Positions 1-40,562 of a stretch of DNA of 40,562 nucleotides are shown here, piece after piece; positions within the stretch are counted from its first letter, which is position 1; each line of letters begins with the position of its first letter. The notes below the pieces were generated by a model. That model did no database searches. It was not told where the DNA came from and saw only the letters and a list, made by a program, of their open reading frames with translations. Source of the DNA: a virus; IMG/VR virus record IMGVR_UViG_3300047553_000032, positions 1-40,562 of that record. One strand, 5' to 3'. A program made the position numbers and the translations under genes.

Positions 1-23
1 ACATCGACGCAGACGACGACTAA
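1..23 (+). CDS. C-terminal end of a small acidic-tailed protein that starts at 40430 (wraps around the ends)
   Basis: The first bases read in frame as the end of a protein rich in Asp, followed by TAA at 21-23. The last bases of the window (an open frame starting at 40430) end in the same six bases, acatcg, that open the window. Joining the two ends, with or without collapsing those six bases, keeps the frame open and gives a protein of about 49-51 residues ending in several Asp residues. I therefore read this as the end of the 40430 gene, not as a separate gene. Confidence 0.65.
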
Positions 24-59
24 CATCTAGGCTGACCATCTACTCCAGTCTGGAAATGA

Positions 60-107
60 CAAAAGGACCCCCTTCCATAGCAGAGATGCTAGGGTTGGGG
101 GTCTTCT
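60..107. terminator. Long hairpin, probable bidirectional terminator between convergent operons
   Basis: An outer stem GACCCCC (66-72) pairs with GGGGGTC (97-103), and an inner stem TAGCA (78-82) pairs with TGCTA (87-91) around a GAGA loop. On the minus strand the hairpin is followed by a T-run (CCTTTTG). It lies just beyond the last gene of the long minus-strand late operon. On the plus strand it follows the stop at 21-23 and is trailed by a T-rich stretch, so it can serve both directions. Confidence 0.75.
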
Positions 108-146
108 TGTCTCTATGGGCCTGCTAGGGCCCTGTTTGAGGGGGTT

Positions 147-341
147 TTACTTCTTGCTTCCGATGCCAAATTCCTTGGCCTTAGGGTCTAGAGCCTTCCA
201 TACTGGCGCAATGAACGCTGAGAGGAAAGCATAAACCAAAGCTTTAGGGTCTGTGACCCCTGATGCATAGAGCGCTACCACTGTTGGTACTGCTGCACGT
301 GCATAGGTTGTCACGATTGCTGTGAGTTTTTCTGTATTCAT
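147..341 (-). CDS. Small hydrophobic protein, last gene of the lysis block
   Basis: This 64-residue protein has two hydrophobic stretches (about residues 8-27 and 34-48) separated by a short polar turn, and a basic tail ending GSKK. I do not recognise a named family with certainty. Similar small membrane proteins often sit beside phage endolysins and are annotated as holin-like. The start is well fixed, because AAGGAGATAC immediately precedes the ATG. It is the promoter-distal gene of the late operon, 8 bases after the endolysin stop. Membrane location is inferred from composition, and a holin or holin-partner role is a guess from context. Confidence 0.75.
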   Translation of the reverse strand: MNTEKLTAIVTTYARAAVPTVVALYASGVTDPKALVYAFLSAFIAPVWKALDPKAKEFGIGSKK

Positions 342-349
342 GTATCTCC

Positions 350-859
350 TTAGGATTTAAAGACAGGCTTACCGAATCCCACGATGTACACAGGTAGTGA
401 CTTCTTGAGAGCAGGGCCGTTCTTTACTTTGTAAGCACGCTTCTTGAGGCAGACTTCTCCTCCGTTGCGCTGGTCGCCCTTCTTGTCAGGGCTGGTGTTG
501 CCTTCAATGCAGATGACTGTGCCATCTCCGTTGTCTCTAGCCACGATTCCAACGTGACTAATGCGGTCAATACCATCATTGGGAAAATCAAAGAAAACAA
601 TATCCCCAGGAAGAGGAGTTGCTTCATCTACTTTTTCCCACTGATTCTTTTTGATGAATGCTTGGGCTCCAGCAAGAGTGCTAACAACGTTAGGAATTTT
701 AAGCCCAACTTCGTTCGCACACCACATGACAAAAGAACCACACCATGGTAGAAAGTTCGCCTTAGTGAACGCTCCATACTTTGTTTCATTGTCCTTTGGC
801 CCTTCAATAACGCCGATTTCTGCTCGGGCTACTTTGATAAAATCATTACGCTGACCCAT
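350..859 (-). CDS. CHAP-domain endolysin
   Basis: Predicted cysteine amidase/peptidase that cuts peptidoglycan at the end of infection. From the chosen start the protein has 169 residues and is essentially a single CHAP domain. The nucleophile Cys40 lies in LPWCGSF, His102 in RISHVGI, and an acidic/amide residue in IEGN (119-121) completes the usual triad. There is no obvious cell-wall binding domain and no signal peptide, so release should depend on one of the adjacent membrane proteins. The frame is open up to position 928, but that would overlap the upstream gene by 68 bases. The ATG at 857-859 fits the spacing of this operon. Confidence 0.9.
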   Translation of the reverse strand: MGQRNDFIKVARAEIGVIEGPKDNETKYGAFTKANFLPWCGSFVMWCANEVGLKIPNVVSTLAGAQAFIKKNQWEKVDEATPLPGDIVFFDFPNDGIDRISHVGIVARDNGDGTVICIEGNTSPDKKGDQRNGGEVCLKKRAYKVKNGPALKKSLPVYIVGFGKPVFKS

Positions 860-860
860 A

Positions 861-1103
861 TTATTCACTCGCTTTCTTGTCAACCTTAGCAAAGGCTGCA
901 TTGATTTCTTCTGCTGATAGATTGCCATCTGCTAGGAAGAAGCGAGCTAGCGCTTCAAGTACTCGAGCTGCACCTAGTGCACCAGCGAGGACTGCCGCCT
1001 GCCATACTTCAATACCTACGAGGGAACCAGCACCGATAACACCGAGTGCTTCTGCTGCAATGACTGCGAGGATTCGCATCATCACATTCTTAAATGTGTC
1101 CAT
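861..1103 (-). CDS. Holin-like membrane protein
   Basis: An 80-residue protein with two Ala/Gly-rich hydrophobic helices (about 8-30 and 34-56) and a polar, Lys/Glu-rich C-terminus. This is the topology of many class II phage holins, including those of actinophages. Its ATG overlaps the previous stop in a TAATG junction, and the endolysin gene begins one base after its stop, so it is the best placed holin candidate. The family assignment is by topology and position only. Confidence 0.75.
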   Translation of the reverse strand: MDTFKNVMMRILAVIAAEALGVIGAGSLVGIEVWQAAVLAGALGAARVLEALARFFLADGNLSAEEINAAFAKVDKKASE

Positions 1104-1276
1104 TATTCATCGTCCTTTAGGTTGCGTAGATTAAGCGTGACTGTCCAGAGGACTAGACATCCCACGATTGCATAACCAACAACTGTCTTGGCTGAGCCTT
1201 CAAGGACTACCCAAGCGACGAACATTCCAAGGAGTGTCCATAGTTGATTGGCAATATCTGATAGTAGTTTTTTCAT
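1103..1276 (-). CDS. 57-residue membrane protein in the lysis block
   Basis: Reading from the ATG at 1274-1276 gives a protein that starts MKKLLSDIANQLW and ends LRNLKDDE. It has two hydrophobic segments (about 11-25 and 31-48) and a charged tail. Both ends are TAATG stop-start overlaps, with the proline-rich gene upstream and the 80-residue holin-like gene downstream, which strongly supports that it is real. It could be a holin, an antiholin or an accessory membrane protein. The sequence alone does not decide. Confidence 0.75.
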   Translation of the reverse strand: MKKLLSDIANQLWTLLGMFVAWVVLEGSAKTVVGYAIVGCLVLWTVTLNLRNLKDDE

Positions 1277-2751
1277 TATGGCTTTCTCCTATATGCTGCA
1301 GTAGCAGCAGCTCCTGCTGCCGCTTGTGTTGCTATGCCACCTGCGATGATTGCAGATACGACTACGTCTTCTGCCTTCTCGCGTACTTCTGGTGGGAGGT
1401 CCGCCCCTACACTACCAAGAGCAGCAAGTGCTGCACCTGGGTCAGTAAACATTTCCTGCAGCAAAGCTGCTGGGTCTTGTAACAAAGCTACGGCGATAGC
1501 CACCTCTGCTGTAACTACCACACCGTTCTCCAGTTCGACTGGAGTATCAGGTTCTAGCTCTTCTAGGTTTGTGCTATCCGTTACTTGAATCACCTGCTGT
1601 GATACGATTGGCTCAACCATAGGAGGTTCAGGTGCAATATCAATTACAGGTTTTATCTCAGGCTCTGGAGAAGGTTCTGGTTCAGGCAAGGGCTCTACTG
1701 CAGGCGGTTCCTCAGGAACGGGTGCAGGCTCAGGTGCGGGTGGAGCTTCTTCTACGGGCTCTGGAGCGGGTTCAGCAACAGGCTCTGGCTGTGGAGGTTC
1801 TTCTGCAGGAGGAGGAGGAGGCTCTGCTGGAGCAGGCTCAGGCTCAGGTGCAGGCTCAGGTGCAGCAACGGGTTCAGGCTGCGGAGCAGGCTCGGGCTGT
1901 GGAGCTGGTTGCGCAGGAGCTGGAGCTGGCTGAGGTTCCACCGCAGGCGGGGCTGGCGGTGCTACAGGTACAGGTTCAGGAACAGGAGTAGGCGCTGATG
2001 TTACAGTCGTTGTATCTACTACTGTTGCTGTGTCTTGGACTACTGTTAGTGTCTCAGAAGAAACAGTTTGAGTCTCAGTTGAAGATGGAGAGGGAGAGGG
2101 CTCGACAGTGGCAGTCTGAGTTTCAACAGTTGAGGGACTCGCACTTGGAGTTGGAGTCAAGGAATCAACAGTTGGTGTCTCTACATCAGGAGTTAAAGTT
2201 GGACTTGGAGAGGGAGCAGATTCTGGTGTTGCAGTTGAATCAGGAGTTGGCGAAGAAGAAGGGCTCACTGAAGGAAAGGGCGAAGGCTCTGGAGTGGGAC
2301 TTGCAATAGAGACAGTAACTATAGGTCCGTACCATCCACCCCAAAATCCCACATCTCTGCCAGTTGCAACAATGGTAAGTTGACCTGATATCTGTGCGGT
2401 TAAAGTTGTAATCTCAATTGTATTACCTGAGTAAGATTGACCGTTGATTGATACAGTCCAAACATCTGGAATAGGATTACAAGTACCGATGCAGTTAGCA
2501 ATTGTATTGTTGACCGTGACTGTTGCAGTTGAACCATCAGTAACAGTTCCCGTGTAGGTGGCAGAGCCGCCACGATAATCAAACTGAACTGTGTTGCCAG
2601 ATACTAAACCATTAGTAGCCTGCCAAGTGCCATCTGCATTAGCTATAGGACTCCAAAAGAATGAAGTGCCTAGAACTAGAAAGAATACTGCGTACTTACT
2701 TGCTCTCTCTTTCACAGAGGATAAGGTAAATCTGGTCAACGCGTTGTTCAA
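1276..2751 (-). CDS. Secreted proline-rich protein with C-terminal membrane anchor
   Basis: A 491-residue protein of four parts. The N-terminus is a classical signal peptide with a hydrophobic core FFLVLG and a likely cleavage after SPIANA. A compact beta-rich domain of about 120 residues follows. Next is a Ser/Thr/Pro linker leading into a long Pro-Glu-Pro-Ala repeat region. Last comes a globular tail ending in an Ala/Gly hydrophobic helix and YRRKP. The layout resembles actinobacterial surface proteins or a rigid wall-spanning rod. The frame opens with TTG at 2751, overlapping the preceding gene. GTG at 2713-2715 would give a cleaner signal peptide. Its place in the lysis block suggests an envelope role, but the function is unknown. 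Confidence 0.8.
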   Translation of the reverse strand: MNNALTRFTLSSVKERASKYAVFFLVLGTSFFWSPIANADGTWQATNGLVSGNTVQFDYRGGSATYTGTVTDGSTATVTVNNTIANCIGTCNPIPDVWTVSINGQSYSGNTIEITTLTAQISGQLTIVATGRDVGFWGGWYGPIVTVSIASPTPEPSPFPSVSPSSSPTPDSTATPESAPSPSPTLTPDVETPTVDSLTPTPSASPSTVETQTATVEPSPSPSSTETQTVSSETLTVVQDTATVVDTTTVTSAPTPVPEPVPVAPPAPPAVEPQPAPAPAQPAPQPEPAPQPEPVAAPEPAPEPEPAPAEPPPPPAEEPPQPEPVAEPAPEPVEEAPPAPEPAPVPEEPPAVEPLPEPEPSPEPEIKPVIDIAPEPPMVEPIVSQQVIQVTDSTNLEELEPDTPVELENGVVVTAEVAIAVALLQDPAALLQEMFTDPGAALAALGSVGADLPPEVREKAEDVVVSAIIAGGIATQAAAGAAATAAYRRKP

Positions 2752-2920
2752 CTCGGTCCAATCGTTCGGTATTGATATTAACTGAGTCCCTCAATGAACC
2801 TCCACCGTTTGGCTTAAGTTCGTCTAAGTAGTGCTTGACTAGCCAGCGGATACCCGCTGTAAATCCAGCAACCAAAGTCATGATGGCTACGGCAAAGCCT
2901 GCCCATTCTGTTGCTGTCAT
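2696..2920 (-). CDS. Single-pass membrane protein with coiled-coil tail, holin-like
   Basis: A 74-residue protein with one hydrophobic helix (about 8-27), a short basic stretch, and a heptad-like polar C-terminus (NTERLDRVEQRVDQIYLIL). This one-TM plus coiled-coil pattern recurs in phage lysis blocks. The ATG overlaps the preceding stop as TAATG. The last 56 bases overlap the start region of the proline-rich gene. It may be a holin or a holin regulator; no direct evidence separates the two. Confidence 0.7.
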   Translation of the reverse strand: MTATEWAGFAVAIMTLVAGFTAGIRWLVKHYLDELKPNGGGSLRDSVNINTERLDRVEQRVDQIYLILCERESK

Positions 2921-4893
2921 TAGACCGTCCTAATTGTTATGTTGATAACGCCACCAAATCCGCTGAATCGCTTATCAGGTGGTGTCGCTCGTTGGAATGA
3001 AATCTGTTCGATAACTGCCTGACGAGATTCGCCAGTAGTCAAATCCTGCCAGGTAAGTACGTCACCTGTTTCTTCAATCTCTTCTAGTGCCTGAATCTTC
3101 TCGAAGGCTTTGCCTTCGTAACCAATCATTGAGTTGTATCGGTCAGTCTCCAAATCAAAGCAGTAGACAGGGAACTGGATAACACGCTGGCGTGGGGTAG
3201 CAATAGTTGCTTTAGCCTGGTAGCCCTTGAAGATAGGACCTTGCGAGTTATCAGTTCCATCACGATAAAGAATAAACTTATAAGCAACATACTCTTGTGC
3301 TGTTGCAGGAGATGATGTGGTTACTTCAATAGGGCTGATAGTTGAGTCGTATGAGATGTGGTCATACTCAACTCCATCCTTGTCTACAGTTTCCAGTGTC
3401 ATAGAACCGTAGGTAAAGTTACCGCGTCCTAGTAGGCGCTTAAAGTTCTTAGGCTCAAGAGTTCCATAGCGGATGTTACCTGTGGTTAGGTATCCTGATG
3501 TGCGTAGCGTTGTTGCATCTTCGATGTAGATGCCACCTGCTGCGCTATCAGCATATGCTGTGACGAATACAAGACGGTCAGTACCATCTGCAAATGCACA
3601 GCCAGTAGTTACGTGCCCTGTGACACCATCCATATACAAGTCATTAGCCCACGCAAAGCGTAGGGTTTCAAGTTCGTTAGATAGGTCAATACGGATTACT
3701 CCAGCCTCACCATCTACACCAGTAGCGCACCACACATAGTGGTCGCGTGCTGCAAAGTCATAGCAAGGCTGTGATGTTTCCACAATAAGTGGACCATAGT
3801 TGAGTGAGCCATCCTGGTCAGATACTGCTGCCACACGGATACCCTTGTTGGTGCCAATCATCATATAGCCAAGGTAATAGAAAATTCTGTGGACAATCTC
3901 ACCGACAGGTAGTTCTGCTGCTACTACTGCTGATGTAAGAGTAGGCATTACCCCAGCGGTTGAGAGTGTGAACTTCTGGATGGTTGACTGAATACCATTG
4001 TAGCCAGCAACATAGATAGCAGGACCAGAGGCAGCCACCGAGGTATAGACGTGACTAGTTGTTGGGTGTGTATATACAGCAGTTGGCATAGCAGATGCTG
4101 TTGTTGAAAACTCAAAGACTTTGTTGTTAGCACACATTACGATGCGGTCTTTGATATACTCCATTGTCGCATTAGTGACTGCGCCAATCTCGTCAAACAT
4201 TGTAACTACGTCTGCGCTAGATGCAGAAGAGCCAGTCAATGGCTTCTTGTATACAGTCTTCTTGGTTGCTGTATTGGTAATCCAGTAGGCATAGGTTCCG
4301 TCATCGCACATCGCAAAGACTGGGGCATCGGTGCCTGAGTTGTAGTCCACGAAGTGGGTGACTGTGCCGTCTACTGCAATCTTGTCTACGTCGTACTCAT
4401 CGTGGAGTAGTACACCTGATGTGGTGTTCCACTTGATAGAACGCACGTGCTGTTGCACATTGCCATTGGATGCGATAGGACCAGTAGTTTCGTGTGTTGC
4501 TGTGCAAGATGAGAGCAGTGTTACCTGACCTTTAGTCCATACATCTACACCCTTGCTTTCAGCAAAGCGATAGTGCCCTACTTCATCAGTTGTTGCTGGG
4601 TCATAGAACTTAATACCTGAACCAGAGTGGAACGATGCTTGACTACGAATCCACCAACCAGTCAGAGACTGCTCGCCAGGCTCAGTACCATTGTCGAACT
4701 GGTCCTTACGAAAGGGTGCAGTCTGACGGATATAAGGGCGTGAGTCATTGATTGCATAGAAGAATGGGAGTCCACCTATTGCTACGTCGTAAGACATATC
4801 GGTGTTCTGCCATACTGCTGTAGATGAAACTACACCAACGTCAACTGCGATAGACCTGTTGGCTCTACCATCTGTTATGTCACGACCAGCCAC
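2920..4893 (-). CDS. Beta-rich tail protein, possible beta-propeller
   Basis: A 657-residue protein that starts at a GTG preceded by AAGGAGTAAC. The sequence is rich in short alternating hydrophobic strands, with repeated aromatic-Gly-Asp segments (such as YVAGYNGIQS and YLGYMMIGTNKGI) that recall WD/propeller blades. The N-terminus resembles actinophage minor tail proteins with a ...SWWLRSQ...-type segment (here GWWIRSQASFHSG). In a short-tailed virion it could be the tail nozzle, which in T7 (gp12) is also a beta-propeller; that comparison is fold-level only. It follows the adhesin cassette genes and precedes the lysis block. Confidence 0.75.
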   Translation of the reverse strand: MAGRDITDGRANRSIAVDVGVVSSTAVWQNTDMSYDVAIGGLPFFYAINDSRPYIRQTAPFRKDQFDNGTEPGEQSLTGWWIRSQASFHSGSGIKFYDPATTDEVGHYRFAESKGVDVWTKGQVTLLSSCTATHETTGPIASNGNVQQHVRSIKWNTTSGVLLHDEYDVDKIAVDGTVTHFVDYNSGTDAPVFAMCDDGTYAYWITNTATKKTVYKKPLTGSSASSADVVTMFDEIGAVTNATMEYIKDRIVMCANNKVFEFSTTASAMPTAVYTHPTTSHVYTSVAASGPAIYVAGYNGIQSTIQKFTLSTAGVMPTLTSAVVAAELPVGEIVHRIFYYLGYMMIGTNKGIRVAAVSDQDGSLNYGPLIVETSQPCYDFAARDHYVWCATGVDGEAGVIRIDLSNELETLRFAWANDLYMDGVTGHVTTGCAFADGTDRLVFVTAYADSAAGGIYIEDATTLRTSGYLTTGNIRYGTLEPKNFKRLLGRGNFTYGSMTLETVDKDGVEYDHISYDSTISPIEVTTSSPATAQEYVAYKFILYRDGTDNSQGPIFKGYQAKATIATPRQRVIQFPVYCFDLETDRYNSMIGYEGKAFEKIQALEEIEETGDVLTWQDLTTGESRQAVIEQISFQRATPPDKRFSGFGGVINITIRTV

Positions 4894-4954
4894 GTTACTC
4901 CTTAGATAGAAAAATTAGTTGAGCAGTTTGAATCCGTGCTCAGGGATAAGTTAA

Positions 4955-5968
4955 TTAGAAGCGAAGTACGTAAAGAACGCCTTGACGTCCAGCGCCGCCT
5001 GAAGAACCACCATTGGCTCCTCCACCACCGCCTCCGCCTGCAGCGTAACCTGATGCCGCGCCACCTGAATTTTGACCAGCACCACCAGCGCCGCCAGTAC
5101 CAATTCCAGAACCTTGTCCGCTAACGGCTCCTCCGTTGTTGTAAGAGCCACCACTACCGCCACCAGTTGTTCCGCTCTTTACGAATGGATAACTAGCAGC
5201 AAGCGTTGCTCCGCCGCTACCACCGCTACCTGTTCCACCAGCACCGCCAGCGGGACCAGTAAGATTATATGTTCCGCCTGATGCTGTGCCACCTGCGCCA
5301 CCATTGCCACCAGAGCCCGAACCAGAGCCGCTTCCGCCAGTACCGCCTCCTGCACTCATTCCAGCAAAAGTTGATGTTCCTCCAGTGCCTCCAGTATTGT
5401 TTCCAGAAGAAGCGCCAGTACCACCTGCTCCAATAACAACAGCCATAGAGCCAGTCAGTTGTACTAGTTTAGATGCGATAGCACCTCCACCACCACCACC
5501 TGCTCCACCTCCGCCTGCTCCACCGTTAGCAAAGCATCCACCTCCACCGCCACCCCCGCCGAGCAGTACAGCGTAACCGTATCCAGATGTAGATGTTCCA
5601 GTGTATGTAGATGAGCCAACTGTTGATACAGTATCTAATGTACCGCTAAAGTTGTTCGTTAATGCAGATGCAGTTTTAGTAATTGTGACAACAACGTTTG
5701 AGCCAGTGTTCGTCCATAAGCGCACTCTGTCAACAGCAGAAGCAAGGTTAACCGCAACAGTTCCGCTAGCAGTGGTTGCTGTTGTGATTAATGTATTTAC
5801 TCCAGAATAAAATTCAACGTTTGCTATTGTTGCAGAAGCGCAAGTAATAGAATAAATTGCTGGGTCTAAAGACAGGGTTGCTTCATATAATGTGTCTGCT
5901 GATGCTGCCGTAATAGCACTAGCATTAATTGACGAAGCAACTGCTACAGGAAATACGCTAATAGCCAT
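4955..5968 (-). CDS. Glycine-rich tail adhesin (third cassette copy)
   Basis: A 337-residue protein that starts MAIS, has a beta-rich N-terminal half, and from about residue 120 becomes a dense poly-Gly region (GGGGGGG, GGSGSG and similar runs) ending in VLYVLRF. Gly-rich tail tips of this type are known as receptor-binding adhesins (for example the T4-like gp38 poly-Gly sandwich). Paralogous Gly-rich regions occur in the proteins at 6703-7866 and 8054-8527. The ATG overlaps the stop of the 100-residue partner as TAATG. The assignment as an adhesin comes from composition and position. Confidence 0.8.
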   Translation of the reverse strand: MAISVFPVAVASSINASAITAASADTLYEATLSLDPAIYSITCASATIANVEFYSGVNTLITTATTASGTVAVNLASAVDRVRLWTNTGSNVVVTITKTASALTNNFSGTLDTVSTVGSSTYTGTSTSGYGYAVLLGGGGGGGGCFANGGAGGGGAGGGGGGAIASKLVQLTGSMAVVIGAGGTGASSGNNTGGTGGTSTFAGMSAGGGTGGSGSGSGSGGNGGAGGTASGGTYNLTGPAGGAGGTGSGGSGGATLAASYPFVKSGTTGGGSGGSYNNGGAVSGQGSGIGTGGAGGAGQNSGGAASGYAAGGGGGGGANGGSSGGAGRQGVLYVLRF

Positions 5969-6270
5969 TAGGAAATCTCCACTCCGCTAATATGAAAGTC
6001 CACAGTTGTTGCAGAGGCAAGACCCTTGATAGTCTTTGTTGTAGCCAAAACCTGCTTCAAGTCAATGTATGCTGTTGAGTTTGCTGCAACAGTAGAATCC
6101 TTTTGCAGTTCAACGTCATCGAGCAACAATGTAAATGTTGCAGAAGATGATGCGTTATTACAGACAGCAATATTAGTCACAATTGTAGTTGTGCTTGATG
6201 GGACTGTGTAAAGGGTTGTGCTTGATGTTGCTGCTGCTGTACGAGCCAGCGCTTTAGATGTTGTAGCCAT
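5968..6270 (-). CDS. Small beta-rich tail-associated protein (cassette paralogue)
   Basis: A 100-residue Thr/Ala/Ser-rich protein that starts MATTSKALARTAAATSST. It contains LYTVPSSTTTIVTNIAVCN and resembles the 109-residue product of 8527-8856 (LYTVPSATQTVVSTISVCN). Both directly precede a glycine-rich adhesin through a TAATG junction. I infer that it is a trimming, chaperone or collar subunit paired with the adhesin. No named family is claimed. Confidence 0.75.
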   Translation of the reverse strand: MATTSKALARTAAATSSTTLYTVPSSTTTIVTNIAVCNNASSSATFTLLLDDVELQKDSTVAANSTAYIDLKQVLATTKTIKGLASATTVDFHISGVEIS

Positions 6271-6290
6271 TAGTTACTACTTCCTATTCT

Positions 6291-6425
6291 TTACTTTGAA
6301 TCCATAATGTCTTCGATGACAAGTGGAGTTAAATCGATAGCAGCCACTGCTGCGGATACTTCTGAGTCGGTAGCCAGTGTTGTGGCTGTTGAGCCTAGGT
6401 TGGCTATGTCACGTGCTTTAGTCAT
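6291..6425 (-). CDS. 44-residue tail-fibre N-terminal-like peptide
   Basis: A short gene from the ATG at 6423-6425 to TAA at 6291-6293. The product starts MTKARDIANLGSTATTLAT and ends VIEDIMDSK. The opening ARDIANLG is the motif found at the start of many phage tail-fibre proteins, where it helps attach the fibre. It starts in a TAATG overlap with the 89-residue gene. It could be a detached fibre attachment module or a remnant of a longer fibre; its completeness cannot be judged from one sequence. Confidence 0.6.
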   Translation of the reverse strand: MTKARDIANLGSTATTLATDSEVSAAVAAIDLTPLVIEDIMDSK

Positions 6426-6694
6426 TAGTTATCTCCAGGTATATGTAATGAATCAGTGCAATCCCAGTTACAAGTAGTTTCATTAAAGGTTGCCTCATCG
6501 TGGCATTTGACTGGGATAAAAGCATCTAAGTCTTCGCGGTATTCCATACCGACTCCAGCGTAGTTCTTTCGTATATTGCCATTATATGATGTCTGAATCC
6601 AAGTTCCACCTAGATTTGCTTCACACCATTCTTTGCTGTCAGCAACAATTACTTGAGTGACAATGTTGTTTTCTACTTTAGCAAAATGTGACAT
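6425..6694 (-). CDS. Small tail-fibre accessory protein, MSHFAKVENN family
   Basis: An 89-residue protein starting MSHFAKVENNIVTQVIVA and containing TWIQTSYNGNIRKNYAGVG and DAFIPVK. This matches a small family that I recognise from tail regions of cyanophages and other aquatic phages. It is related at the N-terminus to the 58-residue product at 7868-8044. It sits directly after a Gly-rich adhesin gene. The biochemical role is unknown; a fibre-tip or assembly accessory is likely from position. Confidence 0.8.
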   Translation of the reverse strand: MSHFAKVENNIVTQVIVADSKEWCEANLGGTWIQTSYNGNIRKNYAGVGMEYREDLDAFIPVKCHDEATFNETTCNWDCTDSLHIPGDN

Positions 6695-6702
6695 ATCGTT
6701 TC

Positions 6703-7866
6703 CTATCTAGGGTAACGGATGATAACTACACCCGACCCACCGTTAGTACCAATGTTTGATGTGGTGTAGTCGTTTCCGCCTGCACCGCCTCCACCAGTAG
6801 TTGCAAGACCAGCAGTACCTGCAGTTCCAGAAGCACCAATGCTTCCACCGCCACCGTTTACTCCAGCATATGCAGCAGTTGAGTATGAACCTGATGCACC
6901 GCCACCGCCGTAGTAGTAAGTTCCACTTACGTTATGACCAGTACCTGTTACTGAACCCCAAGTGCTGTATGTTGAAATACCTACACCACCAGAAGAAGAA
7001 GAACCAGCGCCGTTGACGCCAGCAGTACCAGCCGCGCCAGCGCCACCACCACCGCCGTTACCTAGTCCGCCACCCCATCCATTACCACCAGCATTACCGT
7101 AGTATGTAGTTCCATTAGCACCTGTTACAGCAGAACCACCAGTTGGAGTTCCAGAGAATTGTCCTGATGCACCAGCACCTGAACCACCATTGTTACCATT
7201 CTTGTTAGGGTTTTGTCTTGTCCAAGCACCACCACCACCAATAGCGGTTATGTTATCAAATGCTGAATCGCCACCATTGTATGCGGCAGCACTGCTGCTT
7301 GTAAAACTTCCACCAGCACCAACTGTTACTGTGTAACCAGTCCCACTTGTAACTGACTTTCCAGACTTGTAAGTAATACCACCAGCACCACCGCCTGCTG
7401 CAAGATAAGAGGCTCCGCCTCCACCGCCAGCAACAATAAGTGCTTCTGTTGTTAGATTTGCACTAGGAGTAAATGTTCCAGATGATGTAAATGTGTGATA
7501 CCAATATGTAGCATCATAAGTAATTGTTCCACCAGTAGCATTACCAAGTGTCAGTGTTGTAACAGATGAACTTGCAGCGCTTGTCGCGCTTGTTCCAGTT
7601 GAGTTAGTTGCTGAAATGGTAAATGTATATGCAGTAGATGCAGACAATCCAGATACAGTAATTGGACTACTTGAGCCTGTTCCAGTAAATCCTCCAGGAG
7701 AAGATGTAACCGTATATGATGTAGCATTACCACCAACTGGATTAGCAGTAAATGCTGCGCTTACAGAAGTATAAGAAGGTGTAATAGTTCCAAGTGTAGG
7801 TGTACCCGGAATATCTGCAATAGCCTTGCCTCTATCACTTGCGTGAGTACGATTATGACTAGCCAT
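6703..7866 (-). CDS. Tail adhesin with fibronectin type III domain and glycine-rich tip
   Basis: A 387-residue protein. After a short leader, residues of about 20-110 form a fibronectin type III-like domain, with repeated strands TSYTVTSSPGG, ITVSGLSASTAYTFTISATN and a Ser/Ala-rich end. Then comes YWYHTFTSSGTFTP, a common lead-in to Gly-rich domains, followed by about 230 residues of Gly-rich repeats ending SGVVIIRYPR. The FN3 plus Gly-rich build suggests carbohydrate or surface binding at the tail tip. It is the middle of three Gly-rich paralogues in this cluster and separated by one base from the 58-residue gene. Confidence 0.85.
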   Translation of the reverse strand: MASHNRTHASDRGKAIADIPGTPTLGTITPSYTSVSAAFTANPVGGNATSYTVTSSPGGFTGTGSSSPITVSGLSASTAYTFTISATNSTGTSATSAASSSVTTLTLGNATGGTITYDATYWYHTFTSSGTFTPSANLTTEALIVAGGGGGASYLAAGGGAGGITYKSGKSVTSGTGYTVTVGAGGSFTSSSAAAYNGGDSAFDNITAIGGGGAWTRQNPNKNGNNGGSGAGASGQFSGTPTGGSAVTGANGTTYYGNAGGNGWGGGLGNGGGGGAGAAGTAGVNGAGSSSSGGVGISTYSTWGSVTGTGHNVSGTYYYGGGGASGSYSTAAYAGVNGGGGSIGASGTAGTAGLATTGGGGAGGNDYTTSNIGTNGGSGVVIIRYPR

Positions 7867-7867
7867 A

Positions 7868-8044
7868 TTATTCCTCTACTGTAGGTACTGGAAAGAAATC
7901 TCCGCCATCAATGCCGTTGTTGTAGTCCCAGTTTCCATCTGTATATTCAATGTACTTACCAGGATTTGCTGCAACCACTTCATCTTCTACGCCAACAATA
8001 ATGTTGATTACTTTGTTGTTTTCAATAACTGCAAATTTTTTCAT
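7868..8044 (-). CDS. 58-residue tail accessory protein, paralogue of the 89-residue one
   Basis: The reading frame runs from ATG at 8042-8044 to TAA at 7868-7870. It begins MKKFAVIENNKVINIIVG and ends FFPVPTVEE. A good ribosome site (GGAGATAACT) precedes the ATG. The pattern FA-x-x-ENN-x-V-x-x-(V/I)IV is shared with the 89-residue protein at 6425-6694. Both lie next to a Gly-rich adhesin gene, so the two cassettes appear to be duplications. Confidence 0.75.
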   Translation of the reverse strand: MKKFAVIENNKVINIIVGVEDEVVAANPGKYIEYTDGNWDYNNGIDGGDFFPVPTVEE

Positions 8045-8053
8045 AGTTATCTC

Positions 8054-8527
8054 CTATACCCAGTACTCAAGTTCAATCCAACCAGAACCGCCTGCGCCAC
8101 CTGTTCCAGAAGTTCCACCGCAAGCACCGCCGTAATTATTTGCTCTTGATGTAACTCCAGCATTGCCAGTGCCACTAGCAGTTCCTTTTCCACCGTTACC
8201 ACCTACTGCGCTAGTTGCTCCAGTAAATGTAGTAGTTCCTCCAGCGCTTCCACCGCTTTGACCACCACCAGAACCACCCGCTCCAATTGCATAAGTAATA
8301 GATGCTCCTGGAGTTGTATCAACAGTAGTGGAAACAGTTGCCCCACCTAAACCATCTTGAGAAGATGCGTCAAGAGCACCCGCTCCACCGCCACCACCGC
8401 CACCACCAACAAGGAATGCATTAACATATGTAACTCCAGTTGGGACTGTCCAGGATGTGCCAGATGTAAGTGTTTCTACTTTACGAGTTTTAGGTGCTGC
8501 TGCAGCGTTTGCTGAACTAATAGCCAT
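8054..8527 (-). CDS. Glycine-rich tail adhesin (first cassette copy)
   Basis: A 157-residue protein that starts MAISSANAAAAPKTRKVETLTSG. The segment TSWTVPTGVTYVNAFLVGG leads into an eight-residue Gly run and further Gly-Ser-Gly repeats, ending GWIELEYWV. This is a minimal version of the Gly-rich domain in the two larger adhesins at 4955-5968 and 6703-7866. It starts in a TAATG overlap with the 109-residue partner. Confidence 0.8.
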   Translation of the reverse strand: MAISSANAAAAPKTRKVETLTSGTSWTVPTGVTYVNAFLVGGGGGGGGAGALDASSQDGLGGATVSTTVDTTPGASITYAIGAGGSGGGQSGGSAGGTTTFTGATSAVGGNGGKGTASGTGNAGVTSRANNYGGACGGTSGTGGAGGSGWIELEYWV

Positions 8528-8856
8528 TATGCAATCTCGCTTCCGAATGCGTTGAATGAAAGATTTGCGGATGATGCGTAAACTGTAATTACGTCTGTTG
8601 CTCCAAGAGCAATACCAAGTGTAAAGAATGTTGCATCAGATGCTGGAACTGTTGCACCGTAAACGATGTAATGTTTAGCAGCCAATGTTTCTCCTGCAGG
8701 GCGTACAGCAATACGGAATGTAGCAGCAGTACCTGCTTGGTTACATACCGAGATTGTTGATACTACAGTCTGCGTTGCAGACGGTACTGTGTATAGAGTA
8801 GTTGCTGTTGTCGCTGATGGGTTGACTTGCCCCAGGACTTTATAGGTTGTTGCCAT
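8527..8856 (-). CDS. Small beta-rich tail-associated protein (cassette paralogue)
   Basis: A 109-residue protein starting MATTYKVLGQVNPSATTATT. It is similar across its length to the 100-residue protein at 5968-6270, sharing the opening MATT, the LYTVPS-A/S-T core and VCN. Both are paired with a downstream Gly-rich adhesin. Its gene begins 3 bases after the fibre gene ends, so it belongs to the same transcript. The function is inferred only from the repeated pairing. Confidence 0.75.
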   Translation of the reverse strand: MATTYKVLGQVNPSATTATTLYTVPSATQTVVSTISVCNQAGTAATFRIAVRPAGETLAAKHYIVYGATVPASDATFFTLGIALGATDVITVYASSANLSFNAFGSEIA

Positions 8857-8859
8857 TGA

Positions 8860-11070
8860 TTATGCTCCCATCAAGAGGAATACGGTTGGTGTAGGGTCTG
8901 TTGTAATGGCTCCCCAAGAGGTTGTTGAACCATCGGTTGTTAGATATTTGCCAGTGTTTCCACTCTGGCTAGGAAGTGGGTCATATGCTGACCACTTCAA
9001 ACCTGTTGCTGTGCTTGAGTCTGCTACCAGTACGGTTCCGTTAGAACCTACTGTTAACTTGCCTGGTGTGTCAGCAGATGTTGCTACAAGTAAATCACCC
9101 TTAGCGTCAAAGAGTGAACGAGCAATTGAGTCTGCAAGTTCAAACGCTGTGAAGGTAATAATTTCTACAATGTCGTTAGCAGCAAGTGCTGCAAGAGATG
9201 TAATGCTTGAGCCATCAGTTGCTGTATAGTCAGATGTGCGAGCAAGGAGTACACCGTTGAGGTATACCTGTTCTTTGCCTGGGATGTATGAAAGTGTGAG
9301 TCCGTTAGCATCTGTGCCAGATAGTGAAGTCTCTCCACCTGACGCTGTAAAGCGGAATCGGTAAATATCTGCAGTGGATGAGATTGAACCCCACTCTGTA
9401 CCTGTCCAAGCATACATATTGTTTGTCGAAGAGTTCCAGTAGATAGCACCAGTAATAAGGGCGTTACCATCATTGTCTACAGATGGAGCAGTTGACTTAC
9501 TTCCAAGGTAGCGGTCATCGAATGAATCATAAGATGCGGCAGCGGCAGCAGCGCTGGCTGCAGCAGCAGTAGCAGAACCTGCAACAGTATCTACATACGC
9601 CTTAGTAGCAGCGTGTAGGTCCACTGTAGGAGCACCTGACAAGGTAAGCGCACCTGTCATTGTGCTTCCTGCCTTGAGTACGAATGACTCGTAGACAGTT
9701 CCACCCGACTGGATTGCGCTAGCAATCTCACCAAGAGTATCAAGTGTAGAAGGTGCTGAGTTAACTAGGTCTGCAACCTTGGTGTCTACATACAACTTAG
9801 TCGCAGCATCTGCGTTATCTGTTGGTGTAGCAAGGGTTGTAATCTTCTGGCTGTTCATTGAGATAGCAGCAGCAGGGTCAGCAAACTCGTCTAGAGTGTA
9901 TGCCTTGACTGTTGTCGCTAGGTCAGAGATAGTCGATGCTGCTTGTGTGCCAGTGTGGTTAGCGCGGGCATATGGGTCAGATACCATCTTGGCTGCAGTG
10001 ATAGTTCCATCTGCGATGTCTGAGGCTACGATAGTTCCGTCAACCAGGTCAGCGGAAGTAATAGTTCCACCAAGGTCCAACTTGGTCTTGGCAATTGCCG
10101 CTGAAGCGTTGATGTCTGCGTTGACGATAGTGCCGTTAGCAATCATCGTTGAGGTTACTGTACCTGTATCAGCCTGTGTTACAGCAGTACCTGAAATTTT
10201 TGTTGCTGTGATAGCAGCAGATGAATTGATGTCAGCATCTACGATTGTGCCATTGGCAATCATTGTCGATGTGACTGTGCCAGTGTCTGTTGTGTACACA
10301 CCGTTGGTTACTGTTCCAGCATTACCTGAAACTGTACCAGTTACGTTACCTGTCAAGTTACCAGTAAAGGTTCCTGCAATAGCACCAGTACCTGTAATGG
10401 TTGGGCTAGTCAGTGTCTTGTTTGTAAGTGTTTGTGTACCAGTCAGTGTAACTACACCTGTAAGGGTGTTGCTTGCTGAGTCAATTGTCTTGTTTGTTAA
10501 AGTCTGTGTTGTGTCTGTACCGACAAGAGTTGTTGTAGCGTTAGGGATAGTAACAGTACGGTCTGCTGTAGGTTCTGCTGCAGTAAGAGTTGTCTCGTAT
10601 GAGTCAGCAGTTGCTCCCTCGAATACAATGCTTCCATCTCCAAGAGATAGGCTTGTGATTACTGGGCTTGTAAGAGTCTTGTTAGTAAGTGTCTGAGTAT
10701 CTGTTGTACCGACTACTGAACCAGTAAGTCCGTGTACTCCAGATGAAGCTTCGACGTGTGTGTTAGCCTCACGGTAGTCACGACCGATAGCCATATGGCG
10801 AACCACTGCACCTGCGGAGTGAGCCTGTCCTGAAGAACCGTCTACGCCACGTGTTACTGTAAGGGTATTTGTCGATACCGCCGTTACATCTACAATTTCT
10901 TCAAGGGCTGTATCTGGGTCAATGACAACTGTAAAGGTTTCTCCTGCAGAGATGGTTGTACCACCAAGCAGTGCTGAACCAGATACAACAGTTGCAGATG
11001 TACCAGATGAAGATAGGGCCGCAGTCAGCGTTGTCTGCTGTGAGCGAGATGAATATTTTCTTGTTGTCAT
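8860..11070 (-). CDS. Long tail fibre protein with repeated motifs
   Basis: A 736-residue, Thr/Ser/Ala-rich protein. It has the fibre repeats TQTLTNKTLTSPVI, TQTLTNKTIDSASNTL and TQTLTNKTLTSPTI, then duplicated blocks VTSTMIANGTIV-D/N-ADIN. Alternating DLVDGTIVASDIADGTI strands, DNADAATKLYVDTKV coiled-type segments and an AAASAAAAAASYDS helix follow. These repeats are characteristic of trimeric phage tail fibres. The C-terminal region (ALAANDIVEIITF, then LLVATSADTPGKLTVGSNG) matches common fibre-tip modules. It lies between the tail adaptor candidate and the adhesin cassettes. Confidence 0.9.
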   Translation of the reverse strand: MTTRKYSSRSQQTTLTAALSSSGTSATVVSGSALLGGTTISAGETFTVVIDPDTALEEIVDVTAVSTNTLTVTRGVDGSSGQAHSAGAVVRHMAIGRDYREANTHVEASSGVHGLTGSVVGTTDTQTLTNKTLTSPVITSLSLGDGSIVFEGATADSYETTLTAAEPTADRTVTIPNATTTLVGTDTTQTLTNKTIDSASNTLTGVVTLTGTQTLTNKTLTSPTITGTGAIAGTFTGNLTGNVTGTVSGNAGTVTNGVYTTDTGTVTSTMIANGTIVDADINSSAAITATKISGTAVTQADTGTVTSTMIANGTIVNADINASAAIAKTKLDLGGTITSADLVDGTIVASDIADGTITAAKMVSDPYARANHTGTQAASTISDLATTVKAYTLDEFADPAAAISMNSQKITTLATPTDNADAATKLYVDTKVADLVNSAPSTLDTLGEIASAIQSGGTVYESFVLKAGSTMTGALTLSGAPTVDLHAATKAYVDTVAGSATAAAASAAAAAASYDSFDDRYLGSKSTAPSVDNDGNALITGAIYWNSSTNNMYAWTGTEWGSISSTADIYRFRFTASGGETSLSGTDANGLTLSYIPGKEQVYLNGVLLARTSDYTATDGSSITSLAALAANDIVEIITFTAFELADSIARSLFDAKGDLLVATSADTPGKLTVGSNGTVLVADSSTATGLKWSAYDPLPSQSGNTGKYLTTDGSTTSWGAITTDPTPTVFLLMGA

Positions 11071-11079
11071 TGCTGGTCC

Positions 11080-12015
11080 TTATCGGCGGGAGTAGTGGAC
11101 TTTAGGAGGATAGTTCTGTTGCTGCGCCTTTGTCTCTTCGTTGAGGCGCTGTGTGTAAAGAGCGTAGAGTTGCTTAGTCGCACTCTGTGATGCGCCGTAT
11201 GGGCGCTTAGCATCTGTCTCATCAGCCTGTGGGCTAACCTGAGCAGCACGTGCTGGGTCAAGGAATGAGAGTAGGCGATAGGCTGCACCGAGAACCACTA
11301 CGTCCCGCGTTGATTCTGGCAAGCCTGTTACTGTTGTATAAACTTCTGAGTTGCTTGTAAATGGGTTAGGGTCAGTTGCATAGATAACCTTGACTGTGCG
11401 TCCAGAAATTGGAGCTTCCCCAAGTGTCACTGTCTGAACTGTGTCTGTACCAGTTACATATCCGAATGCTTCAGGATTTGCTACAGCATCCAAGTCCCAC
11501 TTGCGGATGATGCGCCATTCCTTAGAAGGACCAATGTCCTGCCAGCTAATTGTCAAGATGTTCTTGATGTTCAAGTTAGCAAAAGCGTATGTGCTCTGCG
11601 CTGCATTGAATGTGAAGGTTGTTGTCTTCACTGCAAAGATGTTCGCTCCAAGGGAGCGGATGGTGTCATTAATTGCACGCTTGATACTGAAACGTGGGAA
11701 TGTAGGAGAGATAGTCACCTTGCTGTCAGCAGTGTGTGTCGCTGCAGTTGTGCCAAGATAGCCACGTCCATAAGGTGATACTGTTGCAGTATTTGCTACG
11801 CGGTCAAATGAATCTACCCAGAGAAGTTCTTCGTCAATCTCAAGGATACCTTTACCCACTGAGTCAGTTGACCCTAGGCTGAGGACAAGCGGTGATGCGC
11901 TTGTTGATGTAGTTGTGGTTACTGCAGATGTGAGGTAAGTGCTGCGGTCCTGTTGGAATGTATATCCCGCAAGGTTGATGAGCACTTCATCAATCATGTT
12001 AGCTAGAGTTGTCAT
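11080..12015 (-). CDS. Probable tail adaptor / head-tail connector protein
   Basis: A 311-residue protein with an N-terminal helix (MTTLANMIDEVLINLAGY), a central beta domain holding ILEIDEELLWVDSFD and RGYLGTTAATH, then FSIKRAINDTIRSLG and a C-terminal helical segment (VVVLGAAYRLLSFLDPARAA). The order helix, beta insert, helix resembles short-tail adaptors such as gp11 of T7-like phages, but I see no motif that proves it. Related sequences occur in actinophage structural regions. It follows a small repeat protein with a TAATG overlap. Confidence 0.6.
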   Translation of the reverse strand: MTTLANMIDEVLINLAGYTFQQDRSTYLTSAVTTTTSTSASPLVLSLGSTDSVGKGILEIDEELLWVDSFDRVANTATVSPYGRGYLGTTAATHTADSKVTISPTFPRFSIKRAINDTIRSLGANIFAVKTTTFTFNAAQSTYAFANLNIKNILTISWQDIGPSKEWRIIRKWDLDAVANPEAFGYVTGTDTVQTVTLGEAPISGRTVKVIYATDPNPFTSNSEVYTTVTGLPESTRDVVVLGAAYRLLSFLDPARAAQVSPQADETDAKRPYGASQSATKQLYALYTQRLNEETKAQQQNYPPKVHYSRR

Positions 12016-12269
12016 TAGGCGTTGATGCTCCTTAACGCTGCAGGGGCTGCAAGCCCAGTGGTTCCAGCAATCTCATTGCAGATGCCATCGATGTCTTTGA
12101 ACTTATCTCTTGTGCGTCCAGCCTGTGCCTTGATGTTCAAGGCTCCGACTGTTGCAAGTCCTGTTGTCCCAGCCCAGGCATTAGCAGCGCCCTGTTCGTC
12201 AAGTCCAGTAGTGCCAGCAAGCCTATTAAGTTCTGCTGTGAGGCTACTTCCTGCTGTGCCTAGTGCCAT
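12015..12269 (-). CDS. Small triple-repeat virion protein
   Basis: An 84-residue protein carrying the repeat AGTTGL three times (in RLAGTTGLDEQGAANAWAG, AWAGTTGLATVGALN and EIAGTTGLAAPAALR). I recognise this AGTTGL repeat style from small structural proteins in actinophages, but I know no defined role. It lies just after the glycosyltransferase and before the adaptor candidate. Confidence 0.75.
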   Translation of the reverse strand: MALGTAGSSLTAELNRLAGTTGLDEQGAANAWAGTTGLATVGALNIKAQAGRTRDKFKDIDGICNEIAGTTGLAAPAALRSINA

Positions 12270-12271
12270 TG

Positions 12272-12991
12272 TTAACCCTTCTTGTAACGCTTTGGTAGTA
12301 CTAAGTTAGATTGCTTTTCTACTCCACCGAAGAAGGCTTTGTAGTAATGCTCATCAAATGAGAATCGTTTCATATGGGGAACTGTTGCACCTGTGTGACA
12401 GTAGACTGGAACATCTGCCTTATCGCATACTGCGAAGAAGTAGATATCCTCTCCCATAAATGTGTTACCAACTCCAACCTCGGTGAAGAATGGAGCATCT
12501 GGAAGTACCTCACGGATACGCTCAACAATGCTGCGGTGCATTAGGACAAAGCCCATACCAGCAGCACCAACCTTGATAAGTTTGTTATCAGGCAGTGGGT
12601 GAATCCGTTGGATACCAACAACACCATCAGCCTCTGCAAACTCGTATACCGTTGGCATAGGAATCATCAGCGGGTCTTCAGGTGTATCTGTTGTGAAGTA
12701 AACTCCAGTCATAATAGGACGCTCCTTGGCGTCCTTGTTATCCCAGAGCAACTTAAACTTATCGACACTGATAACTACATCTGAGTCAACCCAGAGTAGC
12801 CAGTCTGTCTTCTTCTGCTCGTACCAGTAATTGATTACTTTCTCACGCTGTCGGGCAATCTGATTGCCTTGACTGCGGAGTGAAGTATCAAATGTGATAC
12901 CAGACTTGAGTAGTACATCGACTACTCCTTGCATAAACTTTCCATCTACATTACCATTATCGCACCAGGCGATTGATACTGTCTCTTGCAT
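12272..12991 (-). CDS. Glycosyltransferase-like protein (GT-A fold)
   Basis: A 239-residue protein. The segment KTDWLLWVDSDVVISVDKF places a DSD metal-binding motif at residues 69-71 after a hydrophobic strand, as in nucleotide-sugar GT-A enzymes. Further conserved-looking segments are MTGVYFTTD, VGAAGMGFVLMHRSI (acceptor region) and FTEVGVGNTFMGEDIYFFAVC (catalytic ED). It has no membrane segment. Placed between the small basic proteins and the tail adaptor, it may glycosylate a virion protein or a host surface sugar. The donor and acceptor are not deducible. AGGGGACA precedes the ATG. Confidence 0.8.
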   Translation of the reverse strand: MQETVSIAWCDNGNVDGKFMQGVVDVLLKSGITFDTSLRSQGNQIARQREKVINYWYEQKKTDWLLWVDSDVVISVDKFKLLWDNKDAKERPIMTGVYFTTDTPEDPLMIPMPTVYEFAEADGVVGIQRIHPLPDNKLIKVGAAGMGFVLMHRSIVERIREVLPDAPFFTEVGVGNTFMGEDIYFFAVCDKADVPVYCHTGATVPHMKRFSFDEHYYKAFFGGVEKQSNLVLPKRYKKG

Positions 12992-13005
12992 TGTCCCCTG
13001 CTTTC

Positions 13006-13155
13006 TTACTTGTTCTTTGCTCTTGCGTTGTCTACAAGATTTGGATAAGGTCTTCCAGCTTTCTTAGCCATTGCTTTAGCCTTAGTCTTCTGAGCTGGTG
13101 TAAGTGGTGTCGACTTCTTCTTAGGGTTCTTCTTGTCCCAGAATGCTTTCTTCAT
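13006..13155 (-). CDS. 49-residue lysine-rich protein
   Basis: The frame runs from ATG at 13153-13155 to TAA at 13006-13008. It begins MKKAFWDKKNPKKKSTPLTP, contains QKTKAKAMAKKAGRPYPN and ends NARAKNK. It is very basic, with about a third of the residues Lys or Arg. The ATG overlaps the previous stop as TAATG. It is one of five tiny basic genes in a row. DNA or RNA binding is plausible from charge, but nothing else is known. Confidence 0.75.
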   Translation of the reverse strand: MKKAFWDKKNPKKKSTPLTPAQKTKAKAMAKKAGRPYPNLVDNARAKNK

Positions 13156-13412
13156 TACCACTTCACCTTGTCTGCCCAGTACGCTGCTGACATCTTGCCC
13201 TTAGCAATGTTCTTTGCGTGACGTGCTTTGAACGAAGCCTGACGTGCTGTCGGCTTCTTGTCGCCAGTCACACCCTGTTGACCAAAGCGAATAGTCTTGA
13301 CCTTCTCGCCTACTTTAGCCACAACAACATGTGACTTGGTTGGGTGGTTAGGTGTACGCTTTGGCTTGTTGAAGCCAGATACTCCTGCTCGCTTTAGTCT
13401 TGGGTCTGTCAT
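13155..13412 (-). CDS. 85-residue basic phage protein
   Basis: Starts MTDPRLKRAGVSGFNKPKRT, contains KVKTIRFGQQGVTGDKKPT, and ends in ARHAKNIAKGKMSAAYWADKVKW. The final part (KARHAKNIAKGKMSAAYWA) is strongly conserved among phages that I recall, but I cannot name a function. It is basic with aromatic residues at its C-terminus. Its ATG is 8 bases from the 72-residue gene. A virion or DNA-packaging role is possible from its location next to capsid genes. Confidence 0.8.
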   Translation of the reverse strand: MTDPRLKRAGVSGFNKPKRTPNHPTKSHVVVAKVGEKVKTIRFGQQGVTGDKKPTARQASFKARHAKNIAKGKMSAAYWADKVKW

Positions 13413-13420
13413 AATTCGTC

Positions 13421-13639
13421 CTAGTTTGTGTAGTAGTTTGGCCAGCTGCCAGTCTTCTTGGCTTCAGCTTGACGCTTCTTCATCAAATCTTTAAGAGCCT
13501 TTTCTTGCCTCTGTGCTTCAGTCATAGACTGCATTGGAGCGACGCGTGGCTTTGGTGTAGGCGATGGTGCTGGCTTTGCCTTAGAAGCTAAGTAGTCGTT
13601 AACAGCTTTTCGGCGTTGAGCTTCAGTCCACTTTTCCAT
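13421..13639 (-). CDS. 72-residue basic protein
   Basis: A polar protein, with a helical opening (MEKWTEAQRRKAVNDYLASK), a Pro-rich hinge (KPAPSPTPKPRV), then a second Lys/Arg/Gln helix similar in style to the first (SMTEAQRQEKALKDLMKK). The WTEAQRRKA and MTEAQRQEKA stretches look like an internal duplication. It directly abuts the 48-residue gene with no spacer. The role is unknown; it is part of the basic-protein block. Confidence 0.7.
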   Translation of the reverse strand: MEKWTEAQRRKAVNDYLASKAKPAPSPTPKPRVAPMQSMTEAQRQEKALKDLMKKRQAEAKKTGSWPNYYTN

Positions 13640-13786
13640 TTACTTCTTCTTGCCCATCTTCTTCATGACAGCCTTCTTGGCAACCTTCTTCTTGCCGTAT
13701 TCCATCATGCGCTCTTTAGTGCCTTCCATCTTTTCGTGCTTCTTCTTCATAGCTTTTGACTTGTACTTCTCGCCCATTGCTGACAT
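13640..13786 (-). CDS. 48-residue Lys/Met-rich protein
   Basis: The frame from ATG at 13784-13786 to TAA at 13640-13642 gives a protein starting MSAMGEKYKSKAMKKKHEKM and ending AVMKKMGKKK. It is unusually rich in Lys and Met and probably helical. The ATG overlaps the preceding stop as TAATG, and the following gene begins at once, which supports translation. No family is recognised. Confidence 0.65.
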   Translation of the reverse strand: MSAMGEKYKSKAMKKKHEKMEGTKERMMEYGKKKVAKKAVMKKMGKKK

Positions 13787-13914
13787 TACTTCACCATTTT
13801 CTTCTTGGCTTTAACAGCCTTCTTCATTGGCTTGCCTGACTTTTTTGCTTCCGCTTTTGCCATTGCCATACCTTTTGCTGTGTATGGGAATTCTTTCTTT
13901 CCAACTTTTGGCAT
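13786..13914 (-). CDS. 42-residue lysine-rich protein
   Basis: Reads MPKVGKKEFPYTAKGMAMAK, then AEAKKSGKPMKKAVKAKKKM and VK. The opening MPKVG-K-x-F-x-YT-x-x-G is shared with small basic proteins in several aquatic phages that I remember, usually of unknown function. TAATG overlaps at both ends tie it into the operon. It is the first of the five basic genes after the 142-residue zinc protein. Confidence 0.75.
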   Translation of the reverse strand: MPKVGKKEFPYTAKGMAMAKAEAKKSGKPMKKAVKAKKKMVK

Positions 13915-14342
13915 TAGATTGCTCCTACTTCCTTGAGTACTTCGGCTGTTTTTTTGTTGATGTCTTTTGTCTTTGGCATTGTCTCGGAGTTATACGCCTT
14001 GCCCAATGTTGCTGACGCTTCGTACGCTGCTTCTACATGGGCACGTGTTGTGCCCGCTGGCTGGATACCTTGTGCTCTTGCATCTCGGTAAGCCTGCAAC
14101 TCTGATGTCCACTTCTTATCAGGAATGTCTCTCGACGCATCACCTGTTCCAAACTGGAGCCCTCTGGCTTTGCATCCAAAGCAATCTTCATCACACTGAG
14201 TGTGGTCAATCTCTACTGTATCTAAGTCAGGGAACGGTGTCTCTCTAGTTTCGTCGCAGAGCACGCATCCCCACTTGGTTGCCTTAAAGTCGTGCTGAGG
14301 GGTGAAACCCCATTCTAACACCTTACTGATATGAGTGTGCAT
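13914..14342 (-). CDS. Zinc-binding structural-region protein
   Basis: A 142-residue protein with Cys pairs CVLCDE (about residues 26-31) and CDEDCFGCKARGLQ (about 50-63), with a His (DHTQ) between them. This arrangement suits a treble-clef or zinc-ribbon site. The segment EIDHTQCDEDCFGCKARGLQ and the later DIPDKKWTSELQAYRDARAQ resemble a family found next to capsid genes in actinophages. The C-terminal half is helical. It may be a head-completion or scaffold-linked factor, but this is inference only. Confidence 0.75.
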   Translation of the reverse strand: MHTHISKVLEWGFTPQHDFKATKWGCVLCDETRETPFPDLDTVEIDHTQCDEDCFGCKARGLQFGTGDASRDIPDKKWTSELQAYRDARAQGIQPAGTTRAHVEAAYEASATLGKAYNSETMPKTKDINKKTAEVLKEVGAI

Positions 14343-14351
14343 AGTCGTCCC

Positions 14352-14621
14352 TTACTGTGCTGTAAAGTTATCTTCAGTGATTCCAAGCCCTGCTGCAAGC
14401 AGCTCAGCTTTTACTGTATCATCTACTGTATGGTTGTAACCACCACGGTAGACTGAATCATATTCGTTCAAGTCTTCGTCCACTGCATAGCGTAGTGTGG
14501 AGTAGATGCTGCCAGACTTGACAACAGTAATCCCACGCTTGAGCTTGTAGAAGTAGAACAAGCGGTGTCGCCCTGCTGGGCCTTCATCCACTGTAGGTGG
14601 TCTGAATGTATAGTTTGCCAT
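14352..14621 (-). CDS. Small head protein next to the major capsid gene
   Basis: An 89-residue, beta-rich protein starting MANYTFRPPTVDEGPAGRHR, with a strong ribosome site (AAGGAGAACA) directly before the ATG. It is the first gene after the major capsid gene and the hairpin at 14647-14668. Proteins here are often head-tail connectors or decoration proteins, and the sequence does not settle which. Confidence 0.7.
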   Translation of the reverse strand: MANYTFRPPTVDEGPAGRHRLFYFYKLKRGITVVKSGSIYSTLRYAVDEDLNEYDSVYRGGYNHTVDDTVKAELLAAGLGITEDNFTAQ

Positions 14622-14646
14622 TGTTCTCCTTAATGAACTTACTGAT

Positions 14647-14668
14647 GAGCCTAGGTTTCCCTAGGCTC
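14647..14668 (-). promoter_or_regulatory. Perfect 9-bp GAAA-loop hairpin between capsid gene and next gene
   Basis: On the minus strand GAGCCTAGG (14660-14668) pairs with CCTAGGCTC (14647-14655) around a GAAA tetraloop. It lies 13 bases past the capsid stop and before the ribosome site of the next gene. No T-run follows, so it is not a classical terminator. It may be a partial terminator, an mRNA-end stabiliser for the capsid transcript, or a processing site. Confidence 0.7.
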
Positions 14669-14681
14669 ACCCGTCAATCAA

Positions 14682-15635
14682 CTAAGCGATTGATGAACCT
14701 GATTCGATTCGGTATAGTGCTTCTTCGCGGTAGCGAGCAAAGCCTAGTACGCCGTACCAACCCATTGGGCGGTGACGCATGAGCTTGTCAACTACTGGTC
14801 CGATGACTACGTGTGGCTCTTCTGCCACTGCTTCTGCAAGTGCTTGCTGTCCGCAGATAATTGTGCGGTAGTTGCGTGCAGATGATGCACCGTCTGTTGC
14901 GTTGTAGAGACGTGAGGATTCTACGAAGTATGCACCTTCGTATGTTCCGATTTCTCCAGCCCAGATGCGGTCCTGTGCAGAACCGTACTGGTTAGGAAGG
15001 AGCCATCCAGCTGAACCTGTCTCAGCACGAAGGTCGTGTGAAACTTCTGGGTGGATACCAGCCCAGTAGAGTGAGCCCTTGCGAGCAACAGCCTTGTTAG
15101 CACGGAGCTTAGCAACAGCCTTGCGGATGTTAGCTGAAGCAAGTGTAGCAGCTGCTGTGATTGTCGCTGTTGATGTTGCTGTTGCACCTGCGTAGATAAC
15201 GTTTGAGCCACCACGGAGTGTTGTCATAGCAACTGAGTCAATTGAGTCAGCGAGGTTGAATGCGATGATGTTAGCGATAGCTGGGTCAACATCAGCAAGT
15301 GAGAAGAGTTCGAGCGCACGTGTTACCAACACTGAGTTACCGTACTCGTTAAGAGTAATTGTAACAGATGTTGGTGTTGAGAGCGCTACTGCATCTGGGT
15401 CAGTATCTTCTGTGAGTGCTGTTGTTGCAGCTGTTAGGTCAACGTACTTCTGGAGTACAACTGTTGAACCTGGGATTGACTGCTGTGCTGGACGCTTGTC
15501 GGCTACTGAGCGGATGAGTGGCTCTGAACGGAGTGCGAACTCCAAGAGACGGTCATAAGCCTTTTGAACCAAACCAGCTGCACCAGCTGTACCTCCAAGT
15601 GTAGAGGAACCAGTCGATGTAAATGCGTTTGCCAT
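14682..15635 (-). CDS. Major capsid protein
   Basis: A 317-residue protein starting MANAFTSTGSSTLGGTAGAA. It has a flexible N-terminus, then KAYDRLLEFALRSEPLIRSVADKRP, the beta segment GSTVVLQKYVDLTAATTAL and SVTITLNEYGNSVLVTRALELFS. It ends with YGVLGFARYREEALYRIESG. This strand and helix order is that of HK97-fold capsid proteins of the N4-gp56-like type. It is preceded by a scaffold-like gene and followed by small head genes. The length is normal for the family. Confidence 0.9.
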   Translation of the reverse strand: MANAFTSTGSSTLGGTAGAAGLVQKAYDRLLEFALRSEPLIRSVADKRPAQQSIPGSTVVLQKYVDLTAATTALTEDTDPDAVALSTPTSVTITLNEYGNSVLVTRALELFSLADVDPAIANIIAFNLADSIDSVAMTTLRGGSNVIYAGATATSTATITAAATLASANIRKAVAKLRANKAVARKGSLYWAGIHPEVSHDLRAETGSAGWLLPNQYGSAQDRIWAGEIGTYEGAYFVESSRLYNATDGASSARNYRTIICGQQALAEAVAEEPHVVIGPVVDKLMRHRPMGWYGVLGFARYREEALYRIESGSSIA

Positions 15636-15661
15636 TTAGGTTATTTTCCTTTAGTTAGAAA

Positions 15662-16144
15662 CTATGATTTTTGTTGTGAGTAGATAAGATTAATGACATC
15701 CTCAGCTGATTGTGCTTGGTCGAGGCGTAAATTCATATCTTCTGCTCGGTCAGGTGTTATTGCACCTTGAGTAAGAATGTCCTGCTGGCGTAGTGCTGCA
15801 CGGTCCATCTCACTTACTACAGGCGCATCCTTGGTAACTTCGATTCCGAACAAGTCTGCATTATCGTCGAGCCAGTTATTCACTGATTCTTCGTTAATAT
15901 CATCCAGGTCCTTAAGAATCAAACGAGTTGCCTTTGGATTGACACCCTTCTTTTCTAAGACTTCTTTGACGGTTCGCTCACGCTGCAACTTGGATAATCC
16001 CTCAAGTTGTTCTGTGAGTTCCTTGATGCGCTTCTCATCAGCACGCTTTGCCTTCCGCAACTGCTTTAGCAGATTGCTTCCGTCACCGTCCTGTGTTGGT
16101 GTATCGAGGTCATCGTCTTCGTCGTCCCAGTAATTGTTGCTCAT
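15662..16144 (-). CDS. Probable capsid scaffolding protein
   Basis: From ATG at 16142-16144 the protein has 160 residues. It begins with a strongly acidic stretch (NNYWDDEDDDLDTPTQ), then a long Lys/Glu/Leu coiled-coil (LLKQLRKAKRADEKRIKELT) and an acidic helical C-terminus. This charge pattern and position immediately before the capsid gene are typical of scaffolds. The frame is open further upstream to 16192, but the internal ATG is preceded by GAGAGAAGGGTGG and gives the usual short leader. It is a candidate substrate of the Ntn hydrolase. Confidence 0.8.
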   Translation of the reverse strand: MSNNYWDDEDDDLDTPTQDGDGSNLLKQLRKAKRADEKRIKELTEQLEGLSKLQRERTVKEVLEKKGVNPKATRLILKDLDDINEESVNNWLDDNADLFGIEVTKDAPVVSEMDRAALRQQDILTQGAITPDRAEDMNLRLDQAQSAEDVINLIYSQQKS

Positions 16145-16364
16145 AGCAACCACCCTTCTCTCTTTGTTTGTAGTTCGCAGGCCACAACACATACTCGGGG
16201 AAGTATGCTGGCTCCCACTCTCGGTCTTTTACGCTGTACGGGGCCGATAGGTCCGTCCAGGAATTTAGATTTGTCCTGCTGTCTTGCCAGTAGATAGTCC
16301 ACCACGGGCTAACCCTGATGAACCACCAAAGGCTGCAAGTTCTGCAGATGTAAGTTTCTGACGC
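16110..16364 (-). other. Start-less open frame, possible frameshift extension or decayed gene
   Basis: Between the 420-residue gene and the scaffold an 84-codon frame is open with no usable ATG, GTG or TTG ahead of its protein-like part. It includes YWQDSRTNLNSW, then APYSVKDREWEPAYFPEYVL and WPANYKQREKGGCYE, which read like real coding sequence with Trp, Tyr and Pro spaced as in a folded protein. It lies -1 relative to the upstream gene. It could be a -1 frameshift product, a gene that lost its start, or chance. It overlaps the ends of both neighbouring genes. Confidence 0.25.
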
Positions 16365-17527
16365 TTACGCTGTGCTGATGCTAGCTGGTTGAATACTTCT
16401 TGCTCAGCTGTTGACTGGTCATAAGTATCAAGAGTTGCACCGTAGATTTCGCTAAGCTTTGTAGCAGTAGGAAGGATGTCTGCGATAGTCGCATAACCCT
16501 TCTGTGCTTCAGCCTGTGTGACGCCTTGCGCAGCAAGCTGCTCAGATACAGCAACGTTAGACTGTAGTCCCTGCTTAGCAGCAGCAACACCAATTTCAGC
16601 TGCAGCTACCTGACGCTGAATCTTCTGGAACTGCTGGTTAGGGTCAAGCACATAAGCAACAACATCTTTGCTGCCAATACCGTAGTAGTCTGTGAGTTGC
16701 TTTAGAACTGCTGGGTCAGCATTCTGTACACGCTGTACTGCAGTTGTCACTCGGTTTGAAAGCTCAGTAGCTGACACATCGTTAGCAATGAACTGCTTCA
16801 CATATGCGTCGTTGTCGAACTGTGTCAGTCCGTATGCACGCAATACCTGACGATATGAATCCTCAACGCTGATGTAATCAGCTGGTGATAAGACTGCTAG
16901 ACCCTTCTTGAGTCTGTCAGTGTTAGCAGAGAAGCGTGCCTGGTACTCAGGTGTCTCCTGTAGGGCAAGAGTAATAGTTGCTTCTGTTGCTCCATCGACA
17001 GCGAGTTCTTTAATCTTATTGGCTAGTGAGCCTAAGCCATACTGATTGAAACGTGCAACGACAGCGTTCATGGCTGAGACTCTTGTTGCTTCTCTAGCCT
17101 TAGCAGCGTCAGCTGCTGCCTGCTGTTGCTGTGCTAGCAATTGCTGGAGCAATGCATCGCTTGTTGATGTCTCAGTAGTTGTCTTCTTCTTTGGCTTCTC
17201 TGGACCCTCATAGTTTGGGTCAGGAATTGTCTCAACTGCTCCATCGTTGTAACGGACAGATATAGTTCCGTCGCCGTTGTTAATACGGCTGACTTCGAAT
17301 CTATCAATCTTTGATGTAAGCTGCTGTACTATTTCTGGATTAGCATCGTAGTATGGCTTGTTAGAAGCTTCTTCTGCTGCACGAAATCCACGATAACCCG
17401 AAGCTGCCTGAATGCCAGCAAGGGTTGTTGTGTTTACGGTTGTGTTAGCTCCAGCATATGATGTCTCTTCTTGTGGTTTTTCATCATAGGCAGAATCTAC
17501 CCAACCCACTCCTGGTACATATGGCAT
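16265..17527 (-). CDS. Minor virion protein (probable ejection/internal protein)
   Basis: From the ATG at 17525-17527, which overlaps the previous stop as TAATG, the protein has 420 residues. The N-terminus is disordered (MPYVPGVGWVDSAYDEKPQE). A Gln/Ala-rich helix follows (LLQQLLAQQQQAAADAAKAR), then repeated four-helix-like segments ending in AEIGVAAAKQGLQSN and SAQRKRQKLTSAELAAFGG. Actinophages carry similar proteins next to the large ejection-type protein. I infer an internal virion protein; the exact role is unknown. Confidence 0.7.
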   Translation of the reverse strand: MPYVPGVGWVDSAYDEKPQEETSYAGANTTVNTTTLAGIQAASGYRGFRAAEEASNKPYYDANPEIVQQLTSKIDRFEVSRINNGDGTISVRYNDGAVETIPDPNYEGPEKPKKKTTTETSTSDALLQQLLAQQQQAAADAAKAREATRVSAMNAVVARFNQYGLGSLANKIKELAVDGATEATITLALQETPEYQARFSANTDRLKKGLAVLSPADYISVEDSYRQVLRAYGLTQFDNDAYVKQFIANDVSATELSNRVTTAVQRVQNADPAVLKQLTDYYGIGSKDVVAYVLDPNQQFQKIQRQVAAAEIGVAAAKQGLQSNVAVSEQLAAQGVTQAEAQKGYATIADILPTATKLSEIYGATLDTYDQSTAEQEVFNQLASAQRKRQKLTSAELAAFGGSSGLARGGLSTGKTAGQI

Positions 17528-18405
17528 TATGCTAGGCCCCAATCTTTAAGGACTTTGAGCGACAGTGTGTCCAATGTGTCGCGTGCGTTGTTGGTAAGTT
17601 CCCACTCTTTTGTCTTGCGTAGGTCACGCTCGAACTCCCAGATTGGCTTGACGTATGGCTTGCCATCTGGTCCTACAGCCTGAAGTGCTCTACGTAGATT
17701 AGGGTCATTCCAACCAACAGAGTCAGGGTCAATCTCTAGAACATTTGCGATAGAAGTCTTGTATGCTGAAGCCAAAGAGTCCATGCTTACACCCTTTGAA
17801 ATCTGCTCAGAGTAAACTGGATATGCGCTAGCTGCATCAATACGAACCTGGTTCTTTAGGTCGTCAATTGTCTGCACACCAGTAAAGATATCGCGTGTCC
17901 ACTTATCGTACTGTGATGGGCTGTATGACATACCAAACGAGTTAGCGTATGACTTAAGTGAGTCAGCTGTCTGTAGCGCATCTCCACCTAGCTGCTTGCC
18001 AGCAGGTACTTTTGCAAGTGCCTTGATGTCGACGATGTTGTCTGACCATCCAGCAAGATATGCATCCTCTAGGAACTGGTCATCGATATCACGAACGCCA
18101 GCTTCGTTAAGACGCTTACGTTGCTTGACTTTGTACTCTTCAAGCTTCTGAGCAAAGATGCCAGGCTTAGCAGCCTTCTCAAGTGTACGAGAACTTGTTG
18201 TCTCTGATACGTTCTTGTAGTAGTCTGTTTTGTAATATTCAAGCTCAGCCTGAGCGTAGTCCTTGGCCTGCCATAGTTCATAGATACGTTGTAGTTCAGG
18301 GTATGCCTCGATGAGTGCGGCAGTTAAGCCAAACTTGTTTTCGATTGGCTGTTCTTCATAGCCAGCTGGCGCTCCGCCAATTGTAACCGTAGGTCTTAGC
18401 GCCAT
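17527..18405 (-). CDS. Minor virion protein (probable ejection/internal protein)
   Basis: A 292-residue helical protein. The C-terminal part carries DIFTGVQTIDDLKNQVRIDA, KGVSMDSLASAYKTSIANVL, DPNLRRALQAVGPDGKPYVK, PIWEFERDLRKTKEW and DTLSLKVLKDWGLA. I recognise this order of segments from a family in actinophage structural regions. It is located between the 235-residue and 420-residue proteins, with which it probably acts. It starts one base after the upstream stop. No enzymatic motif was seen. Confidence 0.7.
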   Translation of the reverse strand: MALRPTVTIGGAPAGYEEQPIENKFGLTAALIEAYPELQRIYELWQAKDYAQAELEYYKTDYYKNVSETTSSRTLEKAAKPGIFAQKLEEYKVKQRKRLNEAGVRDIDDQFLEDAYLAGWSDNIVDIKALAKVPAGKQLGGDALQTADSLKSYANSFGMSYSPSQYDKWTRDIFTGVQTIDDLKNQVRIDAASAYPVYSEQISKGVSMDSLASAYKTSIANVLEIDPDSVGWNDPNLRRALQAVGPDGKPYVKPIWEFERDLRKTKEWELTNNARDTLDTLSLKVLKDWGLA

Positions 18406-18406
18406 A

Positions 18407-19114
18407 TTACTTACCTAGCTTTCCGATAAAGTCAGCAAACTCAAGGCTCTGAGCCTGTGCCAAATCTTCCTGCACGTCAGGTGTACCAGCTTCAATGCTG
18501 CTCTTAACCATCTCTTGTGCAGTAGCTTGGCTAAATGCTGGTGTGTATGTTGTCTCTCGAGTACCAGTCTTTGTTCTTGTCTGGCCCTTTAGGATTACAG
18601 CTTCTACTTCTTTGCGACGAGCTGCAAGCTCATCTGCATTAGGGTCTCTCCTCAACATTGACTGGTATGTACCAACAATGATTGAGTCAATAACTGCTGG
18701 GTCCTGTAGATTAACAGTTGTGCTAGGACCAGTTCCACCATCAAGACCAGGGATATAATCAGCTGATAGCTTAGCGTACAGGTCCTTGAATGTAGTCATA
18801 GTGGCTGAGTTAACACCATAGTATGCTTCAAGAATAGCCTTTGTTTCTTCCTTACCCTGAACTGGCTTACCAAGTTTCTTTAGCAATGAAGCAATTGATG
18901 ACCATTGTCCAGAAGTCATGTCATTGTATAGGTCAGGATTGACGAGAGTTCTAGACTTATCAGGGTCTACAACAATCTTGCTACCGCCCAAGCGGCCTTG
19001 AATGATGTCGTCGATAACTTGTGTAGACACATTTTTAGGAGACGATGTAGATGTAGGTGTTGGGGTTGGCTGTGTTGAGCCAGCTCCTACGCGGTTAGTC
19101 TGACCAGTTGTCAT
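18407..19114 (-). CDS. Minor virion protein with disordered N-terminus
   Basis: A 235-residue protein with a Thr/Pro/Ser-rich opening (TQPTPTPTSTSSPKNVSTQ) and then helical segments, including DLYNDMTSGQWSSIASLLKK and IVGTYQSMLRRDPNADELAA. The latter resembles short segments of phage structural proteins with internal repeats. The ATG overlaps the stop of the 1590-residue gene as TAATG. Together with the next two genes it forms a set that always follows the giant protein in this layout. Confidence 0.7.
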   Translation of the reverse strand: MTTGQTNRVGAGSTQPTPTPTSTSSPKNVSTQVIDDIIQGRLGGSKIVVDPDKSRTLVNPDLYNDMTSGQWSSIASLLKKLGKPVQGKEETKAILEAYYGVNSATMTTFKDLYAKLSADYIPGLDGGTGPSTTVNLQDPAVIDSIIVGTYQSMLRRDPNADELAARRKEVEAVILKGQTRTKTGTRETTYTPAFSQATAQEMVKSSIEAGTPDVQEDLAQAQSLEFADFIGKLGK

Positions 19115-22100
19115 TATTCTTTTCCTTCATATACAAAGTCGAACTTGTCGTTTTCGAAATATCGGTCGTAGAACTTTGCGAACTCAGTATTCTGAAGACG
19201 CATCTGTGCTACATATGTACCGACTTCCTGTCGGACTCCATATGCCTTTTGTGCATCAATGGTTGTGCCCATAGCCTGAAGCTTCTTGGTGATTCCGTAT
19301 CTAAACTGCAAGTAGTTGAGAATCAATTCCCACTTAGGCTGCTTAGACAAATCTCCCCAGAGCTTGTCATCTTCTACAGCAATAGTCAGCGCTGTGATTG
19401 TATTAGCCTGACGGCTGTTAGCTCCACCCTTTGACTGTGCTTCGTACTCGTTGTACCAGATAGGATTCTGTGTCTTCTGAGACTCAACGAAAGCGTTCTT
19501 GTAGCGTGAGATGATAGCTTCAGCGTACTTAGATGTAGGGTCTACAGGAGGGTCTTGCTCCTTGAGTACCTGTGTAACAATCTCTTTAACCTTGAAGAAG
19601 TCGTTCCATCCCTTGCTTACGATAGAAGCACGGCCTTGGCCGAATGCGTCTTCTAAGTCACGGAACTTCTTGTTGGTTCCAGGAATCTTTGTGCTGCTTA
19701 GGTAGTTCTGTGCAGCAGGAGAGAACGCATAGTCCTCATCATTAAAGATTGCACCTAGAGTTGTCAAATCACCGTTAGGTCCAATACCAGATACAATGTT
19801 AAGTACTGAATCAAGGTTACGCTTGACAAGTCTAGCTGATGTCTTATCTGGGATGATACCAGAGATTGGGTCAGTTAGTCTGTCAGTTACCATATAGTAG
19901 TCTGGGTAGTCCTGGCGGAACTGCTCTGTAGCTTCAGCTCCGAACTTCTCCTGATACTTTGTAAAGATATCAGCATATGCAGTGATACCAGTTACCATAC
20001 GTCCCTGTACTGGGAGTGTAGCTGAGCTAACAAAGCGAAGCACTGATGTATAGAAAGCCTGCTTCTGTGCAGTCTTAAAGATATCTGCCCAGTCTTGGTT
20101 AGAAGGTTCTTTGCCGTTATCTCTTACATATTCAAAGCGAAGCTGGTCAGAGAATAGCTTAACATCCTTGTTGAACTGCTCACCATCCTGCTTGAACTTT
20201 GCACTGAACAACTGAGATAGTCGTCGTACTGTGTTGGGTGTCACAGCATTGAGTGAGTTCTTCTGTGCGCCATAAGGAAGTACGATGTCAGTAAAGCGGT
20301 TTTCAATGTTTGTTACATTGACAAACTTGTTTACTGAGCCAACCACGAATGGGTGTGCTGAGATGATATCTCCACCAGTAGGGTTGTCTGGGTTGAACCA
20401 TGATGTAGGAACACGTGTTTTCAAGCCAAAGTATGGCAGGTCAACCTCAAAGTATTCGTTACCATTTGGGTCTTGCTGTACTTCAGATATCTGGCTAGGA
20501 AGTTCTGCGAACTTTAGCTTCTTGATAACGAAGTCTGGATGTTCAAGAGTAATACGTGCATATGCACGGAACTGCTCCACAACCGCAGGGAAGAACGCTA
20601 GTAGGTAGTTTGTGATACCTGAGTAGTTCATGTTGCGGTGAAATGAGTTAAGCTTTTCGCGGTATTCGCGTAGGGCATACTCACGTGCACGACGCTCAAA
20701 GCGTGCCTTATCCTCAAGTGTAAGAACCTTGTTCTGGCCCTTAGCAATGAACATCTGTGACTGGAGTTCCTGCTCGTACTTCGCACGGAAGTATGGGCTG
20801 AAAGCAAGCTTAGATGTAGGCTGTGTTGATAGCCAAGCGATACCCTCTTTTACGAGTTCACGTCCCTTGATATATACGTTGCTTGTACCAAGCATATCAT
20901 CTGCCATGTCGCTGAAAACTGGAGGACGCTGGTTTACATCAGGATAGAGCTTCTTTAGTTCTAGAACTGTAAGCTTGTCGCTAATGATAGCGTCACGCAA
21001 AGACTGAGATGGAGCATACATGTCAACGAATGACTTAACTCTATCGTAGATTTCAATAGCGTCACCCTTAGATGCAGAGAATCTATCTAGATAGTTAAAT
21101 CCTTCTGGGCTCTTGAGGTACTCGACAATAGCCTTGTCGCTCTTCTTCTCAAGAATCATGCGTGCTACTGGGTCAAAGCGCATCTTGTCATTAAGGATTT
21201 GCTCCCATGCTACAAGGTGTGCACCCTCATCTGTAGGAAGAACTGCACGTGAGCCAGTACGGCTACGACGCATGTTCTCAATACCGAGTTCCTTTACGCT
21301 AGCCATAGCACGGCGTAAGTCTTCCTTCTGTGCAATCTTAGACATGAACAACTGACCAAAACGGCCAGCTCCTGCTGCCTCGAATACTTCGCCATTTACC
21401 TCAATAGTCTGAGGCTTGACTCGGTTATCCTTGATACCAGATACTAAAGCATTCTCTTTAGCGCGAAGAATCTTAAGGTTAGTCTGGAGTTCATTGTATG
21501 ACTCAACATTTGCTAGTAGATTATCAGGAACCTTCTTAGGTGGGTTCTTGACATCGTACTTTGCAGTCTTAAGTTCTCTTGCAATAATATCTAATGTAGT
21601 CTGACGTGCATTGATTTCGTCACGAATGAATCCAATGCTATCGTTCTTATTGACCTTAGAGCCAGTCCATCGACCGATACGGTTAATAGTATTTGAGCTA
21701 TTTGTGATTACCTGGATAGCATCTTGTCCTAGATACTTCCATACATCAAACAACATCGCATCGCCCCATGCACGAATATGTGCATCCTTAATAACGTTGA
21801 TTGGGTATCCGCTTCGAAGCAGTGTACCTGAACGCCATAGGGCATTGAGTTCGTCAGCTGCAATGCGTGCTCCGTCTTTTGACTTCATAAACATTGATGC
21901 TTCTTTACCGTTACGCTTTGCAAACTCAGCAAAAGCCTTGTCTGCTAGTGTCCAGTTTGGAAGCAAAGCACCATTGCTTAGCTGTGTAATAAGAACTGGG
22001 TCACTGATAAGAGTTGTTGGATTCTGTGGGTCATTCATATAACCTTGCTTGAATGTGTTAGCCTGGCGAGCAGACTCACGGTACAATCTGTGGTTACGAA

Positions 22101-23886
22101 TGTAAGAATCAATTACGTGCTCTACAATAGCAGGAGCAATTCCATGCTTCTTGCCAAGCATTGCAAATCCAGTAGCTGAGTATTCATCGATGATGTTCAT
22201 CTTCTCAGCTTCAGTTCTAGCTGCTGACCAGTTGTCAAACACACGAATGTTGTTCTCTGGTACGGATGCACGAACCTTTTCTGCCTCACGCAAGCTAGAA
22301 GCTAGGCGTGTATTTGCCATTACTGGTTCGTTAAAGTTAATGATACCTTCAGGTGCATCGTTTGTTGCACGGTCAATACCACGAATGGTTGCAGATAATG
22401 GGCTCTTCTGGTACGCCCACTGGTATACCCTGCCGATTCCTGTCTCTGGAACAAAGTTTGCTGTACCAGATACGTTTCGTGCTGCTGCTTCTTTAGCAAA
22501 ATCGTTGCGAATCTTCTCAACATATGCCCAACGAGATACAGTTCTGTCCTTCATTCCGCCCTCTAAATCGAGTGCAGAATCAAGCCATTGAAACTCTTTC
22601 TTCAGCGAATCAGCTTCGGCCTTAACCAATTCAATGTTATCTGTAAACTTCTTTGATAGAGCAAGTGTCTTGCCCTGGTATTCAAAGCCAATGATACCGT
22701 CTTTGCTGACGGTTCGTAGTGCATCATCATAGCGTGAGTACTCAGCGAATGTTGATGCATGGCGTGCAGCTAGTTCTTCTACCGCTGTGACATCGCCAAT
22801 ACCTACACGGCGTAGCAATCCGATTTCATCGAATGATTTGCCAGCAAATAGGTGCGCAGCAACCTGTCCTACTTCGCTATCGAACTCTTTGCGAGCTGCA
22901 AGTTCATAGCCTTTTGACTCATTATAAAATTTAAATACTGGTGTATATGGTGTCTCTTCGCCAGCAACAGTACGCTTGATTAGGTCTACTTCTTCTTCGA
23001 CACGCTGTGCTGTACGAGCAGCTTCACCCTTAGATAGAACTACACGCGAGAAGCCAGTCATAGGTTCAGTAATCGGGCGGACAAGAGTCTTACGAGCAAC
23101 AGCTCCAGCAGCTTTACCAGCTGCAATATCCATACCAGCAGTTACTTCGAAACCAAAGTTAAGCGCACCTGATGTGATTGCACCAAAGCCCTTAGATGTA
23201 TCCCCAAGATACTCGAAACCTGGTATATTACCAAAGGTATTACGCACAACATCACGGCCGAAATTATACTTCTCTTGACCATAACGTGTACCAGCTAACT
23301 TAGCTGATGCAGAAAGAGTCTTGTTGACATTAGCTCCGAGCTCTGACTTAAACAAGTCACGCTCTGCTTTACCTGTAAGGCCTACACCAATAGCAGCGCC
23401 TGCTGCAATACCAGCTGGTCCTAGTGGAATACCTGCAATACCGCCAAGGATGCCACCAGCTACCATTGTAAGACCAGTGAGAATACCCATTGCTGCATTC
23501 TTTTCGGATACGTCACGTACGAATGCATAGTTAGAACGTAGGTTCTTAGGTGCTAGCTGCAGTACTTCACTTGCTGCACCACCAGTTACTTTATCTACAC
23601 CAAGAATTGCGCCGCCTGCGGCAACGCCTGCAGCAGCTCCTACTGGTCCACCTACAACGCCACCAAGAACTGCACCAGTTAGTATTGGGTTTGCTTGTGC
23701 AAGACCCATAGCACCCTGACGCCCCTTTTCAAGGGTATCATTCCAAGCGCCAGGATTTTGTGGCATGTTCTTAGCAACATCAACAGTCGCTCCGAAAGCA
23801 ACGCGACCATTTACAGTAGTTGCACCAAAGTTATTTGGGAAGCCTAGAGTCTTTTGTATGTTACCAGCTCTGTCAATCCAACTCAC
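19114..23886 (-). CDS. 1590-residue large internal virion / DNA-ejection protein
   Basis: The largest gene of the window. It starts at GTG (23884-23886) in a GTGA overlap with the preceding stop. Two Gly-Ala zipper hydrophobic regions near residues 55-85 and 130-160 (AVLGGVVGGPVGAAAGVAAG and GLTMVAGGILGGIAGIPLGP) could insert into a membrane. The remainder is mainly helical with many charged residues. With no tail tube or chaperone genes here, a tape-measure role is unlikely, and a podovirus-type ejection protein fits better. I saw no clear lysozyme or transglycosylase motif. The function is inferred from size, position and hydrophobic patches. Confidence 0.7.
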   Translation of the reverse strand: MSWIDRAGNIQKTLGFPNNFGATTVNGRVAFGATVDVAKNMPQNPGAWNDTLEKGRQGAMGLAQANPILTGAVLGGVVGGPVGAAAGVAAGGAILGVDKVTGGAASEVLQLAPKNLRSNYAFVRDVSEKNAAMGILTGLTMVAGGILGGIAGIPLGPAGIAAGAAIGVGLTGKAERDLFKSELGANVNKTLSASAKLAGTRYGQEKYNFGRDVVRNTFGNIPGFEYLGDTSKGFGAITSGALNFGFEVTAGMDIAAGKAAGAVARKTLVRPITEPMTGFSRVVLSKGEAARTAQRVEEEVDLIKRTVAGEETPYTPVFKFYNESKGYELAARKEFDSEVGQVAAHLFAGKSFDEIGLLRRVGIGDVTAVEELAARHASTFAEYSRYDDALRTVSKDGIIGFEYQGKTLALSKKFTDNIELVKAEADSLKKEFQWLDSALDLEGGMKDRTVSRWAYVEKIRNDFAKEAAARNVSGTANFVPETGIGRVYQWAYQKSPLSATIRGIDRATNDAPEGIINFNEPVMANTRLASSLREAEKVRASVPENNIRVFDNWSAARTEAEKMNIIDEYSATGFAMLGKKHGIAPAIVEHVIDSYIRNHRLYRESARQANTFKQGYMNDPQNPTTLISDPVLITQLSNGALLPNWTLADKAFAEFAKRNGKEASMFMKSKDGARIAADELNALWRSGTLLRSGYPINVIKDAHIRAWGDAMLFDVWKYLGQDAIQVITNSSNTINRIGRWTGSKVNKNDSIGFIRDEINARQTTLDIIARELKTAKYDVKNPPKKVPDNLLANVESYNELQTNLKILRAKENALVSGIKDNRVKPQTIEVNGEVFEAAGAGRFGQLFMSKIAQKEDLRRAMASVKELGIENMRRSRTGSRAVLPTDEGAHLVAWEQILNDKMRFDPVARMILEKKSDKAIVEYLKSPEGFNYLDRFSASKGDAIEIYDRVKSFVDMYAPSQSLRDAIISDKLTVLELKKLYPDVNQRPPVFSDMADDMLGTSNVYIKGRELVKEGIAWLSTQPTSKLAFSPYFRAKYEQELQSQMFIAKGQNKVLTLEDKARFERRAREYALREYREKLNSFHRNMNYSGITNYLLAFFPAVVEQFRAYARITLEHPDFVIKKLKFAELPSQISEVQQDPNGNEYFEVDLPYFGLKTRVPTSWFNPDNPTGGDIISAHPFVVGSVNKFVNVTNIENRFTDIVLPYGAQKNSLNAVTPNTVRRLSQLFSAKFKQDGEQFNKDVKLFSDQLRFEYVRDNGKEPSNQDWADIFKTAQKQAFYTSVLRFVSSATLPVQGRMVTGITAYADIFTKYQEKFGAEATEQFRQDYPDYYMVTDRLTDPISGIIPDKTSARLVKRNLDSVLNIVSGIGPNGDLTTLGAIFNDEDYAFSPAAQNYLSSTKIPGTNKKFRDLEDAFGQGRASIVSKGWNDFFKVKEIVTQVLKEQDPPVDPTSKYAEAIISRYKNAFVESQKTQNPIWYNEYEAQSKGGANSRQANTITALTIAVEDDKLWGDLSKQPKWELILNYLQFRYGITKKLQAMGTTIDAQKAYGVRQEVGTYVAQMRLQNTEFAKFYDRYFENDKFDFVYEGKE

Positions 23887-24317
23887 AGAATAGTCCTCAA
23901 GTAATTAATATACTCTTTAGTTGAATTAGGTGTAGTTGGCTGGTTAGCCCATTGTTCCATTGCTGGAAGGTATGCACGAACCATATCAATGTCAGGGTCT
24001 CCAGTTGGCTGTGATGGTAAGCCTAGTGCTTCCATGCCATTTCCGCCACCACGTGCTGCGCCATCCATGATTGTCTGTTCTGGAAGTTCTGTCTCTGCAG
24101 TAATTGGTGTTGCTGGAGGTAATTGTGGAGCTGGAGTTTCTGGCGCTACTGTACGTACGGCACGATTGCCAATTACGCGTGATTCATTAAGAGCCTTGTT
24201 CTGGCCATATGCAAATCCAGTGTATTCACCAGATTGACCCGCTCCGCCAGTAGCGGAAACATTTGCTGGGTTGTTCTGTGGAGCGGTTGGACGCATACCA
24301 CCTCTGTTTTCAGCCAT
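23883..24317 (-). CDS. Disordered Pro/Ala/Gly-rich protein
   Basis: A 144-residue protein that starts MAENRGGMRPTAPQNNPANV. It is low in hydrophobics until a short C-terminal helix (IDMVRAYLPAMEQWANQ and YINYLRTIL). The long Pro-rich middle (APETPAPQLPPATPITAETE) suggests a flexible linker. It sits between the Ntn hydrolase and the 1590-residue protein. It may be a portal- or ejection-protein partner or a protease substrate; the sequence does not say. Confidence 0.65.
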   Translation of the reverse strand: MAENRGGMRPTAPQNNPANVSATGGAGQSGEYTGFAYGQNKALNESRVIGNRAVRTVAPETPAPQLPPATPITAETELPEQTIMDGAARGGGNGMEALGLPSQPTGDPDIDMVRAYLPAMEQWANQPTTPNSTKEYINYLRTIL

Positions 24318-24325
24318 GCTTCCTC

Positions 24326-24895
24326 CTATTTAGTAAATTGTATTTTAGTAATGATTGGCCCACTTGTGTAGATATCCCAATCAGTTGCAATCTCGATTGC
24401 TTTGCGCACTAATCTTTCAGCTTGTTGTGCATCTTGTACATCATCAATACCAAGCGCAGCCATAGCACCAAGAGCAATCGGGCTGCCAGAGCCAGCGTAG
24501 TAGATACCACGTGTATCACGGTCCCAAGAGTAATCCTCAAAGATAGGATAAACAACTCCACGAACGCTGATAAGAAACTGCGAATCATGTGATGCTGCAT
24601 CCCCATCTTCTTTCATATCATACCCTGCATCAATGAATACTTGACGCATCTGAGGTATAAACTTTTGTGTCATGAAGACATCAAGGTTCTCAGTTGCAGT
24701 AGGCTTAGGAGCTTTCCATCCAAACTGTAATATGTTTGAACCTCGTCCTGCACCAGCACCTGCAATGAGTGCACCGTTGTTTTCAACAATCTTATGCGTT
24801 GCCATCTCCATTGGACGGCCCTCTTCGTCAGAGCTGCGAGAATCGCATCCCATCACGACCCAGCCGTTGCCTTGAATAGCAGCTAATGTCGTCAT
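24326..24895 (-). CDS. Proteasome/HslV-like Ntn hydrolase, candidate prohead protease
   Basis: From the ATG at 24893-24895 (preceded by GAGGTGGGGACA) the protein has 189 residues and begins MTTLAAIQG. Removal of Met exposes a Thr, as in HslV and proteasome beta subunits. Counting that Thr as 1, Asp17 falls in MGCDSRSSD and Lys34 in ATHKIV, matching the T1-D17-K33 triad. A later GSGSPIALGAMAALG corresponds to the GSG-x-x-x-A helix of the family. The gene lies directly after the portal gene, where tailed phages normally encode the capsid maturation protease, so scaffold or portal processing is the likely job. Host-protein degradation is the alternative. A GTG at 24904 would add three residues and bury the Thr. 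Confidence 0.8.
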   Translation of the reverse strand: MTTLAAIQGNGWVVMGCDSRSSDEEGRPMEMATHKIVENNGALIAGAGAGRGSNILQFGWKAPKPTATENLDVFMTQKFIPQMRQVFIDAGYDMKEDGDAASHDSQFLISVRGVVYPIFEDYSWDRDTRGIYYAGSGSPIALGAMAALGIDDVQDAQQAERLVRKAIEIATDWDIYTSGPIITKIQFTK

Positions 24896-24909
24896 TGTCC
24901 CCACCTCTG

Positions 24910-26679
24910 CTATCTACGACGAATTGTACGAACGCTTGCCGACGGTGTTCCACCGCCAGAAATTCCTGACAACAAACTCATGACATCAGGCGGAGCCTGC
25001 TCTGGAGCCATTGGGGAAGCGCCTCCTGCTGGAACGCCTTCAGGAGCAGGGGACGGTTGCTCAACCGATTGTGGAGCCCCAGCAGGAGGAACTTGTTGCT
25101 GCTGTGGGGCGAAGATGTCACCAATGACGTCTTCTAGTGCCTGTCCCTTTTGGCGTGCCTTAATCACAGCGGCAATTTGACGCACTACTTCAGAAGCGTC
25201 CTGGCCTTGCATTGCCATCTGTGGTATCGCTTGAGAGAGTGCAGTAATAGAACCAAGAAGAGAATCTCTCATCTTCTCGATTTCAATCTTTTCTAGTTCT
25301 TGGGTTACGTTAACTGTGAATGGAAGTTCACGCATTGCCATATCCTTAGAAATAAGCCCACCGCCAAGAGCTTGTAACATAAAGATAAGTCCCTGTGCTG
25401 GGTTAAGACCAGCCAACATGCCGTAACGGACATCAGCAGAGTAGTCACCCTTGATATCCTTTGAAGGCTTGTATGTAATTTCATATGGACTTCCAGAATC
25501 TACACCACGAATGGTCTTTTCTTCTGGGTAAATAAGTTCATCAACTTCAAAGCAGAGGCTAATTACATCACGGAGTGCTGCAGCAAAGATTGCCTGTGCT
25601 GATTTAACCTGTGTATCGAAGGCTCCCATAAGAGCCTGCACACCTTGGCCTGTAACAACAGACGCGTTGACGTTACCAGTGCGTCCCTCAGGGTAACGAG
25701 TGCCAACGCGAAGTTCTTGGTTGAGCAATGTCTGCTCAGTGAATGCGCCTTGTGGTAGGTTTAAGTCTACACGGCGTACGCCTGCTGGGTTGTTTGTGCG
25801 GATAACCGCATCTCCACCAAGCTGCAACTCCTGAACGTCTCCAGGTAGTACGATTGGAGCCTGCACAGATTTCTCTGCGGCTTCCATAGCAAGCAACGCG
25901 AAGCGGTTGCGGAGGAGCTGAATACCAAGTACATCATCAAATTGTCCACGAAGTTCACCATCGATAGATGGCTTACGTGCAACAACAACCATCATCTTGC
26001 CCAGTGGGTTCTTTGCTTGTGAAAGAACTAGGTTATCCTTTGCAGGAATGTAGATGATTGACTGGTCTTTGTCGTAATAACGAATCAGTTCAACCTGAGC
26101 GTTTAGGTCCTGCTTGTAACCCATAGGTCCGAGGAGGATTGAATCATACTCAGGGAATGTAGAGCAGAGCTCTCCCAGTGTCATGGTGTATCGCTTTGCG
26201 AAAGCTACGCAACGTCCATAGCGGTCAAATTCAGGGTAAGCACCGATTGGGTTTTCTATGCGGATACGTGGTAGTTTCGATTCCTCGTCCAATTCAATCA
26301 TGAATGGGAGGAAACCGTATGTGATATACCAGTCAGCACCTGAGTACATCTGTACTGATAGGTCTGAGTTCTGGAAGTAGTTAGCTGCGATACGTGTACG
26401 CTTGTCAGCAAACTGACGTGCTCTATCAGATGTCTGATTAGCAGCAGAGCAGTTAACCGCTGGAAGCGGAGCCATAACTTCAGATAAGTCGCGTGCGACG
26501 ATATCAACAAAGTTTGCGACTACGTTTGTATCTACGCCCTCTGGAAAGAAGTCAGGATATACCTCAGAGATATTACCTTTGCGTACAGCAAGAACATCAA
26601 GGTTACGCTGGTCACGCTCATGGTTGCGATAACGCAGCGACTGAACGCGTGCTGCAACCTGTTCCATATTTAATGTCAT
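24910..26679 (-). CDS. Portal protein
   Basis: A 589-residue protein beginning MTLNMEQVAARVQSLRYRNH. Recognisable portal features are VDTNVVANFVDIVARDLSEV, the clip/stem-like helical region, FRYGRC-type aromatic-basic turns and a Gln/Pro-rich C-terminus (FAPQQQQVPPAGAP and SPMAPEQAPPDVM). It starts in an ATGA overlap with a small basic protein and follows the terminase. Size and order are typical. It forms the dodecameric DNA channel of the head. Confidence 0.85.
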   Translation of the reverse strand: MTLNMEQVAARVQSLRYRNHERDQRNLDVLAVRKGNISEVYPDFFPEGVDTNVVANFVDIVARDLSEVMAPLPAVNCSAANQTSDRARQFADKRTRIAANYFQNSDLSVQMYSGADWYITYGFLPFMIELDEESKLPRIRIENPIGAYPEFDRYGRCVAFAKRYTMTLGELCSTFPEYDSILLGPMGYKQDLNAQVELIRYYDKDQSIIYIPAKDNLVLSQAKNPLGKMMVVVARKPSIDGELRGQFDDVLGIQLLRNRFALLAMEAAEKSVQAPIVLPGDVQELQLGGDAVIRTNNPAGVRRVDLNLPQGAFTEQTLLNQELRVGTRYPEGRTGNVNASVVTGQGVQALMGAFDTQVKSAQAIFAAALRDVISLCFEVDELIYPEEKTIRGVDSGSPYEITYKPSKDIKGDYSADVRYGMLAGLNPAQGLIFMLQALGGGLISKDMAMRELPFTVNVTQELEKIEIEKMRDSLLGSITALSQAIPQMAMQGQDASEVVRQIAAVIKARQKGQALEDVIGDIFAPQQQQVPPAGAPQSVEQPSPAPEGVPAGGASPMAPEQAPPDVMSLLSGISGGGTPSASVRTIRRR

Positions 26680-26930
26680 CGTGTGTTACGTCCTTGGTTT
26701 CTAATGCGTGCAATCTCGTTTGCTTTTTCTTTTGCCATACGGCGAGCAAACTCTTCAGCTGTAGCTTTCTTTGCACCCATTGCTGCACGGGCTTCGGCAA
26801 TTGAATTCTTAGCTGATGGTGATAGCTCTCGGTATACTGGTTGGACATTCTGGCCGCCAGAGCCACCAATGCCGCCTGAGCTGCGAGGTGCGCCTCCGCC
26901 AGGCTGAGATAGGTTGCTGTCTTTTGGCAT
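26676..26930 (-). CDS. 84-residue basic protein between terminase and portal
   Basis: The protein has a Gly/Ser-rich disordered start (MPKDSNLSQPGGGAPRSSGG) and a basic helical end with AEARAAMGAKKATAEEFARR and KEKANEIARIRNQ. It is separated from the terminase stop by 8 bases, with AAGGATAACG as a ribosome site, and overlaps the portal start. I recognise no family. It could be a terminase or portal cofactor. Confidence 0.7.
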   Translation of the reverse strand: MPKDSNLSQPGGGAPRSSGGIGGSGGQNVQPVYRELSPSAKNSIAEARAAMGAKKATAEEFARRMAKEKANEIARIRNQGRNTR

Positions 26931-26938
26931 CGTTATCC

Positions 26939-28819
26939 TTATCCGTAAGTGTTAGACCATTGCTCTGCAAAGGCCTCATCTAAATTGATTGAACCGCGGC
27001 TATACATTTGAGCTCTTGTAGCCCAGCGGTTTGATTGATACTGACCAACTCTTGATGTGTTCTGCATCAACTCGCGTATGCGAATGATTGCAAACCACAG
27101 AGCCATTACTGTATCTGTAGGGTTCTTGGTGTCAGGCTTCCAAGTGATAAGCTGCTGTACGAGAGTCTTAATTCCCTCAGAGCCTTCGTTGCTTGGAATT
27201 TCTATGATGTTGTTATCTTGGAAACGCCCGTCACGGGTATTGCCAAATAGCATAGCCATAGATGCTACACCAAAAGAGGTGTCCCACTTATTCTTACCAG
27301 TGAAGTGTGAGTTCAACTGGCAGCCATATGAGGCTAGAAAGTTTCTTAAGTTCTCATCCAGGGCGTAAGCCTTCTGGTGAGCGTTGATTTCGATACGCAG
27401 TTCCTGAGGCTTGTACTTCTCAACCCAGTCCTCAATAAGATGTTGAATCTTATCTGGTGTAGGTTCAGTCATATTGACGCAGTCAAGAATATAAATCTTG
27501 CCGTCTGACTTGTTGTAAGTAGCTACAACTGCACCAGTTGCTCCCTGCATAGCAGGGTCAAGTCCCATTACTGTGTAACAAGAATCAGTTGAGCGTGGGT
27601 GTCCAGGTGTACCAGCCTTTAACGGACCACGCTTTCGCATGCCGTTGATGCTTCCTGCGATGCAGGTTGGTGAGAAGATTGAATCTTCTGTGACATCTTC
27701 CTGCTGATAAACCATCGCCCATACTGCGGGAGAGACCTGAGAGCGACGCTTAAAGAGCGAGGGTCCATCCCACTTGGGGAAGTTCCCATTGGGTAGTGGG
27801 TCATCTTTTGCGTTTTCCTGTTGGTCAGACTCGGGCCAGAGTGTTTTCCACTTCTCTGGGTTCTCATCAAATTCTAGTACGGCTGGCATTGCGCAGTATG
27901 TAAAGGGCGCTACGCCACCGCTCCACTGTCCTGGGTCACGGAGCATCTTATAGAGGTCCACGGGCGCGACACGGGTTCCTACGATAATTAGTTTTCCGTG
28001 CCGACCCAGGCGTGTGATAACTTCCTTTTGGAGCCACTCAAGTTGTTTTTCCCACTCATGGGCGTTAGCTCCCATCACGGCGTCATCAACGATAATCAAG
28101 TCAGCGCGAGCACCGTAAATCTGAGAGCCCATACCAAGGGCCTGTACAGTAGGGTCTTTCTCGCCTGAGTCACGTCCCGTACCTAGGTAAATCATATCAG
28201 CAGACCATTGTGTTGCATCGGCCTTGTATCCGCCGTTAGGACCGAAGGCCGTCTGCAACTTAATATATGCTGGATGTGAAAGTCTTGTCTTAATCGCCCC
28301 AAGGAACTTGCGGGCCATACCTTGCGTCTTAGAGACGATGATGACTCGCATGTTGGGGTTAGTCACGATTTTGTAGGTGACATAGTTTGTGGTGATGGTA
28401 GTCGACTTGGCGTGCTCAGGTGGCACGTTAATCAGTACTCTGTCAGGCTCGCCTGGCTCGTAGGTCATACCAGCTGGTTGCCAGCGTGGGGGAAGACCTT
28501 CCATCATGTCCAGCCAGTTGAGCTGGTGGGGAAAGAGCTTGCTATCTAGAAACTGCTCGCAGAAGGAGACGAAGTCGATATCCTTCAAGTCGGCTAAGTC
28601 AGTCTTGACGCCTTTACCCTCTAGGCGGGCCTTGTCGGCTCGCTCCTTGAAGTCGGCATCTGAGGCGCACCATTGACGGAAAGTCACGTCGTTGCGGCCC
28701 ACAGTGCCCATAGCGGTGATTACAGTCGCACCCTGGGCTAGCGCCATCAGGACTCGCTCCTGGGCCTCGCCCTTAGGGATGTCTTGCTTCCCTGGCTTTC
28801 TACCCATCGGTTGTCCCAT
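26939..28819 (-). CDS. Terminase large subunit with N-terminal HTH-like region
   Basis: The 626-residue packaging motor. Residues 15-70 (ERVLMALAQGATVITAMGTV then TFRQWCASDADFKERADK) look like the helix-turn-helix of a small terminase subunit. The ATPase has a deviant Walker A (VPPEHAKSTT, about 132-141) and Walker B LIIVDD (241-246). The nuclease starts at MGLDPAMQGATGA (Asp421). No separate small terminase was found nearby. The first ATG has no clear Shine-Dalgarno site; the second, at residue 5, is also possible. It is the first gene of the late operon, next to the control region. Confidence 0.9.
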   Translation of the reverse strand: MGQPMGRKPGKQDIPKGEAQERVLMALAQGATVITAMGTVGRNDVTFRQWCASDADFKERADKARLEGKGVKTDLADLKDIDFVSFCEQFLDSKLFPHQLNWLDMMEGLPPRWQPAGMTYEPGEPDRVLINVPPEHAKSTTITTNYVTYKIVTNPNMRVIIVSKTQGMARKFLGAIKTRLSHPAYIKLQTAFGPNGGYKADATQWSADMIYLGTGRDSGEKDPTVQALGMGSQIYGARADLIIVDDAVMGANAHEWEKQLEWLQKEVITRLGRHGKLIIVGTRVAPVDLYKMLRDPGQWSGGVAPFTYCAMPAVLEFDENPEKWKTLWPESDQQENAKDDPLPNGNFPKWDGPSLFKRRSQVSPAVWAMVYQQEDVTEDSIFSPTCIAGSINGMRKRGPLKAGTPGHPRSTDSCYTVMGLDPAMQGATGAVVATYNKSDGKIYILDCVNMTEPTPDKIQHLIEDWVEKYKPQELRIEINAHQKAYALDENLRNFLASYGCQLNSHFTGKNKWDTSFGVASMAMLFGNTRDGRFQDNNIIEIPSNEGSEGIKTLVQQLITWKPDTKNPTDTVMALWFAIIRIRELMQNTSRVGQYQSNRWATRAQMYSRGSINLDEAFAEQWSNTYG

Positions 28820-28829
28820 CTAAATTGAT

Positions 28830-28870
28830 GCCCAAGCAATTTGACCGAAGGTCAGGGATTGTTCTTGGGC
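28830..28870. repeat. Nested three-part hairpin near the terminase start
   Basis: GCCCAAG (28830-28836) pairs with CTTGGGC (28864-28870). Inside it CAAT (28837-28840) pairs with ATTG (28858-28861), and TGACC (28842-28846) pairs with GGTCA (28850-28854) around GAA. On the late strand it would form in the leader just before the terminase ATG and could regulate its translation or mark a packaging site. Confidence 0.6.
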
Positions 28871-28949
28871 TGTCCTATAATCGCTCTAATAACGGTCCCT
28901 GTATAGCGATATAACTCTCCCATTATATATATAATATATATAATATATA

Positions 28950-28980
28950 GGAGTCGCGGAGTCTTAAACGGAGCGACTCC
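28950..28980. repeat. 8-bp inverted repeat after an A/T run
   Basis: GGAGTCGC (28950-28957) pairs with GCGACTCC (28973-28980) over a 15-base loop. It is flanked on the left by a long alternating TATA tract. It may be a protein-binding or transcription stop site; no decisive sign. Confidence 0.5.
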
Positions 28981-29055
28981 GTATGTAATACTTTACATAT
29001 AAGATAACCTGTTCAAACAGCTAAAACGAACACATTCTGACTAAATATTTTTAAA

Positions 29056-29071
29056 AGCCCTGGTCAGGGCT
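29056..29071 (-). terminator. Terminator-like hairpin on the minus strand
   Basis: AGCCCT (29056-29061) pairs with AGGGCT (29066-29071) around GGTC. On the minus strand this is followed by TTTTAAAAAT. It could stop minus-strand leakage from the repeats toward the late operon, or be a short attenuator. Strength is modest. Confidence 0.45.
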
Positions 29072-29160
29072 ATATATTGCCCCCTAATATAATATAACAG
29101 AAAATTATTTTGGGATACTATAACAGCTCCTGCGACACAATTCACTACACCTCGGGTCAT

Positions 29161-29380
29161 AATTGTCGATAAATCGACATATAGACATGTAGATAATTCA
29201 GGGGTAAGTCTTAATTGTCGATAAATAGATTTATGGATATACCGACTATCTACCCCATGTCTTAAATGTCCGATTTGGGGGGCTTAGTATAATTTAATAT
29301 AGTTTGTTCCATGATGCCCGCTATGTACTATATGTGTGACTTGCGTCACTTATATGTATATGTCCAAGATGTCCGAATTG
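29161..29380. repeat. Degenerate direct repeats at about 52-bp spacing
   Basis: Two 28-base copies starting at 29161 and 29213 share the first 14 bases, AATTGTCGATAAAT, and 23 of 28 positions in all. A third variant, AAATGTCCGAT, starts at 29264 and a further ATGTCCGAAT at 29369. The G of TGTC falls at 29165, 29217, 29268 and 29371, that is about 52, 51 and 103 apart. The first copy contains the palindrome GTCGAT-AA-ATCGAC (29165-29178). Two tandem ATGTCC words lie at 29360 and 29369. Such arrays serve as replication iterons or regulator sites. Confidence 0.6.
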
Positions 29381-29430
29381 TGTGGGTTAGACGGGGGTAA
29401 ATACTCACAAGGTTCTCACAGGGTTTTCAC

Positions 29431-29459
29431 TTGACTTTCACAAAGTCATGGGGTAGTAT
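29431..29459 (+). promoter_or_regulatory. Early promoter P1
   Basis: TTGACT (29431-29436), a 17-base spacer, then TAGTAT (29454-29459). It is the first of a tandem set facing the early operon. A GATA-loop hairpin follows at 29490-29505. Confidence 0.65.
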
Positions 29460-29489
29460 GCGTAGCAACAAGTCAATAGAGATAGGTCT

Positions 29490-29505
29490 GCGGGGGATAC
29501 CCCGC
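29490..29505 (+). other. Leader hairpin behind P1
   Basis: GCGGGG (29490-29495) pairs with CCCCGC (29500-29505) around GATA. A second hairpin, CGCCC-GAAA-GGGTG, occupies 29510-29523. Both lie in the predicted early transcript before promoter P2. Confidence 0.6.
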
Positions 29506-29527
29506 GACACGCCCGAAAGGGTGAGAC

Positions 29528-29556
29528 TTGACAAGGTTGCGAGAGTGTGCTACACT
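29528..29556 (+). promoter_or_regulatory. Early promoter P2 with extended -10
   Basis: TTGACA (29528-29533), 17 bases, TACACT (29551-29556), with TGC just before the -10. The flanks GACTTGACAAG and GAGAGTGTGCTA-x-ACTA are repeated almost exactly in P3, so the two promoters look duplicated. Confidence 0.8.
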
Positions 29557-29567
29557 ACTCCCAACAA

Positions 29568-29583
29568 GCACCCGAAAGGGTGC
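29568..29583 (+). other. GAAA-loop hairpin at the predicted 5' end of the P2 transcript
   Basis: GCACCC (29568-29573) pairs with GGGTGC (29578-29583) around GAAA. The predicted start site is only about 5 bases upstream, so the hairpin would cap the RNA 5' end. Confidence 0.6.
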
Positions 29584-29613
29584 AACCACTAGGTAGGGTT
29601 GGTACTCCTAGAC

Positions 29614-29643
29614 TTGACAAGTGAATAGAGAGTGTGCTAGACT
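29614..29643 (+). promoter_or_regulatory. Early promoter P3 with extended -10
   Basis: TTGACA (29614-29619), 18 bases, TAGACT (29638-29643), with TGC before the -10. It is a near copy of P2. Confidence 0.75.
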
Positions 29644-29699
29644 AGTTACCTAGAAGAAGCGGGTCGCCCGTGGGTATCACTACCGCGCTCTCTTGAAAC

Positions 29700-29729
29700 T
29701 TGACAACCGCGTGGCTACTATGGTAGCAT
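29700..29729 (+). promoter_or_regulatory. Early promoter P4
   Basis: TTGACA (29700-29705), 18 bases, TAGCAT (29724-29729). It is closest to the first early gene. The predicted leader carries GTTGGG-AGATA-CCCAAC (29757-29773), then the ribosome site of the 29789 gene. Confidence 0.65.
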
Positions 29730-29788
29730 TAGGCTCACGACCTAACCACGCACTAGGTTGGGAGATACCCAACTGAAAGGATACGACC

Positions 29789-30061
29789 ATGCCAAACCCT
29801 TACGGGGGAAGCGGTAGTATCGTGATGACACCTACACGCCCATTGGTGACTAGCCGTAGGCTAGGCTCTAGCGGGTGGAGATTACACGACACGCCAAACG
29901 GACGCGCCTACAAGCGCACCCGCAACGGCAAGGTGTCGAGCAACCGCAAGGTGACACGCGAGCTTCCAATTCTCGACGACGAAACCGCACTAGCACTAGT
30001 GGCGAAACTGGCAACCGCCGACACCGCGCCCTCACTTAACCTTAACATACACGATAAGTAG
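29789..30061 (+). CDS. First early gene, 90-residue basic protein
   Basis: Starts MPNPYGGSGSIVMTPTRPLV after a ribosome site GAAAGGATACGACC. The middle is Arg/Lys-rich (HDTPNGRAYKRTRNGKVSSN then KVTRELPIL), and the end is a hydrophobic/acidic helix (DDETALALVAKLATAD). No named family is recognised. Its place behind four tandem promoters implies strong immediate-early expression, so a host-takeover or regulatory role is possible. Confidence 0.75.
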   Translation: MPNPYGGSGSIVMTPTRPLVTSRRLGSSGWRLHDTPNGRAYKRTRNGKVSSNRKVTRELPILDDETALALVAKLATADTAPSLNLNIHDK

Positions 30062-30117
30062 TATGTAGTCGCGCCTAGCAATAGGCTACGCTGGCTCACG
30101 ACCAAGCGCGACACGAC

Positions 30118-30146
30118 TTGACACCTAGTCAAGCCTATGCTATACT
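30118..30146 (+). promoter_or_regulatory. Early promoter P5, near-consensus
   Basis: TTGACA (30118-30123), 17 bases, TATACT (30141-30146), with ATGC before the -10. It lies between the 90-residue gene and the 51-residue gene. A GCAA-loop hairpin GCCTA/TAGGC (30073-30086) lies just upstream. Confidence 0.85.
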
Positions 30147-30174
30147 ATGGCATAACAACGGAAGGTGATGACAC

Positions 30175-30330
30175 ATGACGGCAACGCAACGCCTTATGGC
30201 GGAAGTGCGGGCTAGCGAGTGGCTCAACGCTAGGGAAAGTGCTAAGGCACTATTCCAAGCCAACCTACTCGCAACCCCATGGCAACCCGCTACCAAGCGG
30301 ACACGACTAGACGGGTTACAAGCGAGATGA
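30175..30330 (+). CDS. 51-residue early protein
   Basis: The frame from ATG at 30175 to TGA at 30328-30330 encodes a protein starting MTATQRLMAEVRASEWLNAR and ending KRTRLDGLQAR. A ribosome site GGAAGGTGAT precedes it, and promoter P5 lies 29 bases upstream. The protein is helical and basic. The stop overlaps the next ATG as ATGA. No family is recognised. Confidence 0.65.
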   Translation: MTATQRLMAEVRASEWLNARESAKALFQANLLATPWQPATKRTRLDGLQAR

Positions 30331-30476
30331 CCAACTTGGATATGCTCGCTGTAATCATAGCCCTAACCGCCTCAATGACCCTAGTTATTACTACGGCTAT
30401 CGCTAACGCGAAACTGACTCGACGAATCGAGTACCTTAAACTGCAACTGCGCAAGCATGGACAGTTTGACAACTAA
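30327..30476 (+). CDS. 49-residue single-pass membrane protein
   Basis: From the ATG at 30327, coupled to the previous stop, the protein reads MTNLDMLAVIIALTASMTLV with a hydrophobic helix at about residues 5-26 and a basic amphipathic tail (RRIEYLKLQLRKHGQFDN). The frame is open further upstream, but the coupled ATG is the better start. It could be a small inner-membrane protein of the superinfection-exclusion type; this is a guess. Confidence 0.65.
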   Translation: MTNLDMLAVIIALTASMTLVITTAIANAKLTRRIEYLKLQLRKHGQFDN

Positions 30477-30494
30477 ATAAGATTATGCTATACT
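30466..30494 (+). promoter_or_regulatory. Promoter P6 for the amidoligase operon
   Basis: TTGACA (30466-30471), 17 bases, TATACT (30489-30494), with ATGC before the -10. It overlaps the end of the membrane-protein gene and lies 34 bases before the amidoligase start. It is one of the two best promoter matches in the window. Confidence 0.85.
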
Positions 30495-30528
30495 ACACCT
30501 ACAACATACAGGAAGGGGGTGAGTAGAT

Positions 30529-31842
30529 ATGGAAGATAAGATTGACCCTATCGTATGCACACTATGTGACCAAACGATAGACGAGGGTGATGAGCGACGA
30601 TTCAACGACGGCTCTATTGCTTGCGAGAATTGCACAGTATGGTGCGAGGAGTGCGAAGCACTAGTCAGCGTTGATGAGTCCGTCAGCGACGGCAGTAACT
30701 ACTTCTGCGATTCTTGCGGTAAGTATTGTGAGCGTTGCAATAACGCCTTCTCGGGTGACGATTACTTCGTCAGTTCCGAGTCATGGTGCGAGTATTGCTA
30801 CGAGAACTACAGTTTCTACTGCGAGCCATGTGGCGAGAGTTACAGCGACCGCGACGATTACCATAGTGTCGAGGGTGATACATGGTGCGACGATTGCACT
30901 AGCCGTAACGCTTGGTACTGCGAAGATTGTGACCAGTATAATCGTGACGGCAACGAGTGCGATTGTGGTAGTGACGGCAACACAGTTGCTGGTCGCAACT
31001 GCAACTGTCGTCGTACTATCCATGAGTATTCATGCAAGCCACCACTAGTATTCCATGGTGACTCTAAGCGCGGTGTCTATATGGGCTTCGAGTTAGAGAC
31101 ACAGATTCGTGGCGGTAGCCTCGACGAGGCTGCACAATTCACCAGCACAGCACTAGCAACCGATAGCGTAGGTATCATCAAGCATGATGCTAGCATTGGT
31201 CGTGACGGCTATGACGGCTTCGAGATTGTGACACAACCACATACTCACTTGCAATATCGTGAGCATAGTGCTACACTATGGGATACTATCAACATACTAC
31301 GCAACAAGTACGGCGCAAGGTCATGGGATACCAAGTCCTGTGGTCTACATATCCATGTCTCTCGCGCTGGCTTCTCAAGTGGTGCGCACATGCACCGCTT
31401 CATATCGTTCGTCTATTCCAACGCACCTCACATGATGAGGTTCGCTGGTCGCAAGACGGACTACGCTAGGTTCAATGATGTCTATACCTTCAACGAGTAT
31501 GACCAACCAGTTCGCTCGTTCAAGCACAAGGTAACTAGCCCACGCCGTAGCAATACGGAGAGATATTCTGCGGTCAATACGCAGAACATGGACACGCTAG
31601 AACTGCGGTTCTTTCGTGGCACTATGAACACCAGCACGATTCTATCAGCACTAGACCTAGTGCAAGCCATGGTAGAATACACTAGAGACCTACGACTTGA
31701 CGAGGTCAAGTTAGGTGCGCTAGACTGGACATGGTTCGTTGATTATGTACGAGATAACAACGGACTATATCCCGACCTATACTCTCGACTAGATAAACTA
31801 GCGAGTGTAAGTATAACCAACCCAACACTAGAGAACGCATGA
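30529..31842 (+). CDS. Amidoligase-family ATP-dependent ligase with N-terminal zinc array
   Basis: A 437-residue protein of two parts. Residues 1-160 carry repeated Cys pairs (CTLCDQ, CEECE, CDSCGKYCERC, CEYC, CEPCGE, CDDC, CEDCDQ), indicating several treble-clef zinc sites. Residues 180-430 match the Amidoligase_2 (glutamine synthetase-like) family: GVYMGFELET (metal/ATP-binding Glu), HDASIGRDGYDGFEIVTQP, SCGLHIHVSR and TLELRFFRGTMN. Such enzymes are predicted to join an amine to a carboxylate using ATP. A strong ribosome site (GGAAGGGGGTGAG) precedes the ATG. The next gene, a glutamine amidotransferase, follows by 8 bases and may supply ammonia. The substrate is unknown; peptidoglycan or a peptide tag are the main guesses. 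Confidence 0.85.
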   Translation: MEDKIDPIVCTLCDQTIDEGDERRFNDGSIACENCTVWCEECEALVSVDESVSDGSNYFCDSCGKYCERCNNAFSGDDYFVSSESWCEYCYENYSFYCEPCGESYSDRDDYHSVEGDTWCDDCTSRNAWYCEDCDQYNRDGNECDCGSDGNTVAGRNCNCRRTIHEYSCKPPLVFHGDSKRGVYMGFELETQIRGGSLDEAAQFTSTALATDSVGIIKHDASIGRDGYDGFEIVTQPHTHLQYREHSATLWDTINILRNKYGARSWDTKSCGLHIHVSRAGFSSGAHMHRFISFVYSNAPHMMRFAGRKTDYARFNDVYTFNEYDQPVRSFKHKVTSPRRSNTERYSAVNTQNMDTLELRFFRGTMNTSTILSALDLVQAMVEYTRDLRLDEVKLGALDWTWFVDYVRDNNGLYPDLYSRLDKLASVSITNPTLENA

Positions 31843-31850
31843 GGTGATGT

Positions 31851-32714
31851 ATGTGTATCCTTGTTGTGTGCGAGCCTAACAGCACGCCCACTAAGACAGA
31901 CCTACATAACGGCGCATGTAGTAACCCACATGGTTACGGCTTCGCCATTATCGCTGATGATAAGATTATATCAGAGCGTAGTATGTCTGCCAAAAAATCT
32001 ATCGCACGATTCTTAGAACTACGCAAGCAATACCCTAACGGGTATGCTATGTGGCACGCACGATACGCCACACATGGTGTCAAGAACGAAGCCAACTGCC
32101 ACCCGTTCCAAGTAGGTGGTAGTGACTTGACATACCTAGCACACAATGGTATCCTTGATGTTACCATCGAGAAGTCAGACAAGCGTAGCGACACTAGAGT
32201 ATTCGCAGAGGATACCTTGCCACTCATGGGTGGTGTGTCGGTACTTGACAACGATACAGTATGGACTATGGTTAGCAAGTGGGCTAGCGGTAGCAAGATA
32301 TGTATCCTTACGCTAGACCCTAGTGCCAAGCACCAGATATACCTAGTCAATGAGAACCTAGGTACATGGGATAACAATGGTATATGGTGGAGCAACCAGT
32401 CACACAAGCGTACCACTACCACCTATAAATCTCCCGCAGAGGTATGGGCTACACCCAGTAGAAGCATGGACAATGCCGAACAGTTAGCCTATGACTATGC
32501 GCTCAAACATTATTACCAAGATGAGGGTGAAGAAGTCCTTGACATCTGCCCTGCATGCGAGTCACTTGTAGATATGTACGAGAACCCGTACTACTGCACC
32601 ATGTGTGAGACATGCTTCGACTGTGATACCAGTATCATAGACTGCCTGTGCTACACACCCGATAGGAATTGGACAAGCCCTAAGAACTATGACTTGTTCG
32701 ATGCACAACTATAA
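31851..32714 (+). CDS. Class II glutamine amidotransferase-like protein with zinc-ribbon tail
   Basis: The 287-residue protein begins MCILVVCEP, so removal of Met exposes a nucleophilic Cys, the hallmark of GATase class II. Supporting residues are NPHGYGFA (25-32), MWHARYATHGVKNEANCHPF (68-86) and LAHNGIL (96-102), which provide the Arg, His-Gly, Asn and Asn-Gly positions of the glutamine pocket. The C-terminus holds DICPACESL, YYCTMCETCFDCD and CLC, a zinc-ribbon-like cluster. GAGGTG precedes the ATG closely. It lies just after the amidoligase gene, so glutamine-derived ammonia for an amidation is likely. It might instead hydrolyse an amide. Expression is probably from promoter P6. Confidence 0.85.
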   Translation: MCILVVCEPNSTPTKTDLHNGACSNPHGYGFAIIADDKIISERSMSAKKSIARFLELRKQYPNGYAMWHARYATHGVKNEANCHPFQVGGSDLTYLAHNGILDVTIEKSDKRSDTRVFAEDTLPLMGGVSVLDNDTVWTMVSKWASGSKICILTLDPSAKHQIYLVNENLGTWDNNGIWWSNQSHKRTTTTYKSPAEVWATPSRSMDNAEQLAYDYALKHYYQDEGEEVLDICPACESLVDMYENPYYCTMCETCFDCDTSIIDCLCYTPDRNWTSPKNYDLFDAQL

Positions 32715-32744
32715 ACCAACCAACTAACGAGAGGCAATACAGCA

Positions 32745-33014
32745 ATGTCAGCAACAGCAATTCAGAATATCGCAGATGAAATCTCAGCACTAGCTAGCGA
32801 GGTAGCATACCTTGCTATGTCAGTAGATACATCATCAGACTATCCGTCCCGCGGGACAGTAGTCAAAGCACTACCAACACAGAATCGTTTCAAGGCTAAG
32901 TCATTGTGGGTGTCATTGGGCGACGGCACTTACAAACACCTGACTGGTAGCAAGGGTCTCATCACCACCCATGCTCGCCTTGACGGGTATGTCTCGACTG
33001 TATTCGAGGCATAA
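32745..33014 (+). CDS. 89-residue early protein
   Basis: The protein begins with a helix (MSATAIQNIADEISALASEV), then a beta-rich second half with ALPTQNRFKAKSLWVSLGDG and KGLITTHARLDGYVSTV. Its ribosome site is GAGAGG, spaced normally. No family is recognised. It follows the GATase by 30 bases and may belong to the same operon. Confidence 0.65.
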   Translation: MSATAIQNIADEISALASEVAYLAMSVDTSSDYPSRGTVVKALPTQNRFKAKSLWVSLGDGTYKHLTGSKGLITTHARLDGYVSTVFEA

Positions 33015-33074
33015 CCAACTGACCTGAGCATGTCATTAAACTGCTCACCATTATTATTAACGAGAGGATACAAC

Positions 33075-33215
33075 ATGAGCAAGCATGTAGTAATCTGTGA
33101 GGCAGAAGATTGCGAGGCAGAGAATGAGGACTGGGAAGATGACGGCTCAACATACTGGTTCACATGCTCAACATGTGGCTACGATAACGAGGTGGTGCAT
33201 TCACCATGGAAATGA
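33075..33215 (+). CDS. 46-residue acidic zinc-ribbon protein
   Basis: From ATG at 33075 (ribosome site GAGAGGATACAAC) the protein reads MSKHVVICEAEDCEAENEDW, then TYWFTCSTCGYDNEVVHSPW. The C-x4-C and C-x2-C pairs form a minimal zinc ribbon, and the rest is strongly acidic. Its end overlaps the WhiB start. It may be a nucleic-acid or transcription-factor binding adaptor; nothing more specific can be said. Confidence 0.7.
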   Translation: MSKHVVICEAEDCEAENEDWEDDGSTYWFTCSTCGYDNEVVHSPWK

Positions 33216-33550
33216 GTAACATGCAAGGTATATGTACGACACACCCTAACCCTGACCTATGGTTCGAGGACTCGGGTGACTTGTTCCAGAAGCGTTTAGG
33301 TAGCAGTAATCCTAACAAGAAGTTCGAGGAGCGACGAGCCAACATGCTTATCGCTATGGAATTATGTACCAAATGTCCGATTCGTACCAATTGTCTATCC
33401 GAGGGCATGAAGGAAGAGAACTTAGACTATGGTATATGGGGCGGGCTACTACCAGGAGAGCGTATCGCCATGGCTGACACAGCCAAGGCTTCTACTGATA
33501 GGAAGTACCGCATGATAGTTGCACAGAACATTAGGAGTCTAGTCAAATGA
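33206..33550 (+). CDS. WhiB-family Fe-S transcriptional regulator
   Basis: A 114-residue protein with the four Fe-S ligands of WhiB proteins: Cys10 in GICTTHPNPDLWF, then Cys54, Cys57 and Cys63 in MELCTKCPIRTNCLSE. The G-I/V-WGG turn (GIWGG, 76-80) follows, with a basic C-terminus for DNA contact. WhiB proteins bind the primary sigma factor of actinobacteria and occur almost only in that phylum and its phages. Here it may redirect host transcription or block host genes. It starts inside the previous gene's end, and its stop overlaps the next ATG. Confidence 0.9.
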   Translation: MEMSNMQGICTTHPNPDLWFEDSGDLFQKRLGSSNPNKKFEERRANMLIAMELCTKCPIRTNCLSEGMKEENLDYGIWGGLLPGERIAMADTAKASTDRKYRMIVAQNIRSLVK

Positions 33551-33936
33551 AATCAGTATTCTTCTTGCTATTCGTAACGGGTAGCATATTCTTGTTCAAT
33601 CCTACATCAGAAGCACCAACTAAAACATATACTACGCAGGCTTCTTGGAGTAAGGAAGACAGCAAGGCATATGCAAGGGACAAGTTATCTGAATGGCAAG
33701 AAGAACAATGGTCATGCCTTAGTAACTTGTGGGGCAAGGAGTCCGCATGGAATCCTAAAGCATACAATAACATCAGGGTAATGGGGAAGAACGCTGGTGG
33801 TATACCACAGTTACTAGGGCTTGACCCTGACACACCTGCACCACGACAGATTGAGCGAGGTCTTGCCTATATCTACTATAGGTACGACACGCCATGTAAT
33901 GCGTGGGCATTCTTCAAGAAACATAACTATCACTAA
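33547..33936 (+). CDS. Secreted lytic transglycosylase-like protein
   Basis: A 129-residue protein with a signal peptide (MKSVFFLLFVTGSIFLF). The mature domain has SCLSNLWGKESAWNPKAYN with a catalytic Glu65, then GIPQLLG, QIERGLAYIYYRYDTPCNAW and a C-terminal HNYH. This is the compact transglycosylase fold found in actinobacterial wall proteins; Cys57 and Cys117 probably form a disulphide. It lies in the early operon, away from the lysis block, so early wall remodelling is more likely than final lysis. The ATG overlaps the WhiB stop as ATGA. Confidence 0.85.
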   Translation: MKSVFFLLFVTGSIFLFNPTSEAPTKTYTTQASWSKEDSKAYARDKLSEWQEEQWSCLSNLWGKESAWNPKAYNNIRVMGKNAGGIPQLLGLDPDTPAPRQIERGLAYIYYRYDTPCNAWAFFKKHNYH

Positions 33937-34145
33937 TGATTACCAAAGATAAGAAGGTCATCTGTGACTCATGTCAGAAGGAGATAAAGGGTGAGGCAAA
34001 CACAATCACTAACCATGGTAGAGGTTGGGCACAGTACGCCAAGAAGTTCAACCACTTCCACCCCAACCCAATCGATTGCGCTAATGCAATTGAGGTAGTA
34101 AAGATATACAAGAGCAGAGCCATGACACAACGAGAGGACGACTAA
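33936..34145 (+). CDS. 69-residue small zinc-motif protein
   Basis: A short protein with CDSCQKEIKG (residues 10-19), later HFHPNPIDCANAIEV, giving a possible C2HC zinc site, and a basic end. TAATG overlaps occur at both its start and its stop. No named family. It is an early-operon member of unknown role. Confidence 0.7.
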   Translation: MITKDKKVICDSCQKEIKGEANTITNHGRGWAQYAKKFNHFHPNPIDCANAIEVVKIYKSRAMTQREDD

Positions 34146-34372
34146 TGGCCAAGCATATTACAGAGATGAAGCCTGACTACACACAGGCTATGGACATACG
34201 CGGTAAGCCAACTGCGGTATGCCCTTGCGGGTGTGAGATATGGAATGTGAAGTGTAAGTTCGATGACTACGGCGAGATTGATATGTACTTCCTTGACATG
34301 GAATGTGCTGAGTGTGGTACACTAGCGACTGCACCAACACCCATAGACACGGAGGAATCAGATGAAGACTGA
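34145..34372 (+). CDS. 75-residue zinc-ribbon protein
   Basis: The sequence includes AVCPCGCEIWNVKCKF and DMECAECGTL, a CxC...C...CxxC set suited to one zinc, and an acidic tail (ETEESDED-like end). It starts in a TAATG overlap and overlaps the next gene by 11 bases. Function is unknown; small zinc ribbons of this type are common in actinophages. Confidence 0.75.
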   Translation: MAKHITEMKPDYTQAMDIRGKPTAVCPCGCEIWNVKCKFDDYGEIDMYFLDMECAECGTLATAPTPIDTEESDED

Positions 34373-34682
34373 GTTCTTACATGAGGTAGTACGCAGACGA
34401 GAACGCAACGCTAGACCTAGTGTAATCACTCAAGCATACAACGATATGATGGCACAGATGGAAGAAAGTTATCGTCGCATGTATTCAGTTGATGCTCGAG
34501 CCCGAGAGGCTATTGACAGATACATGTCACAGGCTACAGCCAACCCAACAGTTGGCATGAATATGGTAATGCCAGTGCTTGACATCAATGCACCAGCTGG
34601 TACATTAGGAACGGCTAACATAACATATCAATGGACTGGAGATATAGTCCAAGGATACAGAGGGTGGGTGAGAATCAGTTGA
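34362..34682 (+). CDS. 106-residue early protein with helical N-terminus
   Basis: The N-terminus KTEFLHEVVRRRERNARPSV is amphipathic and basic. A helical segment with SYRRMYSVDARAREAIDRYM follows, then a beta-rich tail (TLGTANITYQWTGDIVQGYR). The opening FLHE-x-x-x-x-x-ERN is shared with the next small protein. No family recognised. Confidence 0.65.
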   Translation: MKTEFLHEVVRRRERNARPSVITQAYNDMMAQMEESYRRMYSVDARAREAIDRYMSQATANPTVGMNMVMPVLDINAPAGTLGTANITYQWTGDIVQGYRGWVRIS

Positions 34683-34822
34683 CCAATCAACATAAGTTCT
34701 TACATGAGTTACTCAAGGAACAGGAGCGCAACGAGTTGATACAACGAATCATCGAAGATGACCCTTGGAGATACTCTGAGCCACCACCATGGCCATTAAC
34801 ATTGGAGAACAATGATGCCTAA
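34679..34822 (+). CDS. 47-residue protein, paralogous opening to the previous gene
   Basis: A TTG at 34679 overlaps the previous stop (TTGA) and is preceded by GGGTGAG, so I chose it over the upstream in-frame ATG at 34631. The product reads (M)TNQHKFLHELLKEQERNELI, then IIEDDPWRYSEPPPWPL. The FLHE-LL-x-x-x-ERN stretch resembles the 106-residue protein. Start and function remain uncertain. Confidence 0.5.
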   Translation: MTNQHKFLHELLKEQERNELIQRIIEDDPWRYSEPPPWPLTLENNDA

Positions 34823-34991
34823 CTATGAGTATAAGTGTGACACTTGTGGTACATCAGAGGAACACCAACGCAAGGTAGATGATAGAGATATCTTTCCACC
34901 TTGCCAATACTGCGCACAACCAACACGCAGAGTAATCAACCCAACGCCAGTCAAGTTCAATGGGACTGGCTTCTATTCGACAGGAGGATAA
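34815..34991 (+). CDS. FmdB-like zinc-ribbon protein
   Basis: A 58-residue protein reading MPNYEYKCDTCGTSEEHQRK, with a second Cys pair in PPCQYCAQPTRRVINP and the ending KFNGTGFYSTGG. This is the classical FmdB-family zinc ribbon (CxxC...CxxC plus a GTGFY-S/T tail), often linked to gene regulation in bacteria and phages. An ATG at 34812 would add one Met. It is too short to stand out as a gene, but the family match is clear. Confidence 0.85.
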   Translation: MPNYEYKCDTCGTSEEHQRKVDDRDIFPPCQYCAQPTRRVINPTPVKFNGTGFYSTGG

Positions 34992-34992
34992 C

Positions 34993-35190
34993 ATGGCAAT
35001 GCAAGACTTGACAGCAGAAGAAGTAACTGCTATCGTGCGTGAGCACGTACCAAACTGGGAAGATTATGAGACTGAAGATGACTGCATTGCAGACAACATG
35101 GACATTCTCTTTGAACACCTATGGGAAGATGACAACGACGATACTCCCTTCGAGGAGTACGAGTTCGACGAAGAACTAATCGATGAGTAA
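34993..35190 (+). CDS. 65-residue very acidic protein, last early gene
   Basis: From the ATG at 34993 (directly after AGGAGGATAAC) the protein begins MAMQDLTAEEVTAIVREHVP and ends in a dense Asp/Glu stretch (EEYEFDEELIDE). Acidic mini-proteins of this kind can mimic DNA and block host nucleases or RNA polymerase; that is only a suggestion here. The stop lies 4 bases from the stop of the converging sigma-like gene, with no clear terminator between. Confidence 0.7.
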   Translation: MAMQDLTAEEVTAIVREHVPNWEDYETEDDCIADNMDILFEHLWEDDNDDTPFEEYEFDEELIDE

Positions 35191-35194
35191 GGAG

Positions 35195-35923
35195 TTAATC
35201 AACTACCTGACTGGTCTCTTCGCCGTCGTACTCTTCGTAAGTGGTATCCTCTTGGCTTACAAGTTCGTCTGGTTCATCAGCTATATTGTCTGGGGTATCA
35301 CGGTCTAGCCAAGGCTTCATGCCACCCATCAACTTAACAAGCTTGCGTATTACTCTCGTTGTACGCATACGAGTAGCGTCAGCGCTAGTGATATTAAGTT
35401 CATTAGCAATGTCAGCATACTCCATAGACTCTGCATATCGTAAGAAGAGTAACTGTTTCTCGTCAGTGCTTAACTTATGATATGCGGAGTCTACCTCTAT
35501 CATCATAGCCTGTAGATTACCGCCCTCATTAGGAGCACTAGGCCTTCCTGGCCTACCAAGATTAAGCTTATGAGTTATAGTCCACTCATCACGCAACACA
35601 GCAGGAAGCAAGGCTTCCACAATTACTGGGTCATAGTAATATAAATCAGACACATCATAGCCAAGTGCCTTGGCCTTCTGATACTGACAATAGTCTAGCG
35701 CATAGTTACGTAGGCTACGATAGATAAGGTTCTTCGCATCCTTACCACCCATCTCATTCCACTCAGTAAACTTATTTATATGAGCAGGGAACCATTCGTA
35801 TAATGTCTGACGAATATCTTCCAGTTCAATCATCTTAAACTTTCTGTGATACTCGCTAGCAACGTGGGTTACTGCATATTCCCAGGGTTCAATTAGCTTC
35901 CAGTCCATCATCAACTTTCTCAT
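35195..35923 (-). CDS. Sigma-factor-like transcription protein
   Basis: A 242-residue protein. The N-terminal half is helical, with EDIRQTLYEWFPAHI and a NLIYRSLRNYALDYCQ segment that recalls sigma region 2. The second half has STDEKQLLFLRYAESMEYAD then IANELNITSADATRMRTTRV, the helix-turn-helix pattern of sigma region 4, with a disordered acidic tail after it. It probably directs RNA polymerase to late promoters. Its start may be M1, M5 or M6; only the internal ATGs have a GAGAAAG site. It ends the replication operon. Confidence 0.75.
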   Translation of the reverse strand: MRKLMMDWKLIEPWEYAVTHVASEYHRKFKMIELEDIRQTLYEWFPAHINKFTEWNEMGGKDAKNLIYRSLRNYALDYCQYQKAKALGYDVSDLYYYDPVIVEALLPAVLRDEWTITHKLNLGRPGRPSAPNEGGNLQAMMIEVDSAYHKLSTDEKQLLFLRYAESMEYADIANELNITSADATRMRTTRVIRKLVKLMGGMKPWLDRDTPDNIADEPDELVSQEDTTYEEYDGEETSQVVD

Positions 35924-36302
35924 TCTTATACTTGCGGGTCATGGTCAGTAAATCTTCTACAGTAATCAGATAGCCCTTGCTCTTGTTGGGTGGAATCTCG
36001 CAAGAGATTTCTCTGCCCAGTTCTTGCACGCCCTTCTTGAGGATATGTGTTGGCACAATGAACACTGATTGTTCTAGTACGAACGCCCAGTATGCAGCCT
36101 CAGTAACCATCAAGCCTGACGGCTCCCATGATTTAGACTTATTGAACCAGCACTCAACCTCAATGTAAAGGTTGTTGGTAATCCACCACTTTCTATCGCG
36201 CTTTACTTCTACGGTCTTGCCACCAGTTAGCAGTTCTTCTACTAACCTCTCGCCCTTACGGCCGTATCCAAAATCTAAATCAAAGGAACTCTTGTTAGTC
36301 AT
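35889..36302 (-). CDS. PD-(D/E)XK nuclease-like protein
   Basis: A 137-residue protein with DFGYGRKGERLVEELL (conserved Glu18), KTVEVKRDRKWW (EVK, 32-34) and NLYIEVECW (Glu48), then EPSGLMVTEAAYWAFVLEQS. This is a known family of small phage endonucleases of the PD-(D/E)XK fold. It overlaps both neighbours slightly (8 bases upstream). The substrate is unknown; it may degrade host DNA or process replicating phage DNA. Confidence 0.8.
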   Translation of the reverse strand: MTNKSSFDLDFGYGRKGERLVEELLTGGKTVEVKRDRKWWITNNLYIEVECWFNKSKSWEPSGLMVTEAAYWAFVLEQSVFIVPTHILKKGVQELGREISCEIPPNKSKGYLITVEDLLTMTRKYKNEKVDDGLEAN

Positions 36303-36669
36303 TGGGCCACTTTCCTCGTAACACTAGCAACCCGATGATTGCATAGTTCGCCATGTCCTTGAAGGAATCCTCAAGGCTTTCGTGCTGTGGCCCCTTGCCA
36401 CTATCAACTAGGTTATTAATCCGTGCAAACTTATCCCACATGCGTACACGCAAGCCATTGACTGGTCCGCCTGGGCTACGTGATATGTTGGTTGGCCCAT
36501 AATCTTTATGCTTACTCAATAGTAAATCTTCTAGCTCCATGAATGTATTAGCTACATCGTCCATGAAGACATCATTGGAACTTTTAATTCCAATACTAGT
36601 TGATGGTTCTCCATGCGTGCTTGAGTCACCATAAAACCTTGGTTCACCAAGTGGTCTATAATCTGCCAT
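36295..36669 (-). CDS. DUF1599-like protein (nucleotide metabolism candidate)
   Basis: A 124-residue protein whose second half is KHKDYGPTNISRSPGGPVNG, then VRMWDKFARINNLVDSGK and ESLEDSFKDMANYAIIGLLV. These are the conserved segments of the DUF1599 group, which is linked to nucleotide-modifying or MazG-like enzymes by its E-x-x-x-D helix. The N-terminal 30 residues look disordered. It lies between a zinc protein and a nuclease in the replication operon. Confidence 0.8.
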   Translation of the reverse strand: MADYRPLGEPRFYGDSSTHGEPSTSIGIKSSNDVFMDDVANTFMELEDLLLSKHKDYGPTNISRSPGGPVNGLRVRMWDKFARINNLVDSGKGPQHESLEDSFKDMANYAIIGLLVLRGKWPND

Positions 36670-36675
36670 GCTTCT

Positions 36676-37011
36676 TCACTCTCCACCTTCGAGTAGTTCT
36701 TTGAGTTCGTCATCTAATCCCGCCATGCTGGAACCTACAATCATATCTTCGATGACCTCAACAACTGTTCCAGGTTCCATCTCCACAGTAAAGAGAGTCA
36801 TGTACGTGTCTTGTGCTACATCTTTAATCTTTTCAGGGTCATCAGCGTAACGATAGAAGCAACGCAACAACGAACCAATCATCAGGCGGTAGCCATTAGG
36901 TAGGATTAAAGCTGGGTCAAACTCTTCATCTTCTTCGAGCAGGTGGTCAGTTGCTTCGAACACATTGTCGAACTGCTCACCACATTCAGGGCAGGGTTTA
37001 ATCGGCTTCAT
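36676..37011 (-). CDS. 111-residue zinc-finger protein
   Basis: Begins MKPIKPCPECGEQFDNVFEA with CxxCG, then TDHLLEEDEEFDP, giving a C2H-type site. The rest is helical and acidic (IGSLLRCFYRYADDPEKIKD and DELKELLEGGE). Proteins with this opening recur beside replication genes of actinophages, function unknown. It overlaps the primase TOPRIM gene by 14 bases. Confidence 0.75.
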   Translation of the reverse strand: MKPIKPCPECGEQFDNVFEATDHLLEEDEEFDPALILPNGYRLMIGSLLRCFYRYADDPEKIKDVAQDTYMTLFTVEMEPGTVVEVIEDMIVGSSMAGLDDELKELLEGGE

Positions 37012-37630
37012 TGGTTAGTCCTGCTTTCTCTCTGATGTATTCCGCACCGAACTTGACGTAGATAGAATTGACATCTTCGCCCTCTGGCATGGAGACGATA
37101 GTAACTGGAAGTTCACGGGCAAGTCCTGCTGCAAATTCTTTGCCAGGTTGGTCGCCATCAGCGAATACAAATACTCTTTCAAAATCTGCGAGTAATCTTG
37201 TGTAGTGTTTCTTCCATGAATTCGAACCTGGAACTCCAATGCAAGGGATACCGACACATCTGCTGAGTGTGATAGTATCGAGCTCTCCTTCACAAACTCC
37301 AATCCAATCACCCGCCCTCTCAATGTCTAGTACGTTATACATCTTGGTGTCACTACCTGTCATACCCATATACTTTGGTTCAACTGCTGGATTCAAACTT
37401 CTAAATCTAATATCAACTACACCAGTCTTAGTAACATACGGTATAGCAAGCCTACCTTGATAAGCTTCATGTCCTGTCTCAGGCTCCTCGACTACGCCTA
37501 ATCGCGCCAGCCGTGCTACTTCTATTGGAATGCCCCTGCTTGCCAGGTAATCTTCGGCCTGATAAATGCTTTCCTGGTACTTGCGAGTTGCTTGTCCCAG
37601 CAAATCCTTCTGCGATTCTAGATGCTTCAC
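36998..37630 (-). CDS. DnaG-type primase, TOPRIM half
   Basis: A 210-residue protein from a GTG at 37628-37630, preceded by the very strong site GGAAGGAG. TOPRIM motifs are clear: GVCEGELDTITLSR (E114-G115 and D118) and VFVFADGDQPGKEFA (D158, D160), with GIPCIGVPGSNSWK between. The N-terminal part contains ATRKYQESIYQAEDYLASRG, the usual primase linker. It probably makes primers with the CHC2 zinc half encoded just upstream in another frame. The helicase ATPase is in the same operon. Confidence 0.85.
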   Translation of the reverse strand: MKHLESQKDLLGQATRKYQESIYQAEDYLASRGIPIEVARLARLGVVEEPETGHEAYQGRLAIPYVTKTGVVDIRFRSLNPAVEPKYMGMTGSDTKMYNVLDIERAGDWIGVCEGELDTITLSRCVGIPCIGVPGSNSWKKHYTRLLADFERVFVFADGDQPGKEFAAGLARELPVTIVSMPEGEDVNSIYVKFGAEYIREKAGLTNEAD

Positions 37631-37853
37631 GTATGTTCACTCCTTCCTGCTGTGCTATGATTTGCAAACTGTTACCTTGCACTCCACATGCAAAGCATAT
37701 GAAGATATTCTTATCTAGATTAACTGTTCCTGACTGGTGGCTATCACCATGGAACGGACATCTCAAGTTAGCTTGGCCGTGGTCACGGCGTAGCGTTGCA
37801 CCGTAGTGCTCAAGCACAGCCTTGATTGAAGGCAAGTCACTCACCAAAGACAT
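37479..37853 (-). CDS. DnaG-type primase, CHC2 zinc-binding half
   Basis: A 124-residue protein with the primase zinc motif: Cys32 and His35 in LRCPFHGDSHQSG, Cys53 and Cys56 in IFICFACGVQGNSL, followed by the family's REASRIAEGF helix. After residue 90 the sequence turns into basic low-complexity residues, which is the shadow of the overlapping TOPRIM gene. The ATG at 37853 has its ribosome site too close; GTG at 37844 has AGGAG at a normal distance and is a likely start. It recognises single-stranded template for priming. Confidence 0.8.
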   Translation of the reverse strand: MSLVSDLPSIKAVLEHYGATLRRDHGQANLRCPFHGDSHQSGTVNLDKNIFICFACGVQGNSLQIIAQQEGVNIREASRIAEGFAGTSNSQVPGKHLSGRRLPGKQGHSNRSSTAGAIRRSRGA

Positions 37854-38208
37854 CTCCTAATCTTAATACTAAATACGAATCGGCTATTGATTTTCCACGC
37901 GCTTTGATAACCACCGCTGGAAGAATGGCTTCTCTCGAGAGGCCTCTTGCTTCTGCATAGTTACCCGCTTCGACTTGTGCTTCTTTGCTCCATTGGCTGA
38001 GGCTGATTTTGTTTCCTGCTCCTGGTGCTTTGCATTCAAGGATGCCAATGTTCGCTCCAAGGAAGTCAGCTCTGACGACAACATCCCCTTCATCTTTGCT
38101 ACCTCTCCTTGCAAGTCGTTCAGCGTCAAGGCCAATTGCTCTAAAGTATTTCGTGATGTCGATTTCATATCCTGCTCCTCTAGCTTTATGTGATTTAAGT
38201 GTAGTCAT
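37837..38208 (-). CDS. Holliday-junction resolvase-like nuclease
   Basis: A 123-residue protein with the archaeal-Hjc-type PD-(D/E)XK motif set: Glu15 in GAGYEIDITKYF, Asp42 in SKDEGDVVVRA, and Glu58-Cys-Lys60 in IGILECKAPG. It probably resolves branched DNA in replication and before packaging. It overlaps the helicase ATPase stop as TAATG and the CHC2 gene by 17 bases. Confidence 0.8.
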   Translation of the reverse strand: MTTLKSHKARGAGYEIDITKYFRAIGLDAERLARRGSKDEGDVVVRADFLGANIGILECKAPGAGNKISLSQWSKEAQVEAGNYAEARGLSREAILPAVVIKARGKSIADSYLVLRLGDVFGE

Positions 38209-38990
38209 TATGCGTTCTCTGGAATGTCGTCGATGAACATGTACTCAGGGTTGAATGCAACCCACGTCATCAGTCCTCCGCCTGCATCAGCTCTGCCATA
38301 TCTGTTCTTGACAGGCGCAACTCCCATACTTGTCCCGACAACTCCAAGCGTACAGATGAGTGCGGGTAACTGCGCAACCTTTCCTTGGATAGCACTTCTA
38401 GGTTGGCATGGAGAGCCTTGGATAGCCTCCGATGTGTGATGTAAGACAACAACAGCTGCATTGGTCGCTCTAGCAAGGTACTTCAACTCCTTCATAATCG
38501 CACGCATTGATGCGAACTCTTCGCCACCATCAGTGGCTACGTCCATTAGGTTATCTACTACAATAAGAACTGGAGGACAACCCCATAGTTCTTCGAATGC
38601 TTGTACTTCTTCATCGATATCTTGTAACGATGGTGCTGATTCAAATGACCATACAATGTGTGAGCCACGTGCAAGCGTAGCTTTAGTCCAGCCATGGTCA
38701 GTATTCATTAGTGACTCTACGTCACCTTGTGACTTACCTGAAATCATTGAGGCTAATCGCATAGCCATTGTGTGTGCGTTGGTATCTGCTGAGATATAGA
38801 GTGTTGGCACTCTCATCTTCAAAGCTAAAGCTAACGCGAGTGTTGACTTACCTACACCTGGTGCTGCTGCAAACATTGAAACTTCGGAACGACGAATGAT
38901 AATCTTGTTTGATTCAAACGCCCTGAAGCAACTAGGGAGCGGTTCTCCACCGATACTGGCACGACCAACGCTTCTGACAAGTGTGCGCAT
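38208..38990 (-). CDS. DnaB-like replicative ATPase/helicase
   Basis: A 260-residue RecA-fold ATPase. Walker A is AAPGVGKST (42-50), Walker B is VLIVVDNLMD (141-150), and a VVVLHHTSEA segment (about 181-189) matches the sensor loop of DnaB/RAD55-like helicases. The DnaB N-terminal domain is missing, so it is the motor only. It probably unwinds the fork together with the split primase. The ATG is preceded by AGAAGGGAATG. Confidence 0.85.
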   Translation of the reverse strand: MRTLVRSVGRASIGGEPLPSCFRAFESNKIIIRRSEVSMFAAAPGVGKSTLALALALKMRVPTLYISADTNAHTMAMRLASMISGKSQGDVESLMNTDHGWTKATLARGSHIVWSFESAPSLQDIDEEVQAFEELWGCPPVLIVVDNLMDVATDGGEEFASMRAIMKELKYLARATNAAVVVLHHTSEAIQGSPCQPRSAIQGKVAQLPALICTLGVVGTSMGVAPVKNRYGRADAGGGLMTWVAFNPEYMFIDDIPENA

Positions 38991-39064
38991 GTTTCATTCC
39001 CTTCTGTAAAGAAAGAACGTAGCCACCAATCTGGTGTGTACTGATGGCTACGCTCAATCATATC

Positions 39065-39484
39065 TTAGTTAACTGGCTTGCATTGGTCAGGTGTGCCCTG
39101 AGGTGTCGGACATGCCCAGAAAGCGTAAGGCTTCCCACTTGTCTTGCTCACTCCCTGTCGGAAGATTCGCGCCCCGTGAATGCACGTCGGGCTCGCTGTT
39201 CCTGCTGGCGTTACCGCGGACGGTGGTGCTCCAACGGATGCTGCTGCCTGCTGGATTGGAGCGGAGGATTGCAATGGCGTTGTGCCTGCTGTTGAACCAG
39301 TGGTCCCCAAAGGGGCTACGTTGTATGCACCAACAATCAGTCGTTGTACTGATGCAACTTGTGATGAGTAGTCTCCGATACCTTCAAGCAACACGCTTAG
39401 TTCGTCGGCCGTGTTGGCACGCACGTTAATCATGTCACCTGCTGGTGTCTTATAGGAGACTTGTAACTTCCAGTCTTCGTTCAT
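39065..39484 (-). CDS. Zinc-ribbon DNA-binding protein
   Basis: A 139-residue protein with a beta-rich start (WKLQVSYKTPAGDMINVRAN), a long Ala/Pro/Thr linker and a C-terminal ribbon: TCIHGARIFRQGVSKTSGKP, then YAFWACPTPQ and DQCKPVN. Topoisomerase-like zinc ribbons of this form occur in actinophage replication operons, often beside RecB-type nucleases. It may bind single-stranded DNA. A site AGGATAATAG precedes the ATG. Confidence 0.75.
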   Translation of the reverse strand: MNEDWKLQVSYKTPAGDMINVRANTADELSVLLEGIGDYSSQVASVQRLIVGAYNVAPLGTTGSTAGTTPLQSSAPIQQAAASVGAPPSAVTPAGTASPTCIHGARIFRQGVSKTSGKPYAFWACPTPQGTPDQCKPVN

Positions 39485-39487
39485 CTA

Positions 39488-40093
39488 TTATCCTATCTTA
39501 GTTGAGAACTGGCAATGTGCTGTCAGTCCACACTTGTATTGGCAATTGTTTGTGTTCGGCAAGAAGATACCTGCCTTACGTGCTTTGTCAAACCCCGCTA
39601 CTAAGTACTCCAGCTTCTCCTCTGTGTACTGTTCGAGACTGACCAACGGCGACACGCCATGCTGACGTGCCATGAAGTATGTTCCCCACTTGATATCTAT
39701 GCCAAAGGTTTTCATCAAACCAATCTTATAGAAACCAAGCTGTAGTGTATTGGAAGGAGTAGCCTGAGATGTCTTCAGGTCAACGATGACTAACTCACCA
39801 TTAACTTCAAAGACTCTATCAAGAATCATCTTGACTGGTACACCAGCAAACTCGGGTAACATTTCGAGTTCGATAGCAGGGACACCTTGCGGTGTCTTCC
39901 ATATCTTCCAATCGGTATTGGCTTTACGCCAGTCGATGTAGGCCTGTACCCAACGAGGACCTGACTCATGCCAGAAGGCTTCGTTCTCCTTGTTAGGGTT
40001 AGCTTTAGTTGCTCTGCCACCAACACGTGCATTGGTTAGGTCAGTGTCACCAAGCTCTTCGGCCCATGCTTTAGACCATAGTTCCTGTATCAT
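39488..40093 (-). CDS. RecB/Cas4-type nuclease, catalytic half
   Basis: From the ATG at 40091-40093, in ATGA overlap with the previous stop, the protein has 201 residues. VPVKMILDRVFEVNGELVIV and VDLKTSQ carry the catalytic Asp92, Asp105 and Lys107 of PD-(D/E)XK exonucleases. NNCQYKCGLTAHCQ (Cys184, 188, 194) supplies three of the four cysteines of an Fe-S cluster. The N-terminal motif with GxxxH and the fourth Cys is encoded by the upstream 62-residue gene in another frame. Together they would make a complete RecB-like nuclease for end processing or recombination. Confidence 0.8.
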   Translation of the reverse strand: MIQELWSKAWAEELGDTDLTNARVGGRATKANPNKENEAFWHESGPRWVQAYIDWRKANTDWKIWKTPQGVPAIELEMLPEFAGVPVKMILDRVFEVNGELVIVDLKTSQATPSNTLQLGFYKIGLMKTFGIDIKWGTYFMARQHGVSPLVSLEQYTEEKLEYLVAGFDKARKAGIFLPNTNNCQYKCGLTAHCQFSTKIG

Positions 40094-40278
40094 GCATTCT
40101 CCAAATCCCACAGTTCGGTTGCTCGGTGAAATGCCGAACCACCTACCGACCAAACCGAAGGTTCTTCTGGTACCATCAGTAATCTACCAAGGTAGTACTG
40201 ATAGCCACAGTCGACGTAGGTCGAGAATGCTGAGTATGAAACATGCTCGGGTAATTTATATTCTCCAAGTTGTATCAT
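40090..40278 (-). CDS. RecB/Cas4-type nuclease, N-terminal motif piece
   Basis: A 62-residue protein starting MIQLGEYKLPEHVSYSAFST. It contains YVDCGYQYYLGR (Cys24, likely Fe-S ligand) and VWSVGGSAFHRATELWDLEN, with the conserved GxxxH (His51). It ends with TGA overlapping the next ATG. The ATG at 40276-40278 lies only 9 bases downstream of a -10 element, so the mRNA would be almost leaderless. An upstream ATG in frame at 40338 lies before that promoter and is not favoured. Split gene or sequence error are both possible. Confidence 0.75.
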   Translation of the reverse strand: MIQLGEYKLPEHVSYSAFSTYVDCGYQYYLGRLLMVPEEPSVWSVGGSAFHRATELWDLENA

Positions 40279-40287
40279 CGTGGGTGT

Positions 40288-40293
40288 AGTATA
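40288..40293 (-). promoter_or_regulatory. Extended -10 promoter of the replication operon
   Basis: On the minus strand the sequence reads TGTGCTATACTACACC, with TATACT at 40288-40293 and a TGC extended -10 identical in style to the early promoters. No good -35 hexamer is seen. Transcription would start about 2-4 bases before the first ATG of the operon. Confidence 0.6.
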
Positions 40294-40343
40294 GCACACC
40301 TCAGGTAGCATGCAGGTTAGCAGCCTACCTACATCCATCAGTG

Positions 40344-40372
40344 TTGAGTGTATAATTAAATTATTATATAAT
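40344..40372 (+). promoter_or_regulatory. Plus-strand promoter for the end-spanning small gene
   Basis: TTGAGT (40344-40349), 17 bases, TATAAT (40367-40372). It faces the gene at 40430. The predicted start lies in the hairpin at 40376-40394. The whole stretch is AT-rich, so chance matches are possible. Confidence 0.5.
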
Positions 40373-40375
40373 ATA

Positions 40376-40394
40376 AAGACCCCGAAGGGGTCTT
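40376..40394. terminator. GC hairpin in the AT-rich divergent spacer
   Basis: AAGACCCC (40376-40383) pairs with GGGGTCTT (40387-40394) around GAA, with A/T tracts on both sides. It could end transcripts or form a 5' leader cap for the plus-strand gene, similar to the hairpins behind P1 and P2. Confidence 0.55.
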
Positions 40395-40429
40395 ATATAT
40401 ATAATATAATATATATTATAGGGGATAAA

Positions 40430-40562
40430 ATGACTGAAGTAATTCTAGGTTCGCTAGCTGCGCTAGCAATTCGTGATATAATCTATGAAGCAGTAGCACG
40501 GTACAATCAGTACCGACGCAAGAAAGACTTCGAAGTATTCGTTGACTTGCTTGAGGACATCG
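40430..40562 (+). CDS. Small protein with N-terminal hydrophobic segment, continuing at position 1
   Basis: ATG at 40430 follows AGGGGATAAA. The product begins MTEVILGSLAALAIRDIIYE, with a short hydrophobic stretch, then a basic turn (RYNQYRRKKDFEVF) and VDLLED at the window end. With positions 1-23 it gains an Asp-rich end and a stop. It is probably an early or constitutive small membrane-associated protein; no family is recognised. Confidence 0.7.
   Translation, partial: MTEVILGSLAALAIRDIIYEAVARYNQYRRKKDFEVFVDLLEDI

Follow-up and report, generated by a model that had tools for sequence, protein, structure and literature searches.

A phage-type amidoligase with a LIM-like zinc-finger array, encoded next to a class II glutamine amidotransferase

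Described amidoligase pairs and the locus

The pairing in phages of an amidoligase with a class II glutamine amidotransferase (GATase), together with the idea that the pair acts on peptidoglycan, goes back to Iyer 2009 (as cited in PMC10580990 and PMC11318856), and the pair in phage Marvin to Mageeney 2012 (as cited in PMC10580990). For phiEco32, LUZ24-like and RIO1-like phages, modification of host peptidoglycan against superinfection has been proposed (PMC11318856, PMC5498523, PMC11945000, PMC10580990), and the number of genes in the cassette differs between phages (PMC11945000). In the literature we found no tested activity or proven substrate for any member of such a pair, and the statement of an earlier note on this DNA that no substrate is proven was correct. 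The pair and the amidation or peptidoglycan idea are already published for phages; the pair described here adds a member.

We analyzed a virus record of 40,562 nucleotides (the window), in which the structural module (terminase, portal and major head protein) lies on the minus strand. Small genes clustered on the plus strand include the amidoligase-GATase pair as well as genes for WhiB and a transglycosylase-like protein. The features considered here are the following.

30118..30146, plus strand: upstream promoter-like site, TTGACA-17-TATACT with an extended -10 (pattern)
30466..30494, plus strand: promoter-like site, TTGACA-17-TATACT, ending 34 bases ahead of the amidoligase ATG (pattern; similar place in relatives)
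30510..30519, plus strand: ribosome-binding site AGGAAGGGGG of the amidoligase (sequence)
30529..31842, plus strand: Amidoligase_2 gene, 437 aa (open reading frame and PF12224 match)
30556..30966, plus strand: about five Cys4 zinc fingers in a row, spaced much as in LIM domains, aa 10-146 (Cys conservation, profile and fold matches)
31063..31812, plus strand: glutamine-synthetase-like catalytic domain, aa 179-428 (E188/E190, D220, E232, H274/H276, R279, R308, R345, E358/R360)
31841..31845, plus strand: Shine-Dalgarno-like GAGGT overlapping the amidoligase stop codon (sequence)
31851..32714, plus strand: class II GATase gene, 287 aa (Cys2 nucleophile, R71, N99, G100, D114)
32547..32651, plus strand: C-terminal Cys8 cluster of the GATase, aa 233-267, probably zinc-binding (Cys conservation)
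32745..33014, plus strand: protein of 89 aa that follows the GATase directly and belongs to no known family (conserved at 106 related loci)
33206..33550, plus strand: WhiB transcription factor, conserved neighbor (context gene)
33547..33936, plus strand: protein with a hydrophobic N-terminal segment and then a transglycosylase (SLT)-like domain, conserved neighbor (context gene)

Marvin gp105-gp106 and the corresponding genes of other Marvinvirus phages share with the window pair the two families, their order and their strand, and lie near the right genome end, at 31-33% and 36% identity for gp105-gp106. The Marvin GATase has the same C-terminal Cys pattern, and the N-terminus of its ligase is zinc-finger-like. 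In contrast to the window pair, Marvin has only one or two fingers, a longer C-terminal extension on the ligase and a 79-base gap; the annotation of its genes goes no further than glutamine amidotransferase domain proteins. Cassettes of the phiEco32/LUZ24/RIO1 type, as far as the papers citing Iyer 2009 and the RIO-1 work (cited in PMC5498523) describe them, likewise place an Amidoligase_2 gene and a class II GATase gene in the early region, but also carry ATP-grasp, COOH-NH2 ligase and GGCT genes, none of which was matched among the window early genes tested. If it is of the peptidoglycan cassette kind, the window pair would be a reduced form, and we do not place it as a member of the full cassette. 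A fuller version is seen in Rhizobium phage RHph_N3_13, in which amidoligase, ATP-grasp and GATase genes form one cassette (locus L158, 1649-5137). In the Methylophilales phages MEP401/402 (PMC10580990), amidoligase and GATase genes are adjacent in the same order as in the window, but the ligase is longer, with a different N-terminus and a single finger-like motif, and the GATase lacks the Cys8 cluster.

The coordinates of the two reading frames and the 8 bases that separate the amidoligase stop codon from the GATase start, both given in the earlier note, were confirmed in the sequence. Because the gap is this short and GAGGT lies across the first stop codon, translation of the two genes is likely to be coupled. 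The near-consensus promoter that the note had placed before the pair is real as a pattern and far above chance: TTGACA-17-TATACT occurs twice in the window (compared to 0.10 copies expected), and none of 100 shuffled sequences reached two copies. The extended -10 of the site nearer to the amidoligase is TGC. Relatives have a similar promoter 21-36 bases ahead of the start codon, and the strict pattern was present in 15 of 70 (compared to 1.65% at random positions). Judged from its position, divergent from the structural module and among small genes and the WhiB gene, the pair would be expressed early. The WhiB gene and the kinship with Marvin point to a probable actinobacterial host. Both genes are under purifying selection (dN/dS ~0.2 for the amidoligase, 0.08-0.10 for the GATase).

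The 89-aa protein has a strict conserved core, GTIVKA...RFKPKS-WVSLGDGTYKHLTG-KGL. We considered it as a substrate of the ligase, an idea that we set aside since the protein matches no family and nothing beyond its conservation speaks in favor. The transglycosylase-like protein sits in the early cluster, not in the lysis module. Elsewhere in the window, two overlapping minus-strand reading frames (39488-40338) match adjoining parts of one exonuclease family and are possibly a split or frameshifted gene, and an HslV-family-like peptidase beside the portal gene (24326-24904) is perhaps the prohead protease.

Active sites, predicted folds and zinc fingers

The amidoligase matched PF12224 (Amidoligase_2) with 29.2 bits, over the cut-off of 22, although this profile misses distant members of the family. 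Residues E188, E190, D220, E232, H274, R279, R308, R345, N350, E358 and R360 were invariant or nearly so across 38-40 aligned relatives and across a broader panel of 12-13 diverse homologues down to ~17-30% identity. AlphaFold models of the two proteins had a mean pLDDT of 83.6 and 83.2, and the catalytic domain of the ligase (aa 179-428) resembled glutamine synthetase (Z 12) and the YbdK relative 1tt4 (Z 12.6 over 217 residues). This domain fitted YbdK-type ligases and glutamine synthetases with an rmsd of 3.2-3.8 over 178-218 residues, and Dop and PafA were also among the Foldseek matches. In a profile alignment with glutamine synthetase, GLHIHVS fell on the GMHCHQS motif of that enzyme and LELR on its VEFR motif; the alignment alone was not significant. 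The amidoligase thus has the predicted fold and the motif order (ExE, GxHxHxS, ExR) in common with glutamine synthetase, YbdK, Dop and PafA, but its N-terminus is unlike theirs and the sequences are too distant for a significant profile match.

The GATase scored marginally with GATase_4 (23.9 bits, cut-off 23) and below the cut-off with GATase_6 (24.7 bits, cut-off 27). Residues C2, R71, N99, G100 and D114 were invariant among aligned relatives and in a diverse homologue set of the same size as for the ligase (12-13), and all 39 aligned proteins began with MC. A profile search matched GlmS (E 4e-8) and PurF, with no EgtC entry among the sequence matches, and the predicted structure tied between the GlmS glutaminase (Z 14.2) and EgtC (Z 14.0). 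The protein shares its fold and its Cys/Arg/Asn/Gly/Asp active site with EgtC and the glutaminase domain of GlmS and PurF, but it stands alone, lacks a synthase domain and carries the C-terminal Cys cluster, which probably binds zinc.

These results bear out the earlier assignment of the first protein to Amidoligase_2, by a search with the family profile and a glutamine-synthetase-like predicted fold, and of the second to the class II GATases with an N-terminal nucleophilic Cys, by a marginal GATase_4 score, a GlmS-like predicted fold and invariant residues. Structure prediction, which the note had recommended, matched each protein to a known ligase or glutaminase fold, and the motifs it had listed were all found (GVYMGFELET, CGLHIHVS and LELRFFRGT in the amidoligase; the MC start, HARYATHG and AHNG in the GATase). 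The note had named loss of catalytic residues as evidence against its reading; they are kept. From the kept residues and the predicted folds, both activities are probably intact.

The N-terminal part of the amidoligase was absent from the note, as was the Cys cluster of the GATase. The ligase part is made up of putative zinc-finger units with the form C-x2-C, ~16-18 residues, C-x2-C, the last unit being shorter, with cysteines at C10/13, 32/35, 39/42, 60/63, 67/70, 87/90, 98/101, 120/123 and 131/134, followed by C144/C146. There are nine CxxC motifs in the first 170 residues, compared to a mean of three in shuffles of the same composition. Most of the zinc-ligand cysteines are kept at 93% or more, and C32-C42 is absent as one unit in a clade with ligases of ~400 aa. 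A profile from the array alignment matched PINCH LIM domains (E 0.0026) and Foldseek matched LMO2/PINCH (E 0.002), while a Pfam search with the array gave no significant match to any family, LIM and other zinc families included. The array shares with these eukaryotic LIM domains the repeated C-x2-C / C-x2-C spacing, with weak profile and fold matches, but its ligands are all Cys, and 3-7 residues, not 2 as in LIM, lie between units. We did not find a LIM-like array described in the literature, in which Iyer 2009 and Mageeney 2012 were represented by the papers that cite them.

The other residues of the array have diverged strongly, with 25-33% identity in relatives whose catalytic domain keeps 41-75%. 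We considered positive selection on the array and dropped it, since dS is higher there too and dN/dS equals that of the catalytic domain (~0.2 each). The zinc-finger half of 30529-31842 showed ~2-4-fold higher synonymous divergence from close relatives than the catalytic half did, a hint of possible recombination within the gene. The array and the GATase Cys8 cluster suggest docking on a macromolecular target, whose identity they do not give.

Linkage and distribution of the pair

In a first set of loci, which includes repeated contigs, the GATase adjoined the amidoligase in the same order at all 119 loci that had both genes; five others were cut by contig ends. After duplicate proteins were removed and more distant relatives added, 137 of 148 distinct amidoligase reading frames had a GATase directly downstream in the same order (two counted by hand because stop-to-stop frames overlap), and 7 of the other 11 lay too near a contig end. 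Sampling began from relatives of the window pair, so this figure does not describe all Amidoligase_2 proteins. Real exceptions were few: a Clostridioides phage whose amidoligase had no adjacent GATase detected, one locus with the GATase 1.6 kb away (L240) and one with two amidoligases and the GATase upstream (L255). The functional linkage claimed in the note is thus supported, and homologues that are never adjacent and unrelated in phylogeny, which it had named as evidence against, were not what we found. The mirror-tree correlation of ligase and GATase (r 0.91) is expected for linked genes and was given no weight.

In a human gut phage scaffold (MT839723.1, locus L159, 2989-4988), the gene after a zinc-finger amidoligase encodes a class II GATase (GATase_6, 47 bits) that is far more distant and resembles the window GATase around the active site only, a possible replacement of the partner. 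A distant GATase in this position argues that glutaminase activity itself is needed, not a particular protein. The GATase of another locus (L161) matched no Pfam family.

Marvin-type mycobacteriophages and Methylophilales phages have the pair too, as do plasmids and conjugative elements of actinobacteria. A Labedaea conjugative element has the layout of zinc fingers, ligase and GATase close to genes for SSB and a TrwC relaxase, and the layout was also found in another genome from the phylum search; Marvin and mycobacterial plasmids show it with a smaller number of fingers. Only 2 of 396 actinobacterial genomes had a match, one of them the center genome of the search; the ligase and GATase thus look like genes of mobile elements, not of the host. 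In Labedaea rhizosphaerae (L126, 4890-16412), the pair lies between the SSB gene and the TrwC-type relaxase gene, and a gene upstream, which belongs to no known family, looks common to this locus and an Amycolatopsis locus (L127), suggesting a family of conjugative elements that carry the pair. A search with PADLOC gave no match to a known defense-system protein.

Proposed mechanism and candidate substrates

We consider it moderately likely that the pair makes a two-subunit, glutamine-dependent, amide-forming enzyme with a carboxylate target and zinc parts for docking, produced early in infection. Removal of Met would expose Cys2 of the GATase as the N-terminal nucleophile that splits glutamine; the freed ammonia would pass to the glutamine-synthetase-fold subunit, which would activate a carboxylate with ATP and convert it to an amide. 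The zinc array and the Cys cluster would dock the subunits to each other, to a macromolecular substrate, or both. A peptidoglycan precursor, a wall peptide or a host protein are candidate substrates. Of the two-enzyme amidation system put forward in the earlier note, the families, intact active sites and linkage held, while the amidation mechanism is still what we infer from them.

Two alternatives are substrate versions of this same amide-forming enzyme, and their probabilities overlap with it. The published proposal, that the pair modifies stem peptides of host peptidoglycan and so blocks superinfection by competing phages, fits the phiEco32, LUZ24-like and RIO1-like phages for which it was made and the conserved early neighbor with a transglycosylase-like domain behind a hydrophobic N-terminus. 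We hold it only tentatively, as the hosts of carriers differ greatly in their walls (Mycobacterium, Methylophilales, Acinetobacter, Rhizobium) and the ATP-grasp and GGCT members of the cassette were not found among the early genes. Moreover, zinc-finger arrays bind proteins or nucleic acids more often than wall peptides. Given the array and the kinship to Dop/PafA, a host protein recognized through the array, such as one that acts in transcription or wall synthesis, is about as likely a target as peptidoglycan. The strict Cys framework among strongly diverged residues, the LIM-like match, and the fold kinship of the ligase with the protein ligase/deamidase PafA/Dop all point this way; against it, equal dN/dS in the array and the catalytic domain gives no sign of positive selection.

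A different chemistry, in which a glutamyl (or other) group is added by the ligase and later removed by the Ntn enzyme with no transfer of ammonia, as by EgtA/EgtC in ergothioneine synthesis, is a serious rival because the GATase model agrees equally well with GlmS and with EgtC, a gamma-glutamyl hydrolase. The ligase fold is also common to glutamate-cysteine ligases and YbdK. We nevertheless think this sequence of reactions unlikely, since the GATase profile matches are to the ammonia donors GlmS and PurF. Modification of phage DNA bases or nucleotides is very improbable: GATase II domains do serve some DNA modification systems (Gat-QueC), but no deazaguanine or thymidine hypermodification gene, and no other supporting gene, was found among the window genes tested. 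Returning to the amide-forming enzyme, a bolder version, to which we give little credence, is a system by which viruses and conjugative elements would amidate proteins under zinc-finger guidance: a common glutaminase-ligase engine would be directed by an exchangeable LIM-like array that picks, soon after DNA entry, the host proteins whose carboxylates are to be amidated.

The pair is widespread, with at least 583 confirmed ligase relatives among the IMG/VR matches listed, and its conserved zinc-finger part offers a handle for finding the target and thereby for testing the long-standing proposal of peptidoglycan modification and superinfection.
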